From Pseudosulfitobacter pseudonitzschiae (lineage in GTDB: Bacteria > Pseudomonadota > Alphaproteobacteria > Rhodobacterales > Rhodobacteraceae): a stretch of DNA of 64,000 bases. Below, in pieces: positions 1 through 64,000 of this stretch. The notes under the pieces were generated by a model, which saw nothing but the letters and a program-made list of their open reading frames with translations, searched no databases and had not been told where the DNA came from. Each line of letters starts with the position of its first letter. Positions within the stretch are counted from its first letter, which is position 1. A program made the translations under genes and the position numbers. Location: contig NZ_FQVP01000004.1 of the NCBI RefSeq assembly GCF_900129395.1, forward strand, positions 434,001-498,000. The letters are read 5' to 3'.

Positions 1-499
1 TCGGTTTGGCGACAGGCAGGGGCGTATGTTCGTCGTAGATTCGCGCCATCACCCGCTCGACGTTGCCGTCCAGCACCGCATGGGGCAGGTCAAAGGCGAT
101 CGAGGATATGGCGGCGGCGGTATAGGGACCGATCCCCGGCAAGGCCAGCAGCGCCGCGTGATCGGCGGGAAACTGGCCACCATGGTCTGCCACGACAGCA
201 CGGGCGCATTTCAACAGGTTGCGGGCGCGGGCGTAATAGCCCAGCCCCGCCCATTCGGCCATCACGTCGCCGTCCTCGGCGGCGGCCAGATCGGCGACGG
301 TGGGCCAACGCGTTGTGAAACGGGTGAAATAGTCCTTTACCGCGGCAACCGTAGTCTGTTGCAACATCACCTCGGACAGCCAGACCGCATAGGGATCGGG
401 ACGCGTGCCGGCGCGTTTGTCCGCAGGCGGCGTGCGCCATGGCATCACGCGGGCATGGACATCGTACCAGTCCAGCAGGTCTTTGGCGCGTTCACGCAA
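1..499 (-). CDS. mutY: A/G-specific adenine glycosylase MutY, C-terminal part beyond the window
   Basis: MutY removes adenine mispaired with 8-oxoguanine in base-excision repair. Reading leftward from 499, the protein shows the family N-terminus (LLDWYDVHARVMPWR), the catalytic-Glu helix motif (LSEVMLQQTTVAAV), the WAGLGYYARARNL segment and the helix-hairpin-helix LPGIGPYTAAAI. The reading frame runs off the left edge before the iron-sulfur and 8-oxoG-recognition domains. The start is TTG at 499: a TAA stop lies two codons upstream in frame and AGAAGG sits 9 bases before the TTG. It is divergent from the DUF721 gene across 85 bp. Confidence 0.93.
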   Translation of the reverse strand, partial: MRERAKDLLDWYDVHARVMPWRTPPADKRAGTRPDPYAVWLSEVMLQQTTVAAVKDYFTRFTTRWPTVADLAAAEDGDVMAEWAGLGYYARARNLLKCARAVVADHGGQFPADHAALLALPGIGPYTAAAISSIAFDLPHAVLDGNVERVMARIYDEHTPLPVAKP

Positions 500-584
500 G
501 ATTTATGCCCTTCTCTGGCGGCTATGTCTGGCAGCGGGCGCGCAAATCTTTATGATCCGCACCAACCTTTGGGGGAACATAGTC

Positions 585-1091
585 ATGGCGCGGCGTCCTG
601 CCACCACAAAAGGGTTCAAACGAACCTCTGCCTTGCTGACGGGGCGCATTCGCACCGCAAGCGAAAGCCGTGGCTTTGCCCAATCGCGCCTATTGACCCA
701 TTGGGCCGAGGTGGTCGGCGCCGACATCGCCGCCATCGCCCACCCGGTCGAGGTCAGCTATGCCCGCGGGGGAATGGGGGCGACGCTGACCTTGCTGACC
801 ACCGGCGCGCAGGCCCCGATGCTGGAAATGCAAAAGGAACAGCTGCGCACCAAGGTGAACAGCGTCTATGGCTATAACGCCATTGCCCGTATCCGCGTGA
901 CCCAGACCGCGCCCACCGGCTTTGCCGAGGGGCAGGTGGCCTTTGGTCAACGCAAGGCCGCTGCGCCGAAAGAGATCGACCCCAGCCTGAAAGCCAGGGC
1001 CGCCGAGACAACCGCCCCCGTGGCCGACGAGGGCCTGCGGGCCGCGTTGGAACGTCTGGGCACCAATGTACTGACAAAAGCAAAACGCTAA
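585..1091 (+). CDS. DUF721 domain protein (DciA-like), 168 aa
   Basis: Small basic protein with the DUF721 fold, the domain of DciA, which helps load the replicative helicase DnaB in bacteria lacking DnaC. The N-terminal part shows the family pattern of an LL...W..VVG..IA.....V segment (LLTHWAEVVGADIAAIAHPVEV), then a strand-rich part and a variable Ala-rich tail. The ATG at 585 was chosen because family similarity begins just after it; the frame is open further upstream without resemblance. It is followed 12 bases later by the DsbA-like gene. The helicase-loading role is inferred from the domain alone. Confidence 0.85.
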   Translation: MARRPATTKGFKRTSALLTGRIRTASESRGFAQSRLLTHWAEVVGADIAAIAHPVEVSYARGGMGATLTLLTTGAQAPMLEMQKEQLRTKVNSVYGYNAIARIRVTQTAPTGFAEGQVAFGQRKAAAPKEIDPSLKARAAETTAPVADEGLRAALERLGTNVLTKAKR

Positions 1092-1103
1092 GAGGTAAGT
1101 TTC

Positions 1104-1784
1104 ATGAAAAGATTGATCGCAATTGTGGCCGCCGTGGCGGTCGTCGCCGTCGCCGCATGGTTCGTCGTGGGCCGCACCACACCTTCGGCCACGCCGCTGG
1201 CCGCAACCGTGACCACGCAGCCCGCCGAGGGCGAAAGCGCCATCGACATTTCGGACGTGCAGGAGATGCAGCAAGGCAACCCCGACGCGCCGGTCACCAT
1301 GATCGAATATGCCAGCTATACCTGCCCGCACTGCGCTGCCTTTAACACAGGCCCCTATAAGCAGTTGAAAAAGGACTATATCGACACCGGCAAGATCAAC
1401 TTTATCTACCGCGAGGTCTATTTCGATGGTCCCGGCGTGTGGGCGTCGCTGCTGGCGCGCTGTGCCGGTCCTGAAAAGTTCTTTGGCATCACCGACCTGC
1501 TGTATGCCAGCCAGTCTAACTGGGCCAATGCGGGCGGGCGTGATCCCGTGGCGATCTCGGCCGAGCTGAAAAAGATCGGGCGTCTGGCGGGCATGGATGG
1601 CGACAAGATCGAAGCCTGCATGCAGGACGACGAACAGGCCAAGAAAATGGTCGAATGGTTCAAGGTGAACAGCGCCAAAGATGACATCACCGGCACGCCC
1701 AGCTTTGTCATCAACGGCAAAACCTACAGCAACATGTCCTATGCCGACATGAAAGAGACCCTTGACGCGGCAGGTGCCAACTGA
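1104..1784 (+). CDS. DsbA-family thioredoxin-fold protein, 226 aa
   Basis: Periplasmic thiol-disulfide oxidoreductase of the DsbA/BdbD type. Residues 4-23 form an uncleaved or signal-like hydrophobic segment; the thioredoxin fold follows, with the active-site CPHC at residues 74-77 and the cis-proline loop GTPSFVINGK near residue 200. It probably oxidises or isomerises cysteines of exported proteins. SD AAGAGG precedes ATG 1104. Its TGA stop overlaps the ATG of the CoA-transferase gene by one base, so the two are probably translationally coupled. Confidence 0.92.
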   Translation: MKRLIAIVAAVAVVAVAAWFVVGRTTPSATPLAATVTTQPAEGESAIDISDVQEMQQGNPDAPVTMIEYASYTCPHCAAFNTGPYKQLKKDYIDTGKINFIYREVYFDGPGVWASLLARCAGPEKFFGITDLLYASQSNWANAGGRDPVAISAELKKIGRLAGMDGDKIEACMQDDEQAKKMVEWFKVNSAKDDITGTPSFVINGKTYSNMSYADMKETLDAAGAN

Positions 1785-2905
1785 TGGCGGCACCGCTTGC
1801 TGGTCTGAAAGTTGTTGAATTGGCACGTGTTCTGGCCGGCCCCTGGGCCGGTCAGACGCTGTCGGACCTGGGCGCCGAAGTGATCAAGGTCGAAGCCGCC
1901 GCAGGTGACGACACGCGGCAATGGGGCCCGCCCTTTGTGACGCGCGACGACGATGTATCGGCCTCGTATTTCCACTCGGCCAACCGGGGCAAGGCGTCGA
2001 TCATTGTCGATCTGCGCACCGCTGAAGGACAGGCGCGCCTCAAGGGGCTGCTGGCCGATGCGGACATCATGATCGAGAATTTCAAGGTGGGCGGTCTGGC
2101 CAAATACGGTCTGGACTATGCTTCGCTCAAGGATGACTTCCCCAAGCTGATCTATTGTTCGGTCACCGGCTTTGGCCAGACCGGTCCCTATGCGCACCGC
2201 GCGGGGTATGATTTCATCATCCAGGGCATGTCGGGCCTGATGTCGATCACCGGCGAGCCGGACGGCCAGCCGCAGAAATCCGGCGTGGCGATCACCGATA
2301 TTTTCACTGGTGTCTATGCGACCACCGCCATTCTGGCCGCCGTCCACCAGCGCAGCCAGACCGGCAAGGGACAGCAGATCGACATGGCCCTGCTGGACGT
2401 GGCCGTGGCGATCACGGCCAATCAGGCGATGAACTATCTGACCAGCGGCATCCCACCGGGACGCATGGGCAACGCACACGTGAACCTGACGCCCTATCAA
2501 GTGTTCGATTGCGCCGACGGGCATATCATCATCGCCACCGGCAACGATGGCCAATACCAGCGCCTGTGCCGCCTGCTGGGACTGGACGACATGGCGACGG
2601 CCCCCGAATTTTTGAAAAATTCGGACCGGATCGCGAATCGTGACGAGATGACCCGCAAGCTGACCGCCGCGACCGTGTTGCGCGGGCGGGATGATCTGCT
2701 GGCGGCCTGCGAGGCCGAAGGCGTGCCCGCAGGGCCGATCAACGACATGGCTGACGTGATGGCCGACCCGCAGATCGTTGCACGCGGTATGCAGATCGAG
2801 CTGGACGGTGTTCCCGGTGTGCGCACGCCGATCGTGTTTTCGGATGCGGAGCTGTCCCTGCACCGGCCTGCGCCGAAGCTGGGCGAAGACGATAAACGGA
2901 TGTAA
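1784..2905 (+). CDS. CaiB/BaiF family CoA-transferase, 373 aa
   Basis: Family III CoA-transferase that moves CoA between carboxylic acids. The N-terminus LKVVELARVLAGPWAGQTLSDLGAEVIKVE is the diagnostic family start (shown here as positions 5 to 34), followed by the NRGK segment and the DIFTG region holding the likely catalytic aspartate near residue 167. Length fits the family (about 370-430). The substrate cannot be told from sequence; formyl-, succinyl- or carnitine-type acyl groups are all possible. Last gene of the DUF721-dsbA-CoA-transferase run. Confidence 0.88.
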   Translation: MAAPLAGLKVVELARVLAGPWAGQTLSDLGAEVIKVEAAAGDDTRQWGPPFVTRDDDVSASYFHSANRGKASIIVDLRTAEGQARLKGLLADADIMIENFKVGGLAKYGLDYASLKDDFPKLIYCSVTGFGQTGPYAHRAGYDFIIQGMSGLMSITGEPDGQPQKSGVAITDIFTGVYATTAILAAVHQRSQTGKGQQIDMALLDVAVAITANQAMNYLTSGIPPGRMGNAHVNLTPYQVFDCADGHIIIATGNDGQYQRLCRLLGLDDMATAPEFLKNSDRIANRDEMTRKLTAATVLRGRDDLLAACEAEGVPAGPINDMADVMADPQIVARGMQIELDGVPGVRTPIVFSDAELSLHRPAPKLGEDDKRM

Positions 2906-2910
2906 GCGTG

Positions 2911-2968
2911 TCGGGGGATCTGCCCCCGGTGCAACCGCGCCGTCCCCCGGGATTTTCTGAACCAGAGA
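2911..2968. repeat. GC-rich intergenic hairpin repeat (copy A), likely bidirectional terminator
   Basis: Between two convergent genes. CGGGGG at 2912-2917 pairs with CCCCCG at 2923-2928 around ATCTG; a second GC block CCCCCGGGATTTT follows, then CTGAACCAGAGA at 2957-2968. The same architecture recurs at 28336-28395, and the same 12-mer at 22956-22967, suggesting a family of intergenic elements. Confidence 0.5.
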
Positions 2969-2974
2969 GGCAGT

Positions 2975-3958
2975 CTAGGGCTGCGGCAACGCCTTCAGAT
3001 GGGTGTCCAGGGCCGAGGCATCCTCGAAGTGCAGGCGAACGGGCAGGGTGATGACCCGCGACCGGAAAGCCGCAGGCAGGCGGGCGGCGTCCTTTTCCGT
3101 TGTGACCAACTGCGCGCCACGGGCGCGGGCATCGGCGTCCAGCCGTGACAGCAGGGCAGTCGACAAGGTTTGATGATCGCCCAAGGGTTCGGCGTGCACG
3201 ATGGTGGCCCCCAGATCCCGAAGGGTGTCAAAGAATTTTTGCGGTCGACCAATGCCCGCAAAGGCAAAGACCGGTGTGTCGGTCCAGTCCATGCCGGTTT
3301 GCAGCGGCTTCAGCTCGGCGCGGACATGGGGCAGCGTGGTCTGCGGCTGAAAGCTGGCCTGATCCCCGGCGCTGCCGATGCTCAGCAGGATGTCGGCGCG
3401 GGCCAGCCCTGCACTCACAGGTTCGCGCAGCGGCCCCGCAGGCAAGCAACGCGCATTTCCAAATCCCGTGGCGGCGTCCACCACCACGATGCTGATGTCC
3501 TTGGCCAGATCGGGATTTTGCAGCCCGTCATCCATGATCACCACGGTTGCCCCGGCCTCTTGCGCTGCACGGCCCCCGGCGGCGCGGTCGCGCGACACCC
3601 AGACCTCGGCAAAGGCGGCCAGCAGCAGCGGCTCGTCGCCCACCTGTTTGGCGGTGTGGCGGGCAGGGTCCACGCGCACGGGGCCGGTCAGCGACCCGCC
3701 ATAGCCGCGCGTCACGATGTGGGGCGTGTGATACAGGTCGCGCAGCTTTTCGGCCACGGCAATCACCGTGGGTGTCTTGCCAGTGCCGCCCGCATTGATG
3801 TTGCCGACGCAGACCACCGGTATGTCCAGCCGCTGTGGCGTGCCCTTGGCCAGCCTGCGGGCGGTCGCGCTGGCATAGAGATGGCCCAAGGGGGCCAGCA
3901 GGCGGGCCTGCCATGCGGGGCGGTCGGGCGGTGTGTTCCAGAAATCAGGCGCGCGCAT
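2975..3958 (-). CDS. lpxK: Tetraacyldisaccharide 4'-kinase LpxK, 327 aa
   Basis: Inner-membrane kinase that phosphorylates the 4' position of the lipid A disaccharide. The protein opens with the family start [10 protein letters not shown]; an N-terminal helical segment follows, then the P-loop [13 protein letters not shown] near residue 55, the TRGYGG motif and the MDDGLQN motif. Length matches LpxK. ATG 3958 overlaps the waaA stop by one base (TGATG), so lpxK is the second gene of a waaA-lpxK operon for the lipid A-Kdo core. Confidence 0.95.
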
Positions 3959-5175
3959 CAGTTTAATCCATCCTGTCGGGCATCCAGGCTGTCGTTTAAC
4001 AGGGTGATGATCCGCTCGACCGTGTCGGCCCCCTCGGTCACAACGTCCCAGCCCGCCATCGCCATCTTGGCGGCCTGATCCGGCGCGATCAGCCATGTCA
4101 CCGCAGCCCCCAGGCTTTCGGCATCGTTGACGATGCGGGCCGCACCGGCATTGGCCAGCCTGCGATAGGCGTCCAGATGCTTGCCAACACTGGGACCATA
4201 CAGCACCGCGGACCCCAGCGCCGCTGCCGCGAACGGGTCTTGCCCGCCTTGGCCCGTTTCCAGCGAACCGCCAAGGAAGGACACCGGTGCCACGCGGAAC
4301 CACAGCCCGGATTCATCGGGCAGATCGGCCAGCAGCACGGCAGTGTTGTCGTCGGGATAGGTGCCGTCGGACCAGCGCACCATGCGCAGGGCGTCCAGGA
4401 CACACAAGTTGGCGGCAAAGGCGTCGGCGGCGGCATCGCGCGGGTTCAGGATCAGCAAAAGCCGGTGCGACAGGCGCTGGGCACGGCGGTGGGCGGTCAG
4501 CACGGCAGAGACTTCGGCGGCCGTCACACCCGAGGCGAACCAGACCGGGCGACCGGACAGCGCTTGCGACAGGTCGTCCACATCCTGCGGCGACGCAGGC
4601 AGCGCCTGACCGCCCGACACCAGCGGCGCGGTGCGGTCGATCTTGGCCTCGGGCACGCCCAATTGCCGGACCCGCGCCTCGGCGGCATCGCTGCGGGCCA
4701 GCACCTTGTCGAAAAGCGCCAGCAACTGGCGCGGCACCTCTGTCAGCCAGCGGTCGCGGCGGGTGTCAAAGCCATCGGCGCCCGCATCAATCAGGAACAT
4801 CGGATGGCCAAGGGCTGCGGCAGCCTCAACCAGATTGGGTTGCAGCGCGCCCCAGGTCCAGATCACCGCGTCGGGTTTCCAGTGGGCGGCAAAGGCCGCC
4901 GTGGCCGCGGGATGTTCGGGCGGCAGGGCGGCGGTCAGCAGGCAGGGATCGTCACAGGCCGCAGGCTCCGTCGGGGCGGTCAGCAGCACGTGCAGACCAA
5001 AGCGTGCGGCAATCAGGCGGCGCGCCAGATCGCGCACCCGCACCTCGCTGCCCGGCTCGGCGGCATGCAGCCACACCAGCTCGCCATTCGGGCGCGGCAC
5101 ATAGTCGGGCAGCTTTGGCACCGGCCCGCGACGGGTCAGCGCCCTGTAGGCTGCAAATCCCAGCGAGCGGGCCAT
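3958..5175 (-). CDS. waaA: 3-deoxy-D-manno-octulosonic acid (Kdo) transferase WaaA-like, 405 aa
   Basis: Membrane-associated glycosyltransferase that adds Kdo from CMP-Kdo to lipid IVA. The C-terminal half is clearly Waa[21 protein letters not shown] followed by [11 protein letters not shown]. The N-terminus lacks the usual hydrophobic anchor, and the motif holding the catalytic glutamate reads [10 protein letters not shown] rather than the usual HAVSVGE-like form, so the N-terminal domain is divergent. Operon with lpxK. A related Kdo-transferase-like glycosyltransferase with altered specificity is the main alternative. Confidence 0.82.
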
Positions 5176-5184
5176 GGGTGCGGA

Positions 5185-5427
5185 TCAGCCCAGTTCTTCG
5201 GTGGGCGTGGCTGCGTTTTCTTCGTCACGCAGGCGGTGCAGGTGGGCGATGTAATACCGCATATGCGCATTGTCGACGGTGCGCTGGGCTTCGTTCTTCC
5301 AGGCGTCATAGGCGCTGGCATAATTGGGAAAGATGCCCACGATATGCAGGTCGTCGACGTTTTTGAACACATTCTCGGAGGGTGTCACAAGCTCGCCTCC
5401 GAAAACGAGGTGCAGGCGTTGGGTCAT
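5185..5427 (-). CDS. DUF4170 domain protein, 80 aa
   Basis: Short conserved alphaproteobacterial protein of unknown function; the start MTQRLHLVFGGELV and the segment IVGIFPNYASAYDAWK are typical of DUF4170. I chose ATG 5427 over the in-frame ATG at 5454 because AAAGGA lies 8 bases before it and family similarity begins there. It sits just upstream of waaA on the same strand (9-base gap), so it is probably the first gene of a DUF4170-waaA-lpxK operon. Confidence 0.87.
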   Translation of the reverse strand: MTQRLHLVFGGELVTPSENVFKNVDDLHIVGIFPNYASAYDAWKNEAQRTVDNAHMRYYIAHLHRLRDEENAATPTEELG

Positions 5428-5494
5428 GGGATGGGTCCTTTGTTCGGGCGGCATGTCTGGCCGGGTGCAGTGTGCGCAAGGCCGCGTGTCGGGG

Positions 5495-6283
5495 TCAAGG
5501 TGATGGTGGTTTCAAGGCCGCAAACAGGCCCGCGTGCACCACGGGGGTGGCTGCGATCACGCCGTCCAGCGTGGGGTGCGGGTTGTTGAACCGCAAGGGC
5601 AGGCCCGCGCGGTCGGTGATGGTGCCGCCCGCCTCGCTGACGATCAGCGCACCGGCGGCGATGTCCCATTCCCAACTATCGCGCAGGGTCAGCATACCGT
5701 CAAAGCGGCCCTCGCCCACCAGCGCAAGCCGGTAGGCCAGCGAAGGACGGTGACCGCGTTTCAGCGCAGGGGGCGTGCCGTCGCGCCAGTGGTGGGGTTG
5801 CATCGCGGGCTTGGTCACCAGAACGGAACAGTCCTGCATCCGCTCGGTGTCCGAGACGGCCAATGGCGCGCCGTTCAGCGCAGCCCCCTGTCCCAGACCC
5901 GCCGTATAAAGCTTGTCCAGCATCGGCAGGTAGACGGCGGCGGCGGTGATCTGGCCGCCCTCGGCCACGGCGATGCTGTGCGCCCATGTCTTGCTGCCTT
6001 CGACAAAGCTGCGGGTGCCGTCGATCGGGTCGATGATGAACACCGTGTCCCGACCCAGCCGCGTTGCGGTGTCCTCGCTTTCCTCGGACAGCCAGCCATA
6101 GCCGGGGCGCGCAGTGCGCAGCATGTCGGTCAGCATGTCGTTGACGGCCAGGTCGGCCTCGGTCACCGGACCTGCGCCGCCGGGCTTGTCCCAGCGTTGC
6201 GCGTCAGGGCCGGTAAAGCTGGTGGCGATCCGACCCGCCGCGCGCGCGGCGTCGATCAGCAGGGGAAGATCAGCTGCCGGCAA
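5495..6283 (-). CDS. cysQ: Inositol-monophosphatase-family phosphatase, CysQ-like 3'(2'),5'-bisphosphate nucleotidase, 262 aa
   Basis: Mg-dependent phosphatase expected to convert 3'-phosphoadenosine 5'-phosphate to AMP, recycling the by-product of sulfate assimilation. Metal-site motifs are present: EADLAVND, LSEESED, DPIDGTRSF (near residue 83) and WDIAAGALIVSEAGG near residue 205. The likely start is TTG 6283; an in-frame TGA lies two codons upstream. The start overlaps the 3' end of the pmbA-like gene by 14 bases, indicating one transcript. Inositol phosphatase activity is an alternative. Confidence 0.88.
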   Translation of the reverse strand: MPAADLPLLIDAARAAGRIATSFTGPDAQRWDKPGGAGPVTEADLAVNDMLTDMLRTARPGYGWLSEESEDTATRLGRDTVFIIDPIDGTRSFVEGSKTWAHSIAVAEGGQITAAAVYLPMLDKLYTAGLGQGAALNGAPLAVSDTERMQDCSVLVTKPAMQPHHWRDGTPPALKRGHRPSLAYRLALVGEGRFDGMLTLRDSWEWDIAAGALIVSEAGGTITDRAGLPLRFNNPHPTLDGVIAATPVVHAGLFAALKPPSP

Positions 6284-7616
6284 GGGTCATTCCCGGAACC
6301 AGAAGCGACGGCACAACGCGGCTCAGGTGCGTGCGCGCATCATTGGCGGGCACGATGGCGCGCAGCATGTCACGCAGGTTGCCCGCGATGGTGCATTCGT
6401 TGACGGCATGGGTGATCTCGCCGTTCTCGACCCACAGGCCCGCCGCGCCGCGGGAATAGTCGCCGGTGTTGGGGTTGATGGTCGACCCGATCATCGAGGT
6501 GACCAACAGGCCGGTGCCCATGTCGCGGATCAGATCTTCGCGGCTGGCGGTGCCTTGGGTCAGTTCCACGTTCCAGATGCTGGGCGACGGACCTGACGAG
6601 GTGCCGCGCGCCGCGTTGCCGGTGGATGGCATGTCCAGCTTGCGCCCAGTCGCCAGATCCAGCGTCCAGCCGGTCAGCACGCCACCATCCACAATGGCGC
6701 GGCGACGGGTCGGCAAGCCTTCGGCATCAAAGGGACGCGATGCGGAGCAGCGGGGGCGGTGCGGGTCTTCGATCAGTGACAGGTCGTCGGGCAGGACTTT
6801 CTCACCCAACGCCCCCAACAGCCACGACGACCCGCGTGCGATGGCTGCACCGTTGACGGCAGACAGAAGGTGGCCGATCAGGGTCGAGGAGACACGTTCG
6901 TCAAACAGCACCGGATAGGTGCCGGTGCGCGGTTTGCGCGGGTTCAGGCGGGCGATGGCCCGTTCGGCAGCCTCGCGGCCAATCTCTTCGGGGCTGCGCA
7001 GGTCGGACTGAAAGATGCGCCCGTCGCCGGAATAGTCACGTTCCATGCCAGCACCTTTGCCCGCGATGGCGACACAGCTGATGCCACGGTCGGTGCGCCC
7101 GTAGCCACCGGCAAAGCCGTTGCTGGCCGCGATATGCACCTGCCGCGCGCCATAGGCCGCCGAGGTTTGCGACACCTGGCTGATGCCGTCCTGTTCCAGG
7201 GCTGCGGCCTCGGCGCGGCGGGCGTTGTCCTCCAGCGTGGCGGCGTCGGGTTCGGGCGCGGGATCGGCCAATTCCAGTACAGAAACGTCCCAGTCTTGTA
7301 CCAATTGTTCGGGATCGGCGAGGCCGGCATAGGCATCTTCGGGCGCTTCGCGTGCCATCGCCACCGCGCGCAGGGCCATCTCGGAAATCGTCCGCTCTGA
7401 AATGTCGGAGGCTGACACATTCGCCACACGCCTGCCGACAAAGACCCGCAGGCCGATGTCCATGCCTTCGGACCGTTCGGCATGTTCCAGCGCGCCGGCG
7501 CGCACGTCGACGGACACCGAAGTGCCCTGAACCGCGACCGCGTCGGCGGCATCTGCACCTGCGTCGGCGGCGGCTTTGAGCAATTGGTCGGTCAACGCCT
7601 CAAGGGAACGGGTCAT
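6270..7616 (-). CDS. pmbA: TldD/PmbA family protein (PmbA/TldE-like), 448 aa
   Basis: PmbA (TldE) pairs with the metalloprotease TldD, acting on peptides such as microcin and CcdA-type substrates in other bacteria. The sequence has the family N-terminal domain (DAVAVQGTSVSVDVRAGALEHAE in residues 25-47), the C-terminal MIGSTINPNTGDYSRGAAGLWVENG block and EITHAVNECTIAGNLRDML. I see no TldD-type HExxxH metal site, as expected for the PmbA half. ATG 7616 is preferred over an upstream in-frame start without family similarity. It is the upstream partner of cysQ. Confidence 0.9.
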   Translation of the reverse strand: MTRSLEALTDQLLKAAADAGADAADAVAVQGTSVSVDVRAGALEHAERSEGMDIGLRVFVGRRVANVSASDISERTISEMALRAVAMAREAPEDAYAGLADPEQLVQDWDVSVLELADPAPEPDAATLEDNARRAEAAALEQDGISQVSQTSAAYGARQVHIAASNGFAGGYGRTDRGISCVAIAGKGAGMERDYSGDGRIFQSDLRSPEEIGREAAERAIARLNPRKPRTGTYPVLFDERVSSTLIGHLLSAVNGAAIARGSSWLLGALGEKVLPDDLSLIEDPHRPRCSASRPFDAEGLPTRRRAIVDGGVLTGWTLDLATGRKLDMPSTGNAARGTSSGPSPSIWNVELTQGTASREDLIRDMGTGLLVTSMIGSTINPNTGDYSRGAAGLWVENGEITHAVNECTIAGNLRDMLRAIVPANDARTHLSRVVPSLLVPGMTLAGS

Positions 7617-7803
7617 GAAAATCTCCGGCTGAATTGGGCATGAGGTAGCCCCCACGCCCGCTGCGCACAAGGGGGCGGGCCTGTGGCGTCCGAAAAAGAC
7701 GCGGCAAATGCGCGTGATGTCTGCGGATCGGGCGATGCTGGTCGGGCTGCGGTCTCTGCCGCAAGAGGCGGCACAGGCCGGTCCTGCGATCATTGGTCTG
7801 TGC

Positions 7804-7837
7804 AAAGAAAAAGGGCGATACCTGCGTACCGCCCTTT
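7804..7837 (-). terminator. Rho-independent terminator of the DUF2125 gene
   Basis: On the minus strand AAAGGGCG (plus-strand 7810-7817) and CGCCCTTT (7830-7837) form an 8-bp stem with an inner TAC/GTA pairing, followed by a T-rich tail (CCCTTTTTCTTT). It lies 20 bases past the stop of the DUF2125 gene. Confidence 0.8.
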
Positions 7838-7857
7838 GTGCTTTTCGGTTGAACCGC

Positions 7858-9390
7858 TTATTTCAACCGCTGGCCGTTCGCCAGAACGTGGCCCTCTTCA
7901 TTGATCTCGATCTTGGATTTCAGCGTGTCCTCGCCGTCACCCGGTACGGCAAACAGCCCCATCATCATCCGCGCGCCCATGGCTTGGTCTTCGGGCAGCA
8001 GGCCCATCGCCACCAGCTTGTCGATCAGCCCGTTGCCGCCGACCAGAGTCATGTCAATGCTGCCTGTGGGCTTGGGCATGCCGTCAAAGGTGGTCATGTC
8101 GCTGTTGTCAAAGGTAAAGGCCCCCGAGCCGTTCAGCTTGGCGCCTGCGGCCTCGACGGTCACATCCTTGACATCCAGCGCATTCAGCTCGCCCGGTGCC
8201 TCTTCCGATGCTTCCATCGCTGCGGCCGCATCCGGGTCCATGTAATTGACCATCAGAGTTGCCTTGCCCGCCAGATCGACGGCGACAGTGGCCGGATCGC
8301 GCGGCAGTTGCGCTTGGGGATCGAACATGCCCCACAGCACGTCGGACATGGTGAACCCTTCCAGCGCCAGTTTCAGGCCGAAATCCTGTTCCTCGTCCGA
8401 TTTCTGCACGGGGATCATCAGGCCGAACAGCATGTTTTCCATGTTCAGATCCATCGGCATCGGCATTTTCGACATCAGCGCCTTGATCGCCAGACCGGAT
8501 CGCGAACTGGAATAGGACAGCCCGTCTTCGGACATTGCCACTGTTAGGACACCGCCGGTCGACGAGGTGTTCACCGTGCCGCCACCGTCGGGGCCGTCAA
8601 CGCTGATTTCTGTCTTGCCGTTGCCATGGGTGAACTCGCCCTCGAAGCCGAACCCGGCGTTGATCATCGCATTCACGTCAGAGGGGTCGTCGACGGTCGG
8701 GATGTCGCCGCCGCCGGTGAACGACATGCTGTCCACACCGCCGTTGATCGTGGCCGATCCGTCGTCGTCGGGGCTGGCAAAAGCCATGTCATAGGTCACG
8801 GGGCCGGTTGTCATCGTCTGGCTGACATTGCGCAGATCGCCTTGAAGAATCCGCGACACGCCGCTCATATCGGCCAGCGACACGTCAACGCGCGCGACTT
8901 CCGGGCCGAAGGGTTTGCCATCGACGGTCAGTTTCGCCAGTTTCATCCCCACGCTGTCGGCAGAATAGGTATAGGTCAGGTCATCAGGGTCACCGGTGAC
9001 CACCATGTCAAAGCCGTTTTGGACATAGTCGATGACCAGGTCGAACGGCTTGCCATCCTCGGGTGTGCCGTCGACCGTGATCGCGCTGGTCGCGGGGACC
9101 TGAATAGACACGCTGCCATCGCCCACTTCGGTAAAGGTCACGCTGTCCATGGTCATCGCGGCTTTGACCGTGTCCTCGTCGGTGGACATGTCAATTTCCA
9201 TGCGTACGTCGGACACCGTCAGCGTGTCGCCCGACTGGGCTTCGGTGCCGGTCACCTCGTAGCCCATATCGCTCATGTAATCGCGCCAGTTGTTCCAGAC
9301 GTTGGCGGCGGTTAGATCGGCATATGCCGCAGAGGTCCCAAGGCAAATGGCGAGGGCGGTGCTGCTGGAATAGCGGGCAAAACGGGTCAT
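7858..9390 (-). CDS. DUF2125 domain protein, secreted, 510 aa
   Basis: Conserved Rhodobacterales protein of unknown function. Residues 1-24 look like a Sec signal peptide ending at AAYA|DL. The rest is rich in beta-strand and acidic (many Asp, Gly, Thr), with repeated segments of the type 'GK..L.V.Y....DAAAAMEASE' and a C-terminal part SKIEINEEGHVLANGQRLK common in DUF2125 proteins. An envelope or periplasmic role is likely, but the molecular function is not known. ATG 9390; monocistronic with its own terminator. Confidence 0.85.
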   Translation of the reverse strand: MTRFARYSSSTALAICLGTSAAYADLTAANVWNNWRDYMSDMGYEVTGTEAQSGDTLTVSDVRMEIDMSTDEDTVKAAMTMDSVTFTEVGDGSVSIQVPATSAITVDGTPEDGKPFDLVIDYVQNGFDMVVTGDPDDLTYTYSADSVGMKLAKLTVDGKPFGPEVARVDVSLADMSGVSRILQGDLRNVSQTMTTGPVTYDMAFASPDDDGSATINGGVDSMSFTGGGDIPTVDDPSDVNAMINAGFGFEGEFTHGNGKTEISVDGPDGGGTVNTSSTGGVLTVAMSEDGLSYSSSRSGLAIKALMSKMPMPMDLNMENMLFGLMIPVQKSDEEQDFGLKLALEGFTMSDVLWGMFDPQAQLPRDPATVAVDLAGKATLMVNYMDPDAAAAMEASEEAPGELNALDVKDVTVEAAGAKLNGSGAFTFDNSDMTTFDGMPKPTGSIDMTLVGGNGLIDKLVAMGLLPEDQAMGARMMMGLFAVPGDGEDTLKSKIEINEEGHVLANGQRLK

Positions 9391-9548
9391 GAAATCAATC
9401 CTTCAAGGGGCGGTTGAACGCGAGTTTGCGCTATCGTGTTGCAGGGTCGGGAGCACGTCAAGGGGGAGGAGGGTCGGGATTCTCCCCACTGGACGCGGGC
9501 CTTGTTGCGCACTACCCCTTGGGCGCAAACAAATAAAGGACCCGGCAA

Positions 9549-10298
9549 ATGGACATGACAGGACAAGTGGTGATGATCACCGGCGCGAGCCGTGGCATCG
9601 GGGCCGAAACCGCGCGGATTTTCGCCGGCGCGGGGGCAAAGGTGGCGCTGCTGGCGCGCAGCGAGAACGATATTGCCGAGCTGGCGGGCGAGATTGGTCC
9701 GGCGGCGATTGCGATTCCCTGCGATGTCAGCCATTATTGGGAGGTCGAGGCGGCGGTGAACGCCACGGTCAAGACCTTTGGCGGGCTGAACGTGCTGATC
9801 AACAATGCCGGCGTGATCGAACCTATCTCGCATCTGATCGCGGCCGATCCTGCCGAATGGGCCAAGGTCATCGACATCAACCTGGGCGGCGTGTTCAACG
9901 GGATGCGCGCGGCGGTGCCCGAGATGATCAAGGGCGGCGGCGGTTCGGTGCTGACCATCAGTTCGGGTGCGGCCCATGGGCCGGTCGAGGCCTGGAGCCA
10001 CTATTGCGCCTCCAAGGCCGCCGTTCACATGCTGACCGCCTGTCTGGACAAGGAAAACGCCGCCGACGGCATTCGTGCCATGGGCCTGTCTCCGGGCACC
10101 GTTGCCACCCAGATGCAGCGCGAGATCAAGCAAAGCGGCGTCAATCCAGTCAGCCAGCTTGACTGGTCCGATCACATTCCCGCCGACTGGCCCGCCAAGG
10201 CGCTGCTGTGGATGTGTTCCAAGGATGCGGACGGCTATTGCGGTCAGGAAATCTCGCTGCGCGATGAGGACATCCGCGCCAAGGTCGGCCTGTCGTGA
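9549..10298 (+). CDS. SDR-family NAD(P)-dependent oxidoreductase, 249 aa
   Basis: Classical short-chain dehydrogenase/reductase. Cofactor motif TGASRGIG at residues 11-18, NNAG near residue 87, and the catalytic Ser...YxxxK set (ISSGAAHG; HYCASK near residue 155). The substrate is not predictable, but the 4-base GTGA overlap with an enoyl-CoA hydratase-like gene suggests work on acyl or hydroxyacyl compounds. SD AAAGGA lies 8 bases before ATG 9549. Divergent from the DUF2125 gene across 158 bp. Confidence 0.9.
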   Translation: MDMTGQVVMITGASRGIGAETARIFAGAGAKVALLARSENDIAELAGEIGPAAIAIPCDVSHYWEVEAAVNATVKTFGGLNVLINNAGVIEPISHLIAADPAEWAKVIDINLGGVFNGMRAAVPEMIKGGGGSVLTISSGAAHGPVEAWSHYCASKAAVHMLTACLDKENAADGIRAMGLSPGTVATQMQREIKQSGVNPVSQLDWSDHIPADWPAKALLWMCSKDADGYCGQEISLRDEDIRAKVGLS

Positions 10299-10909
10299 TC
10301 GAGATTGCCAAGGACGGTGGCGTCTGGACGGTTACGATCAACCGTCCGGACAAGGCCAATTCGCTGACGCCCGAGATGCTGGCCGAACTGGCGGATATTG
10401 CCGAAAGCGCCACAGAGGCCCGCGCCCTGATCCTGACGGGGCGGGGCAAGGTGTTCAGCGCCGGTGCCGATCTGGATGCGGCGCGCGCGGGCATGGCCAC
10501 CTCGGCGGATTGGGAACGGCTGTCGTCGGCCATTGCGCGGCTGCCGGGGCTGACCATCGCTGCGCTGAACGGCACGCTGGCGGGCGGGTCAACCGGTATG
10601 GCGCTGGCTTGCGATATGCGGATTGCCGTGGCGGGAGCCAAGTTTTTCTATCCGGTGATGAAGCTGGGGTTCCTGCCGCAGCCGTCGGACCCGGTGCGCA
10701 TGGCGGCGCTGATTGGCCCCGCGCGGACCAAGCTGATCCTGATGGGCGGCCAGAAGATCGACGCCGACACGGCCCTGGCCTATGGGCTGATCGATCGCAT
10801 CGTGGATGCCGATGCGCTGGTGCAAACCGCGCACGACATCGCGGCGGACACCCTGGCCGCCGATCCGGCCATCGCCCGTCAGATCAAGGCGATGTGCAAC
10901 CCCGGCTAA
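10295..10909 (+). CDS. Enoyl-CoA hydratase/isomerase family protein, 204 aa
   Basis: Crotonase-fold protein. The oxyanion-hole segments are visible: ALILTGRGKVFSAGADL around residues 44-60 and LNGTLAGGSTGMALACDMRIA near residue 90. At 204 aa it is shorter than typical crotonases (about 255-260), lacking the usual C-terminal helical trimerisation part, so the catalytic class (hydratase, isomerase or other) is uncertain. GTG start at 10295 overlaps the SDR stop (GTGA), so it is translationally coupled to it. Confidence 0.83.
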   Translation: MIEIAKDGGVWTVTINRPDKANSLTPEMLAELADIAESATEARALILTGRGKVFSAGADLDAARAGMATSADWERLSSAIARLPGLTIAALNGTLAGGSTGMALACDMRIAVAGAKFFYPVMKLGFLPQPSDPVRMAALIGPARTKLILMGGQKIDADTALAYGLIDRIVDADALVQTAHDIAADTLAADPAIARQIKAMCNPG

Positions 10910-10942
10910 CCCTTCATCTTGCCAGCGCCGGGGGCCGCGCCC

Positions 10943-11248
10943 CTAACGCCCCCGCCGCTTTCCCGGCACCTTCGAGGCAAAGCCGGGCGGGCGCTTGGCC
11001 ACCCAATCCAGAAACCGCGCCATCCTTGGATCGGTGCGGATTGCCTCGGGTGTGTTGTATTGCCGGGCCAGCTCGGCCTCGGTGAAGGTGCGGTGCACTT
11101 CGCGGTGGCAGATGTGGTGCAACAGCACCACCGGCCCGCCCTTGCCGCCTTTCAGCTTCGGGATCAGGTGGTGCAGGCTTTGCGGAACGTCGCCGGGAAT
11201 CGGGCGCAGGCACAGCGGACAGGTGGGCGTTTGGCTGTCATCGGGCAT
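10943..11248 (-). CDS. HNH endonuclease-like protein, 101 aa
   Basis: Small zinc-finger nuclease-fold protein. Two Cys pairs frame the His-rich core: CPLC at the N-terminus, then HHLIPKLKGG...LLHHICHREVH, matching an HNH pattern with metal-binding and catalytic histidines. Such solitary HNH proteins are common in Rhodobacterales genomes; a DNA-nicking or RNA-related role is only inferred. ATG 11248 chosen with AAAGGAT upstream; the frame is open further upstream to 11332 without similarity and would overlap the divergent flavoprotein start. Confidence 0.8.
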   Translation of the reverse strand: MPDDSQTPTCPLCLRPIPGDVPQSLHHLIPKLKGGKGGPVVLLHHICHREVHRTFTEAELARQYNTPEAIRTDPRMARFLDWVAKRPPGFASKVPGKRRGR

Positions 11249-11304
11249 CGTCGGGCTTGATCCTTTGGCGGCAGGCGGGCAAGACGGGGTGTTCGCGAAA
11301 GGAA

Positions 11305-12498
11305 ATGACCTTGCAACACGATCTGTCCACAAAAACCGCCGCCGTGATCGGCGCAGGCCCCGCGGGGCTGATGGCGGCAGAGGGTCTTGCGCAGGCCGGT
11401 GTTCAGGTTTGCGTCTATGAGGCCAAGCCCTCCGTGGGGCGCAAGTTCCTGATGGCGGGCAAGTCGGGGTTGAACCTGACCATGGACGCGCCGCTGGACG
11501 CCTTTGTCCCCCATTATGCCGAGGCCGCTGACAGGTTGCGCCCGATCTTGCAGGGCTTTGATGCCGCTGCCGTTCAGGATTGGGCGCGCGGGTTGGGACA
11601 GGAGGTGTTTACCGGCTCATCGGGACGTGTGTTCCCTCGCGCGATGAAAGCATCGCCGCTGTTGCGGGCCTGGCTGGTGCGGTTGAATGATTTGGGCGTG
11701 CAGGTGCAAACCCGCTGGCGCTGGACCGGATTTGATGGTGACGCGCTGACCTTCGATCAGGGTCGCGTGACAGCGGATGTGACCGTTCTGGCGCTGGGCG
11801 GTGCCAGTTGGGCGCGGCTGGGGTCGGATGGGGCATGGGCGGACATCCTGCGCGGGCAGGACATCGCCGTGACCCCCTTTGGTGCAGCCAATGTCGGGTT
11901 GCAGGTGGCGTGGTCGGCGCATATGGCACCGCACTATGGCCAACCGGTCAAGGCGGTCGCATGGCAGGCCGGCGACCTGTCGTCGCGCGGTGAGGCGATC
12001 CTGTCGGCCAAGGGGCTGGAGGGGGGCGGTATCTATTCCATCGCCCGCGCTGTGCGCGAGGGGGCGGCGTTGAGCGTGGATTTGATGCCCGACCAAACCG
12101 TGCAACAGGTTGCCGACCGGCTGGCGAAGAAACGCGGCAAGGAAAGCCATGCAAATCACATTCGCAAAACCCTGAAGCTGGAGCCGCTGAAGCTGGCGCT
12201 GGCGCAGGAATGGGCGCGGCCCTTGCCGCAGGACCCGCAAGCGCTGGCGCGGCTGCTCAAGGCGCTTCCCGTTGCCCACGTCGGCCTGCGCCCGCTGGAC
12301 GAGGCGATTTCAACCAGCGGCGGGCTGTCCTTTGACGCGCTGGACGGGGCGTTGATGCTCAAGGCACGTCCGGGCACTTTTGCGGCAGGTGAAATGCTGG
12401 ATTGGGAGGCCCCCACAGGCGGCTATCTGATCACTGCCTGCATGGCGACAGGGCGCTGGGCCGCGCAGGGGGCCGTGGCCCACCTGCAAGCCACCTAG
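11305..12498 (+). CDS. HI0933-like / TIGR03862-type flavoprotein, 397 aa
   Basis: FAD-binding oxidoreductase of the HI0933-like (BaiN/YhiN) group. N-terminal dinucleotide motif VIGAGPAGLMAAEGLA, then the family motif GRKFLMAGKSGLNLT, a central ALGGASWARLGSDG segment, and a C-terminal FAD motif with GEMLDWEAPTGGYLITACMA (residues 364-383). Its physiological substrate is unknown. I preferred ATG 11305 (AAAGGAA just upstream) to an earlier in-frame start at 11257. Its TAG stop shares the palindrome CTAG with the convergent GST gene. Confidence 0.88.
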   Translation: MTLQHDLSTKTAAVIGAGPAGLMAAEGLAQAGVQVCVYEAKPSVGRKFLMAGKSGLNLTMDAPLDAFVPHYAEAADRLRPILQGFDAAAVQDWARGLGQEVFTGSSGRVFPRAMKASPLLRAWLVRLNDLGVQVQTRWRWTGFDGDALTFDQGRVTADVTVLALGGASWARLGSDGAWADILRGQDIAVTPFGAANVGLQVAWSAHMAPHYGQPVKAVAWQAGDLSSRGEAILSAKGLEGGGIYSIARAVREGAALSVDLMPDQTVQQVADRLAKKRGKESHANHIRKTLKLEPLKLALAQEWARPLPQDPQALARLLKALPVAHVGLRPLDEAISTSGGLSFDALDGALMLKARPGTFAAGEMLDWEAPTGGYLITACMATGRWAAQGAVAHLQAT

Positions 12499-13061
12499 TG
12501 TTTCAGGGCTGCGTGGAACGCGGGACGGGCCCGCATCCGTTTCAGGTAATCCTGCAACTTGTCGTCCAGCGGCGGAAAGCCCGCGCTTGCCCCCCAGCCC
12601 ATGCAATGCGCCGCCAGAATGTCCGGTACGGTCATCTCGTCCCCCATCAGGAACTCTGACTGAAACCGGTTCGACAGGATCTGCATGGATTCGGCGTAGT
12701 GGTCGTGCATCCGCGCCTCGAGCCCCGGCACAGCGTCCTTGTGGCGCGCGTTGGTCCACAGGGTCGCGTCGACCTCGTCGATCAGCCAAAGGGTCATGGC
12801 ATCCTGTTGCGCGCGCTGCGGCGTGCCTGCGGGGGCGGTGAACCTGCCGTGTTTGTCGGCAAGATAGGCCATGATCGCCACGCTGTCGGTCAGGATGTGA
12901 CCGTCGTCGACCAGCGCGGGTATCTTGCCCAGCACGTTGTATTTCAGCGCGGTGTCCGAATTCGGGGCAGCGGGGTCCTGATCATAGGTTTCGCCCAGTT
13001 CCTCAAGCAGCCACATCACGCGCAATGTGCGGGTCCTGGTGGCGCCGATGACAGTGTACAT
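12495..13061 (-). CDS. Glutathione S-transferase family protein, 188 aa
   Basis: Cytosolic GST fold. The N-terminal thioredoxin-like domain starts TVIGATRTRTLRVMWLLEELG and contains the cis-Pro KIPALVDD and the glutathione-contact ILTDSVAIMAYLAD. The helical C-terminal domain includes FLMGDEMTVPDILAAHCMGW. It probably conjugates or reduces electrophiles with glutathione. ATG 13061 has AGGAG 9 bases upstream; upstream in-frame codons show no GST similarity. Convergent with the flavoprotein gene with a 4-base shared end. Confidence 0.9.
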   Translation of the reverse strand: MYTVIGATRTRTLRVMWLLEELGETYDQDPAAPNSDTALKYNVLGKIPALVDDGHILTDSVAIMAYLADKHGRFTAPAGTPQRAQQDAMTLWLIDEVDATLWTNARHKDAVPGLEARMHDHYAESMQILSNRFQSEFLMGDEMTVPDILAAHCMGWGASAGFPPLDDKLQDYLKRMRARPAFHAALKH

Positions 13062-13225
13062 GAAGGGGCTCCTGAATGTGTTTGAGCCGATCCAAAGGGT
13101 TTTCAACCGGAGTATCAAGGGGCCAGATGCTGGCACGGCCATGTTTCAGATTTGTCGATGGAGTACTGACAGGAATTGTCATCAAGCCCGCCTAGGGTGT
13201 CGCCATCACATCAAGGAGAGAACAG

Positions 13226-13651
13226 ATGGCACGAACAGGGTCCTGCAATTGCGGCGCGGTCCGCTATCGCATCACGGCGGATGTCCGTCACACCGGCGCC
13301 TGTCACTGCGGCATGTGCCGCAAGTGGTCGGGTGGCGTGTACCTGGGGGTAGAGGTGGCGCCCGCGGATATGAATATCGAAGGGCTGGACAGGCTGACCA
13401 CCTACACTTCGTCCCCCTGGGCCGAGCGGGCATTCTGCGGCACCTGCGGGTGCAACATCTTTTACCGTGTCACCGCCCCCGGTCCGCATCAGGGCACCTA
13501 TCACGTCGGGTTGGGCACGATGGATGACACGAGCGGGATCACCTTGACCGAGGAGATTTTCATCGACCGCAAACCACAGGGCTATGCCTTTGCCGGTGAC
13601 ACCCGCAAGATGACCGAGGCCGAGGTGATGGCGATGTTCGCCCCGAATTAA
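13226..13651 (+). CDS. GFA-family (glutathione-dependent formaldehyde-activating enzyme-like) zinc protein, 141 aa
   Basis: Small zinc-binding protein with the GFA signature: CNCGAV at residues 7-12, CHCGMCRKWSGG around 27-38 and CGTCGCNIF around 71-79. Family members are named for Gfa, which was proposed to assist glutathione-formaldehyde adduct formation; most homologues have no tested activity. SD AAGGAGAG precedes ATG 13226. A second GFA gene lies at 40310. Its TAA stop forms the palindrome TTAA shared with convergent holA. Confidence 0.9.
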   Translation: MARTGSCNCGAVRYRITADVRHTGACHCGMCRKWSGGVYLGVEVAPADMNIEGLDRLTTYTSSPWAERAFCGTCGCNIFYRVTAPGPHQGTYHVGLGTMDDTSGITLTEEIFIDRKPQGYAFAGDTRKMTEAEVMAMFAPN

Positions 13652-14649
13652 CGCGCGGCCAGCATCGCCAGCCGGATAAAGGCGCGTTCGACCAGCGCCA
13701 TGGCGGGCGCGTGCTGTCCGGCGGAGCGCAGGGCAAGGTCGGTGTCCGTCAGCACCGTCAGCGCGGTTTCCAGCTTGGCCGGTCCCCAGTTGCGCGCCTG
13801 TGCCAGCATCTTGTCCCGGTTAGGCCCCCAGATTTGCGGGCGTCCCGACGTGTCCACGGCGGCGCGGTGCAGGCTGCGAAAGTGGCGCATCGCGCCGATG
13901 CACAGGGTCACGGCGGTCACGCCCTGCGCCTGCAATTTGCGCATCACCGGCCCGATGTCGGCGGCCCGGCCATCTCCCACCACCAGCAACACGTCGTCCA
14001 CATCCGCCTCGGTCGAAGTGGGGGCGTTGGCGACGATGTCCTCGGCGGTCAGCGGGGTGTTGTCGCCGTGTTTGTACAGGCTGATCTTTTCCAGCGTCTG
14101 GCGGAAATCGCCCGGGTCCAGCGCGCGCGCCAGATCGGTCAGCATATCCATCACTGCCCGGTCCGGGGCTGTCACGCCCGCCTCTCGCAGCGATGTCTCG
14201 ATCTCGTCGCGGGTCGGCGGGTTGTCATAGATGCCGACGGCCAGCGCCGATTTGTGACCCTCAAAGGCCTTGCGCAGCTTTGACGTGGGTTTCAGCGCGC
14301 CTGCGGATACGATGATCTGGGCATCGCCTGCCTGCCAGTCCTTCAGCGCCGCGATGATCGTCTCGGCGGTGTTCTCATTGGCATCCTCGACAAAGGCGGC
14401 GCGCGGGCCGGGGAAGAACCCGATGGCCTTGATCGCGTCCAGCAGCATCGCGGGGTCCTTGCGCAATTCGGCGGCGGGAATGCGGGTCAGGCGCATTTCC
14501 TCTTCGCCCTTGTCGCCGATCAGCGCCTTGAGCAACTGTTGACGTTTCAGGGCCACACGCATGGCGTCGGCCCCGTAGATCAGGATGCCCGTGCTGTTCG
14601 GGTCGGGTTTGGCAAAATAGCCGTTCGCCTGTGCGCCGGCCAGTTTCAT
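13648..14649 (-). CDS. holA: DNA polymerase III delta subunit, 333 aa
   Basis: Clamp-loader delta subunit that opens the beta clamp. The N-terminus GILIYGADAMRVALKRQQLLKAL and the RLTRIPAAELRKDPAMLLDAIKA... FFPGPRAAFVEDA region (residues about 20-92) are characteristic of the delta-subunit AAA+ domain, followed by the collar-like helical C-terminus. ATG 14649 overlaps the lptE stop in an ATGA junction, so holA is the last gene of the leuS-lptE-holA operon. Confidence 0.93.
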   Translation of the reverse strand: MKLAGAQANGYFAKPDPNSTGILIYGADAMRVALKRQQLLKALIGDKGEEEMRLTRIPAAELRKDPAMLLDAIKAIGFFPGPRAAFVEDANENTAETIIAALKDWQAGDAQIIVSAGALKPTSKLRKAFEGHKSALAVGIYDNPPTRDEIETSLREAGVTAPDRAVMDMLTDLARALDPGDFRQTLEKISLYKHGDNTPLTAEDIVANAPTSTEADVDDVLLVVGDGRAADIGPVMRKLQAQGVTAVTLCIGAMRHFRSLHRAAVDTSGRPQIWGPNRDKMLAQARNWGPAKLETALTVLTDTDLALRSAGQHAPAMALVERAFIRLAMLAAR

Positions 14650-15113
14650 AGCTTGGTGGCAAGCAGCCGGTCGACGACCATATCACCCAGTGTGGTCATC
14701 AACCGCTTGCGGGCGTCGCGTTCGGCGGCCAGCGTCGCGACGGTGGTGCCCGTGGCAGAGTAGCCGGTAAAGTTGGTGACTGTGCCGGTGCCGACAATCG
14801 CGCCGTTTGAGGCGTTGGTCAGGATATAGGTGGCCGTGCCCAACAGGTTATAGCGGTCGATGTCGCCATCGGAGTCGATCGCCAGCCCTTCCTGGGTGAC
14901 GATCAGGTCGATGCCCAGGTCGAATGAAGCATCGCTGGGGCGGCCCAGTCGGCGTTCGATCTGTTGCAGCATGAGCTGGTCGTCGCGGGTTTCGGGCGCC
15001 TCGACCAGCACTCGCCCCTGCAAAGCCGTACCTGCCCCCTGTGGCCCGTAAACCGGCGTAAAGCCGCAGGCCGCCAGAAGGGGCAGCGCAAAAAGCGTTT
15101 TATACAACGACAT
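14646..15113 (-). CDS. lptE: LPS-assembly lipoprotein LptE, 155 aa
   Basis: Outer-membrane lipoprotein that plugs the LptD barrel and helps insert LPS. The signal peptide ends in lipobox LAAC (Cys16), followed by [10 protein letters not shown] and the family core [17 protein letters not shown]. Length is normal. ATG 15113 overlaps the leuS 3' end by 14 bases; its stop overlaps holA (ATGA). The tRNA synthetase/LptE/HolA arrangement is common in proteobacteria. Confidence 0.92.
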
Positions 15114-17697
15114 TGACGATCCGTCCCGGCACCACGATCACCTTTTTCGGCTGGCCCCCGTCCAGGGCCTTTTGAACAGGTTGGCTGGCCAGCGCCAGCT
15201 TTTCAACATCTTCCTTCGACATGTCGGCGGGAACCGTGATTTCGCCGCGCCGCTTGCCGTTGATCTGGATCGGCAAGGTCACGGTGTCGTCCACCATCAT
15301 CGCTTCGTCCGCTTGCGGCCAGTCGGCCAGCGTGATCAGCCCGGCACCGCCCTGATGCGACCAGATCGCTTCGGCCAGGTGCGGTGTCATCGGGGCCATC
15401 AGTTGCGCCAGCGTCATGATCGCCGTGCGTTGTGCCGCATGGCCTGCCTTGGATTTCTGCAAGGTCGCGGTAAAGGCGTACAGCTTGGCAATCGCTGCGT
15501 TGAAGCCAAAGGATTCAATCGCCACGGTCACATCGTGAATGCATTTGTGCATGGCACGCAGCAGGTCGTCGTCGCCTTCGCCCGCGGCATCCGCGTCCAT
15601 GTCGGTGATCCGGTGCGAGATGTTCCAGACCCGGCTGAGGTGCTTGTACGCGGCCTCGGCCCCCGAGGCGGTCCATTCCACGTCGCGTTCGGGCGGGCTG
15701 TCGGACAGCACGAACCACCGCGCGGTGTCAGCGCCGAAAGAGGAGATGATGTTCAGCGGGTCGACCACGTTGTTCTTGGACTTTGACATCTTGGCGGAGG
15801 GGACGATCTCGACCTCGGCACCGCCGTCTTTCAGGAACGCCTTGTCACCTTTCAGCTCGACCGCTTCGGGGTAGTGATAGACCGGGCGGCCGTTGTCGCC
15901 GGGGGTCTGGTAGATCGCGTGGGTTACCATCCCTTGGGTGAACAGCGCATCGAATGGTTCGATGGCGCTGGCCGGCAGGTGGCCGGTGATCTGCATCGCA
16001 CGGGCGAAGAAACGTGAATAGAGCAGGTGCAGAATCGCATGCTCGACCCCGCCGATGTATTGATCGACGTTCATCCAATAGGCCGCATCCTCGGCCACTG
16101 TGGGTGTGTCGGCGCGCGGCGCGGTGAAGCGGGCGAAATACCACGACGAATCAACGAATGTGTCCATCGTGTCGGTTTCGCGCTGTGCCGGTGCGCCGCA
16201 TTTCGGGCAGGCGCAATCGCGCCACGTGGGGTGACGGTCCAGCGGGTTGCCGGGGGTGTCAAAGCTGACGTCATAGGGCAGCTCGACCGGCAGGTTCTCT
16301 TTCTTCTCGGGGACCACGCCGCAGGTGTCGCAATGCACGACCGGAATCGGGCAGCCCCAATAGCGTTGCCGCGACAGGCCCCAGTCGCGCAGGCGGTATT
16401 TGGTCACGCCCTGACCCACGCCGTTGGTTTCGCAGGTTTCAATGGCCTCGATGATGGCGGCATCGCCGGTCATGTCGCGCGGATCGCCGCCCAGCGGGCG
16501 CACAAAGTGCACGGTCACGTCCTTACCGGGGACAAAGGCGGCTCCGCCGTCCTCGGGGGCGGTGAACCCTTCGGTGTTGGTGGGGGCAAAGGTGGACGTT
16601 ACCGGCAGGTCGTATTTGCGGGCAAACTCCAGATCGCGTTCGTCATGCGCGGGGCAGCCAAAGATCGCGCCGGTGCCGTAATCCATCAGAATGAAGTTGG
16701 CGATGTAGACGGGCAGTTCCCACGACGTGTCAAAGGGATGCCGTACGCGCAGGCCGGTGTCGAAGCCCAGCTTTTCGGCGGTCTCGATCTCGGCGGCGGT
16801 GGTGCCGCCCTTGCGGCACTCGGCGTTGAACGCGGCCACTTCGGCGCTGTTGCGTTCCAGCGTCTTGGCCAGCGGGTGATCGGGCGAGATGCCGACAAAG
16901 GACGCACCGGCCAGCGTGTCGGGGCGGGTGGTGTAAACTTCGATACGATCAAAGCCATCAGGGGCGGGCGCGCCATCATCCGGCTGGCCGATCAGCGAAA
17001 AGGCGAATTGCAGCCCGCGCGATTCGCCGATCCAGTTTTCCTGCATCAGCCGCACCTTGGCGGGCCAGTTGTCCAGACCGTCCAGCGCGTCCTTCAACTC
17101 TCCGGCCATGTCCGAAATCTTGAAGAACCATTGCGTCAGTTCGCGCCGCTCGACCTCGGCGCCCGAACGCCAGCCCTTGCCGTCGATGACCTGTTCGTTG
17201 GCCAGAACGGTCATGTCGACGGGGTCCCAGTTTACCTGGGCGTTCTTGCGGTGCACCAGGCCGGCATCAAGGAAATCCAGGAACAGCGCCTGTTGCTGGC
17301 CGTAATATTCGGGATCGCAGGTTGCGAATTCGCGTGACCAGTCGATGGACAGGCCCAGCGGCTTCATCTGGCCGCGCATGTCCTTGATGTTGTTGTAGGT
17401 CCAGTCGCGCGGGTGGCCGCCGATGGCCATCGCGGCGTTTTCCGCAGGCATCCCGAAGGCGTCCCAGCCCATCGGGTGCAGCACGTTGTGCCCCGTCGCC
17501 ATCTTGTAGCGCGCGACCACGTCGCCCAGCGTATAGTTGCGCACGTGACCCATGTGGATGCGGCCCGACGGATAGGGGAACATTTCCAGCACGTAATACT
17601 TGGGGCGGCTTTCGTCGCGTTTGGCCTGGAATATTCCGGCCTTGTCCCATGCATCCTGCCAGCGGGCTTCAATATCGGAGGGGGTATAACTGGGCAT
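15100..17697 (-). CDS. leuS: Leucyl-tRNA synthetase, 865 aa
   Basis: Class I synthetase charging tRNA-Leu. The HIGH-like motif [11 protein letters not shown] lies at residues 41-51, the CP1 editing domain with the T-rich [16 protein letters not shown] in the middle, and KMSKS at about residues 636-640, followed by the helical anticodon-binding domain. Length is standard. ATG 17697 matches the family start [14 protein letters not shown]; the frame extends upstream without similarity. Preceded by the DUF3576 lipoprotein gene (75-base gap), followed by overlapping lptE. Confidence 0.97.
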
Positions 17698-17772
17698 GTG
17701 CTGCTGTCCTGTATGACACGAAAACGCCGGGCGAATGGCCCGGCGCAACTGTTAAAGTGATTTGTCCGGCGC

Positions 17773-18264
17773 TTAAAGCCCGTTGTCGGAAATCCGAAGC
17801 TGGCGCGCGCGGGTCAGGATTGCGTCCTCGATGGCGCGCGAGGTGGCGGCGTTGACCGGACCGCCGCGGGTTTGCAGCGCCACGTTCAGCGACCGCGCGT
17901 CCAGCGCAGGGTCCTTGATCAGCACGGTGGCGCGATAGGCCTGCCCGCCGCCCGGAGGCGTGCCATATCCAGTGACGATGACGCCTGTGAACGGGTCGAC
18001 CGTCTGAATGGGCAGGAAATCCAGAACTTCCAGCGAGGCCTGCCAGATATAGCGGTTCACCAGAACTTCGGTTTCATTGGACTTGCGATTGAACGCGGTC
18101 CAGATGGTGTTCTCGGTGTCGATGTTGTTGGGGTTGTTCGGATTCGAATACTGCGACGGACGCTCGGTCGCGGGTTTGCCGAAGCGGCCGATTGTGCCGC
18201 AGGACGCCAAAGCGCCCAGGGCCACGAGGACCACAGCGAAGTTAAAGTAGGATTTGAGCCGCAT
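17773..18264 (-). CDS. DUF3576 domain lipoprotein, 163 aa
   Basis: Conserved alphaproteobacterial lipoprotein of unknown function. The signal peptide MRLKSYFNFAVVLVALGAL ends in lipobox LASC, then the mature part contains NTIWTAFNRKSNETEVLVNRYIWQASLEVLDFLPIQ (residues 56-91) and VIVTGYGTPPG, typical for DUF3576. ATG 18264 is chosen because an upstream in-frame extension has no signal character. First gene of the leuS operon; an outer-membrane biogenesis role would fit the neighbours but is inference. Confidence 0.86.
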   Translation of the reverse strand: MRLKSYFNFAVVLVALGALASCGTIGRFGKPATERPSQYSNPNNPNNIDTENTIWTAFNRKSNETEVLVNRYIWQASLEVLDFLPIQTVDPFTGVIVTGYGTPPGGGQAYRATVLIKDPALDARSLNVALQTRGGPVNAATSRAIEDAILTRARQLRISDNGL

Positions 18265-18588
18265 ACCTGCACACCTATGCCTGTTTGGCACTTGGTCTAC
18301 CCAAGCGACCGTGTCGGGGCAAGGTCTATGTCGGAAACTGCCCTGTTTGAAGCAAATTCTTGGTGCCATACACTATAATAGAAAAACCGGACGGCAGCAG
18401 TTTGGGGGCATGGGCGGCGGGTGCGGGCGAAAAACGGGTGTGGCAAAGGTGCATCAATGACCGAACACATTGTGTCTGCCGAGTGCACATTGCTTGCCAA
18501 GTCGGGGGCAAAAGTTGGAAACACCCTTCATACCCTCATCGGATTCCCCGACGTGGGCATGTGAAATTTGAAACTCGAGGGACAACTC
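18265..18588. other. 324-bp intergenic region upstream of porin
   Basis: Divergent region between the DUF3576 gene (minus) and the porin (plus). It holds a perfect -10-like TATAAT at 18374-18379 without a well-spaced -35, an odd palindrome ACACATTGTGT at 18465-18475 that could be an operator, and a possible long-range pairing TCGGGG (18502-18507) with CCCCGA (18546-18551) in the likely porin leader. No credible coding frame or tRNA is seen. Confidence 0.45.
18465..18475. promoter_or_regulatory. Candidate operator palindrome upstream of porin
   Basis: ACACATTGTGT is a perfect 11-bp palindrome (odd centre T) about 115 bases upstream of the porin start. It is the clearest two-fold symmetric site in this region. 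The cognate regulator is not known, and a chance occurrence cannot be excluded. Confidence 0.3.
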
Positions 18589-19563
18589 ATGAAAAAAGTT
18601 CTCTTCGCCACGACTGCCCTGGTCGCCACCGCTGGTGTCGCAGCTGCAGACGTAACTTTCGGCGGTTACGGCCGTTTCGGTATCATCCACGTTGAGGGTG
18701 CACCCAACGAAACAACCATCACAAGCCGTTTCCGTCTGCAAATCGACGCGACAGCCGAGTCCGACTCCGGTATCGTTTTCGGTGCACGTGCACGTATCCA
18801 GCAGGACAACGACGGCATTGCCGGCGACGCCAACCTGGTTGGTGAAGATGCATCGTCCATCTCCGGCATCTACCGCAGCGACCGTTTTGAAAACGGCATC
18901 AACGGCGTTCGCTTCTTCGCGCGCTCCGGCGGTCTGGAAGTCGGCGTTGGCAACATCTTCGGCGCCATCGACTCGATGCCCGGCATGTACCCCGTCGAGC
19001 TGGGTCTGACAGGCCTGAGCTATGACTACATCCTGAACGGTGCCGGCGCTTTCTCGTCGACATATGACTCGGATGGCAACGGTGCGGCTGGCCGCAACGG
19101 CGTCGAAATCATGTACTCGATGGGCGACCTGAGCGCACACCTGTCGTACCAAGAACTGGACACAGTTCCCGGCAACGGCATCATGGACGGTGACCGCATC
19201 GAAGGTTACATCGCCTATACATTCAGCGGCTGGACCGTTGCTCTGGGTCTGCAAGACTCCGACATCGCGACAGACACCGAGCTGGCTCTGACAGTTGGCG
19301 GTTCCGTCGGCATCGCAGACCTGACATTCGGTTACGCTGACAACGGCACACAAGGCGACGCATTCGCGATCACAGCCGCCTTTGACGTTGGCGCAGCAAC
19401 ACGCGTGACCGTTGTGGTCCTGGATCAAGAAAACTACGCAGACACCGTCTACGGTGTTGGCGTGAACCACGACCTGGGTGGCGGTACCTCCATCCGCGGT
19501 GGTATCCAGAACAACAACGCCGGCAACACCGTTGCTGACTTGGGTGTTCGCTTCAACTTCTAA
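18589..19563 (+). CDS. Rhodobacter-type outer-membrane porin, 324 aa
   Basis: General diffusion porin. Signal peptide MKKVLFATTALVATAGVAAA, then mature DVTFGGYGRFGI, alternating beta-strands throughout and a C-terminal strand ending in Phe (LGVRFNF), the sorting signal for BAM. Length fits 16-strand porins of Rhodobacterales. GAGGGA lies 9 bases before ATG 18589; an in-frame start at 18568 is rejected because it would precede the signal peptide. Codon use is distinctive: threonine is mostly ACA, whereas neighbouring genes favour ACC, a sign of selection for very high expression. Confidence 0.93.
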   Translation: MKKVLFATTALVATAGVAAADVTFGGYGRFGIIHVEGAPNETTITSRFRLQIDATAESDSGIVFGARARIQQDNDGIAGDANLVGEDASSISGIYRSDRFENGINGVRFFARSGGLEVGVGNIFGAIDSMPGMYPVELGLTGLSYDYILNGAGAFSSTYDSDGNGAAGRNGVEIMYSMGDLSAHLSYQELDTVPGNGIMDGDRIEGYIAYTFSGWTVALGLQDSDIATDTELALTVGGSVGIADLTFGYADNGTQGDAFAITAAFDVGAATRVTVVVLDQENYADTVYGVGVNHDLGGGTSIRGGIQNNNAGNTVADLGVRFNF

Positions 19564-19585
19564 GTTGATCGACATCTGACGATTT

Positions 19586-19616
19586 GGGGCAGTCCTTCGG
19601 GCTGCCCCTTTTCTTT
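19586..19616 (+). terminator. Strong Rho-independent terminator of porin
   Basis: GGGGCAG (19586-19592) pairs with CTGCCCC (19602-19608) with inner pairs closing on TTC, followed by TTTTCTTTT. It lies 22 bases after the porin stop. Confidence 0.9.
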
Positions 19617-19678
19617 TGCGCCCCCTTTTCTTTCTCCCCCGCGCGTTGCTATCTGAGAGGCAGCGCAAGGAGAGACGC

Positions 19679-20332
19679 ATGGGACTTCAAGATATTCAGG
19701 ACCGGATCGCCAAAGCCTGCGCCGAGGCAGGCCGGGATGCAGCATCGGTCAAACTGATTGCAGTCAGCAAGGTGCAGCCGAACGAACGGGTCCGCGCCGT
19801 GCTGGAGCAGGGGCAACGCTGTTTCGGTGAAAACCGCGTGCAAGAGGCGCAAGGCAAGTGGCCCGAATTCCGCGAAAGCTTTGACGGGATCGACCTGCAT
19901 CTGATCGGCCCGCTGCAAAGCAACAAGGTGCGGCCGGCTTTTGGGCTGTTCCAGTCCATCCATTCTGTCGACCGCCCCAAATTGGCCACGGCCATTGCCC
20001 GGATCGCGCAGGAAGAAGGGCATTGTCCCGACCTGTTCATTCAGGTGAACACCGGCGAAGAAGAGCAGAAAGCGGGCGTTCTGCCCGCACAAGCGGATGA
20101 TTTCATCGCGGAATGCCGTGCGATTGACCTGCCGGTGCGCGGTTTGATGTGCATCCCGCCCGTGGACGAAGAACCGTCGCTGCATTTCGCCCTGTTGGCC
20201 AAGATTGCCGAACGCAACGGTTTGAACGGGCTCAGCATGGGAATGAGCAGCGATTTTGAGCGCGCCGTTGCGCTGGGAGCGACCCATATCCGCGTGGGAT
20301 CGGCCATTTTCGGCGACCGCGTCCCGACCTAG
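19679..20332 (+). CDS. yggS: YggS/PROSC-family pyridoxal-phosphate homeostasis protein, 217 aa
   Basis: Small PLP-binding protein with a single alanine-racemase-like barrel that buffers cellular PLP. The PLP lysine lies in KLIAVSKVQP near residue 28; GENRVQEAQGKWPEF, HLIGPLQSNK and the C-terminal LSMGMSSDFERAVALGATHIRVGSAIFG (residues 184-211) are family motifs. AAGGAGAG precedes ATG 19679 by 6 bases; an in-frame upstream extension is rejected. Its TAG stop shares CTAG with the convergent L,D-transpeptidase gene. Confidence 0.95.
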   Translation: MGLQDIQDRIAKACAEAGRDAASVKLIAVSKVQPNERVRAVLEQGQRCFGENRVQEAQGKWPEFRESFDGIDLHLIGPLQSNKVRPAFGLFQSIHSVDRPKLATAIARIAQEEGHCPDLFIQVNTGEEEQKAGVLPAQADDFIAECRAIDLPVRGLMCIPPVDEEPSLHFALLAKIAERNGLNGLSMGMSSDFERAVALGATHIRVGSAIFGDRVPT

Positions 20333-20826
20333 GACGGAACGATCAGGCGGGTGCCGATGCTGATGCGGGCCGCGACCTGCGCCAGATGATCGGGGCGCAG
20401 GGCCACGCAGCCCTCGGTTGGAAAGCCGGGCCTGCGCCAGCGGTGCATGAAGATGGCAGAGCCGCGCCCCGCCTTGGCATCGGGCCAGTTCCAGTCCAGC
20501 ACGATCACCAGATCATACAGTGGGTCGGCGCGGCGCAAGGCCTCGTGACTGTGGGCATAGGGCGCGCGGACGTGGTGGTTATAGTCCGGCTGCCCGGAAG
20601 CATCGGACCACAGGTCGCGCGGCCCGATGGGCGTGGCCCAAGGGGCCGGTGCCGCGATCCGGTCGGGGCGATAGAGCATTCCGACAACGTGGTGAATGCC
20701 CACGGGTGTCGCCCCGTCGCCTTCGCGCTTGGTCCGCGACAGTCCGCCCTTGCCGATTGTGCAGGGATAGACCTGCCCGCCAAAGCGCAACCCGCGTGGG
20801 GTCAGGACCATGTCGGCAGGCGTCAC
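20329..20826 (-). CDS. L,D-transpeptidase (YkuD) family protein, 165 aa
   Basis: Compact YkuD-fold protein with the catalytic block [16 protein letters not shown] (residues 128-143), where His and Cys would form the active site for 3-3 peptidoglycan crosslinks or lipoprotein attachment. There is no signal peptide, and the short form is common in Rhodobacterales, so its location and substrate are uncertain. The start is GTG 20826, whose GTGA overlap with the ribA stop implies coupling; ATG 20811 is an alternative. Confidence 0.87.
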
Positions 20827-21911
20827 AGCAAATGCCCCGACTTGCGCGCCTTGGTCGCCAGATAGGCGGTGTTGTGACGGTTTTCACCGACTTTCAACGG
20901 CACGCGTTCGGTGACGGTAATGCCGCAGGTGGTCATCATGTCGACCTTCTTTGGGTTGTTGGTCAGCAGGCGCACGGACGAAAACCCCATGGATTTGAGA
21001 ATGTCCGCGCCCAGGCGAAAGTCGCGTTCGTCGTCCTCGAACCCCAGGCGGTGGTTGGCCTCGACCGTGTCAAAGCCTTGATCCTGCAGGGAATAGGCGC
21101 GCATCTTGTTGGCAAGGCCAATGCCGCGCCCCTCTTGGTTCAGGTACAGCAATACCCCTGCACCCTGCGCACCCATCTGTGCCAGTGCACCGCGCAATTG
21201 CGGGCCACAGTCGCATTTCAGCGAACCCAGAACGTCACCGGTGAAACAGGCCGAGTGCAGCCGTGCCAGCACGGGCTTGCTGCGGTCGGGGCGGCCGATT
21301 TCGATGGCGTAATGCTCCTCGGCCCCGTCCTCGGGACGAAAGATGTGCAGCCGCCCAGCCTCGGTCGCCTCCATCGGCAGGCGCGCGGCAACGATCGGGT
21401 GCAATGGGCTGGCCGAGCCGATGTGATCGGCGAGCCGTGACAGCGGCAGCGTGGTCAGCGCGTGTTGCGTGGCAAAAGGTGCCGCATCATCCAGCGGCAG
21501 CACCACGGCGGCGGGCAAGAGCCGCGCCGATTTGCAAAGGGCCAGCGCCGCGCGGTGGGCCAACGGGTTGCCGTCACGGGCGGAAATCAACGGTCCCTTC
21601 ATCGGGCTGCGCAGGTCGTCGGCGGGGTCTGCAATGGCTTGGACCCAAGCCAACGAAGCATCCATGGGCAGCGTCAACCGCGCCAGATCGCCGTCATAGG
21701 GCCGCGCCTTCAGCGTTGCAGCACGACGCGCGGTGATCGCCAGCACCGGTGCGCCGCCAAGCGCCAGCACATCGGCCAGGCGCTGCGGTGTCAGTGTTTC
21801 GGCCGCCAGGATCAGCGCGGCCCCGTCGCCGGTCACCACCACGGGCACGCCCATGCGCAGATCGGCCCGCGCCCGCGCAAGCTGTTCGATGATATCGGGG
21901 GTTAAGGCCAT
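20823..21911 (-). CDS. ribA: GTP cyclohydrolase II with N-terminal RibB-like extension, 362 aa
   Basis: Catalyses the first step of riboflavin synthesis from GTP. The C-terminal half is a canonical RibA: zinc cysteines in [15 protein letters not shown], then [13 protein letters not shown] and LLTNNPKK. The first about 160 residues resemble a degenerate DHBP-synthase (RibB)-like domain ([19 protein letters not shown]) but I do not see the usual RibB acidic metal-binding motif, so it is probably non-catalytic. ATG 21911 was chosen; upstream codons in frame show no similarity. Overlaps the L,D-transpeptidase start by 4 bases. Confidence 0.92.
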
Positions 21912-21981
21912 ATGCCGCGTCCTGATGTTTCTTGAGATGTGATGTAAGCTATGCGAACCGGAAATGAAACATTTGCCCTGT

Positions 21982-22010
21982 TTGACACACGACCGCGTGA
22001 GAGAACTGTC
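21982..22010 (+). promoter_or_regulatory. Candidate -35 element of cenR promoter
   Basis: TTGACA at 21982-21987 is a perfect sigma-70 -35 hexamer in the 161-bp divergent region between ribA and the response regulator. The -10 at the expected spacing (around 22005) is poor, which is common in Rhodobacterales. No better candidate is seen. Confidence 0.35.
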
Positions 22011-22072
22011 GCAAATCTTGTCAGGAACGTGATGCAGGCTCATCTGAACATGCAGAACACAGGAGGCCCGAG

Positions 22073-22759
22073 ATGCCACAACTGAAAAAAATTCTGCTGG
22101 TCGACGACGACGAAGATCTGCGCGAGGCGCTGAGCGAGCAACTTATCATGACCGAGGACTTTGACGTCTTCGAGGCAAGCAACGGGGCCGAGGCGATGAC
22201 CAAGGCCAAGGAAGGCTTGTACGATCTGGTTATTCTGGACGTGGGCCTGCCCGACACCGATGGCCGCGAGCTGTGCCGTCTGATGCGCAAGCAGGGTGTG
22301 AAAGCGCCCGTGCTGATGCTGACCGGTCACGACAGCGATGCCGACACCATTCTGGGTCTGGACGCTGGTGCCAATGATTATGTCACCAAACCGTTCAAGT
22401 TTCCGGTGCTGCTGGCCCGTATCCGCGCGCAACTGCGCCAGCATGAACAGTCCGAGGACGCGGTGTTCCAGCTTGGACCCTATACGTTCAAGCCGTCGAT
22501 GAAGATGTTGATGACCGAAGACGACAAGAAGGTGCGTCTTACGGAAAAGGAAACCAATATTCTGAAGTTCCTGTACCGCAGCACCGACGGCGTGGTGGCG
22601 CGTGACGTGCTGCTGCACGAAGTCTGGGGCTATAACGCCGGCGTCACGACCCATACGCTTGAGACTCATATCTACCGCTTGCGTCAAAAGATCGAACCCG
22701 ATCCGTCCAATGCGCGACTTTTGGTCACGGAATCTGGGGGCTATCGCTTGATGGCGTAG
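22073..22759 (+). CDS. cenR: OmpR-family response regulator, CenR-like, 228 aa
   Basis: Two-component transcription regulator. The receiver domain (1-120) has the acidic pocket DDDED, phosphoacceptor Asp in VILDVGLP near residue 57, and Lys in YVTKPFKFP; the C-terminal winged helix (about 135-226) has [17 protein letters not shown] and [15 protein letters not shown]. The strong conservation and context (followed by xth and cnoX) fit CenR, an essential envelope and cell-division regulator described in Rhodobacter and Caulobacter; this assignment is by resemblance. AGGAGG precedes ATG 22073. Its kinase is not in the window. Confidence 0.85.
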
Positions 22760-22778
22760 TGGTATATTCTCTTAATAC

Positions 22779-22816
22779 GGGAACTTTTGCCGGAACTTTT
22801 AACACCGCGCAGCGTT
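22779..22816 (+). promoter_or_regulatory. Candidate EcfG-type promoter (GGAAC-N16-CGTT)
   Basis: GGAAC at 22792-22796, a 16-base spacer, and CGTT at 22813-22816 match the alphaproteobacterial general-stress (EcfG) promoter pattern exactly. A second GGGAACTTTT lies 12 bases upstream (22779-22788), making a tandem repeat of GGAACTTTT. It starts 20 bases after the cenR stop and points to the candidate small RNA below. Confidence 0.4.
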
Positions 22817-22819
22817 TCC

Positions 22820-22899
22820 AAATCATCCCGCTGCATGTCCGGGTTAAACATGCACCTCCCTGTTGGACTTGGCCGGGCCTTTGTGCCCGGTCATTTTTT
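22820..22899 (+). ncRNA. Candidate small RNA with C-rich loop, downstream of cenR
   Basis: From the predicted start near 22822 to the terminator the transcript would be about 80 nt. GCATG (22833-22837) pairs with CATGC (22848-22852) around an 11-base loop; a single-stranded ACCTCCC follows, complementary to Shine-Dalgarno sequences, then the terminator hairpin. The layout resembles C-rich-motif sRNAs of alphaproteobacteria (CcsR of Rhodobacter, GsrN of Caulobacter) in style only. It could instead be the 3' UTR of cenR. Confidence 0.4.
22871..22899 (+). terminator. Rho-independent terminator after cenR / candidate sRNA
   Basis: GGCCGGGC (22871-22878) pairs with GCCCGGTC (22885-22892) with one G-T pair and loop CTTTGT, followed by A and six T at 22894-22899. 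Confidence 0.9.
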
Positions 22900-23044
22900 G
22901 TTTGGCCGCCGACAGTTGTGGCCGCCGCCGGGGCGGGGCAGGCATCTTACATTCCCTGAACCAGAGAAGACACGCGGGTTTTTGGGTGGCGGCGGCGCTT
23001 TGGTCGGCATAGGGTCCAGCCACTGCAAATATGGGGGCACCGAT

Positions 23045-23833
23045 ATGACATTTTCTCTGGCGACCTGGAACATCAACTCGGTCCGGCTGCGCGAACCGAT
23101 CGTGCTGAAGCTGTTGGCAGAGCACGGACCGGACGTGCTGTGTTTGCAGGAATGCAAAAGCCCCGTGGACAAGATCCCGCGCGAAGCTTTCAACGCTGCG
23201 GGGTATACCCACATGGTGGCGCGCGGTGACAAGGGGTACAACGGCGTTGCGATCCTCAGCCGGTTGCCGATTGAAGAGGTGGGCGCCGAGGATTTCGCCG
23301 GATTGGGCCATGCCCGCCATGTGTCGGCCCGTTTGGAAAACGGCGTGACCGTCCACAATTTTTACGTTCCCGCAGGCGGCGACGAGCCGGACCGCGAACG
23401 CAATGTGAAGTTCGGTCAAAAGCTGGATTACCTGACCGGGATGCGCGACTGGTTCCATGGCCAAAAGCCGGAAAAGTCGATCATGGTGGGTGATCTGAAC
23501 ATTGCGCCCCGCGAGGATGACGTGTGGGATCACAAGAAGCTGTTGAAGATTGTCAGCCACACGCCGGTCGAGGTCGAGCATCTGGCACAGGTGCAGGATG
23601 CGGGTGACTGGGTGGACATCACACGGCAGGATATTCCCGACGGTTTGCTGTATTCATGGTGGTCCTACCGCGCCAAGGATTGGGATGCCGCGGACAAGGG
23701 CCGCCGGCTGGACCACATCTGGGCCACGGGTGACATTGCACAGGCGGGCCATTCCAGCCAGGTGCTGCGCGCCGCGCGCGGTTGGGAAAAGCCCAGTGAC
23801 CATGCGCCGGTCTTCGCAACCTTCGACCTTTGA
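23045..23833 (+). CDS. xth: Exodeoxyribonuclease III, 262 aa
   Basis: AP endonuclease and 3'-5' exonuclease of base-excision repair. Motifs: SLATWNINSVRLR at the N-terminus, LCLQECKSP (metal Glu), GDLNIAPREDDVWDHK with catalytic Asp/Asn, and C-terminal RLDHIWA...PSDHAPVFATF. Length is standard. ATG 23045 follows the family start; an in-frame upstream extension is rejected. It heads a co-directional run with cnoX, the LON-domain gene and Trm112. Confidence 0.95.
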   Translation: MTFSLATWNINSVRLREPIVLKLLAEHGPDVLCLQECKSPVDKIPREAFNAAGYTHMVARGDKGYNGVAILSRLPIEEVGAEDFAGLGHARHVSARLENGVTVHNFYVPAGGDEPDRERNVKFGQKLDYLTGMRDWFHGQKPEKSIMVGDLNIAPREDDVWDHKKLLKIVSHTPVEVEHLAQVQDAGDWVDITRQDIPDGLLYSWWSYRAKDWDAADKGRRLDHIWATGDIAQAGHSSQVLRAARGWEKPSDHAPVFATFDL

Positions 23834-23888
23834 ATTCGGCGCGACAGCGCACATATAGACGACAAACACTGATGCAAGGACGGATGAA

Positions 23889-24806
23889 ATGGAATTGAAC
23901 CTGAGTGCAGCAGCGCCGCAAGCGGCGGATCTGATCAAGGACGTGTCCGAGGCAACCTTTATGGCCGATGTGGTCGAGGCCAGCCAGACCGTGCCGGTGA
24001 TCGTCGATTTCTGGGCGCCGTGGTGCGGCCCGTGCAAAACGCTGGGCCCGATGCTGGAGGACGCGGTGCGTGCCGCCAAAGGGGCCGTGAAGATGGCCAA
24101 GGTCAACGTGGACGAGGCACAGAACATTGCCGGTCAGTTGCAGATCCAGTCGATCCCCACGGTCTATGCCTTTTACAAGGGCCAGCCGGTTGACGGGTTC
24201 CAGGGTGCATTGCCCGCGTCCGAAGTTACCGCCTTTGTCGAACGTGTGATCAAGGCAGGCGGCGGTGAAGCCCCCAGCGACACGTTGAACGACGCCGTCG
24301 TCGCGGCGGACGAGATGCTGGCCGAGGGTGCCTTTGAGGACGCGGCGCAGACGTTCCAGGCGATCCTGGAAGAAGATCCCGCACATGCCGGGGCCTATGG
24401 CGGTCTGGTGCGCGTGCACATTGCCAAAGGTGACCTGGACCACGCCGAGGCTGTCCTGAACGGCGCGCCAATCGAGATTTCCAAAAGCCCCGAGCTGGAA
24501 GCCGCCCACGCGCAGCTGGAGCTGGCGCGGCAGGCCGCGAACGCGGGTCCGGTGGACGAATACCGCGCGGCGGTTGAGGCGAACGCAGACGACCATCAGG
24601 CGCGTTTCGACTTGGCACAGGCGCTGCATGCGCATGGCGACACGGAAGGCGCGGTTGCAGAATTGCTGGAGCTTTTCAGACGCGACCGCGAGTGGAATGA
24701 CGGTGCGGCCAAGGCGCAGTTGTTTACGATTTTCGACGCATTGAAGGCAAATGATCCGGTCGTTCTGAACGGGCGGCGCAAGCTTAGCTCGATGATATTT
24801 GTCTGA
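23889..24806 (+). CDS. cnoX: Thioredoxin-TPR co-chaperone CnoX/YbbN, 305 aa
   Basis: Chaperedoxin that protects clients from over-oxidation and hands them to GroEL or DnaK in E. coli. The thioredoxin domain (about 20-115) has an intact WCGPC (Cys46, Cys49), unlike E. coli CnoX, so this one can probably act as a real reductase. The C-terminal part is TPR-like helices (ADEMLAEGAFEDAAQTFQ...). AAGGA precedes ATG 23889. A 26-base gap separates it from the LON-domain gene. Confidence 0.92.
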   Translation: MELNLSAAAPQAADLIKDVSEATFMADVVEASQTVPVIVDFWAPWCGPCKTLGPMLEDAVRAAKGAVKMAKVNVDEAQNIAGQLQIQSIPTVYAFYKGQPVDGFQGALPASEVTAFVERVIKAGGGEAPSDTLNDAVVAADEMLAEGAFEDAAQTFQAILEEDPAHAGAYGGLVRVHIAKGDLDHAEAVLNGAPIEISKSPELEAAHAQLELARQAANAGPVDEYRAAVEANADDHQARFDLAQALHAHGDTEGAVAELLELFRRDREWNDGAAKAQLFTIFDALKANDPVVLNGRRKLSSMIFV

Positions 24807-24832
24807 TCCGCGCGTCGGACTAGGTAAGGGTT

Positions 24833-25477
24833 ATGCGCAACGCGGTTGATCTTCCTGACACGATCCCTGTCTTCCCCTTGCCCGGGGCGCTGTTGCTGCC
24901 GCGTGCGCATCTGCCGCTGCATATTTTCGAGCCGCGCTATTTGCAGATGCTGACCGATGCGCTGAAAACCGACAGCCGTATCATCGGCATGGTTCAGCCC
25001 AATCCGGTGCCGGGCCGGTCGAAAACGGCCTTGCACACCATTGGCTGTGCGGGCCGTGTGACCCAGTTTTCGGAAACCGAAGATGGCCGTTATATGGTGA
25101 CGCTGACGGGCCTGTCGCGGTTTCGAGTCGTGGAAGAGATCGAAGGGTTCACGCCCTATCGCCGTTGCAAGGCGTCCTGGGCCGGCTTTGATCGTGATCT
25201 GGGCGACAGCGAAACCGATGACACGCTGGACCGCGGTCTATTCCTGTCGTTGCTGAGCCGGTATTTCGACGCGCGTGATCTGTCCGCCGACTGGGACACG
25301 CTGAAAGAAGCGGACGACGAATTGCTGGTCAATTCGCTGTCGATGATGCTGGATTTCCAGCCCGAGGACAAACAGGCGCTGCTCGAAGCGCCATCGCTGG
25401 ACACACGGCGCGAGACGCTGGTGACCTTGATTGAATACGCGCTGCGTGGCGGCGGCGAAGGGGACTTGTTGCAATGA
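24833..25477 (+). CDS. LON peptidase substrate-binding-domain protein, 214 aa
   Basis: Stand-alone copy of the N-terminal (substrate-binding) domain of Lon, with no ATPase or protease domain. Motifs: [26 protein letters not shown] (residues 8-33) and [15 protein letters not shown]. The function is unknown; next to CnoX, a role in handling damaged protein is plausible inference. Its stop overlaps the Trm112 start (ATGA). Confidence 0.93.
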
Positions 25478-25659
25478 CCGGAAACGCCATAGAAACCGAC
25501 CGCAAGATGCTCGAAGCGCTGGTGTGCCCGCGGACGCAGGCAACGCTGCGCTATGATGCCGAGGCACAAGAGTTGATCTCGGAAGGGACCAAGCTGGCCT
25601 ATCCGATCCGCAACGGCATTCCGATCATGCTGGACAGCGAAGCGCGCGTGATCGACTGA
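25474..25659 (+). CDS. Trm112 family protein, 61 aa
   Basis: Small zinc-ribbon-like protein that in eukaryotes and archaea activates SAM methyltransferases; bacterial partners are less clear. Family features: [16 protein letters not shown] at residues 10-25 and [17 protein letters not shown]. Only one Cys of the usual zinc set remains, so metal binding is doubtful. ATGA overlap with the LON-domain gene. Confidence 0.9.
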
Positions 25660-25682
25660 TTTTCAGTAGGGCAGGGGGGTCG

Positions 25683-26909
25683 TCAAAGCGGCTTGCCTTG
25701 CATCAGCCGCGGCAGTTCGCCGGTCAGTCCCGCAGCCTCGCGGATGGCGCCACGGCGCAGGCCGGGCAGCGCGCCGATCACTCCCATGCCGATGTCACGC
25801 CCGATCCTCAGGATCGGGTTGTCGTTTGAAAACAGCCGGTTGAATGCATCCGTCGCCATGGCCAGCGCCGTGTTGTCGAAGCGTCTCCATTCTTGGTAGC
25901 GGGTCAGGGTGGCGACGCTGCCGATGTCCTCACCACGCCGTGTGGCGTCGGTCAGCACTTCGGCCAGTGCGGCGATGTCGCGCATGCCTGCGTTCAGGCC
26001 CTGACCTGCAATCGGGTGCACGCCATGTGCCGCATCGCCGATCAGCGCAACCCGATCCGCTACCATTTCGGTCGTCAGCGACAGGCCCAGCGGATAGGTC
26101 CAGCGTTTGCCGGTCAGACGGATGTCCCCCAGGAAATCGCCAAAGCGCGGGCGCAGCATGTCGATGTAGTCTGCATCCGGCAGCGCATTGAAAGCCCGCG
26201 CGTTCGCGTCGGTTTCCGACCAGACGATGGAACTGACATTGCCGGGCAGGGGCAGGATCGCAAGCGGCCCCTGTGGCATGAAAAACTGGTGCGCGATGCC
26301 GTGATGCGGCAGGTCGTGTTCGATGGCGCAGACCAAGGCTGTCTGGTCATAGGACCACGCGATCCGCTTGATGCCCGCACGCTGCGCCGTGCCGCTGGCG
26401 CGGCCATCGGCACCGACGGCCAGCTGGGCGGTCAGCAGTTTGCCATTGTCGAGGGTCAGCGTGATGCCGGCGGCATGGGCGCGCTGGCCGGTGACGGCAT
26501 GGCCGGACAGTTGCGTGATGTGGTCGCTGGCGTCCATCGCGTCGATCAGGGCGCGGCGCAGGTGCCGGTCCTGAACCATGTAACCCATTGGTCCTTCTTC
26601 GATTTCCGCATGATCAAAGTGCATGAAGAAGGGCGAAGGCCCTTCGCCCGCACGCCCGTCCGTCACCTTGATCTCCAGCATTGCCTGCGCGTTGTCTGCC
26701 AGCTGGCGCCACAGGCCCAACCCCGCCAGCAACCGCTGCGAGGTGAGGGCCACCGCATAGGATCGCCCGTCAAAGGCCGCGTTCTTGCGCACGGATTGCG
26801 CGGTGGCGTCGATAACGGTGACGCGGTGACCTTGGGACGCCATGGCAAGCGCCAGAAGGGGGCCGTTCAGCCCGCCGCCGATGACGGCAATATCGGTATC
26901 AGTGTTCAT
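25683..26909 (-). CDS. UbiH/UbiF-family FAD-dependent hydroxylase, 408 aa
   Basis: Flavin monooxygenase that hydroxylates the ubiquinone ring precursor. FAD motif IAVIGGGLNGPLLALAMAS at residues 7-25, the second motif VGADGRAS, and the third VALIGDAAHGVHPIAGQGLN with typical Ubi-hydroxylase context (GMRDIAALAEVL). Position-specificity (C5, C6 or C1) is not certain; UbiH is the default. ATG 26909 fits the FAD motif near the N-terminus. Divergent from the amidase across 82 bp. Confidence 0.9.
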   Translation of the reverse strand: MNTDTDIAVIGGGLNGPLLALAMASQGHRVTVIDATAQSVRKNAAFDGRSYAVALTSQRLLAGLGLWRQLADNAQAMLEIKVTDGRAGEGPSPFFMHFDHAEIEEGPMGYMVQDRHLRRALIDAMDASDHITQLSGHAVTGQRAHAAGITLTLDNGKLLTAQLAVGADGRASGTAQRAGIKRIAWSYDQTALVCAIEHDLPHHGIAHQFFMPQGPLAILPLPGNVSSIVWSETDANARAFNALPDADYIDMLRPRFGDFLGDIRLTGKRWTYPLGLSLTTEMVADRVALIGDAAHGVHPIAGQGLNAGMRDIAALAEVLTDATRRGEDIGSVATLTRYQEWRRFDNTALAMATDAFNRLFSNDNPILRIGRDIGMGVIGALPGLRRGAIREAAGLTGELPRLMQGKPL

Positions 26910-26991
26910 GTCGCTCAATATGAACGCGCGGCGGGGATTGTCCATGCGCCGAGGCGTCGCTACCGTCGCGAAAACGCAAAGGAGTGGCGCA

Positions 26992-28320
26992 ATGCAGGAC
27001 TGGTTGTGGATGACGGCAAGCGATTTGGGTCGCGGGATCGGCGCGGGCGAGATTGACCCCGTCGCGTTGACGCAGGTCTTTTTGGACGCCATCGAAGGCC
27101 ACGACCTGCGCGACCGCATCTATGCGCGTGTCACCCGAGAACGGGCGCTGGCCGAAGCCAAGGCCGCCGCCGCGCGTGCGGCCAGCGGGCATCGCCTGTC
27201 CTTGCTGGACGGGGTGCCGGTGAGCTGGAAAGACCTGTTCGACACGGCTGGCGTGGCGACCGAAGCGGGATCAAAGCTGCTCGCGGGTCGTGTGCCGGAT
27301 CGCGATGCGGTTGTGTTGCAGGCCGCGACGGCGGCGGGGCTGGTCTGTTTGGGCAAGACGCATATGAGCGAACTGGCGTTTTCGGGGCTGGGCTATAACC
27401 CGTCGACCGCAACGCCACCTTGCGTGAACAATCCCGACGCGGTGCCCGGTGGGTCGTCCTCGGGGGCGGCGGCCTCGGTGGCCTTTGGTCTGGCGGCGGC
27501 GGGGATCGGGTCGGATACCGGCGGATCGGTGCGTATTCCGGCGGCGTGGAACGACCTCGTGGGACTGAAAACCACATCGGGGCGGTTGTCGCTGGAGGGT
27601 GTTGTGCCGCTGGCGTTGAAGTTCGACACCATCGGCCCGCTGGCCCGCAGCGTCGAGGATTGCGCGCAGCTTTTGGCGGTTCTTGAGGGCGGCAAGCCTG
27701 CCGACCTGACAGGGGCCAGCCTGAAGGGGCGGCGTCTGGCGATTGTGAAAACCGCATTCCTGCAAGACGTGCGCGATGCTCCGCTGGCGGCCTTTGAAAG
27801 TGCCGTTGAGCGGATGCAGGCGGCGGGTGCCATTGTCGAGCGGATCGAGGTGGACGCGGTGCAAGAGGCGCTGGATTGTGCAGGGCCACTGATCCCGACC
27901 GAGGCTTACGGCCTGTGGCGCGATGTGATCGAAGCAAACCCGGATGCGATGTTTTCCGAAGTGCTAAAACGGTTCCGTCTGGGAGCCGATGTCAGCGGGC
28001 CGGACTACGTGGCCGCCTGGGCCGCGCTGGAGGCGGCGCGGTTTGGGTATGATGCGGCTGTGGCAGGATATGACGCGGTGATTGCGCCGACGGGGGCAAA
28101 CCTGCCGCCGAACCTGGAGCGGTTGAACACCGAGGATGATTATTACCGCACCGAAAACCTTCTGACCCTGCGCAACACGCGCATTGGTAACCTGCTGGGG
28201 CTCAGCGCGCTGACCTTGCCGACAGGTGTCCCAAGCTGTGGTGTGATGCTGATGATGCCACCCGATTGCGAAGAAGCGCTGTTGCGGCTGGGCGCTGCAG
28301 CAGAGGCGGCGCTGGCGTGA
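26992..28320 (+). CDS. Amidase (amidase-signature family), 442 aa
   Basis: Hydrolase with the Ser-cisSer-Lys triad: Lys80 in SWKDLF, the Ser-rich GGSSSG at residues 153-158 and the nucleophile in GSDTGGS (172-178). Could hydrolyse small amides; GatA is unlikely because context and C-terminus differ and no gatB or gatC is nearby. AAAGGAG precedes ATG 26992 with good spacing. Confidence 0.92.
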   Translation: MQDWLWMTASDLGRGIGAGEIDPVALTQVFLDAIEGHDLRDRIYARVTRERALAEAKAAAARAASGHRLSLLDGVPVSWKDLFDTAGVATEAGSKLLAGRVPDRDAVVLQAATAAGLVCLGKTHMSELAFSGLGYNPSTATPPCVNNPDAVPGGSSSGAAASVAFGLAAAGIGSDTGGSVRIPAAWNDLVGLKTTSGRLSLEGVVPLALKFDTIGPLARSVEDCAQLLAVLEGGKPADLTGASLKGRRLAIVKTAFLQDVRDAPLAAFESAVERMQAAGAIVERIEVDAVQEALDCAGPLIPTEAYGLWRDVIEANPDAMFSEVLKRFRLGADVSGPDYVAAWAALEAARFGYDAAVAGYDAVIAPTGANLPPNLERLNTEDDYYRTENLLTLRNTRIGNLLGLSALTLPTGVPSCGVMLMMPPDCEEALLRLGAAAEAALA

Positions 28321-28335
28321 TCTGAGGGCGTGTAT

Positions 28336-28395
28336 TTGGGGGCTTTGCCCCCGCATTGCGGGCACGCCCGGGATATTTTTAGCCAAAAGAACACG
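28336..28395 (+). repeat. GC-rich intergenic hairpin repeat (copy B), likely terminator of the amidase
   Basis: GGGGGC (28338-28343) and GCCCCC (28347-28352) close a TTT loop, then CCGCATTGCGG and CGGGC-AC-GCCCG, then GGGATATTTTT at 28370-28380 and AGCCAAAAGAA. Same architecture as copy A at 2911-2968. The T-run fits termination of the amidase gene. Confidence 0.55.
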
Positions 28396-28512
28396 CGCAG
28401 TGCGCGAATGCCACAAGTTGCCGCTTTGGCGTGGTTTTGGTGGACGAGTTGGGGCACCTTGCGCTATCCTTGACCAAACGGGGCGACAACGATCCCGATC
28501 CGAGGCAGTTTT

Positions 28513-29703
28513 ATGAATTTTCCCGAGCGGTTCTCGAACCTTCCGGCCTATGCGTTCCCGCGTTTGCGCGCGCTGTTGGACCACCACACCCCCGGCGGGG
28601 ACGTGGTGCATATGACCATTGGCGAGCCGAAACATGCGTTTCCGGCCTGGGTCACGGATGTGATTTCGGAAAATACAGGCGGGTTTAACTCTTACCCCCC
28701 GAACGAAGGCACGCCCGAGCTGCGGCAGGCATTTTGCGACTGGGTGGCGCGCCGCTATGACGTGACGCTGGATGCGGAAACGAATGTCCTGCCTTTGAAC
28801 GGCAGCCGCGAGGGGCTGTACAACGTCGCAATGGCACTGTGCCCCGAGAGCAAGAACGGCCAGCGCCCCGTGGTTCTGATGCCGAACCCGTTCTATCAGG
28901 TCTATATGCTGGCGGCGATTTCGGTCGGGGCCGAGCCGGTGTTTGTCAGCGCCACCGAGGCGTCGGGACATCTGCCGGATTACACCAGCCTGCCCGCCGA
29001 GGTGTTGGCGCGGACGGTGGCATGCTACATCTGCTCGCCCGCAAACCCGCAGGGCGCCGTGGCTGACCATGCTTATTGGTCCGATCTGATTGCACTGGCG
29101 GAACAGCACGATTTCCAGATTTTCGCGGACGAATGCTATTCCGAGATTTACCGCGATGCGCCCCCTGTGGGCGTCTTGCAGGTGGCGCGTGATGTGGGGG
29201 CCGACCCCGAGCGGGTGGTTGCATTTCATTCGCTGTCAAAACGGTCAAACCTGCCGGGCCTGCGGTCGGGCTTTGTCGTGGCGGGACCGCAAAGCACGGC
29301 GCGGATGCGTCAGTTGCGCATGTACACGGGCGCGCCATTGCCCTTGCCGTTGCAAGCGGCCGCCGCAGCCGTTTGGGCGGACGAGGCGCACGTCGAGGAC
29401 AACCGTGCGCAGTACCGCGAGAAATACGACATGGCCGACCGCATTTTGGGCAATGTTCCGGGTTACAAAGGCCCAGAAGCGGGCTTTTTCCTGTGGCTGC
29501 CTGTCGAAGACGGCGAAGCCGCGGCCCTGAGCCTGTGGCAGGCGACCGGCGTGCGGGTGCTGCCCGGCGCTTACCTCAGCCAGAATGACGCATCGGGTGT
29601 GAACCCCGGCAAAGGATATATTCGGGTCGCCCTGGTGGCCCCAAAGCCGGACGTGGAGCGGGGCCTGACGGCCATTCGTGACCACCTTTACGGCACGCAA
29701 TAA
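28513..29703 (+). CDS. Class I/II PLP-dependent aminotransferase, 396 aa (DapC-like)
   Basis: Fold-type I aminotransferase. Substrate and PLP motifs: MTIGEPKHAFP, NGSREGLYNVAMALC, SPANPQG (Asn contact), FADECYSEIY (Asp) and the Schiff-base lysine in HSLSKRSNLPGLRSGF near residue 242. This form resembles succinyldiaminopimelate aminotransferases (DapC), which would serve lysine and peptidoglycan synthesis, but other amino-acid specificities remain possible. It lies 15 bases upstream of ftsK, probably in one transcript. Confidence 0.88.
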   Translation: MNFPERFSNLPAYAFPRLRALLDHHTPGGDVVHMTIGEPKHAFPAWVTDVISENTGGFNSYPPNEGTPELRQAFCDWVARRYDVTLDAETNVLPLNGSREGLYNVAMALCPESKNGQRPVVLMPNPFYQVYMLAAISVGAEPVFVSATEASGHLPDYTSLPAEVLARTVACYICSPANPQGAVADHAYWSDLIALAEQHDFQIFADECYSEIYRDAPPVGVLQVARDVGADPERVVAFHSLSKRSNLPGLRSGFVVAGPQSTARMRQLRMYTGAPLPLPLQAAAAAVWADEAHVEDNRAQYREKYDMADRILGNVPGYKGPEAGFFLWLPVEDGEAAALSLWQATGVRVLPGAYLSQNDASGVNPGKGYIRVALVAPKPDVERGLTAIRDHLYGTQ

Positions 29704-29718
29704 AGAGGGACGAGAGCA

Positions 29719-32700
29719 ATGGCATATCAGACACGCGGGCGCGATCCACTGTTGGATACCAACATGGCTGAAGCGATCGAAAAACGGGGCAAGGAGCTGA
29801 TTGGCATTGCCCTGTTGGTGGCCGGTCTGATGGCGGCTGCGATGATCGGGTCCTATACGCCGGATGATCCCAACTGGATGATGTCGACCGATGCGCCGGT
29901 GCAAAACTGGCTGGGCCGCACGGGCGCGTCGATTGCGGCACCTTTGTTCATGATCGCGGGTTGGGGCGCGTGGGGTATTGCCGCCGTGCTGCTGGTATGG
30001 GGTGTGCGCTTTGCCTTGCACGCGGGTGACGAGCGGGCCGTGGGCCGGTTGATCTTTGCCCCGATCGTGGTGGCCTTTGGTGCGATCTATGCCGCGACGC
30101 TGGAACCTGACGTCGAATGGTTGCGGACCCATTCCTTCGGTCTGGGCGGTCTGTTCGGTGATACGGTCATGGGGGCGATCCTGACGATCCTGCCGCTTGG
30201 CTCGGCCTTTGCGGTCAAAACGATGTCGCTGCTGATGGGCGTCGGGATCGTGGTCCTGTCGGCCTTTGTGATGGGCTTTACCATGCCTGAACTGAAGCGG
30301 ATCGGGCGGTTTTTGCTGATCGGTCTGATCATGGTCTATGCGTGGACGATGACGCTGTTGGGACGTGGGGCCAGCGGTGCCGTCCAAGGCGCGCGCACCT
30401 TGCAAGCCCGGACCGCAGAGCGGCGCGAACAAAAGCGCATCGAGGCAGAGGAAAACGCCGCCTTTGAAGCACAGCAAAGCTTTGCCCGACCCATCGCGGC
30501 CAAAGCGTCTGCACCGACCATGTTCCGCACTGACACCGCCCCGAAGTCCGGGCTGCTGGCGCGTATGCCCGGGCTGGTGAAACGCCCTGACGCGCAACTT
30601 GAACAAGAGCTGCCAGAGCCCGAACTGATCGAAACCTATAGCACCGCAGACGTGGGAGAAGGCCCCGGCGACGACCGGATCAAGGCCAAGATCGCCGACG
30701 TGATCAAAAGCCGCGTGCGTCAGGTTCCTGTCCTGCAGGCCGAGACCACGCCAAAACCACTGACACATGGGCTGGCTGCAAGCCGCCGGCCCGCGCCGCT
30801 GGTCCTGAACACCACACGTCCCGCGGCCTTGCCGCCCGAGCCACCGGTGACAGCGCCAGCTGCCGCGCCCGCGATGCGGGCCGAGCCGCCGCTGACGGCG
30901 TCGCGTGATTATTTCTCGAAACCGATGACAAAGCCTGTCGCGGCCCCGGCGGTGACGCCTGAACGCGCGGCGGCACCAGAACCGATGGCCTATGCCCAGG
31001 CCGAGGATTTCGACGATCAGATGATCGAGGACCCCTACGCCGAGGCCGAAGACGAACATTTCGAGGCGCTGGCGCTGCAACAGCCAGAGGCCAAGGCACC
31101 CGCGATCCCGGTCGCCGAGCCGCGCAAGATCGTGCAACAACCCGTGCGTAAAACGGTCCAGCCCAGCAAACAAGCCCGCGCCGAATCCCAGCCCACCTTG
31201 TCTTTCGCGGACTCGCATCCGGGATTCGAACTGCCGCCGCTCAGCCTGTTGGAAAGCCCCGAGACCGTGCAGCGCCTGCACCTGTCGGACGAAGCGCTGG
31301 AAGAAAACGCGCGGATGCTGGAAAGCGTGCTGGATGACTATGGCGTCAAGGGCGAGATCGTCAGCGTGCGGCCCGGTCCCGTGGTTACCATGTACGAACT
31401 GGAACCCGCGCCGGGTTTGAAAGCCAGCCGCGTTATCGGGCTGGCCGATGACATCGCCCGTTCGATGGCGGCATTGTCTGCACGTGTTTCCACGGTGCCG
31501 GGCCGTTCGGTCATCGGGATCGAACTGCCCAACGAACACCGCGAAAAAGTGGTCCTGCGCGAAATTCTGGCCAGCCGTGATTTTGGCGACAGCAACATGC
31601 GCCTGCCGCTGGCGCTGGGCAAAGACATCGGCGGCGACAGTGTCGTGGCCAACCTTGCCAAGATGCCCCACCTGCTGATCGCGGGCACCACGGGTTCGGG
31701 TAAATCGGTAGCCATCAACACGATGATCCTGTCGCTGCTGTACAAGCTGACGCCCGAGGAATGCCGCCTGATCATGATCGACCCCAAGATGCTGGAACTG
31801 TCTGTCTATGACGGCATTCCGCACCTGTTGTCCCCTGTTGTGACCGACCCGAAAAAGGCCGTTGTCGCGCTGAAATGGACCGTCGGCGAGATGGAAGAGC
31901 GCTATCGCAAGATGTCCAAGATGGGCGTGCGCAATATCGAAGGCTATAACGGTCGCGTCCGCGAGGCGCTGGCCAAGGGCGAGATGTTCAGCCGCACGGT
32001 CCAGACCGGCTTTGACGATGAGACCGGCGAGCCGATGTTCGAGACCGAAGAATTCCAGCCCGTCGCGCTGCCCTATATCGTGGTGGTCGTTGACGAGATG
32101 GCCGACCTTATGATGGTCGCGGGCAAAGAGATTGAGGCGTGCATCCAGCGTCTGGCACAGATGGCACGTGCGTCCGGCATTCACCTGATCATGGCGACAC
32201 AGCGGCCTTCGGTCGATGTGATCACCGGCACGATCAAGGCGAACTTCCCCACGCGGATCTCGTTCCAGGTGACCTCGAAAATCGACAGCCGTACGATCTT
32301 GGGCGAAATGGGCGCTGAGCAACTGCTGGGCATGGGCGACATGCTGTACATGGCAGGCGGCGCCAAGATCACCCGCTGCCATGGCCCCTTTGTCAGCGAT
32401 GAAGAGGTTGAGGAAATCGTCAACCACCTCAAAGCCTACGGCGCGCCCGACTATGTCAGCGGCGTGGTCGAGGGACCGGACGAGGACAAGGAAAGCAACA
32501 TTGACGCGGTGCTGGGCTTGGGCGGCAACACGGATGGCGAGGATGCGCTGTATGACACAGCCGTGGCCATCGTGGTCAAGGATCGCAAGTGTTCCACCAG
32601 CTATATCCAGCGCAAGCTGGCCATCGGCTATAACAAGGCCGCGCGTCTGGTAGAGCAGATGGAAGATCAGGGCGTTGTCAGCGCGGCGAACCACGTTGGC

Positions 32701-32730
32701 AAACGCGAAATCCTGGTGCCGGAACAGTAA
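29719..32730 (+). CDS. ftsK: DNA translocase FtsK, 1003 aa
   Basis: Septal DNA pump that clears the division site and activates XerCD at dif. Four or more membrane segments lie in residues about 35-195, a low-complexity Pro/Ala/Glu linker at about 225-490, then the RecA-like motor with Walker A GTTGSGKS (656-663) and Walker [10 protein letters not shown] (Asp792-Glu793), and a C-terminal winged-helix gamma domain ([18 protein letters not shown]) that reads KOPS sites. GAGGGA precedes ATG 29719. Confidence 0.96.
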
Positions 32731-32750
32731 CCGGACCAAAATTCGGAACC

Positions 32751-32801
32751 GGGGCGGCCTGTGCGGGGTTTGGGACTGACACCAAACGCAAGGGCCGCCC
32801 C
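32751..32801. other. 51-nt extended hairpin between ftsK and lolA
   Basis: GGGGCGGCC (32751-32759) is a perfect complement of GGCCGCCCC (32793-32801). Inside it, GTTTGG (about 32767-32772) pairs with CCAAAC (about 32783-32788). There is no T-run afterwards, so it is not a classical terminator; it could be a Rho-independent pause, RNA-stability element or processed element. Confidence 0.5.
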
Positions 32802-32962
32802 AGTCATGTCTGCCATATCCCGTTTACATTGATTGCGACGGCCCGGACGGCGGCGGTCTTTGGCCCGTCATGCGGCAAGGAACGGCGCTTGTTATCGCAT
32901 ATCAAGGCTGCCCTCCCTATATCTGTCTGTAATGAACACTTGGAAATACGAGGCAAACCAAC

Positions 32963-33568
32963 ATGCTGAGCTTGAAAACATTCCTTCCCGCCTGTGCCAT
33001 TGCGCTGAGCGTGGCAGGTGCCGCGGCGGCGGATAAACTGCCGCTGAACGAGATATCGCAATATCTGAACACCCTGCGCACGGCCCAAGGTGATTTTACA
33101 CAGATCAACGACGACGGGTCGATCAGCACCGGCGAGATTTTCATCAAGCGCCCCGGTCGCGTGCGGTTTGAATACAACGCCCCCGAAACTGCGCTGGTCG
33201 TGGCCGGTGGCGGTGCTGTGGTGATTTACGATTCGAAATCCAACGCCCCACCCGAAACCTATCCGCTGTCAAAAACGCCGCTGTCGATCATTCTGGCGGA
33301 CAATGTGGACCTGGGGCAGGCGCGGATGGTCACAGGCCATGACTATGACGGCACGGCCACCACCGTGACGGCGCAGGATCCCGCGCATCCCGACTATGGC
33401 AATATCCAGCTTAAGTTCACCGGCAACCCGGTGCAGCTGCGTCAGTGGGTGATCAACGACAGCAGCGGTTCCAGCACGACAGTGGTGCTGGGCGACCTGA
33501 AAGTAGGCGGCACGCTGGCCAACAGGATGTTCGACACAGGCAGCCCGGGCAAAGCACCGGGCCGCTAA
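32963..33568 (+). CDS. lolA: Outer-membrane lipoprotein carrier protein LolA, 201 aa
   Basis: Periplasmic chaperone that ferries lipoproteins from LolCDE to the outer membrane. Signal peptide of about 22 residues ending AGAAA|ADK, then LPLNEISQYLNTLRTAQGDFTQIN (residues 25-48) and FIKRPGRVRFEYNAP typical of LolA; the C-terminus has the usual VLGDLKVGG...MFDT. GAGG precedes ATG 32963. Convergent with the transglycosylase-like gene, 10 bases apart. Confidence 0.94.
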   Translation: MLSLKTFLPACAIALSVAGAAAADKLPLNEISQYLNTLRTAQGDFTQINDDGSISTGEIFIKRPGRVRFEYNAPETALVVAGGGAVVIYDSKSNAPPETYPLSKTPLSIILADNVDLGQARMVTGHDYDGTATTVTAQDPAHPDYGNIQLKFTGNPVQLRQWVINDSSGSSTTVVLGDLKVGGTLANRMFDTGSPGKAPGR

Positions 33569-33578
33569 GGACCGACCG

Positions 33579-34160
33579 TCAGCGGCGGCAACCGGCCAGC
33601 TGCGTGGCGTACATATTGGCGCGGGCATCAACGTTGCCCGCGACCTGCACCAGCCACGTCTTGCTGTTGTAGCTGCCGCGCGCAAAGCCTGTCTGCCCTT
33701 CGTGATAGGCCAGATATTGATTGCGCGCATCGGTCAGCGCAACGCTGTTACGCTGGTTGGTGGTGTTCATGTACCAGCCCATGAAATCGGTCGCATCCTT
33801 GATGCGGTCGCGGCGGGCGCGGTGTTTTCCGGTCTCGCGCTGGTACTCTTCCCACGTGGCATCCAGCGCCTGCGCATAGCCATAGGCGCTGCTTTGGCGG
33901 CCCATGGGAATCACCCCGGCCGCATAGCGGAAGGGCGTGCGCGCATTGGCGATGAATTTGCTTTCCTGGTGGATCGTGGCCATCTGCACGTGAACCGGCA
34001 CGCCCCAACGGCGTTCGGTGGCGCGGAAGGCCCGCATGTATTCCGGGCGCTGCTGTGCAATGACACAGGCATCGTCCAATCCGCGTGGCGCAGTCGATTC
34101 ACCGCCCCCACACGAGGCCAACACCAACAGCGCGATCATAGCTCGCAAGGTTCTGCTCAT
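33579..34160 (-). CDS. Lysozyme-like (SLT-domain) lipoprotein, 193 aa
   Basis: Putative lytic transglycosylase anchored as a lipoprotein: signal peptide MSRTLRAMIALLVLASC with lipobox LASC. The mature domain has HVQMATIHQESKFIANARTP with the likely catalytic Glu, and SAYGYAQALDATWEEY, as in SLT-fold enzymes. It would cut peptidoglycan glycan strands. Standard length for this Rhodobacterales family; activity not shown by sequence alone. Confidence 0.86.
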   Translation of the reverse strand: MSRTLRAMIALLVLASCGGGESTAPRGLDDACVIAQQRPEYMRAFRATERRWGVPVHVQMATIHQESKFIANARTPFRYAAGVIPMGRQSSAYGYAQALDATWEEYQRETGKHRARRDRIKDATDFMGWYMNTTNQRNSVALTDARNQYLAYHEGQTGFARGSYNSKTWLVQVAGNVDARANMYATQLAGCRR

Positions 34161-34399
34161 TTTTTATCACTCTGCCTCAGGGTTCCACCACATTAAACGG
34201 GCGGATTATTTTGATTCAATATAGCCGATTTTGTCGCTCGGGGAAATCCTCTTTGCGCAGATCGGCGTGGTCCCGCGATTTGATGCCGCGTCAACACTGT
34301 TATAGGTGATGCCACAAACTGTTTCTGTGCTCAGGATCGCAGTTTCGTGGACAAATCCTGCTTGAAAAGGCTAGGTTCCAACGATAGGGGCTAAAACTT

Positions 34400-34726
34400 A
34401 TGTTGAGATTGCGCGCCAAATATCACCTCGGACAAGTTGTCCGTCACAAGAAACACCCCTTTCGCGGGGTGGTTTTTGACGTGGACCCCCAGTTTGCAAA
34501 CACCGACGAATGGTATGAAGCGATTCCCGAGGACAGCCGTCCGCGCAAGGAACAGCCGTTTTATCACCTGTTGGCCGAGAACGACCAAAGCTATTACGTG
34601 GCCTATGTGTCCGAACAGAACCTGGTCGCGGATTATTCCGGCGAGCCGGTGGATCACCCGGATATTCCTGACCTGTTCGGCCCGTTTCAGGACGGCGCCT
34701 ATCCCCTGCACTTCCAGCTGAACTAG
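34400..34726 (+). CDS. hspQ: Heat shock protein HspQ, 108 aa
   Basis: Small hemimethylated-DNA-binding/YccV-type protein; in E. coli it enhances Lon specificity and affects DnaA stability. Family motifs: KYHLGQVVRHKKHPFRGVVFDVDPQF (residues 7-32), PFYHLLAENDQSYYVAYVSEQNLV and HPDIPDLFGPF. GGGG lies 9 bases before ATG 34400. Stands alone; convergent with the gamma-glutamyltransferase gene. Confidence 0.94.
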   Translation: MLRLRAKYHLGQVVRHKKHPFRGVVFDVDPQFANTDEWYEAIPEDSRPRKEQPFYHLLAENDQSYYVAYVSEQNLVADYSGEPVDHPDIPDLFGPFQDGAYPLHFQLN

Positions 34727-34738
34727 GCGGCGTCGGGC

Positions 34739-34756
34739 GCGCGGTCTGATCCGCGC
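34739..34756. terminator. GC hairpin between convergent hspQ and gamma-glutamyltransferase genes
   Basis: GCGCGG (34739-34744) pairs with CCGCGC (34751-34756), loop TCTGAT. It sits between two convergent stops (34726 and 34769) but has no T-run, so termination strength is doubtful. Confidence 0.35.
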
Positions 34757-34768
34757 ACCCCGTCTGTA

Positions 34769-36346
34769 TCAGTACCCCAGCGCGCAGCCGTCCTTGCGTG
34801 GATCGCTGGCACCTTCCAGTACACCGGTGTCATGCACCTTGATCGCCTGCGCACCGCCAAGGGCCGAATCGGGAATTTGCACCGTGTGGCCCATGTCGGC
34901 CAGCTCCTGACGCACGGCGTCGGAATACCCACGCTCGACCTGCAACACGCCTTTCTCGGGAAAGCTGCGGGGCGCGTCGATGGCCGACTGTGGGTCCATG
35001 CCGAAATCGGACAGGTTGGTGGCAAAGCGGGCGTGGCCTGCGGGCTGGTACTGGCCGCCCATCACCCCGAATGGCATGATTGGTTTGCCGTTCGACCGGA
35101 TGATGCCCGGAATAATCGTGTGCATCGGACGCTTGCCGCCTTTCAGTTCATTCGGGTGCCCGTCGGTCAGCGAGAATCCCGCGCCACGGTTCTGGAACAG
35201 GATGCCGAACTTCTCCGTAGCGATGCCCGAGCCGAAGCCGTGGAAGATCGAATAGATCAGCGAGACGATCATCCCGTCACCATCGACGACGGTGATATAG
35301 ATCGTGTCCTTGTGCATCGCTTCCGAAATGTCGGTCGCGCTGGCCATGGCGCGTTTGGGATCGATCAACGCAGCCAGCTTCGCCGCCGTATCCTCGGACA
35401 GCAGGTGGTCCAGTTTGGTCATGTGATCGGGGTCCGCCAGAAAGCGGTTGCGGGTGTCATAGGCCAGCTTGGCGGCCTCGGCCTCGATATGGGCGCGCTG
35501 GGCGCCGAAGGGGTCCATCGACGCGAGGTCAAAGTTCTTGAGGATGTTCAGAAGCAACAGCGCGACCGCACCCTGACCGTTTGGCGGATGCTCGACCACT
35601 TCGATGTCTTTGTACGCGCCTGCCACGGGGATCGTGTCGGTGCAGGCGGCGTTGGCAAAGTCCTGCGCCGTGTGCACGCCGCCCATTGCGGTCAGCGTGG
35701 CGATCATGTCTTCGGCCACCTCGCCGGTATAGAACGCATCGCGCCCGTTCTTGGCGATGCGGCGCAGCACCTCGGCCTGCTTGGGTGCGCGGAACATCTC
35801 GCCCGCCTTGGGGATCTGGCCGTTGACCATGAACGTCTCGCGGGCAGACCCTTGCAAGGCTGCGGCGCAGGGAATCCAGTCCGCCGCCACGCGCGGGGCG
35901 ACGGGCACGCCTGCTTCGGCGTAATGGATGGTGGGGGCCAGAAGGGCGTCAAGGCCCAGCTTTCCCACACGCTCGGACAGGGTGCAGAACGCGTCGATTG
36001 CGCCCGGCACCGTGACCGCGTGGGGGCTGCCCAATGGAACGGTGTCGTGGCCCGCATCGCGCAACAACGCGGCATCCAGTCCGGCTGGCGCGCGGCCCGA
36101 TCCGTTCAGCGCATTGACCTTGGTTTCGCCCGGCATCGACCACAGCACAAAACAATCACCGCCGATGCCTGTCATTTGCGGCTCGCAGATGCCCAGCAGA
36201 ACAGCCCCCGCAATGGCCGCATCCATGGCGTTGCCACCGCGTTTGAGAATGTCGATGGCAGTGGCTGCGGCCAGCGGGTGCGACGTTGCGCACATTCCGT
36301 TCGTGGCCATGACGGGCGAGCGGCCCGGGAAGTGAAAATCGCGCAT
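34769..36346 (-). CDS. Gamma-glutamyltransferase family protein, 525 aa
   Basis: Ntn-hydrolase that self-cleaves before a threonine. The N-terminal part shows MCATSHPLAAATAIDILKRGGNAMDAAIA (residues 18-46) and CEPQMTGIGGDCF; the processing region is KDTIYITVVDGDGMIVSLI, with Thr as probable nucleophile near residue 355. No signal peptide is visible, so it is likely cytoplasmic and may act on gamma-glutamyl or cephalosporin-like amides rather than extracellular glutathione. TGGAG precedes ATG 36346. Confidence 0.9.
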   Translation of the reverse strand: MRDFHFPGRSPVMATNGMCATSHPLAAATAIDILKRGGNAMDAAIAGAVLLGICEPQMTGIGGDCFVLWSMPGETKVNALNGSGRAPAGLDAALLRDAGHDTVPLGSPHAVTVPGAIDAFCTLSERVGKLGLDALLAPTIHYAEAGVPVAPRVAADWIPCAAALQGSARETFMVNGQIPKAGEMFRAPKQAEVLRRIAKNGRDAFYTGEVAEDMIATLTAMGGVHTAQDFANAACTDTIPVAGAYKDIEVVEHPPNGQGAVALLLLNILKNFDLASMDPFGAQRAHIEAEAAKLAYDTRNRFLADPDHMTKLDHLLSEDTAAKLAALIDPKRAMASATDISEAMHKDTIYITVVDGDGMIVSLIYSIFHGFGSGIATEKFGILFQNRGAGFSLTDGHPNELKGGKRPMHTIIPGIIRSNGKPIMPFGVMGGQYQPAGHARFATNLSDFGMDPQSAIDAPRSFPEKGVLQVERGYSDAVRQELADMGHTVQIPDSALGGAQAIKVHDTGVLEGASDPRKDGCALGY

Positions 36347-36429
36347 GGTGGCTCCAGTTGTATCTGACAACAGATACCTAACGGGGCAAATGCCAAAGGC
36401 CAAGCGTGCAGCGATGGGGGGAAGTAGGT

Positions 36430-36476
36430 CCTCGGTGCCGTGCACTGGGTGGGGGCTGTTACACACGACACCGAGG
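36430..36476. other. Imperfect hairpin between gamma-glutamyltransferase and RsbW-like genes
   Basis: CCTCGGTG (36430-36437) complements CACCGAGG (36469-36476), extended inward by CGTG/CACG after one mismatch, around a 23-nt apical part. It lies past the RsbW-like stop on that strand but has no T-run. The rest of 36347-36599 shows no gene. Confidence 0.4.
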
Positions 36477-36599
36477 GAAGCTATATGCAGCTACAGTTAC
36501 ATGTTTGCCCGTTGATCAAGGCGGGAATGAGGAGCCATTCAGGCCCTTTTGGGATTTGCGTGAACAGTCCTGCCATATTTGGCGAATTCCCCTGAACTA

Positions 36600-37085
36600 T
36601 CAGATCCCGCAGGCATCTTTCGACAGGGCCATGCGCAGCGACAGGTGATTGACCTGCCCGCGCCGGTGATAGGCGACATCCTTTGCCAGGTCTTGGATCA
36701 GGAACCAGCCATAGCCGCCTTCCGGCAGGTCCAACAGATCGACATCCACGTTCACAGGCAGCCCCAGCGGCGTGCTTTTGCCCGGTATCGGCAGACCCAG
36801 ATCGGTGAACTCGAAATGCAGCCCGTCCCGGCGCAGGCGACAGCACAGATGTATCGGCCCCCTGCGCTGGCCATTCGCATAGGCGTGTTCGACAATGTTG
36901 TTTACAACCTCGGCCAGCACCAGTTCGATCGCGCCCAGTTCCTCTACATCCAGCGCAAGGTCGGCCAAGCCTCGTTTCAGCAGATCAAAGGCCTGCCGTG
37001 CCGCCATTGGCCCGCTGTCGACCTGAACACGCACCTTTTGCAGGGAGGGTTGCGCCGGATGTACCGGACTGTCGTTCAGGACCAC
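36600..37085 (-). CDS. RsbW-like ATP-binding (HATPase) protein, 161 aa
   Basis: GHKL-type kinase domain of the anti-sigma-factor family. The N-box is AIELVLAEVVNNIVEHAYANG; the G-box area reads LLDLPEGGYGWFLIQDLAKDV. It would phosphorylate the STAS protein encoded just upstream and bind another partner in a partner switch. I favour GTG 37085, one base after the STAS stop (TGACGTG); ATG 37115 in the same frame, overlapping the STAS gene, is possible. Confidence 0.82.
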   Translation of the reverse strand: MVLNDSPVHPAQPSLQKVRVQVDSGPMAARQAFDLLKRGLADLALDVEELGAIELVLAEVVNNIVEHAYANGQRRGPIHLCCRLRRDGLHFEFTDLGLPIPGKSTPLGLPVNVDVDLLDLPEGGYGWFLIQDLAKDVAYHRRGQVNHLSLRMALSKDACGI

Positions 37086-37086
37086 G

Positions 37087-37425
37087 TCAGGCCACCAGCG
37101 CGTTGCGCGCATCATCCAGCGTCGGGTACAGGCTGAACACGGAATCCATACGTGTCAGCTTGAACACCTTGTCCACTGTCGGCGTCAGGCCCGCCAACGC
37201 CAGTCTGCGTTGTGGGGCCAGGTGTTTCATCGCGGCGACGATTGCACCCAGCCCGCTGGAATCGATAAAGTCGACCGCCGACAGGTCCAGTATCACCAGA
37301 TCGGGGCCATTGGCCGTCTCTGCCCGCATCGCATCCTTGAATTCAATGGCCACCGCCGCGTCGATCCGCGTGCCAAGGACCGCAACAATCTGCACCTGGC
37401 CTTCTGTTTTGCTCGACAGTTCCAT
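37087..37425 (-). CDS. STAS-domain protein, RsbV-like anti-sigma-factor antagonist, 112 aa
   Basis: STAS fold with the phosphorylatable serine motif DLSAVDFIDSSGLGAIV (Ser56 or Ser57). The unphosphorylated form would bind the RsbW-like kinase and free its target. AGGGA precedes ATG 37425; a start at 37455 is less likely. The pair forms a minimal partner-switch module; no sigma factor or PP2C phosphatase is seen in the window, so the output is unknown. Confidence 0.9.
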   Translation of the reverse strand: MELSSKTEGQVQIVAVLGTRIDAAVAIEFKDAMRAETANGPDLVILDLSAVDFIDSSGLGAIVAAMKHLAPQRRLALAGLTPTVDKVFKLTRMDSVFSLYPTLDDARNALVA

Positions 37426-37516
37426 AGTATTCCCTAACGTCTGACGCTCGGGCACATATTAAGGACGCAAGTCTTACCAACTCGTAACCACGGGTGGAAC
37501 AAACAGAAGGTGATAT

Positions 37517-38689
37517 ATGACTGACGTGATCATTGCCGGCGCATCCCGCACGCCGATGGGCAGTTTCCAAGGCGCGCTTTCGGGTCTGTCTGCGTCCGAG
37601 CTGGGCGGTGCCGCGATTCGCGCGGCGATGGCCGGTGCCGGCACAGATACGGTGGACGAGGTTCTGATGGGCTGTGTGCTGCCCGCAGGACAAGGGCAAG
37701 CCCCCGCGCGTCAGGCCGGTTTCGCCGCCGGTCTGGGCAAGGAGGTGCCCGCCACCACGCTGAACAAGATGTGCGGATCAGGGATGAAGGCGGCGATGAT
37801 CGCCTTTGACCAGATCGCGCTGGGTCACACCGATCTGATGATCGCGGGCGGCATGGAAAGCATGAGCCAGGCACCGTACCTGTTGCCCAAAATGCGCGAT
37901 GGCGCGCGTCTGGGGCATGGGCAGGTGATCGACCATATGTTCCTTGACGGTCTGGAGGACGCCTATGACAAGGGTCGCCTGATGGGCACTTTTGCCGAAG
38001 ACTGCGCCGAGGCGTTCCAGTTCACCCGCGAAACGCAGGACAACTACGCGCTGGCCTCGCTCAGCCGCGCGCTTGAGGCGCAGAACAGCGGTGCCTTTGC
38101 CGATGAAATCGCCGCCATGGACATCACGTCGCGCAAAGGGTCTGTCACGGTCAGCGCCGACGAACAGCCCGCCAGCGCCCGGCCCGAGAAGATCCCTCAG
38201 CTCAAGCCCGCGTTCCGCGAGGGCGGCACCGTCACCGCAGCCAATTCGTCGTCAATCTCGGATGGTGCTGCGGCCTTGGTCCTGAGTTCGGCCGAGGCGG
38301 CCAAGGCACGTGGACTGACCGTGCGCGCGCGCATTCTGGGACATGCCAGCCACGCGCAGGAACCGGGCCTGTTCACCACGGCCCCGGTGCCCGCCGCGCA
38401 AAAGCTGCTGGCGCGCATCGGCTGGACCAAGGACGACGTGGACCTGTGGGAAGTGAACGAAGCCTTTGCCGTCGTGCCGCTGGCCTTCATGCACGAAATG
38501 GGGCTGAGCCATGACATCGTGAACGTCAATGGCGGCGCCTGTGCCTTGGGGCATCCCATCGGTGCATCGGGCGCGCGGATCATCGTGACGCTTCTGAACG
38601 CACTGGAAAAACGCAACCTGAAACGTGGCGTTGCCGCGATCTGCATCGGCGGCGGCGAAGGCACGGCCATCGCCATCGAGCGTCTGTAA
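37517..38689 (+). CDS. Acetyl-CoA C-acyltransferase (thiolase), 390 aa
   Basis: Thiolase joining or cleaving acyl-CoA. Nucleophilic Cys86 in NKMCGSGM, NEAFAVVPLAF, NGGACALGHPIGASGAR (His) and the second catalytic Cys in CIGGGEGTA. Length and sequence suit a biosynthetic-type acetoacetyl-CoA thiolase or a related beta-oxidation enzyme; no phaB or other pathway gene is adjacent. AGAAGGTG precedes ATG 37517. Confidence 0.93.
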   Translation: MTDVIIAGASRTPMGSFQGALSGLSASELGGAAIRAAMAGAGTDTVDEVLMGCVLPAGQGQAPARQAGFAAGLGKEVPATTLNKMCGSGMKAAMIAFDQIALGHTDLMIAGGMESMSQAPYLLPKMRDGARLGHGQVIDHMFLDGLEDAYDKGRLMGTFAEDCAEAFQFTRETQDNYALASLSRALEAQNSGAFADEIAAMDITSRKGSVTVSADEQPASARPEKIPQLKPAFREGGTVTAANSSSISDGAAALVLSSAEAAKARGLTVRARILGHASHAQEPGLFTTAPVPAAQKLLARIGWTKDDVDLWEVNEAFAVVPLAFMHEMGLSHDIVNVNGGACALGHPIGASGARIIVTLLNALEKRNLKRGVAAICIGGGEGTAIAIERL

Positions 38690-38746
38690 ACTTCACCCTT
38701 CTGCCGTCGGATTACGGATCGGAGGTTCAGGGGAGCAGGCACATCC

Positions 38747-38787
38747 ATAGCCGGTCGCGGCACTGTCCGTGAATTCGGGCTATTTTT
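38747..38787 (+). terminator. Candidate terminator between thiolase and ProC-like genes
   Basis: ATAGCC (38747-38752) pairs with GGCTAT (38778-38783), with an inner GCGG/CCGT pairing, followed by TTTT. The loop is large; moderate support. Confidence 0.4.
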
Positions 38788-38802
38788 GAGAGGAGTAACT
38801 CA

Positions 38803-39597
38803 ATGGGGTCCACAACACCGGTCATAGGGATTGTTGGCGGTTCGGGGATGCTTGGCTCTGCGATTGCGACAGCGATTTTACGCGACGGGGCTATTGCGCC
38901 GGAGTGTTTCTGGATCTCGAACCAAAGCGGAAAGGTTCCGGACCTGGGGCAGGGGGCGGATATTCATGTCACCTCGAACAATCAGGACCTTGTTGACGCC
39001 TGCGACGGGATCATCCTGTGCGTGCCGCCCGCCCGGTTTCCCGACCTGAAGATCAACGCCAGCGGCAAGCTGGTCATTTCGGTTATGGCAGGTGTGATAA
39101 TCGACCGGATCGCGGCCCAGACTGGTGCGTCGCGCGTCATCAGGGCCATGAGCAGCCCGGCGGCGGCGCTGGCGCTGGCCTATTCCCCGTGGTGCGCAAA
39201 TCCCGCCGTCACCGACGAGGACCGTAAAACCGTCGAGCTGGTTCTGCGCGCCTGTGGCAAGACGGACGAGGTGTTCGACGAAAGCCACATAGACCATTTC
39301 ACCGCGATAACCGGACCTGTCCCCGGGTTCGTCGCGCTGTTTGCCCAGTGTATGGCGGACTATGCGGAAAGCCAGGGCATCGACGCCAATGTGGCGGATC
39401 GTGCCGTGCGCCAGCTGTTTTTGGCAGGCGGAACAATGCTGGCCGAAAGACCCGAGAGACCGGCGGATCATGTGCGCGGCATGATCGACTATGCAGGTAC
39501 GACCGCCGCCGGGCTGACCGCGATGATCGATGCGGATCTGCACAGCACAATCAGCGATGGGCTGTTGGCGGCGGCGAACAAGGCAAAGTCACTTTAG
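38803..39597 (+). CDS. Pyrroline-5-carboxylate reductase (ProC)-like protein, 264 aa
   Basis: NAD(P)-dependent reductase fold: N-terminal IGIVGGSGMLGSAIATAIL, then GIILCVPPARF and VISVMAGV, and a helical dimerisation domain with HIDHFTAITGPVPGFVALF and GLTAMIDADLHSTISDGLLAA (residues 239-259). ProC makes proline from P5C, but the last segment deviates from canonical ProC, so another imine substrate is possible. GAGGAGTAAC precedes ATG 38803. It lies directly upstream of the regulated methylamine-type cluster, but its own promoter is separate. Confidence 0.8.
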   Translation: MGSTTPVIGIVGGSGMLGSAIATAILRDGAIAPECFWISNQSGKVPDLGQGADIHVTSNNQDLVDACDGIILCVPPARFPDLKINASGKLVISVMAGVIIDRIAAQTGASRVIRAMSSPAAALALAYSPWCANPAVTDEDRKTVELVLRACGKTDEVFDESHIDHFTAITGPVPGFVALFAQCMADYAESQGIDANVADRAVRQLFLAGGTMLAERPERPADHVRGMIDYAGTTAAGLTAMIDADLHSTISDGLLAAANKAKSL

Positions 39598-39629
39598 CCG
39601 TCGGCAAAGGGCACCAGGCTGTGATGCCT

Positions 39630-39697
39630 GCGTGAAATTTTCTGTTGCTTTTTCACGCAATGCGGAGCACCGTGAAATTAAGCTTCTAGTTTTCACG
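39630..39697. promoter_or_regulatory. Twin inverted-repeat operator in front of the XRE regulator
   Basis: Two inverted repeats of the same design. IR1: GCGTGAAA (39630-39637) and TTTCACGC (39651-39658). IR2: CGTGAAA (39671-39677) and TTTCACG (39691-39697). The second copy lies exactly 40 bp after the first, and half-sites alternate every 19-21 bp, on nearly the same helix face. Probably the binding sites of the adjacent XRE protein, controlling itself and the downstream cluster. Confidence 0.65.
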
Positions 39698-39711
39698 ACC
39701 GAGTCGCCGCC

Positions 39712-40284
39712 ATGATGCAATCTGCCCCCGACACCGCCAAAACGCTGGGCGCCGATCTGCGCGCGCTGCGCAAGGCGCGAGGGATCACCTTGCAGGACAT
39801 GGCGGATGCGCTGAACCGTTCGGTCGGCTGGCTCAGCCAGGTCGAACGTGACCTGTCCGAGCCGTCGATCACCGACCTGCGCCATATCGCGGCCCATCTG
39901 GGTGTATCGGTGTCGATGTTGTTCCGTCACGCCGCCGCGCCCGCCCACGAGGCCGGATACATCGTGCGCAAGGGTGCGCGCCGCCCCATTGGTTCGCCCA
40001 TCGCGGGGCTGGTCGAGGAACTGCTGTCCCCTGACCTGACCGACGATTTCGAAATGGTGCATTCCACCTTTGCGCCCCGTTCGGAAATCATCCATGCGGT
40101 CACCCGCCCCACGCAAGAGGTCGGTTACCTGATCTCGGGCACGCTGGACCTGGAGATTGCGGGCACGCGTTACACAATCCACCCCGGCGACAGCTTCCGT
40201 ATCCGGGGCGAACCGTTCCGCTGGATGAACCCCCATGACGCGCCCGCCGTGGCGATCTGGGTCATAGCACCCCCCGTTTACTGA
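39712..40284 (+). CDS. XRE-family regulator with cupin sensor domain, 190 aa
   Basis: Transcription regulator with an N-terminal HTH (about residues 12-68: LGADLRALRKARGITLQDMA ... VGWLSQVERDLSEPSI) and a C-terminal cupin_2 domain (TQEVGYLISGTLDLEIAGTRYTIHPGDSF, residues 135-163) that would sense a small ligand. Relatives regulate polyamine, ectoine or methylated-amine catabolism. ATG 39712 or 39715. It is followed 25 bases later by the GFA gene, so probably autoregulates a single transcript from the twin operator just upstream. Confidence 0.9.
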   Translation: MMQSAPDTAKTLGADLRALRKARGITLQDMADALNRSVGWLSQVERDLSEPSITDLRHIAAHLGVSVSMLFRHAAAPAHEAGYIVRKGARRPIGSPIAGLVEELLSPDLTDDFEMVHSTFAPRSEIIHAVTRPTQEVGYLISGTLDLEIAGTRYTIHPGDSFRIRGEPFRWMNPHDAPAVAIWVIAPPVY

Positions 40285-40309
40285 TGGCCACGGCAAAGGA
40301 GTCCCTCGA

Positions 40310-40681
40310 ATGCTGACCGGAAGCTGCCTGTGTGGCAGCGTGACCTTCACCGCCACGGCCACGGCCAAAGACCCCGCTGCCTGCCACTGCACACAATGCC
40401 GCAAGCAATCGGGTCACATCTGGGCCTCGGTTCAGGTGCCGCTGTCGGCCTTTGAGATGCAAGGCGACGTGCGCTGGTTCGAGGCCAGCGACACCGCCAA
40501 ACGCGGATTTTGCCCCACCTGCGGGTCGTCCCTGTTCTGGAAAAGCCATGCCGAGGACGAAATCGGCGTGGCCATGGGCGCGCTTGATGTCCCCACAGGG
40601 CTGACCCTGACCCGCCATATCTTCACCGAGGACAAGGGCGATTATTACCAGATCCCCCCTGCACAGGACCCCGACGCATGA
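40310..40681 (+). CDS. GFA-family zinc protein, 123 aa
   Basis: Second GFA-type protein in the window. Zinc motifs: CLCGSVTF near residue 5, CHCTQCRKQSGHIWAS around 27-42 and CPTCGSSLF around 67-75. Placed between the regulator and a DMGDH-like enzyme, it may deal with formaldehyde produced when methyl groups are oxidised; that is inference from context. AAAGGAG precedes ATG 40310; stop overlaps the next start (ATGA). Confidence 0.9.
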   Translation: MLTGSCLCGSVTFTATATAKDPAACHCTQCRKQSGHIWASVQVPLSAFEMQGDVRWFEASDTAKRGFCPTCGSSLFWKSHAEDEIGVAMGALDVPTGLTLTRHIFTEDKGDYYQIPPAQDPDA

Positions 40682-43125
40682 GCACATTTCCCACCACAGC
40701 CCGCGTTGTTATCATCGGCGGCGGGGTGGTCGGCACCTCGGCGCTGTACCATCTGGCCAAGGCAGGGTGGACCGATTGCGTCCTGCTGGAAAAGAACGAG
40801 CTGACCGCAGGCAGCACGTGGCATGCGGCCGGCAACTGCCCCAGCTTCAGCACGTCATGGGCGGTGATGAACATGCAACGCTATTCGCTGGGCCTGTATG
40901 CAGGGCTGGCCGAGGCGGTGGATTATCCGATGAATTATCACGTCACGGGGTCGGTGCGGCTGGGCCACACGCGCGAACGGATGCAGGAATTTGAACGCGC
41001 CCGTGCCATGGGCCGCTATCAGGGGCTGGACCTTGAGATGATGGCGGTGGCCGACATCAAGGACCGCTATCCGTTCATCGAAACGCATGATCTGGCGGGC
41101 GCGCTGTGGGACCCCGACGATGGCGACATCGACCCCGCGCAACTGACCCAAGCCCTTGCCAAGGGCGCGCGCACCATGGGCGCGCGCATCGAACGGTTCT
41201 GTCCGGCGACAGGCGTCAGCCGTCAGGGTGCCGAATGGATCGTGCACACGGCCAAGGGCGACATCCGCTGCGAAAAGGTGGTGAACGCCGCCGGTTACTA
41301 TGCCCAGCGTGTCGGGGAATGGTTCAAACCCTACGGCGGGCGCACCGTGCCCATGACGGTGATGAGCCATCAGTATTTCCTGACCGAAGACATCCCCGCG
41401 CTGGCCGACTGGACCCGCGACAACGGCCGCAAGGTGCCGCTGCTGCGCGACGTGGACAGTTCGTATTACCTGCGTCAGGACAAGAACGGCCTGAACCTTG
41501 GCCCCTACGAGCGGAACTGCCGCGCCCATTGGGTGACCCCCGACGATCCGATGCCCGAGGATTTCAGCTTTCAGCTTTATCCCGACGATCTGGAGCGGCT
41601 GGAATGGTACATCGAGGACGCGATGGCCCGCGTGCCGATCCTTGGCACCGCCGGCGTGGGACGGGTGATCAACGGGCCAATTCCCTATGCGCCCGACGGC
41701 CTGCCGCTGATCGGCCCGATGCCTGGCGTGCCCAATGCGTACGAGGCTTGCGTGTTTACCTTTGGCATCACCCAGGGTGGTGGCGCCGGCAAGGTGCTGG
41801 CCGAATGGGTGACCGAGGGGCAGACCGAATGGGACATGTGGTCCTGCGACCCGCGTCGCTACACCGATTACACCGATCAGGACTATTGCAACCAAAAGGC
41901 GCTGGAAACCTACGGCCACGAATATGCCATGCACTTTCCGCACCACGCATGGCCCGCAGGCCGCGACCGCAAGCTATCACCTGCCCACGATCAGGTGCTG
42001 GCCAAAGGCGGCGTCATGGGGGCCTACAACGGCTGGGAACGCGCCAACTGGTTTGCAATGGCGGGCGACGACACCAGAGAGGCGGCCACCCAGACGTGGG
42101 ATCGCAACGGTCCGTGGACGCAGCGCGTGCGCGAAGAGGTCGAAGCGGTGCGCGACGATGTGGGCGTGCTGGACCTGCCCGGCTTTTCGCGGTTCAACCT
42201 GTCCGGGGCTGGTGCCGCCGAATACTTGCGCGGCAAGATAGCGGGCGGGTTGCCCAAGATCGGGCGCATGAACCTTGGCTATTTCCCCGACCGCCGTGGC
42301 CGCATCCTGACCGAAATGTCGATCCTGCGGCAGGGCGAGGATGCCTTTACCCTGATCACCGCCGCCACGGCGCAATGGCACGACTGGGACGTGTTGCACA
42401 CCGACCTGCCCAAGGGGCTGACACTGACCGACCATACGAAAGAGTATGGCACGCTGATCGTCACCGGCCCCAACAGCCGCGCCTTGTTTGAACGTCTGGA
42501 GACCCAGGCTGATTTGACCGCCCCCTGGCTGACGCATCAGGCTGCCACCGTCGCAGGCAGGCAATGCACCCTTGTCCGGGTGTCCTTCGCGGGCGAGTTG
42601 GGCTGGGAAATCCACGCGGCCAACGCGGACATCGGTCCGCTGTACCGGGCCGTGACGGACGCAGGCGCCAAACCCTTTGGCATGTACGCGCTGAACGCCC
42701 TGCGCATCGAAAAAGGCTATCGCACGTGGAAGGGCGACCTGAGCACCGATTACACCCTGTTCGAAGCCGGCCTTGAGCGTTTCATCAAGCTGGACAAGCC
42801 ACAGGATTTCCCCGGCAAACAAGCGCTGCTGGCTGAACATCAGCGCGGCCCGGCCAGACGCTTTGCCACCCTGATCGTTGACGCAGGCGAAGCGGATGCC
42901 CCCTATATGTCGACGCTGTGGCACGACGGTGCAGTCGTGGGAGAAACCACCAGCGGCGACTGGGGCTACCGCGTGAATGCTTCTATCGCGCTGGGCATGG
43001 TGCGCGCCGATCTGGCCGTCGCAGGTACGGAATTGCAAGTCGCCATTTTCGGCACCAAACACCGTGCCGTGGTCCAGCCCGACGCACCCCTGTGGGACCC
43101 GCAAAACGACCGCTTGCGGGCCTGA
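40678..43125 (+). CDS. Dimethylglycine/sarcosine dehydrogenase-like flavoprotein with GcvT domain (paralogue 1), 815 aa
   Basis: Fusion of an N-terminal FAD amine oxidoreductase and a C-terminal aminomethyltransferase (GcvT/T-protein) domain, as in DMGDH and sarcosine dehydrogenase, which oxidise an N-methyl group and pass it to tetrahydrofolate. FAD motif VVIIGGGVVGTSALYHLAKAG, then STWHAAGN with the His that carries FAD covalently in relatives; the GcvT part includes FAGELGWEIHAAN and LRIEKGYRTWKGDL. The exact amine is not determinable. ATGA overlap with the GFA gene. Confidence 0.88.
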   Translation: MSTFPTTARVVIIGGGVVGTSALYHLAKAGWTDCVLLEKNELTAGSTWHAAGNCPSFSTSWAVMNMQRYSLGLYAGLAEAVDYPMNYHVTGSVRLGHTRERMQEFERARAMGRYQGLDLEMMAVADIKDRYPFIETHDLAGALWDPDDGDIDPAQLTQALAKGARTMGARIERFCPATGVSRQGAEWIVHTAKGDIRCEKVVNAAGYYAQRVGEWFKPYGGRTVPMTVMSHQYFLTEDIPALADWTRDNGRKVPLLRDVDSSYYLRQDKNGLNLGPYERNCRAHWVTPDDPMPEDFSFQLYPDDLERLEWYIEDAMARVPILGTAGVGRVINGPIPYAPDGLPLIGPMPGVPNAYEACVFTFGITQGGGAGKVLAEWVTEGQTEWDMWSCDPRRYTDYTDQDYCNQKALETYGHEYAMHFPHHAWPAGRDRKLSPAHDQVLAKGGVMGAYNGWERANWFAMAGDDTREAATQTWDRNGPWTQRVREEVEAVRDDVGVLDLPGFSRFNLSGAGAAEYLRGKIAGGLPKIGRMNLGYFPDRRGRILTEMSILRQGEDAFTLITAATAQWHDWDVLHTDLPKGLTLTDHTKEYGTLIVTGPNSRALFERLETQADLTAPWLTHQAATVAGRQCTLVRVSFAGELGWEIHAANADIGPLYRAVTDAGAKPFGMYALNALRIEKGYRTWKGDLSTDYTLFEAGLERFIKLDKPQDFPGKQALLAEHQRGPARRFATLIVDAGEADAPYMSTLWHDGAVVGETTSGDWGYRVNASIALGMVRADLAVAGTELQVAIFGTKHRAVVQPDAPLWDPQNDRLRA

Positions 43126-43147
43126 GCGCATGACTGCTAACGCACGC

Positions 43148-43162
43148 GCCAGTCACTCTGGC
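43148..43162 (+). other. Small hairpin before the homocysteine methyltransferase gene
   Basis: GCCAG and CTGGC pair around TCACT, about 15 bases upstream of ATG 43177 and just before its AGGAA ribosome site. It could tune translation or processing of the transcript at this junction. Confidence 0.3.
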
Positions 43163-43176
43163 ACAGGAACAACACG

Positions 43177-44064
43177 ATGACGAAAATAACCCTTCTCGAC
43201 GGCGGCATGGGCCAAGAGCTGATCCACCGTGCAGGCGACCGGCCCACACCGCTGTGGTCCACTCAAGTGATGATCGACCACCCCGGCCTTGTCGCCGAGG
43301 TGCATCGCGATTTCGCCGCCGCAGGGGCCACCGTGGCCACCACGAACACCTACGCCATCCACCGCGACCGCTTTGTCGGCACCGACGTGGACGGTCAGTT
43401 CCAGACGCTGATGGACCGCGCATTGACCGAAGCACGCAACAGCAAGGTGTCGGTGACTGCAGGCGCTATCGGCCCGCTCGTCGCCTCTTATCGGCCCGAC
43501 CTGCACCCTGATGCCGCAACCGCGATCCCGCTCTATACCGAAGTGGCCAGCCTGCTGGCCCCGTCCTGCGCTCTGCTGATCTGCGAAACCGTCGCCTCGC
43601 TCGACCACGCCCGCAGCGTTCTGGCTGGTGCGACCACCACTGGCAAACCTGTCTGGCTGTCCATCACCGTCGATGACCGCGACGGCACCAAGCTGCGTTC
43701 GGGCGAAGCGGTGGCGGACATCCTGCCCATCGCGGCAGGAAAAGCCGCCGCGGTCCTCGTCAACTGTTCGGCCCCCGAGGTGATCCCCGCAGCCCTCGCA
43801 ATCCTGTCGAAGGGCACATTGCCTTACGGCGCTTATGCCAACGGCTTTCAGCGCATTACCGAGGAATTCCTGCAATCGCGCCCCACTGTCGCCGACCTGC
43901 AAACCCGCCACGATTTCACGCCCGCAGCCTATGCCGATCACGTCATGGCCTAGGTCGACGCCGGCGCCACCATCGTGGGTGGCTGTTGCGAGGTCAGCCC
44001 CGCCCATATCGCCGAGATTGCGCGCCGCCTTACCGCAGCGGGCCACACGCTGAGCCGACCCTGA
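43177..44064 (+). pseudogene. Homocysteine S-methyltransferase (BHMT-like) interrupted by in-frame TAG, 258 + 36 codons
   Basis: Zinc-dependent S-methyltransferase fold: LLDGGMGQELIHRAGDRPTP at the start, TNTYAIHR, LLICETVASLDHARSVL and VNCSAPE, whose Cys is the first zinc ligand. The frame stops at TAG 43951-43953 after HVMA, then continues open in the same frame for 36 codons to TGA 44062-44064 as VDAGATIVGGCCEVSPAHIA. That tail holds GGCC, the other two zinc cysteines, so the 258-aa product alone should be inactive. Relatives have Trp at this spot (GWV), so TGG to TAG is the simplest change. Could be a true pseudogene, sequencing error or suppressed codon. Confidence 0.85.
43951..43953 (+). 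other. In-frame amber codon inside the homocysteine methyltransferase gene
   Basis: TAG in the context ATG GCC TAG GTC GAC. Homologous motif on both sides, no frameshift, and a normal stop 36 codons later. It lies inside the palindrome CCTAGG. Confidence 0.85.
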
Positions 44065-44107
44065 TTTCCTTTTACCCCCGCACCCCCGCCTGATCACGGA
44101 GACTGCC

Positions 44108-46555
44108 ATGCCCGACCTGCCCACACATGCCCGCGTCGTCATCATCGGTGGTGGTGTCATCGGGTGTTCCGTCGCCTATCACCTGACGCAACTGGGGTGG
44201 CGTGATGTCGTGCTGTTGGAACGCAAACAGCTGACCTCGGGCACCACGTGGCACGCCGCAGGGTTGATCGCACAGCTGCGCGCCTCGGCCAACATGACCA
44301 AACTGGCGAAATATTCGCAGGAGCTGTACGGCAACCTCGAGGCTGAAACTGGTGTTGCCACTGGCTTCAAGAGGGTCGGCTCAATCACCGCCGCCCTGAC
44401 GGCCGAGCGCCTGGAAGAGCTGCACCGTCAGGCTGCCATGGCCCGCGCCTTTGGTGTCGAGGTGCAGGAAATCAGCCCCTCCGAGGTCAAGGCGAAATAC
44501 CAACACCTGAACATCGACGGTGTCACGGGCGGTGTCTATCTGCCACTGGACGGGCAGGGTGATCCGTCCAACATCGCGCTGGCACTGGCCAAGGGCGCGC
44601 GGCAGCGCGGTGCGCACATCCAGGAACGCGCCGCGGTCACCAACATAACCCGCACGGGCCGCCGCGTGACCGGCGTGAAATGGCAGGGCGCGGACGGCAG
44701 CAACGGTCACATCGCCTGCGACATGATCGTGAACTGCGCGGGCATGTGGGGTCATCAGGTCGGGCGGATGGCCGGGGTGAACGTGCCGCTGCAAGCCTGC
44801 GAACATTTCTACATCGTCTCCGAAGTGATCCCCGGCCTGACCCAGATGCCGGTGCTGCGCGTTCCCGACGAATGCGCCTACTTCAAGGAAGACGCGGGCA
44901 AGATCCTGCTGGGCGCGTTCGAACCGGTCAGCAAGCCATGGGCGGTAAACGGCATTCCACACGACTTTGAATTCGACCAACTGCCCGAAGACTTCGATCA
45001 TTTCGAACCGATCCTTGAAGCGGCAGTCAACCGGATGCCGATGCTGGCCGACGCGGGCATTCACACGTTCTTCAACGGTCCCGAAAGCTTTACGCCAGAC
45101 GATGCCTATCACCTTGGCCTTGCGCCCGAGATGGGCAACGTCTGGGTCGCGGCAGGCTTCAACTCGATCGGCATCCAGTCGGCGGGCGGGGCCGGGATGG
45201 CGCTGGCGCAATGGATGGAAGCGGGCGAGAAACCTTTCGATCTGGGTGATGTGGACATCGCGCGGATGCAGCCATTTCAGGGCAACAAGACCTATCTCGC
45301 CGCCCGCTCCACCGAAACGCTGGGGCTTTTGTACGCGGACCACTTCCCGTACCGCCAGAAGGCCACCGCACGCGGTATCCGCCGCACGCCGTTCCACCAT
45401 CACCTGCTGGAACAGGGGGCGGTCATGGGCGAACTGGCCGGGTGGGAGCGGGCCAACTGGTACGCCAACCCCGGCCAGACGCCGGAATATGCCTATAGCT
45501 GGAAGCGCCAGCCGTTTTTCGACAACATCGCCGCCGAACACCGTGCCGTGCGCGAGAATGTCGGCATTTACGACATGTCGTCCTTTGGCAAGATCCGGGT
45601 CGAAGGGCCGGACGCCTGCGCCTTTCTCAACCACATCGGCGGCGGGCAGTATGACGTGCCCGTGGGACGCATCGTCTATACGCAGTTCCTGAACCCGCGC
45701 GGCGGGATCGAGGCGGACGTGACCGTGACCCGTCTGAGTGAAACCGCCTATCTGGTCGTCACCCCCGCGGCCACACGGCTGGCCGACCAGACGTGGATGA
45801 TGCGCCACAAGGGGGATCACAACGTGGTGCTGACCGACGTGACCGCGGGCGAGGCGGTGTTGGCCGTCATGGGCCCCAACGCGCGCAGGCTGTTGCAGAT
45901 GGTGTCACCTGCTGACTTTAGCAATGACACCAATCCCTTTGGCACCGCGCAAGAGATCGAGATCGGCATGGCGCTGGCCCGCGTGCACCGCGTGACCTAT
46001 GTGGGCGAGCTGGGCTGGGAGGTGTACATCAGCGCCGATATGGCAGGCCACGTGTTCGAGGTGCTGCACGCCGCAGGGCAGCAGATGGGGGCAAAGCTGT
46101 GCGGAATGCACATGATGGACACCTGCCGGATGGAAAAGGGGTTCCGTCATTTCGGCCATGACATCACCGCCGAGGATCATGTTCTGGAAGCGGGCCTTGG
46201 CTTTGCGGTCAAGCTGGACAAACCGGCCTTTGTCGGGCGTGACGCGCTGCTGCGCAAGAAGGAGGCGGGGCTGGAGCGTCGTCTGGTGCAGTTTCGCCTG
46301 ACCGACCCCGAACCGCTGCTTTATCACAACGAGCCTGTGCTGCGGGATGGCAAGATCGTGGGGCAGCTCAGTTCGGGGGCGTATGGTCATCACCTTGGTG
46401 CGGCCATGGGCATGGCTTATGTGCCGTGCGCGGGGCAAACCGTGGACGAAGTGCTGGCGTCATCCTATGAAATAGACGTGGCAGGCCGTCGTTACGCAGC
46501 GGAAGTATCGCTGAAGCCCTTCTATGATCCGACAGGTGCGCGTACCAAGGTCTGA
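44108..46555 (+). CDS. Dimethylglycine/sarcosine dehydrogenase-like flavoprotein with GcvT domain (paralogue 2), 815 aa
   Basis: Same domain order as paralogue 1: FAD motif VVIIGGGVIGCSVAYHLTQLG, TTWHAAGLIAQLRAS with the probable FAD-linking His, FAD-contact GFNSIGIQSAGGAG, and C-terminal GcvT domain with YVGELGWEVYIS and DTCRMEKGFRHFGHDI. It looks closer to classic sarcosine/dimethylglycine dehydrogenases than paralogue 1. The two differ widely in sequence, so they likely act on successive N-methyl substrates. CGGAGA precedes ATG 44108, 43 bases after the interrupted methyltransferase. Confidence 0.9.
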   Translation: MPDLPTHARVVIIGGGVIGCSVAYHLTQLGWRDVVLLERKQLTSGTTWHAAGLIAQLRASANMTKLAKYSQELYGNLEAETGVATGFKRVGSITAALTAERLEELHRQAAMARAFGVEVQEISPSEVKAKYQHLNIDGVTGGVYLPLDGQGDPSNIALALAKGARQRGAHIQERAAVTNITRTGRRVTGVKWQGADGSNGHIACDMIVNCAGMWGHQVGRMAGVNVPLQACEHFYIVSEVIPGLTQMPVLRVPDECAYFKEDAGKILLGAFEPVSKPWAVNGIPHDFEFDQLPEDFDHFEPILEAAVNRMPMLADAGIHTFFNGPESFTPDDAYHLGLAPEMGNVWVAAGFNSIGIQSAGGAGMALAQWMEAGEKPFDLGDVDIARMQPFQGNKTYLAARSTETLGLLYADHFPYRQKATARGIRRTPFHHHLLEQGAVMGELAGWERANWYANPGQTPEYAYSWKRQPFFDNIAAEHRAVRENVGIYDMSSFGKIRVEGPDACAFLNHIGGGQYDVPVGRIVYTQFLNPRGGIEADVTVTRLSETAYLVVTPAATRLADQTWMMRHKGDHNVVLTDVTAGEAVLAVMGPNARRLLQMVSPADFSNDTNPFGTAQEIEIGMALARVHRVTYVGELGWEVYISADMAGHVFEVLHAAGQQMGAKLCGMHMMDTCRMEKGFRHFGHDITAEDHVLEAGLGFAVKLDKPAFVGRDALLRKKEAGLERRLVQFRLTDPEPLLYHNEPVLRDGKIVGQLSSGAYGHHLGAAMGMAYVPCAGQTVDEVLASSYEIDVAGRRYAAEVSLKPFYDPTGARTKV

Positions 46556-46616
46556 CGGCTCTGGTGCACCCTGAACGCGGGTGCTAGGCAACAGGCACAC
46601 CATCAGGACAGACACC

Positions 46617-47537
46617 ATGCGCACGCCCCCCGCACCGAATGTAAACCCTGCCAGCGGGGACACGGCCCGGGGCCTTGGCTTCGCGCTCGGTGCCTATGTC
46701 CTGTGGGGCTTTCTGCCGCTGTACCTGAAGGCTGTCAGCCACGTGCCCGCCGCCGAAATTGTCGCGCACAGGATCATCTGGGCGGTGCCGATTGCAGGTG
46801 CGCTGCTGATATTCCTTGGCCGCACCCGCGACATCCGCACTGCACTGCGCAGTCCGCGTACGCTGGCGATGGGCTGTGTCACCGCTGCGCTGATCACCAT
46901 CAACTGGGGCATCTACGTCTGGGCCATTGCAGCAGACCGCGCGCTGGATGCGGCATTGGGCTATTACATCAACCCGCTGTTCAGCGTGGCACTGGGCGCT
47001 TTGTTGCTGGGCGAAAAGCTGGACAAGCTGCAACTGGCTGCGGTGGCGCTGGCGCTGTGCGCTGTTGTCGTGCTGGCGACCACGCTGGGGGCGGTGCCGT
47101 GGGCGGCCATCGGCCTTACGGTCACCTGGGGCTTTTACGCTTTGGCCAAGAAACAACTGCCCATCGGTCCGAACCAGGGGTTCCTGCTGGAAGTGTTGAT
47201 CCTGCTGCTGCCTGCATCGGCCTATGTCGGCTATCTGACGGCCACCGGCCAGGGGCATTTCATGGCAGGCAACAGCAACGATACGTGGCTGCTGTTGGGC
47301 TGCGGCCTGGTCACGGCGGTGCCGCTGATTCTCTATGCCAACGGGGCAAAGGGGTTGCGCCTGACCACCATCGGCGTGTTGCAGTACATCGCGCCGACGA
47401 TGATCTTTCTGGTGGCGGTCTTTGTCTTCAAGGAACCCTTCGGCCAGGCGCGGATGATTGCCTTTCCGATGATCTGGGGCGCACTTGTGCTGTACACTAT
47501 CTCGATGGTCCGGCAGATGCGCGGCCGCCGCGCCTAG
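46617..47537 (+). CDS. rarD: RarD-type EamA-family permease, 306 aa
   Basis: Inner-membrane transporter with ten predicted hydrophobic segments and the RarD signature ALGAYVLWGFLPLYLKAVSHV, HRIIWAVP and GYYINPLFSVALGALLLGE (residues 116-134). Family members (RarD/YojE) are poorly characterised; chloramphenicol resistance is reported for some, metabolite export is likely. ATG 46617 has AGGA upstream; GTG 46581 in frame is less likely. Its TAG stop shares CTAG with the convergent NTF2-like gene. Confidence 0.88.
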   Translation: MRTPPAPNVNPASGDTARGLGFALGAYVLWGFLPLYLKAVSHVPAAEIVAHRIIWAVPIAGALLIFLGRTRDIRTALRSPRTLAMGCVTAALITINWGIYVWAIAADRALDAALGYYINPLFSVALGALLLGEKLDKLQLAAVALALCAVVVLATTLGAVPWAAIGLTVTWGFYALAKKQLPIGPNQGFLLEVLILLLPASAYVGYLTATGQGHFMAGNSNDTWLLLGCGLVTAVPLILYANGAKGLRLTTIGVLQYIAPTMIFLVAVFVFKEPFGQARMIAFPMIWGALVLYTISMVRQMRGRRA

Positions 47538-47944
47538 CTGATCGCCTCGCGAAAGGTGGCAAAGCTGGGGTCCTTGGCGATCCGCGCCATCATCGCCTCG
47601 CGCAGCGCGCCGACCGTTTTGTACGGGCGCATGACCACTTCGAACTCCTGGATCAACCCGGCATCGTTCAGCGTGATCAGGTCGACGCCCACCGCATCCA
47701 GCCCATCGACCTTGCACTGGAACTCCAGCATCCAGTCGCGCCCTTCGCCCAAGGTGCGGCGATAGGAGAAATCGGTGAAAACCGCATTCACATGCCCGAT
47801 CACCGCCGCCACCGCCGCGCGCCCGGTCCATGTCTTCCAATAGGTCGGCGGCATGAACCGGATGTCTTCGGCGAACAGCGGCAGAATCGCGTCGTCGTTC
47901 TTTGCCAGAACCGCATCGTGGAAAGCTTGGACAGTTGCGTGCAT
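47534..47944 (-). CDS. Nuclear transport factor 2 (SnoaL)-like protein, 136 aa
   Basis: Small cone-shaped NTF2-like domain: VQAFHDAVLAKNDDAILPLFAEDIRFMPPTYWKTWTGR (residues 5-42) and the LITLNDAGLIQEFEVVMRP strand pair. This fold includes ketosteroid isomerases, dehydratases and ligand-binding proteins; the substrate is unknown. AAAGG lies 8 bases before ATG 47944. Confidence 0.84.
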   Translation of the reverse strand: MHATVQAFHDAVLAKNDDAILPLFAEDIRFMPPTYWKTWTGRAAVAAVIGHVNAVFTDFSYRRTLGEGRDWMLEFQCKVDGLDAVGVDLITLNDAGLIQEFEVVMRPYKTVGALREAMMARIAKDPSFATFREAIS

Positions 47945-48000
47945 TTGGGGGGCCTTTCATCATGGGTTGAAACCACAGCCTACATCTGGAAAGCAGCGGC

Positions 48001-48648
48001 ATGGAAACTGTTTATGCGCCCCCGACCGATCCGCTGGTCTTTTTGCACGACGATGCCGACATTGTCGTCGTCGACAAACCTGCGGGCCTGCTCAGCGTGC
48101 CGGGACGGGGCGACCATCTGGCCGATTGCCTGATCACCCGCGTCCAGGCCGTGTTTCCAACCGCGCTGGTGGTGCATCGGCTGGACCGTGACACCAGCGG
48201 GGTCATGATCTTTGCCCTGTCGCCCCACGCGCAACGCAACCTGTCGACACAGTTCGCCGAGCGGAAAACGCAAAAGGCCTATGTGGCGCTGGTGCAGGGC
48301 GAACCCGAAGAAGACAAAGGCACCATCGACCTGCCGGTGATTGTGGACTGGCCGAACCGCCCGCTGCAAAAGGTCTGTCACGAGACCGGCAAGCCCGCCG
48401 TGACCGACTGGCGCCTGGTCAAACGGCACGGTGACAGCGCGCGGATGCGGCTTGTACCGCACACGGGCCGCACCCATCAGTTGCGCGTGCATATGCTGGC
48501 GTTGGGGCATCCGATTCTGGGCGATCCGTTTTATGCACACGGGGCCGCCGCCGATTACCCGCGCATGATGCTGCACGCCGAGGAACTGCGCGTGAAGCAC
48601 CCCGAGAGCGGAAAATCGATCCGCTTTCGCGCCAAGGCGCCGTTTTAG
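48001..48648 (+). CDS. rluA: RluA-family pseudouridine synthase, 215 aa
   Basis: Converts uridine to pseudouridine in 23S rRNA (and tRNA for RluA). Catalytic Asp62 in HRLDRDTSGVM, DKPAGLLSVPGRG before it, and GRTHQLRVHMLALGHPILGD after. It lacks an S4 domain and matches the short RluA type. Convergent with the fucosyltransferase gene, sharing the 4 bases TTAG at the stops. Confidence 0.93.
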   Translation: METVYAPPTDPLVFLHDDADIVVVDKPAGLLSVPGRGDHLADCLITRVQAVFPTALVVHRLDRDTSGVMIFALSPHAQRNLSTQFAERKTQKAYVALVQGEPEEDKGTIDLPVIVDWPNRPLQKVCHETGKPAVTDWRLVKRHGDSARMRLVPHTGRTHQLRVHMLALGHPILGDPFYAHGAAADYPRMMLHAEELRVKHPESGKSIRFRAKAPF

Positions 48649-49496
48649 GCGGTTGTGCCGACGCTGATCCAGCGCGCGGGCAGAATGTCGGGGTTGGACA
48701 TGGACGTATCGGCAAACCACCTTGAGGGACCTGCCACGATGCTGTCTGGCGTCTCGCCCAACCATGCCGCCCACCAGCTGAAGGAAGAATTGGCGATGAT
48801 GTTGTGCTGGCACAGGGACATCAGGCGCAGGTCTTCGTAGTCGGCGTCGGGGCCGTTAGAATCCACCACAACCTTGTCGAAAGGCAGCGGCAGGTTGGCC
48901 TTGGCCCAGTCGGGATCGTCCGAGAACACATAAACGGTGGGGTCTCCATCCATACGTATGCGAATGGCAGCAAGCGCCGCGTCGTAATACGACTGATCGC
49001 ACAGCGCCATGGTGTTGACCTGAACATAGTCCCCACGCCGCACGTGCAATGCCACCGACGGCCCACTGGCGATGCGCGCGGCCATTTCCGCGTTCTGCGC
49101 CGACATCGGCGTGCGAAAGACAAAGGCGCTGCGCAGCGTGTCGGCGATGTCGGCAAAATACTGCTCCGACTGCCAGTAGCCATGCAAATAGCTGTCATCG
49201 GCCCAATGTGCGAAGTCCGGATTATACCCCAGCCCCTTCTCACGTCGGATGCGCGGCCGCTTTCCCAACCCGCGCCACGCCGCATAGGCAAGCGGCTGCT
49301 GGTGTTTCGCAGGGGGCAACGGTGCCTCGCCCAGATCGGGCAGGTCGAACACCCGCAACAACGTGCCATCTCCCTTATGCAGCGCCGTGCGATCGTCCAG
49401 CACCACGCGCGTGCCCAGCCGCTCGGCCAGCGCACGGGCTGCGGCATATTGGAACATCTGGTTGCCCAAACGACCGTGCAATCTGGAAAAAATCAT
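48645..49496 (-). CDS. Alpha-1,2-fucosyltransferase-like GT11 glycosyltransferase, 283 aa
   Basis: Transfers fucose (or a related sugar) from GDP-fucose to cell-surface glycans. GT11 motifs: GRLGNQMFQYAAARALAERLG at the N-terminus (residues 8-28), HVRRGDYV near residue 150, and NIIANSSFSWWAAWLG near the C-terminus. Presence suggests a fucosylated O-antigen or capsule, although no other fucose gene is seen nearby. Divergent from the FkbM methyltransferase across 79 bp. Confidence 0.92.
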   Translation of the reverse strand: MIFSRLHGRLGNQMFQYAAARALAERLGTRVVLDDRTALHKGDGTLLRVFDLPDLGEAPLPPAKHQQPLAYAAWRGLGKRPRIRREKGLGYNPDFAHWADDSYLHGYWQSEQYFADIADTLRSAFVFRTPMSAQNAEMAARIASGPSVALHVRRGDYVQVNTMALCDQSYYDAALAAIRIRMDGDPTVYVFSDDPDWAKANLPLPFDKVVVDSNGPDADYEDLRLMSLCQHNIIANSSFSWWAAWLGETPDSIVAGPSRWFADTSMSNPDILPARWISVGTTA

Positions 49497-49575
49497 GACG
49501 CTGCCTTGGTTAGCGGTTATCTGTCAGGATTGAATACGCGCTTTCGTGGCATCGAACCATATCAAAGGGGCACAC

Positions 49576-50250
49576 ATGAGCATCAAGAGCGAACTGATCA
49601 AACTGTGGAACATCGCCACCAGCCCATCGTACCGCGCGGCGCGTGCGCCTTATCGGGCATTTCGCAAGGCACATGGCGGGACCACGCCGGTGCAGTTTTC
49701 ACGGGTCCAGCCGGGGGATGTGGTGTTGGATATCGGTGGGTATGTCGGTGACTGGTCGGATCAGATGACGACCCGATATGGTGTCGTCTCTCATGTGTTC
49801 GAACCGCACCCCAGCTTTGCCAACGCGATGGCGGAACGGTTTGCAGGCAATGAAAACGTCCTTGTGCATGCCTATGCCATTGGCAGTGAGGATGGCGTGC
49901 TGGAGCTGTCCGATCAGGCCAACGCGTCTTCTGCCCTGATCCGAGAGGGCCCGACCGTGACCGGTATGGTCAAGGCGTTTGGTCCCGTTGTCGAAGGACT
50001 GGGGCTGTCTGATGTCGCGGTGGTCAAGATGAACATCGAAGGCGGCGAATATGATCTGTTGCCTGCGATGATCGACAGCGGGTTCATGCAACATGTCGAT
50101 ACGTTGATGGTGCAGTTTCACAAATACGGCCCCGACGATGTGGCGCGGCGCGATGCAATCCGCGCGGGGCTGTCGCGCACGCATGTGTGCGAATGGGCCT
50201 ATCCCTTCGTTTGGGAACAGTGGGCCAGAAAAACACCGGAAATGACCTGA
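49576..50250 (+). CDS. FkbM-family SAM-dependent methyltransferase, 224 aa
   Basis: Rossmann-fold O-methyltransferase. SAM motif I VVLDIGGYVGDWSDQM, acidic EPHPSFANAM and the FkbM motif VVKMNIEGGEYDLLPAM. FkbM-type enzymes often methylate sugars of surface polysaccharides; divergence from the GT11 gene fits that. ATG 49576 has AAAGGGG 5 bases upstream. Confidence 0.9.
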   Translation: MSIKSELIKLWNIATSPSYRAARAPYRAFRKAHGGTTPVQFSRVQPGDVVLDIGGYVGDWSDQMTTRYGVVSHVFEPHPSFANAMAERFAGNENVLVHAYAIGSEDGVLELSDQANASSALIREGPTVTGMVKAFGPVVEGLGLSDVAVVKMNIEGGEYDLLPAMIDSGFMQHVDTLMVQFHKYGPDDVARRDAIRAGLSRTHVCEWAYPFVWEQWARKTPEMT

Positions 50251-50261
50251 CAGAAATGACA

Positions 50262-50287
50262 AAGGGCGAAGGAAATCCTTCGCCCTT
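50262..50287. terminator. Bidirectional hairpin between FkbM and aldehyde dehydrogenase genes
   Basis: AAGGGCGAAGG (50262-50272) pairs with CCTTCGCCCTT (50277-50287) around a 4-base loop. It lies between convergent stops at 50250 and 50315; the tails are only moderately T-rich. Confidence 0.75.
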
Positions 50288-50314
50288 GTCTGTTGCGTTG
50301 TCGTAAGTCCGCGC

Positions 50315-51754
50315 TTATTCGGCAGCCCAGCCAGAGACTGCCTTGACCTCGAGGAAGTCCTCGATGCCCCAGACGCCGCCTTCGCGGCCATTGCCCGACT
50401 GCTTCATGCCGCCAAAGGGTGAACCTGCCGCGCGGCTGGTGCCGTTCATCTCGACCATGCCCGACCGCAACTGTTTCGCCAGACGGTTGGCGCGTGCGCC
50501 GTCCTGTGTCTGGACATAGTTGGTCAGACCGTAAACCGTGTCGTTGGCAATCTCGACCGCCTCTTCTTCGGTGTCGAAGGGGATGATCGACAGCACGGGG
50601 CCAAAGATTTCCTCGCGCGCGATGGTCATGTCGGGGTTCACGTCGGCAAAGACGGTCGGTTTGACATAAAAGCCGCGGTTCATCCCTTCGGGACGGCCCG
50701 TGCCACCGGCGATCAGGCGGGCGCCTTCGTCGATGCCCTTCTGGATCAGGTCCTGGATCTTGTTCCACTGCACTTCGTTCACCACGGGACCGATGTGCTT
50801 GCCCTCTTCCGAGGCGGGACCGACTGTGACCTGATTGGCCACGGCTGCGGCTTCTTCGACGGCGCGGTCGTACACGCCGCGCTGAACCAGCATACGGCTG
50901 GGCGCGTTGCACGACTGGCCGGTGTTGTTCATCATGTGAAGAACACCGCGTTTCACGGCCTTGTCGTCGGCATCGTCAAAGATCAGGTTGGCGCCTTTGC
51001 CACCCAGCTCCAGATGCACACGTTTCAGCGTATCGGCGGCGTTTTTCGAAATCAGCGTGCCCGCGCGGGTCGAGCCGGTAAAGCTGACCATATCCACGTC
51101 CTTGTGCCCGGTCAGAGTGTTGCCGACACCGGCACCGTCGCCGTTGACCAGGTTGAACACACCGGCGGGGAACCCTGCCTCGTCCATCAACTCGGCAAAG
51201 ATCATCGCGTTCAGCGGGCTTTCCTCGGACGGTTTCAGGACCATGGTGCAGCCTGCGATGGCCGCAGCACCCACCTTCAGCGTGACCTGGTTCATCGGCC
51301 AGTTCCACGGCGTGATCAGCGCCGCAACGCCAACCGCTTCATAGATGATGCGGTCGTTCGGCGCGTGATCGCCCAGCGGGCGAACAAAGTCGAACTTTTT
51401 CGCCGCAGCGATAAAGTTGGACAGGTGCCACGTACCGGCCCCCACTTGCGAGGCTTTCGACATGGAAATGGGCGCGCCCATTTCGGTGCTCATGGCGGCG
51501 GCCAGATCGTCGGCGCGGGCCTTGTAAACCTCGACCAGCTTTTCGACCAGCGCGATACGCTCTTCTGCAGGCGTGGCCATCCAGCCCGGCAATGCGGCCT
51601 TGGCTGCGGCAACGGCCGCGTCGACATCGGCCTTGCCACCCAGTGAAATTACGGCGCATGGCTCTTCGGTCGACGGGTCGATGACGTTGTGGTCCTTGCC
51701 CTCGATCGGAGCAACCCATTTGCCATTGATGTAAAAGTCGCGTTTCTCCAGCAT
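50315..51754 (-). CDS. NAD(P)-dependent aldehyde dehydrogenase, 479 aa
   Basis: Oxidises an aldehyde to its acid. PWNWPMNQV, the glycine motif FTGSTRAGTLISKN, catalytic Glu in LELGGKGANLI and catalytic Cys in NNTGQSCNAPSRM are visible; the C-terminal PFGGMKQSGNGREGG fits broad-range ALDHs. Substrate not predictable. GGAGG lies 9 bases before ATG 51754; an in-frame open stretch further upstream crosses the peroxiredoxin gene and is rejected. Divergent from that peroxiredoxin. Confidence 0.94.
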   Translation of the reverse strand: MLEKRDFYINGKWVAPIEGKDHNVIDPSTEEPCAVISLGGKADVDAAVAAAKAALPGWMATPAEERIALVEKLVEVYKARADDLAAAMSTEMGAPISMSKASQVGAGTWHLSNFIAAAKKFDFVRPLGDHAPNDRIIYEAVGVAALITPWNWPMNQVTLKVGAAAIAGCTMVLKPSEESPLNAMIFAELMDEAGFPAGVFNLVNGDGAGVGNTLTGHKDVDMVSFTGSTRAGTLISKNAADTLKRVHLELGGKGANLIFDDADDKAVKRGVLHMMNNTGQSCNAPSRMLVQRGVYDRAVEEAAAVANQVTVGPASEEGKHIGPVVNEVQWNKIQDLIQKGIDEGARLIAGGTGRPEGMNRGFYVKPTVFADVNPDMTIAREEIFGPVLSIIPFDTEEEAVEIANDTVYGLTNYVQTQDGARANRLAKQLRSGMVEMNGTSRAAGSPFGGMKQSGNGREGGVWGIEDFLEVKAVSGWAAE

Positions 51755-51887
51755 GATAATGCCTCCATTGCGGATCATGATTTGCGCGCACTGTGTCACC
51801 GGACCAAATGACACGCAAGTCAGGGGATGCAAGGCAAGCAAAGCCACACTACATTGTGCAATAGAATTCAAACTAGGAGGACCATTC

Positions 51888-52541
51888 ATGTCCCTGCGCA
51901 TCAACGACACCATTCCCGACCTGACCGTCGAAACCGACCAGGGCAGCTTTGGCCTGCACGACTGGATCGGCGACAGCTGGGCTATCCTGTTTTCGCACCC
52001 CAAGGATTTCACGCCCGTCTGCACCACCGAATTCGGTGCGGTTGCGCAGCTGTCCGATGAATGGGCCAAGCGCGGCACAAAGGTGATCGGCGTCAGCGTC
52101 GACGGTGTGGAAGACCACAAGAAGTGGAAGGGCGACATCGAATCCTCGTCGGGCGCCAAGGCCGGTTTCCCGATCATCGCTGACAGTGGTCTGGAGGTTT
52201 CCAAAGCCTTCGACATGCTGCCCGCCGAGGCCTATCTGCCCGACGGTCGCACCCCCAATGACAGCGCGACGGTGCGGTCGGTGTTCATCATCGGCCCCGA
52301 CAAAAAGCTGAAGCTGTCGATGACCTATCCCATGACCGTGGGCCGCAACTTTGCCGAAGTGCTGCGCGCGCTGGACGCCTTGCAAACATCGACCGGCCAC
52401 GGCGTTGCGACACCTGCGAACTGGAACGTCGGCGATGACGTGATCATTCCCGCGACCGTGTCCAACGAAGACGCCAAGGCCAAGTTCGGTGATTTCGAAA
52501 CCGTCCTGCCCTACCTGCGCAAGGCACCGCTGCCCAAGTAA
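51888..52541 (+). CDS. 1-Cys peroxiredoxin (Prx6 type), 217 aa
   Basis: Reduces peroxides with Cys45 in HPKDFTPVCTTEFG. The second half (YPMTVGRNFAEVLRALDALQ and PANWNVGDDVIIP) is the dimerisation arm of Prx6-like enzymes. AGGAGG lies 7 bases before ATG 51888. The 133-bp divergent region to the ALDH holds arms ATTG/CAAT in ATTGTGCAAT near 51852; a regulator site there is possible but weak. Confidence 0.93.
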   Translation: MSLRINDTIPDLTVETDQGSFGLHDWIGDSWAILFSHPKDFTPVCTTEFGAVAQLSDEWAKRGTKVIGVSVDGVEDHKKWKGDIESSSGAKAGFPIIADSGLEVSKAFDMLPAEAYLPDGRTPNDSATVRSVFIIGPDKKLKLSMTYPMTVGRNFAEVLRALDALQTSTGHGVATPANWNVGDDVIIPATVSNEDAKAKFGDFETVLPYLRKAPLPK

Positions 52542-52543
52542 GC

Positions 52544-53245
52544 TTAGGTTTGCGGTTGCGCGGCCACCGCGCGCCGATACCGCCAGCGATTGATCTCCCG
52601 CATCAGCTTGCCGCTGGTGCGGGTTTTCTTTTGGATTGTCGATCCGCCCAGGTCCGCCGTCAGTTCCCGCACCCCGTTGGGCAGAATGGTATGGACACGC
52701 TGGCCATGAACCCAATGCATTTGCAAAAACGTGTCTACGGGCCGGTCCAGCACATCGGTCACCGCCAGCAACCGCACCGCGGCGTTGCGCCCCACCACCT
52801 GAAACACGGTCTGAAGGCCGATGACGCGCGGCAGCATCAGCGTGCAGGGACCATCGCTGGCCTCCACCTTTGCTGCTGTCTCGCGGTCCTTGGCCGGTAT
52901 GCGAATAAAGCTGTCCGCAGTGGCGTGACCGGCAATCAGCGCCTGCACATGCGGCCAATGTGATGTATCCAGCGCCAGGTCATCCTCGGCGATCAGCGCA
53001 TACTCCCAGTCTTCGTCCACAATCCGCTGCCAGCAGGCGCGATGCGACAGGAAACAGCCAACTTCACCCGCGCCGATGGGAAAAGGATAGTGCGGCTGGT
53101 GAATGTCGCCGTTTGCCGGTGTCACGCCCGCATCTGCACCGCGCACGGCTTCGATCACCTGGGCGTCGGGTAGGGTTTGCAACAACACCTCGACGTTGGC
53201 GCGGCGCCGTGTGGCGCTGGACATATGGACGATCAGCGAATGCAT
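52544..53245 (-). CDS. Glycosyltransferase family 25 protein, 233 aa
   Basis: Sugar transferase of the LPS-type GT25 family. Features: a start of the form MHSLIVHMSSATRRRANVEVLL (residues 1-22), GEVGCFLSHRACWQRIVD and the acidic metal-binding ALIAEDDLALD. Likely modifies LPS or other surface glycan. It overlaps nothing and is convergent with the peroxiredoxin gene, 2 bases apart. Confidence 0.88.
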   Translation of the reverse strand: MHSLIVHMSSATRRRANVEVLLQTLPDAQVIEAVRGADAGVTPANGDIHQPHYPFPIGAGEVGCFLSHRACWQRIVDEDWEYALIAEDDLALDTSHWPHVQALIAGHATADSFIRIPAKDRETAAKVEASDGPCTLMLPRVIGLQTVFQVVGRNAAVRLLAVTDVLDRPVDTFLQMHWVHGQRVHTILPNGVRELTADLGGSTIQKKTRTSGKLMREINRWRYRRAVAAQPQT

Positions 53246-53285
53246 CGCCGCATGGCTAGCGTGTCTGACCGCCCCACACCAGTGG

Positions 53286-53744
53286 TCACAGCGGAAGTTC
53301 GGTTGTCGATTTCAACTCCTTGAGCACGAATGACGATTGCACCTCGCGCACAAAGGGGCTGCGCAGAAGTGTGTTCGTCATGAAATGCTCATAGGCTTCC
53401 ACGTCCGCCACCCGCACCTTCATCTGGTAGTCCGCCGCCCCCGAGGTGGCCAGGCATTCAACCACTTCGGGATGGCCTGCGATCAGCGTGGCAAAGCCGG
53501 ACACCGTTGTTTCAGCGTGATCGCGCAGCGTGATGGCCGCCAGAACCGTCAGCTTGCAGCCCACATGCGCTGGGGACAGCAAGGCAACGCGACCCACTAT
53601 GGTTCCGGATGCCTCAAGGTCCTGAATTTTGCGCCAGACCGTGCTTTGCGCCATCCCGCAGCGCTCGGCAATTTGTGCCAGGGATTGGCTGCAATCGCGT
53701 TGAAGTTCTCGCAGCAACGTCTTTTCGGAAGAGGAATATTTCAA
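53286..53744 (-). CDS. Lrp/AsnC-family transcription regulator, 152 aa
   Basis: N-terminal winged HTH (EKTLLRELQRDCSQSLAQIAERCGMAQSTVWRKIQDLE, residues 7-44) and C-terminal RAM ligand-binding domain (VVECLATSGAADYQMKVRV). I chose TTG 53744, giving the family length of about 152 aa, with AAAGGGG 6 bases upstream; an in-frame TTG at 53801 also exists. Divergent from the OYE reductase, which it may control. Confidence 0.88.
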   Translation of the reverse strand: MKYSSSEKTLLRELQRDCSQSLAQIAERCGMAQSTVWRKIQDLEASGTIVGRVALLSPAHVGCKLTVLAAITLRDHAETTVSGFATLIAGHPEVVECLATSGAADYQMKVRVADVEAYEHFMTNTLLRSPFVREVQSSFVLKELKSTTELPL

Positions 53745-53859
53745 AAATCGCCCCTTTCTTGGATCATGATGCTTATACAAAGCGTGGTGTTCAAAAGCCA
53801 AGCCCTAACTGTGCGGCAACGAACGGAACTGCCATTGAACGCGGACGTTGGAGTGATGA

Positions 53860-53867
53860 GATATATC
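53860..53867. promoter_or_regulatory. Palindromic AT site between Lrp and reductase genes
   Basis: GATATATC in the 156-bp divergent region, 33 bases before the reductase start. It could be part of a -10 or a regulator site; TTGAAC at 53835-53840 may be a -35. Weak support. Confidence 0.25.
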
Positions 53868-53900
53868 AAATGACATTCCAAACATATGGAGACTTCCGAC

Positions 53901-55016
53901 ATGGCTGATGTTCCGGCACACGCCCCGCTGTTCAAAGAATTGAAGCTGGGCGGCACCACTGCGCCCAATCGCATCGTGATGGCCCCGCTGACGCGTGCGC
54001 GATCCACGCCAGGCGAAAACGTCCAGACTGATCTGCACGCGGTCTATTACAGCCAGCGCGCCGGTGCGGGGCTTGTGATCACCGAGGCGACCAACATCAG
54101 CCGTCAGGGGCAGGGTTATGCCTGGACGCCGGGCATTTTCAGCGATGCGCAGGTCGACGGCTGGAAGCCGGTCACTGACGCGGTGCACGCGGCGGGCGGG
54201 CGCATCTTCTGCCAGCTGTGGCATGTGGGCGCGATCAGCCACAACGTCTTTCACGACGGTGCGGCCCCCGTGTCGTCCAGCGTCTGGACCCCAAAGGGCG
54301 AGGCCTTTGTCGGTGACCTGCACCCCGATGGCCCGACCGTGCCGCACCCCGAAGCCCGCGCGCTGTCGCTGGACGAAATCGCTGGCGTGATCGAGGACTA
54401 CCGCCATGCGGCCAAATGCGCCGACAAGGCGGGTTTTGATGGTGTCGAATTCCATGGGGCCAACGGCTATCTGATTGACCAGTTCCTGCGGTCATCGGTC
54501 AACGCGCGCGACGACCAATACGGCGGCTCTGTCGAAAACCGCGTGCGCCTTCTGGTCGAAGGTGTCGACGCGGTGATTGACGCACTGGGCGCGGACCGCG
54601 TGGGCGTGCGCCTGTCCCCTGCAGGCGGCGCAGGCGGGTCCAAGGATGAAAACCCGATGGAAACCTATGTCGCCGCCGCCAAAGCGTTGTCGGGCAAGGG
54701 TCTGGCGTATTTGCACGTTGTCCGCTCGGGCGAGCCGGAGAACACCAAGGTCGTGGATGCCATGCGCAAGGCCTTTGATGGTTCGTTCATCGTCAATGGT
54801 GGCTTTACCCCCGAAGAGGCGGCGCAGTGGATCGACGAGGGGCGCGCGGACGCGGTGGCCTTTGGCAAGTTGTACATCGCCAACCCCGACCTGGCCAAAC
54901 GCATCGCCATGGACGGCCCCTATAACGATCCGAACCCGGATACGTTTTACGGTGGCGGGGCAAAGGGTTACACCGACTATCCGATCATGGACGGCACGGC
55001 CCAAGCGGCCGAATAA
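53901..55016 (+). CDS. Old yellow enzyme (NemA-type alkene reductase), 371 aa
   Basis: FMN enzyme that reduces activated C=C bonds or nitro compounds with NAD(P)H. TIM-barrel motifs: NRIVMAPLTRARS, WHVGAISH with substrate-binding His, FDGVEFHGANGYLIDQFLR (residues 173-191) and the phosphate-binding GRADAVAFGKLYIANPDL. Two starts are close; ATG 53901 has GGAG 9 bases upstream and fits the family, ATG 53886 is possible. Confidence 0.93.
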   Translation: MADVPAHAPLFKELKLGGTTAPNRIVMAPLTRARSTPGENVQTDLHAVYYSQRAGAGLVITEATNISRQGQGYAWTPGIFSDAQVDGWKPVTDAVHAAGGRIFCQLWHVGAISHNVFHDGAAPVSSSVWTPKGEAFVGDLHPDGPTVPHPEARALSLDEIAGVIEDYRHAAKCADKAGFDGVEFHGANGYLIDQFLRSSVNARDDQYGGSVENRVRLLVEGVDAVIDALGADRVGVRLSPAGGAGGSKDENPMETYVAAAKALSGKGLAYLHVVRSGEPENTKVVDAMRKAFDGSFIVNGGFTPEEAAQWIDEGRADAVAFGKLYIANPDLAKRIAMDGPYNDPNPDTFYGGGAKGYTDYPIMDGTAQAAE

Positions 55017-55033
55017 TCCCTTTGGCAGATTAA

Positions 55034-55065
55034 AAAAGGCCCCGGTAGCGATACCGGGGCCTTTT
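55034..55065. terminator. Bidirectional terminator between the reductase and pnp
   Basis: A perfect 14-bp stem, AAAAGGCCCCGGTA (55034-55047) with TACCGGGGCCTTTT (55052-55065), closed by the GNRA-type tetraloop GCGA. A and T tails allow use on both strands; convergent stops at 55016 and 55090. Confidence 0.93.
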
Positions 55066-55089
55066 CCAATTCAGAAAAACAGAAGCGCC

Positions 55090-57222
55090 TTATTCGGCGT
55101 CTTCTTCTTTCTTGATTTCTTCGCCGGTTTCCTGATCGACGACTTTCATCGACAGGCGCACCTTGCCACGGTCGTCAAAGCCCAACAGCTTCACCTTGAC
55201 CTCTTGGCCTTCTTTCAGCACATCCGACGGATGGTTCAGACGGCGGTTTTCGATCTGGCTGACGTGAACCAGGCCATCGCGCTTGCCAAAGAAGTTCACG
55301 AAGGCGCCGAAATCGACGATCTTCACGACAGTACCGGTGTAAACGGCACCTTCTTCCGGCTCGGCCACGATCGACCAGATCATGTCATAGGCTTTCTTGA
55401 TCGCTTCGCCGTTGGGCGACGCAATCTTGATGATGCCGTCGTCGTTGATGTCGACCTTGGCGCCCGACACTTCAACGATTTCACGGATCACTTTACCGCC
55501 CGAACCGATGACTTCGCGGATTTTGTCCGTCGGAACCTGCATGGTTTCGATGCGCGGTGCGTGCACCGAGAAGTCGGCCGCGCCGGTCAGGGCTTTGCCC
55601 ATTTCGCCCAGGATGTGCAGACGACCCGCTTTGGCCTGTGCCAGAGCTTTTTCCATGATCTCGGGCGTGATGCCTGCGATCTTGATGTCCATTTGCAGCG
55701 AGGTGATCCCGTTTTCGGTCCCGGCCACTTTGAAATCCATGTCGCCCAGGTGATCTTCGTCACCCAGAATGTCCGACAGGATCGCGTAGGACCCGTCTTC
55801 TTCCAGGATCAGACCCATCGCAACACCGGCCACAGCCGCTTTCAACGGAACGCCTGCGTCCATCATCGACAGCGAACCGCCGCAGACAGAGGCCATCGAG
55901 CTGGAGCCGTTCGATTCAGTGATCTCGGACACAACGCGGATGGTGTAGGGGAAGTCGGTGGATGCGGGCAGAACAGCCTGCAACGCACGCCATGCCAGCT
56001 TACCGTGGCCAATCTCACGACGGCCCGGACCTGCAACACGGCCCACTTCACCAACCGAATAGGGAGGGAAGTTGTAATGCAGCAGGAAGTTGGATTTGAA
56101 GTTGCCATGCAGCGCATCGATGAACTGTTCATCATCGCCGGTGCCCAGCGTGGTCACAACCAGACCCTGCGTTTCACCACGTGTGAACAGTGCCGAACCG
56201 TGGGTCCGCGGCAAAAAGCCGGTTTCGCACACGATGTCGCGGATCTCGTCGGTTTTACGGCCGTCGATACGCTTGCCGGTTTTCACAACGTCACCGCGCA
56301 GGATCGACGCTTCCAGTTTTTTCAGAGCGGACCCAAGGTTCTCGTCTTCTTTTTGCTCGTCCGTCAGCGCGGCCATGATGGTCTCGCGGGCGGCGGCAAC
56401 AGCCGTTGTACGCTCTTGCTTGTCGCTGATCGCGAACGCTGCGCGCATTTCGGATTCGCCGGCCGCTTTGACAGCAGCGGACAGCTCCGAATAATCGGCA
56501 GGTTGGAAATCGAACGGCTCTTTCGCGGCGCTTTCGGCCAACTCGATGATCAGGTCGATCACCGGCTGGATCTGCTCGTGTGCGAATTTCACCGCACCCA
56601 GCATTTCGGCTTCCGACAACTCGTAAGCTTCGGATTCAACCATCATCACGGCGTCTTTGGTGCCGGCAACAACCAGATCCAGACGTTGATCGGGGTTCAG
56701 GCGCAGGTCCTGCATGTCGTCGACTGTGGGGTTCAGGACGTAATCGCCACCCTCAAAGCCCACGCGGCACCCGGCGATCGGGCCCATGAAAGGCGCACCC
56801 GAAATGGTCAGCGCGGCGCTGGCGGCGATCATCGCAACCATGTCCGGGTCGTTGACCAGGTCGTGCGACAGAACGGTACACATCACCAGAACTTCGTTCT
56901 TGAAGCCGGGGACGAACAGCGGGCGGATCGGACGGTCGATCAAACGCGCGGTCAGGGTTTCTTTCTCGGTGGGGCGGGCCTCACGTTTGAAAAAGCCGCC
57001 GGGCACTTTGCCCGCAGCATAGTATTTCTCTTGGTAGTGGACGGTCAGCGGGAAAAAGTCCTGACCGGGTTTTTGTTTCTTGGCGAAAGTTACGTTTGCC
57101 ATAACCGAAGTTTCGCCCAGCGTGGCGATCACGGACCCGTCCGCCTGACGGGCCACTTTTCCGGTTTCCAGTGTCAGCGTCTCTTCGCCCCACTGCATTG
57201 ATTTGGTCGTTACGTTAAACAT
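55090..57222 (-). CDS. pnp: Polyribonucleotide nucleotidyltransferase (PNPase), 710 aa
   Basis: 3'-5' phosphorolytic exoribonuclease of the degradosome. Two RNase PH domains (about 1-210 and 310-540; [24 protein letters not shown] between them), KH domain ([25 protein letters not shown], about 560-584) and S1 domain ([33 protein letters not shown], about 625-657). ATG 57222. In most relatives it directly follows rpsO; here 2.6 kb with Usp and AGCS genes separates them. Confidence 0.97.
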
Positions 57223-57412
57223 CTACGTTCCTCAGGTTGGCCACATCGGCCATTTGCTTAGGGGCCGTATTGCCCCTGACTCCGGTATCTTCTTTTCGGG
57301 CGCTGGAGTCCGGGCGCCGATCTCAGATTGGCGGGGCATACAGTGTTTTGCCCTATATGGAAAGCCTTTGCTGCTATGGCGAAACGTCGCCTCGGGCGCG
57401 CCAAAACGAAAC

Positions 57413-57442
57413 AACCGCGCCCCGGGATTGCAGGGCGCGGTT
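57413..57442 (-). terminator. Terminator of the AGCS symporter gene
   Basis: AACCGCGCCC (57413-57422) pairs with GGGCGCGGTT (57433-57442), 10 bp; on the minus strand the tail reads GTTTCGTTTTGG. The 271-bp gap 57223-57493 otherwise holds only the pnp upstream region. Confidence 0.8.
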
Positions 57443-57493
57443 GCGGTGTTCGGCACGCGGGCGGCAGTGACACCGCCCGCGTGGCAGCTGTGT

Positions 57494-59044
57494 TTAGTTG
57501 AACTTGGCAATCGCGCCCGATTTCAGGCGGCTTGCGTAAGAGTTCAGTTCCTTGCGCACGATCCGCATCAGGAAATACAGCGCAAAGATGTTGACCACCG
57601 CCATGGCAAAGATCGCCGCGTCCGAGAAGTCGATGACAGGGCCCAGGCTGGCCGCCGCACCGATCACGATGAACACGCAGAAGATCAGCTTGAAGGTCAG
57701 CTCGGATGTCTTGCCTTCGCCAAACAGGTAGGTCCACGCCTTCAGCCCGTAATAGGACCACGAGATCATGGTAGAGAAGGCGAACAGGATCACCGCGACC
57801 GCCAGCACATAGGGGAACCAGCTGATGCCCGACGCAAAGGCCGCCGATGTCAGTGCCACGCCGGTGTTGCCGTCAACGGTGGCAATGGCGGTGCCCGCTT
57901 CGTTCAGGACGAACCGGCCGGTATCGGGGTCAACGATCAACTGTTGCGAGATGGTGATCACCAGCGCGGTCATCGTGCAGATCACAACGGTGTCGATCAG
58001 CGGTTCCAGCAGGGATACAAACCCTTCGGTGATCGGCTCCTTGGTACGCACAGCCGAGTGGGCGATGGCCGCCGAACCGACGCCCGCCTCGTTCGAGAAA
58101 GCCGCCCGTTTAAAGCCCTGGATCAGCGCACCGACCAGACCGCCGGCAACGCCCAGCCCGCTGAACGCGCCTTCGAAGATCTGGCCAAAGGCCCAGCCGA
58201 TCTTGTCATAGTTCACCACCAGGATAACCAGCGCCGCACCGACATAGAGGATGCCCATGAACGGCACGATCTTTTCGGTGACATTGGCGATGGATTTGAT
58301 CCCGCCCACGATCACGGCAAACACGATGGCCGCAAAGATGATGCCGGTGATCCACCCCGGATAATCGCCGACAATCCCCGCAATCTGCGCATGAGCCTGG
58401 TTGGCCTGGAACATGTTGCCCCCGCCAAACGCACCCAGGATGCAGAAGATCGAGAACAGAACTGCAAGGAACTTGCCGCCCGGCAGGCCGAGTTCGCTAA
58501 ACCCCTTGGAGATATAATACATCGGGCCGCCCGATACGGTGCCATCGGGATATTCGTTGCGGTATTTCACGCCCAGCGTACATTCGGTGAACTTGGACGC
58601 CATGCCCAGAAGACCCGCAAGGATCATCCAGAACGTGGCCCCCGGCCCGCCGATGCCGACGGCCACGGCCACACCTGCGATATTGCCCAGGCCGACCGTG
58701 CCCGACAGCGCCGTGGCCAGTGCCTGAAAGTGGCTGACCTCGCCCGCGTCATTGGGGTCGGAATAGTCACCTTTGACCAGTGCAATGGCATGGCTGAAGA
58801 ACCGGAACTGCACAAAGCCGAAATACAGGGTGAAAACCGTTGCGGCCACCACCAGCCACATGACGATCCACGGAAAGCTGGTGCCGGGGAAGGGGGCAAA
58901 GATCAGGTTGACGAAAGGACCGGTAAAGGCCGCAAAGGCTTCGTTCACCCGCGCGTCCAGGCTGCCCGCTTCCTGCGCCAGCGCCGGAGCCGCCGAGGCC
59001 GAAAAGGCCGCAAGGGTCAGGGCTGTTTTTTGCATGATATTCAT
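57494..59044 (-). CDS. Sodium:alanine symporter (AGCS) family protein, 516 aa
   Basis: Na+-coupled amino-acid carrier with about 11 membrane helices. Family motifs: GTVGLGNIAGVAVAVGIGGPGATFWM (residues 115-140), ECTLGVKYR, GFKRAAFSNEAGVGSAAIAHSA. An N-terminal signal-peptide-like segment (MNIMQKTALTLAAFSASAAPALA) is present, as seen in some marine AGCS proteins. GAGGAG precedes ATG 59044, 11 bases after the Usp stop, so the two are cotranscribed. Confidence 0.93.
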   Translation of the reverse strand: MNIMQKTALTLAAFSASAAPALAQEAGSLDARVNEAFAAFTGPFVNLIFAPFPGTSFPWIVMWLVVAATVFTLYFGFVQFRFFSHAIALVKGDYSDPNDAGEVSHFQALATALSGTVGLGNIAGVAVAVGIGGPGATFWMILAGLLGMASKFTECTLGVKYRNEYPDGTVSGGPMYYISKGFSELGLPGGKFLAVLFSIFCILGAFGGGNMFQANQAHAQIAGIVGDYPGWITGIIFAAIVFAVIVGGIKSIANVTEKIVPFMGILYVGAALVILVVNYDKIGWAFGQIFEGAFSGLGVAGGLVGALIQGFKRAAFSNEAGVGSAAIAHSAVRTKEPITEGFVSLLEPLIDTVVICTMTALVITISQQLIVDPDTGRFVLNEAGTAIATVDGNTGVALTSAAFASGISWFPYVLAVAVILFAFSTMISWSYYGLKAWTYLFGEGKTSELTFKLIFCVFIVIGAAASLGPVIDFSDAAIFAMAVVNIFALYFLMRIVRKELNSYASRLKSGAIAKFN

Positions 59045-59055
59045 GTTGGCTCTCC

Positions 59056-59493
59056 TCAGTTCACAACCGTCACGGGCACGTTTGCACCCATGACCAGATT
59101 GGCGGTGGAGCTGCCGAAGATGCGCTTGCTCAACCCGGTTTCGGTGGACCGTCCGACAATGATCTGCGACGCGTTTTGCTTCGCGGCAATCGAATCCAAC
59201 GAGTCGGCGACATTGCCATGGCGCACCATGCCCTGGGCTTTGATGCCCGCGGCTTCGAGGCGGGCAAGTGCAGGTGTCACCACCCGCTCCATCGCCGTCG
59301 AGATTTCCTCTTCGCGGCGCTTGTGACGTTCGGCGTTCTCCTCGGGTGTCTGGAAAGAATAGGGCGACCATTCGATCACATAGACAACCAGCAGCTCTGC
59401 CGTTCCGATTAACTTGGCAAGGTTTTCAGCAAAGGACAAAGCACGGTCACCCGAGCTTTGTCCGTCCAGCCCGATCAACAATTTCGTCGTCAT
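59056..59493 (-). CDS. Universal stress protein (UspA family), 145 aa
   Basis: Single Usp domain with the ATP-binding glycine loop in IIVGRSTETGLSKRIFGSSTANLVM (residues 113-137), which fits GX2GX9GS(T). In other bacteria, nucleotide-binding Usps encoded with a transporter (for example TeaD with TeaABC) tune its activity, so this Usp probably regulates the AGCS symporter encoded 11 bases downstream. ATG 59493. Confidence 0.92.
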   Translation of the reverse strand: MTTKLLIGLDGQSSGDRALSFAENLAKLIGTAELLVVYVIEWSPYSFQTPEENAERHKRREEEISTAMERVVTPALARLEAAGIKAQGMVRHGNVADSLDSIAAKQNASQIIVGRSTETGLSKRIFGSSTANLVMGANVPVTVVN

Positions 59494-59662
59494 AAGGGCA
59501 TCCTTCTGTCGGTGGTCCGGGCGCTTTTGCGGTTCGGAAGGGACCAGCCCACGAAGGTGGGACCGAGTTCGCGCCAGGGTTGTTGTTTTTGGGCCCCTTG
59601 ACCGGCAATGATACCCCTAGATTGCAAGACAAAGGGACCAAAACCGACCCGGATGGCAGGCG

Positions 59663-59686
59663 AACGACCCAAAACTGGTCGTTTTT
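59663..59686. terminator. Second hairpin with T-tail in the rpsO-Usp gap
   Basis: AACGACC and GGTCGTT form 7 bp around CAAAACT, followed on the plus strand by TTT. Unexplained by the two minus-strand neighbours; a plus-strand or antisense transcript could end here. Confidence 0.4.
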
Positions 59687-59762
59687 GCGAGAAATCTGGA
59701 CAGTTTGTCGCGGGGGTGCTGAAATTGTTCGATGGGTTGAAACCGCAAAGGTCGAACGCAAA

Positions 59763-59786
59763 ACGCCCGCCGGTAAGGGCGGGCGT
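59763..59786 (-). terminator. Terminator of rpsO
   Basis: ACGCCCGCC (59763-59771) pairs with GGCGGGCGT (59778-59786); the minus-strand tail is TTTTGCG. It lies 47 bases past the rpsO stop. Confidence 0.8.
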
Positions 59787-59833
59787 CCTGATCCGGCGCG
59801 GCAGAATGCCTGCGTCAGGATGGTAACAAATAC

Positions 59834-60103
59834 TTAGCGGCGGATGCCCAAGCGTTTGATCAGGTCCAGATAGCGCGCTTCATCTTTGCCTTTCAGGTAG
59901 TCCAGCAGCTTGCGGCGCAGGGCAACCATCTTCAGCAGGCCACGACGACCGTGGTTGTCTTTTTTGTGGGTCTTGAAGTGCTCTGTCAGGGTAGAGATGC
60001 GGCTTGTCAGGATGGCAACCTGCACTTCGGGCGAACCTGTGTCGCCTTCAGCAGTTGCGAATTCTTTCATGACGCGTTGCTTTTCTTCAGCAGTAATCGA
60101 CAT
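59834..60103 (-). CDS. rpsO: 30S ribosomal protein S15, 89 aa
   Basis: Binds 16S rRNA helix h22 junction. Canonical sequence and length: [36 protein letters not shown] and [20 protein letters not shown]. The ribosome-binding site AAAAGGAG is partly inside the near-palindrome CCTTTTGAAAAGG just upstream. It is separated from pnp by two unrelated genes. Confidence 0.98.
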
Positions 60104-60111
60104 CGGGGTCT

Positions 60112-60126
60112 CCTTTTCAAAAGGTT
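60112..60126 (-). promoter_or_regulatory. Palindrome overlapping the rpsO Shine-Dalgarno
   Basis: On the rpsO strand, CCTTTTGAAAAGG is directly followed by AG, so a small hairpin (CCTTT/AAAGG) would bury part of the ribosome-binding site. A simple device for translational control, possibly with S15 autoregulation. Confidence 0.4.
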
Positions 60127-60269
60127 AAGGTGATGGCGCAAGCCGGGATGTCGTCCAGCAGGGCCCATGGAGAGTGTCGCACCAGCCACAAAGAGCGGGC
60201 GCGATGGGGGCGTATAGGGGGATTCTGTCACGAAGGCAAAGATTTATTCGCACGCCCGCATTGGCGGGT

Positions 60270-61295
60270 CTACAGGCCGGCAATCCCGCTGGTCTGCGCC
60301 GCGCTCAGCGGGATCAGGGCGATGTCGCCCAGTGTCAGCGTCGCGCCGCCTGTGATATCGGCCACGGTGATGCCATCCATCAGCACGTGAACGATGTCGG
60401 CATCGGTGGCGTCCGGTTGCAGGGTGATGACCGGTTCCGGCCCCGCATCGCTGTCGTTCCAGACCAGTACGATGCTGTCGTCGGTGGCGTCGAAATCCAC
60501 GATCTCGACCGATTTTTCCGCCTCGATCCAGTCGCCCATGACAATCGTATCGGCACCGTCACCTGCGGTCACCACATCTTCGGACCCAGCCACGATCACA
60601 TCATCGCCGCCGCCGCCGTTCAGAAAATCCTTGTCGTCGCCATCCTTGATTTCGCCAGTGTCCGCGTCGTGGTTCAAACCGATCACCACGTCGTCGCCCC
60701 ACCCGCCAAACAGCGTGTCCGCGCCCGCGCCGCCATCCAGCGTGTCGTCGTCCAACCCGCCGTGCAGCGCGTCGTTCCCGTCATCCCCCATCAGCAGGTC
60801 ATCGCCCTGTGACCCTTGCAACATGTCATTGCCATCATCACCCGACAGCGTGTCGTCGCCGTTGTGGCCATACAGCGTATCGTCATCCGATCCGCCATGC
60901 ACCAGATCGCGCCCGTCGCCGCCATGCAACGTGTCGTCGCCCGCGTCACCGTCCAGCGTGTCGTCCCCGTCCATGCCGTAAATGTCGTCGTCGCCGCTGC
61001 CGCCATGAATGGTGTCGTCGCCGTCATAGCCGCCGATCTGATCGTCGCTTTCGGTGCCGGTCATGGTTTCGGTGGTGTCCACACCGATCAGGATCGAGGC
61101 ATCAGAGCTGCCGACCTCCGGTTCAGCCGGGCCGGTTGCGGTCACGTCGATGTCATCGCCAATGCGCGGCGCCTCTTGGGTCATCGACTCCAGCGGGTCA
61201 GCATCGGCGTCGGTGCCGTCCTCACTCGCAGACATATCCACGAAGCTGACCGCGCCGACGGCCATCAAACCCATGAATCCCGCCAACCACAGCAT
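60270..61295 (-). CDS. RTX-repeat calcium-binding protein with N-terminal hydrophobic anchor, 341 aa
   Basis: Residues 1-21 are a hydrophobic anchor or signal (MLWLAGFMGLMAVGAVSFVD); a very acidic stretch follows, then about 14 tandem nonapeptide-like repeats of the GGxGxDxxx type at about residues 83-250 (GGSGDDDIYG, GDAGDDTLHGGDGRDLVHGG). The C-terminal part (from about 250) is a conserved-looking Rhodobacterales tail. Ca2+ would fold the repeats outside the cytoplasm. The role is unknown; it lacks the usual C-terminal type I secretion pattern as far as I can see. Confidence 0.87.
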   Translation of the reverse strand: MLWLAGFMGLMAVGAVSFVDMSASEDGTDADADPLESMTQEAPRIGDDIDVTATGPAEPEVGSSDASILIGVDTTETMTGTESDDQIGGYDGDDTIHGGSGDDDIYGMDGDDTLDGDAGDDTLHGGDGRDLVHGGSDDDTLYGHNGDDTLSGDDGNDMLQGSQGDDLLMGDDGNDALHGGLDDDTLDGGAGADTLFGGWGDDVVIGLNHDADTGEIKDGDDKDFLNGGGGDDVIVAGSEDVVTAGDGADTIVMGDWIEAEKSVEIVDFDATDDSIVLVWNDSDAGPEPVITLQPDATDADIVHVLMDGITVADITGGATLTLGDIALIPLSAAQTSGIAGL

Positions 61296-61322
61296 GCGCG
61301 ACCCAACTCTCTACAGATTACT

Positions 61323-61378
61323 CCATAGGAATAAGGCCATAGGTCGCCCGAATTTTCAAAGCCATTCCAATGCTATGG
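61323..61378 (-). promoter_or_regulatory. Repeated CCATAGG sites in the RTX-gene promoter region
   Basis: CCATAGG at 61323-61329 and 61337-61343 (14 bp apart) and the inverse CTATGG at 61373-61378. A -35-like TTGAAA (minus strand, 61359-61354) lies between them, so the repeats flank the likely -10. Possible operator. Confidence 0.35.
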
Positions 61379-61912
61379 TTAATCCCGGGCTAACATCGGG
61401 TCCGCCGGATGCCATGGCTCGGGCGTCTGGGTGTAGGGCAGGTACAGCGGATGGCGCGGGTGGCCGGCCTTGGACAGGCCCAGATGAAACAGCGGCTGGC
61501 CTGTCTGTGCCAACAACCGCGCCACCTGCGGGCCACGGTCCAGATGCGCCCCGTGCGTGCCCCAAGCGGCAATCACCACATCGGCCCATTCCGCGGCCTG
61601 CACAATGGCCGCGTCGTTCTGCGGCCCGATCGGATCGGCAGCCGCACGCATCTTGCGCGGGTCGGTGTCGCGCCAGGCAAAGATATTCGTCACGCAAAAC
61701 GCGCCATAGCCCAAGGCCCGCGCCCGCCGCTCGCAGCGTTCCACCGTGGGGTCGTTCTGTACCTCGGTCGCAGTCGACGGGTTCAGCATGACAAATGTCA
61801 CCTGTGCCGCATTGCTGTCCCAGACCCGTGTCAGGCTGTAACGATAGCGTTCGCAATCCGAATAGATCGCTGTCGAAGGGGCATCGCCCTTGGTGTGTGT
61901 GCGTGTGATCAT
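61379..61912 (-). CDS. DUF1643 domain protein, 177 aa
   Basis: Conserved protein of unknown function. Family features: CERYRYSLTRVWD near the N-terminus, TFVMLNPSTAT, DPTVERCERRARALGYGAF and LGLSKAGHPRHPLYLP near the end. ATG 61912 is chosen; an in-frame TTG at 61948 is less likely. Sits between truB and the RTX gene. Confidence 0.88.
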   Translation of the reverse strand: MITRTHTKGDAPSTAIYSDCERYRYSLTRVWDSNAAQVTFVMLNPSTATEVQNDPTVERCERRARALGYGAFCVTNIFAWRDTDPRKMRAAADPIGPQNDAAIVQAAEWADVVIAAWGTHGAHLDRGPQVARLLAQTGQPLFHLGLSKAGHPRHPLYLPYTQTPEPWHPADPMLARD

Positions 61913-62016
61913 ACCGCCGTTATGCGGGGCCACGGGGGCCAAGGTCAATCAACCGGCCTTATTCTCTGGTTCAGACATTCCCGGCCCGAGGCTCCAACCC
62001 CAAGCAGCCCGCGCGG

Positions 62017-62922
62017 TCAGTGGTTAAAGACGCGCGCCGGGTGCACTTCGCCCGCCTTGTACCGGCCCACAGCCACGGCCTTGCCCTCGAAGGACACCCA
62101 GACCTCGTCGCCGTATTCCACGTCCGACGGCAACACCATGCCGGGGTTCCCGTTGCGCAGGCGCACCGCGCCCTCGGCGGTGGCTTTCAGTTCCGGCAGA
62201 TCAGCCAGCCCTTCCTCGACCGGGCGCAGATGCGCGTCCAGCGCGGGGTCACCCGCCATCGCCTCGACCTGTTCCAGCGTCAGCCCGCCGGCGGCATCAA
62301 ACGGCCCCGACCAGATCCGGCGCAGCTCGCGCACGTGGGCAAAACAGCCCAGCGCCGCGCCCAGATCGCGCGCGATCGACCGGACATAGCCGCCTTTGCC
62401 ACAGGTCATTTCCAGCGTCACGTGATCCGCATCGGGGCGGCCCACCATCAGCAACTCTTCGACCCACAGGGGCCGCGCCGCGATCTCCATTTCCTCGCCG
62501 TCACGGGCGCGCTTGTACGCGCGCTGCCCGTCGATCTTGACCGCCGAGAACTGTGGCGGCACTTGCATGATGTCGCCCACGAACGCGCCCAGCGCGTCCT
62601 TGATCTGGTCGTCGGTCGGGCGCATGTCCGATTGCGCAATCACTTCGCCCTCGGCGTCATCGGTGTTGGTGGCCTGCCCCAGCCGTACGGTGAACGTATA
62701 CGCCTTGAGCGCGTCGGTGATATAGGGGACCGTCTTTGTGGCCTCACCCAGCGCAATCGCCAGCACGCCGGTGGCGTCGGGGTCCAGCGTGCCCGCGTGG
62801 CCCGCCTTCTTGGCGTTCATCGCCCAGCGCACCTTGTTCACCACGGTCGTCGAGGTGGGGCCAGCAGGCTTGTCGATGACCAGCCAGCCGGAAATGTCGC
62901 GTCCTTTGGATCTGCGGCCCAT
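62017..62922 (-). CDS. truB: tRNA pseudouridine-55 synthase TruB, 301 aa
   Basis: Makes the conserved pseudouridine 55 in the T loop of tRNAs. Catalytic Asp47 in [28 protein letters not shown] at the start, [17 protein letters not shown] and [12 protein letters not shown] are diagnostic. C-terminal PUA-like part ends in VFNH. ATG 62922. Confidence 0.97.
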
Positions 62923-63011
62923 GGTGCCCCCTTGGTCTGTCGTGTCGGATCAACGTGAAAATCAGAGCGTGCGGCCTAGCCGAGCGCGTCTGTGCTGTCA
63001 ATTGATGCGCC

Positions 63012-63752
63012 TTACGGTGCCTTGCGCGCCACGGTTCCGATGATCGGCCCCAAACGGCGACCCGGATCGTGCCGTCCCAGGTCCGGCGCATACAGCCGCG
63101 AGATATTGCCGTCGAAATACAGCGCCTGCGGCAGTTTCAGCGCGTCACGGAAAAAGCTGCCGAACTCGTGGAAGGTGACAAAGGCGTTCGAGATCACAAA
63201 GTAGGCCTTTCGACCATCCGCCGTCGTGCCCACCCCGTTGCGCACATAGCGCGAGGTGCTGTCGACCAGAAAGCGCGGGTGCAGTTCGCCGTCGATCACC
63301 AGCATGGGACCGGACTGCGTGGCCCCGGTGCAGCGCGGTTTCTCGCGCTCGAACCGCAGCGTTTCGATCACATCGGCCCGACCTTTGCGCAGACACAGCA
63401 CACCGTTGGGCAACAGGCCAAAGTTGCCCGGCCCGGCGGATGTCACCAGGCCCATCTCTTGCTTGCCATCCTCAAGGAACAGACCCACCGGCGCGCGGTC
63501 TTCGTGGTACATGCCCGCGTTCATGGCAAAGCCCAGGGTTTTGCCCGTCGCACCCAGCGCCTGGTTGATCGCGTTAAAGCTGCCGTAGATCTTGCCGTTG
63601 TCGTCGCGCAGGAACAGTTTCAGCGTTTCGCGCGTCAGATCGACGGTGCACACGGTATAGGACGTGCCCAGATAGCGACGGTTCTCACAGTCCGCAGCCC
63701 AGACCGGCCCGCAGGTCAGCCAGACCAGCACGCCAATCAACAGCGCGCGCAT
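63012..63752 (-). CDS. Phosphodiester glycosidase (DUF2233/NAGPA)-like secreted protein, 246 aa
   Basis: Signal peptide [19 protein letters not shown], then a domain like the mammalian uncovering enzyme: LGFAMNAGMYHEDRAPVGLFLEDGK (residues 91-115), ATQSGPMLVIDGELHP and ALYFDGNISRLY. Bacterial relatives are exported and may act on phosphoglycans; substrate unknown. ATG 63752 overlaps the rbfA stop by one base (TGATG), so it is coupled to rbfA. Confidence 0.88.
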   Translation of the reverse strand: MRALLIGVLVWLTCGPVWAADCENRRYLGTSYTVCTVDLTRETLKLFLRDDNGKIYGSFNAINQALGATGKTLGFAMNAGMYHEDRAPVGLFLEDGKQEMGLVTSAGPGNFGLLPNGVLCLRKGRADVIETLRFEREKPRCTGATQSGPMLVIDGELHPRFLVDSTSRYVRNGVGTTADGRKAYFVISNAFVTFHEFGSFFRDALKLPQALYFDGNISRLYAPDLGRHDPGRRLGPIIGTVARKAP

Positions 63753-64000
63753 CAGTTTTCGGTGTCCCGGCGCACTGCGTCCTGGTTCAGCATCCGACGG
63801 GTGTCGTCCATCTGGTCAAAGGTCTGATCCAGCTGGAACCGCAGGTCGGGCGCAAATTTTAACGCCAGCTTCTTGCCCACGACATGCCGCAGCTCGCCCT
63901 TGTTGCGGGCCAGCAATTTCAACACCTCGTCCTTACCGTCTCCGCCCAAAGGCAGCACATAGGCCGTGGCGATTCGCAGGTCGGGCGATGTGCGCACCTC
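63752..64000 (-). CDS. rbfA: Ribosome-binding factor A, C-terminal part (start beyond window)
   Basis: KH-type 30S maturation factor. The visible part reads [20 protein letters not shown], then a KH core ending [25 protein letters not shown] (residues 47-71 of the visible portion), diagnostic of RbfA. The frame is open to the right edge, so the N-terminus lies outside. Confidence 0.94.

Follow-up and report, generated by a model that had tools for sequence, protein, structure and literature searches.

In this one genome of Pseudosulfitobacter pseudonitzschiae, a recent nonsense point mutation has very probably truncated a homocysteine S-methyltransferase to 258 of its 295 residues. The gene lies in the window, the stretch of 64,000 nucleotides analysed here, where its frame opens with ATG at 43177, runs for 258 codons into an amber codon at 43951-43953, continues in frame for another 36 sense codons and closes with TGA at 44062-44064 (Table 1). 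Translation through the stop gives a protein of 295 residues with a match to PF02574 from residue 6 to 284 (175.8 bits, E 2.3e-51, cut-off 22). Five congeners align with it along all 295 residues with zero gaps, hence the tail behind the stop is not a chance continuation. The initial annotation had reported the in-frame TAG and a C-terminus restored by 36 in-frame codons with GGCC; reading the frame confirmed the stop as codon 259 of 295, and the profile match spans it, with GGCC at 43978-43989. Further frameshifts would have spoken for ordinary decay, and both the frame and the congener alignments contain no frameshift, no indel and no second stop. The gene is a member of PF02574 and its predicted product is incomplete.

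Table 1. Positions of the interrupted gene, its landmarks and its two neighbours in the window
Feature	Position	Strand	Basis
Homocysteine S-methyltransferase (PF02574) gene with one in-frame amber codon	43177..44064	+	ORF, profile match, gapless 295-residue congener alignment
Truncated frame that is actually open (258 codons + TAG)	43177..43953	+	ORF reading
Amber codon TAG, codon 259 of 295	43951..43953	+	TGG (Trp259) in 114/114 aligned relatives
Tail behind the stop: 36 codons (for the last barrel strand, GGCC and the final helix) + natural TGA	43954..44064	+	Translation and predicted structure of the intact sister protein (L046)
GGCC codons (residues 268-271)	43978..43989	+	Translation, relatives' alignment
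Cys197 codon, 5' of the stop	43765-43767	+	Translation, relatives' alignment
Upstream neighbour: intact FAD-dependent oxidoreductase-GcvT fusion, 815 aa	40678..43125	+	ORF, profile; relative in the flanks of 63/80 loci (some flanks short)
Downstream neighbour: intact second FAD-dependent oxidoreductase-GcvT fusion, 815 aa	44108..46555	+	ORF, profile; relative in the flanks of 63/80 loci (some flanks short)

To identify the replaced residue, we aligned the read-through protein to 125 loci by tblastn (E 1e-20). This yielded 115 rows, namely the window's own locus (L001) and 114 relatives; of the ten loci without a row, eight are distant paralogues and two belong to the synthetase family. The codon at the amber site was TGG in every one of the 114 relatives and TAG in the window alone. 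Some genomes are counted twice among these relatives, and after removal of identical sequences 106 distinct ones remained, all with tryptophan at site 259, as did 16 of 16 further family copies. None of the five congeners has a stop in the gene, and the sister protein from the nearest congener genome (G003) is 93% identical. Among solved structures, tryptophan aligns to residue 259 in E. coli MmuM (PDB 5dml) and tyrosine in Thermotoga MetH (1q7m), so that Trp259 is not absolute outside the near family. The proposed exchange of a conserved tryptophan codon, TGG to TAG, thus holds for all 114 relatives, and the comparison with sister genomes that had been suggested beforehand points either to an error or to a mutation specific to this strain. 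The mutation would be a G-to-A transition at 43952. Our guess is that the site may have been a mutational hotspot, as the sequence around it would have read CCTGG before the change, a Dcm-type site. The genome encodes two cytosine-5 DNA methyltransferases, for one of which a comparison with solved structures ranked HhaI- and HaeIII-type enzymes first, and CCWGG is scarcer in the whole window than in shuffles (113 versus 164).

A family search over 295 genomes listed at least 150 matches, 22 of them with a flagged stop, a flag that frameshift-broken copies escape. Fourteen of the flagged copies stop at their natural end (query position 288 or beyond), and in six the alignment ended at position 282 or beyond before any stop. 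Two carry mid-gene stops among the matches listed: the window's copy (TAG, codon 259) and one from another genus of the family (G249/L028; TAA, query position 122). The latter, with its single in-frame TAA and zero departures at highly conserved sites, indicates that this gene has acquired, or been recorded with, a lone nonsense change elsewhere too.

What the truncation would remove can be read from the predicted structure of the intact sister protein L046 (17-sequence alignment, mean pLDDT 89.2). Residue 259 sits in a helix (249-261) that is followed by a strand (266-269), the cysteines 270 and 271 and a further helix (275-287). The truncated product would therefore lose the end of the residue-259 helix, the last barrel strand, both GGCC cysteines and the final helix. 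Cys197, Trp259, Cys270 and Cys271 are invariant in all 17 aligned sequences, and we take the three cysteines to be the zinc-binding ones of the family. Only Cys197 precedes the stop, with Cys270 and Cys271 behind it. Given the predicted loss of the GGCC cysteines and of the end of the barrel, the truncated product is expected to be inactive and unable to bind the catalytic zinc; the expected loss of both GGCC ligands supports the earlier view that the enzyme should be dead unless the stop is read through. The consulted portion of PMC4516251 describes a catalytic zinc in PF02574 enzymes, and its reference list names work on the three zinc-binding cysteines of human BHMT.

The surroundings of the gene are intact. 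Both 815-residue neighbours are open across their whole family match, in agreement with the initial annotation, and presumably resemble dimethylglycine or sarcosine dehydrogenases. No NCBIfam cut-off was reached by either neighbour (among the best 25 of 28 and the best 25 of 36 rows) or by the methyltransferase. The read-through methyltransferase scored 120.1 against the equivalog NF007020 (cut-off 215), and we therefore assign no methyl donor to it. The premature stop is separated from the downstream start by 111 bases of frame, counting the natural stop, plus a gap of 43 bases, so strong polarity would not be expected. Scans for promoters and terminators gave nothing above shuffles, and plasmid records matched only in the 60-80% identity band (three records in one search, nine in another). 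Farther upstream, a pyrroline-5-carboxylate-reductase-like gene (38803-39597) lies between a thiolase and a regulator gene; a counterpart was seen in the flanks of one of 80 relative loci, that of the closest sister (L046). The genome contains exactly two PF02574 matches, and the other one (G000:C23) has an open frame and a score of 574 bits to NF005718 (cut-off 338). The strain presumably tolerates the loss of the window's enzyme, perhaps because this enzyme serves an accessory pathway and a second PF02574 enzyme remains intact.

A sequencing or assembly error, with an intact gene in the living strain, would equally leave the stop as the only stop or indel amid an intact tail, frame and neighbourhood. 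We nevertheless consider it unlikely. The change replaces one base and does not lie within a run of three or more equal bases, and modern assemblies rarely have substitution errors in their consensus. Moreover, the assembly does not look rich in errors when 490,159 bases of the window's contig are compared with 400,000 bases of the closest sister genome, G003. For this survey ORFs shorter than 100 codons, below 70% identity or with fewer than 15 differences were dropped, as were those with 60% or less of their differences at codon position 3, and overlaps were resolved. For the 318 ORFs of G003 that passed, a stop or frame change in the window's genome appeared in 19 rows: two with a frame change only, 15 with a stop in the first 60 codons, the methyltransferase gene, and one with a stop at codon 240. 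Taken as a group, the 15 early stops probably reflect starts placed too early. The same cause led us to reject the TAG at codon 240 of a 1211-codon ORF, whose first 240 codons differ almost only at position 1 and the downstream part, which we take to be SecA, at position 3. Thus, of all stops beyond codon 60 in the 318 ORFs compared, the methyltransferase amber alone held up, and we infer that the base call is correct.

The reverse comparison, with 319 ORFs, gave 23 rows, three of them due only to a short match. Its sole ORF with a stop beyond codon 60 (134 codons, three stops, 78% identity) is probably not a gene. Two looser comparisons (one with 64 and 66 rows, the other with overlaps unresolved) produced many more internal stops. 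We set these aside as a group, as presumably lying mostly in opposite-strand frames, since the filtered ORFs alone account for 118,667 codons, some 356 kb of the 400 kb.

The codons behind the stop look selected. Against L003 and against L005 alike, the tail of the window's copy shows 16 synonymous differences and 2 nonsynonymous ones (pN/pS 0.048), two comparisons that are not independent as the 3' ends of L003 and L005 are nearly identical; before the stop, the ratio against L003 is 0.099. Against L004, L006 and L007, the tail gives 0.175, 0.102 and 0.122 and the part before the stop 0.167, 0.210 and 0.252. No relaxed selection is seen in the 36 codons behind the stop, and as these ratios span the whole divergence they exclude only a long relaxed phase before today. 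L003 and L005 themselves diverge strongly over most of the gene and are 99-100% identical in the last three 74-base blocks (about 220 bases), a pattern that suggests recombination.

A tail that looks selected is also what one would see if the stop were read through to some level by a near-cognate or suppressor tRNA, yielding some full-length enzyme. The part of PMC7918605 that we drew on lends this some backing, in that in-frame stops of bacteria are there said to lie often in selected sequence and possibly to lower expression; the amber case fits the short-lived class of that paper, which keeps a read-through reading open. A recent mutation, however, explains the selected tail equally well, and the stop is shared by none of the 114 aligned relatives, so we regard read-through as highly improbable. 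Even less credible is a variant in which this species keeps the amber codon as a throttle, a near-cognate tRNA or an unseen suppressor allowing a little read-through and so holding the enzyme below the level of the two flanking oxidoreductases.

The decoding machinery of the genome argues in the same direction. Release factor RF1 is present and open (492.2 bits against a cut-off of 423.25, no internal stop), and of 319 gene-like ORFs on the window's contig with an alignment to G003, 60 end in TAG, which would make strong suppression costly. A search at E 0.001 recovered 38 tRNAs, with anticodons read for 30 and for the other 8, and none of the 38 has a UAG-reading (CUA) anticodon, in a survey that is incomplete since tRNA-Tyr, tRNA-Ile(GAT) and tRNA-Ala(TGC) are not among them. 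Relaxing the threshold to E 10 added three weak matches in which ARAGORN calls no tRNA, and the E. coli tRNA-Tyr as query found short pieces only. The look-up of pylS that had been proposed returned no TIGR02367 match in the genome at E 0.001, a search that was positive in 13 of 14 control genomes and over the cut-off in one. Two PF01409 matches were found (329.3 and 20 bits), the stronger of which we take to be PheS. On the TIGR02367 and PF01409 results and the TGG of all 114 aligned relatives, we rejected pyrrolysine recoding. Our literature search found no report of amber read-through in a homocysteine methyltransferase. The programmed and suppressed options of the initial annotation accordingly found no support, all the more as no second stop beyond codon 60 held up in the compared ORFs, and this gene provides no evidence of amber recoding in the genus.

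Other RNA features were noted in passing. ARAGORN calls a tRNA-Ala at 27169-27258 that is absent from the Rfam tRNA matches; the stretch reads, by its motif, like what we assume to be an amidase gene, and the call is probably false. Rfam places the small RNA SorX at 22826-22898 (71.8 bits). Outside the window, L229 (G000:C10:7535-7800) is a partial tRNA-like 3' half whose anticodon loop is of Lys type and which may have served an integrated element as its attachment site.

The remaining alternative is an older, already decaying pseudogene in which the stop is one of several lesions. Compared with the five congeners, the window's protein has three changes of its own: A91V, D132A and the stop. 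Site 132 is aspartate in 104 of the 106 distinct relatives (one has alanine, one asparagine), and congeners L004-L007 show zero departures at such highly conserved sites. Such departures nevertheless occur in 54 of the 106 relatives (33 with one, 21 with two or more), which makes D132A weak evidence of decay. Since this one relative likewise carries Ala132, neither a frameshift nor a second stop occurs, pN/pS is low behind the stop and the sister protein is 93% identical, an older pseudogene is most improbable. A single disabling change, intact orthologues and a tail free of relaxed selection are what a recent nonsense pseudogene presents, and of the four options raised at the outset, recent, programmed, suppressed or error, we favour the first.

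The consequences lie mainly in annotation. The gene should be marked as a pseudogene, probably a recent one, in the annotation of this genome, and the strain may be without a methyl-transfer step that is present in its relatives. If several strains shared the stop, the gene would become a small test case for the persistence of in-frame stops in bacterial genes.

Among known systems, pyrrolysine decoding of amber codons in methylamine methyltransferases resembles the present case superficially, by an in-frame TAG in a methylated-amine-like setting. It differs in that here PylS has no match and the aligned relatives carry tryptophan at the site, and the window's methyltransferase belongs to what we take to be a different protein family. 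The likeness to the PF02574 family and E. coli MmuM (5dml) consists of a match over the whole length, Cys197 and GGCC in place and the tryptophan of MmuM at site 259, whereas the window's copy is cut by TAG at that codon and scores below the NF007020 cut-off. For Phaeobacter inhibens, the portion of PMC5764234 used here describes a three-part methionine synthase, one part of which is a PF02574 protein. The candidate for that part in the present genome is, by contrast, the open paralogue G000:C23, which we equate with it by inference and which may play the methionine synthase role here. Recent single-nonsense pseudogenes of bacteria (PMC7918605) likewise combine one in-frame stop with an otherwise intact gene in one genome only; the only differences are the gene and its host. 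The case looks like ordinary recent gene loss and not like a special reading of the genetic code.
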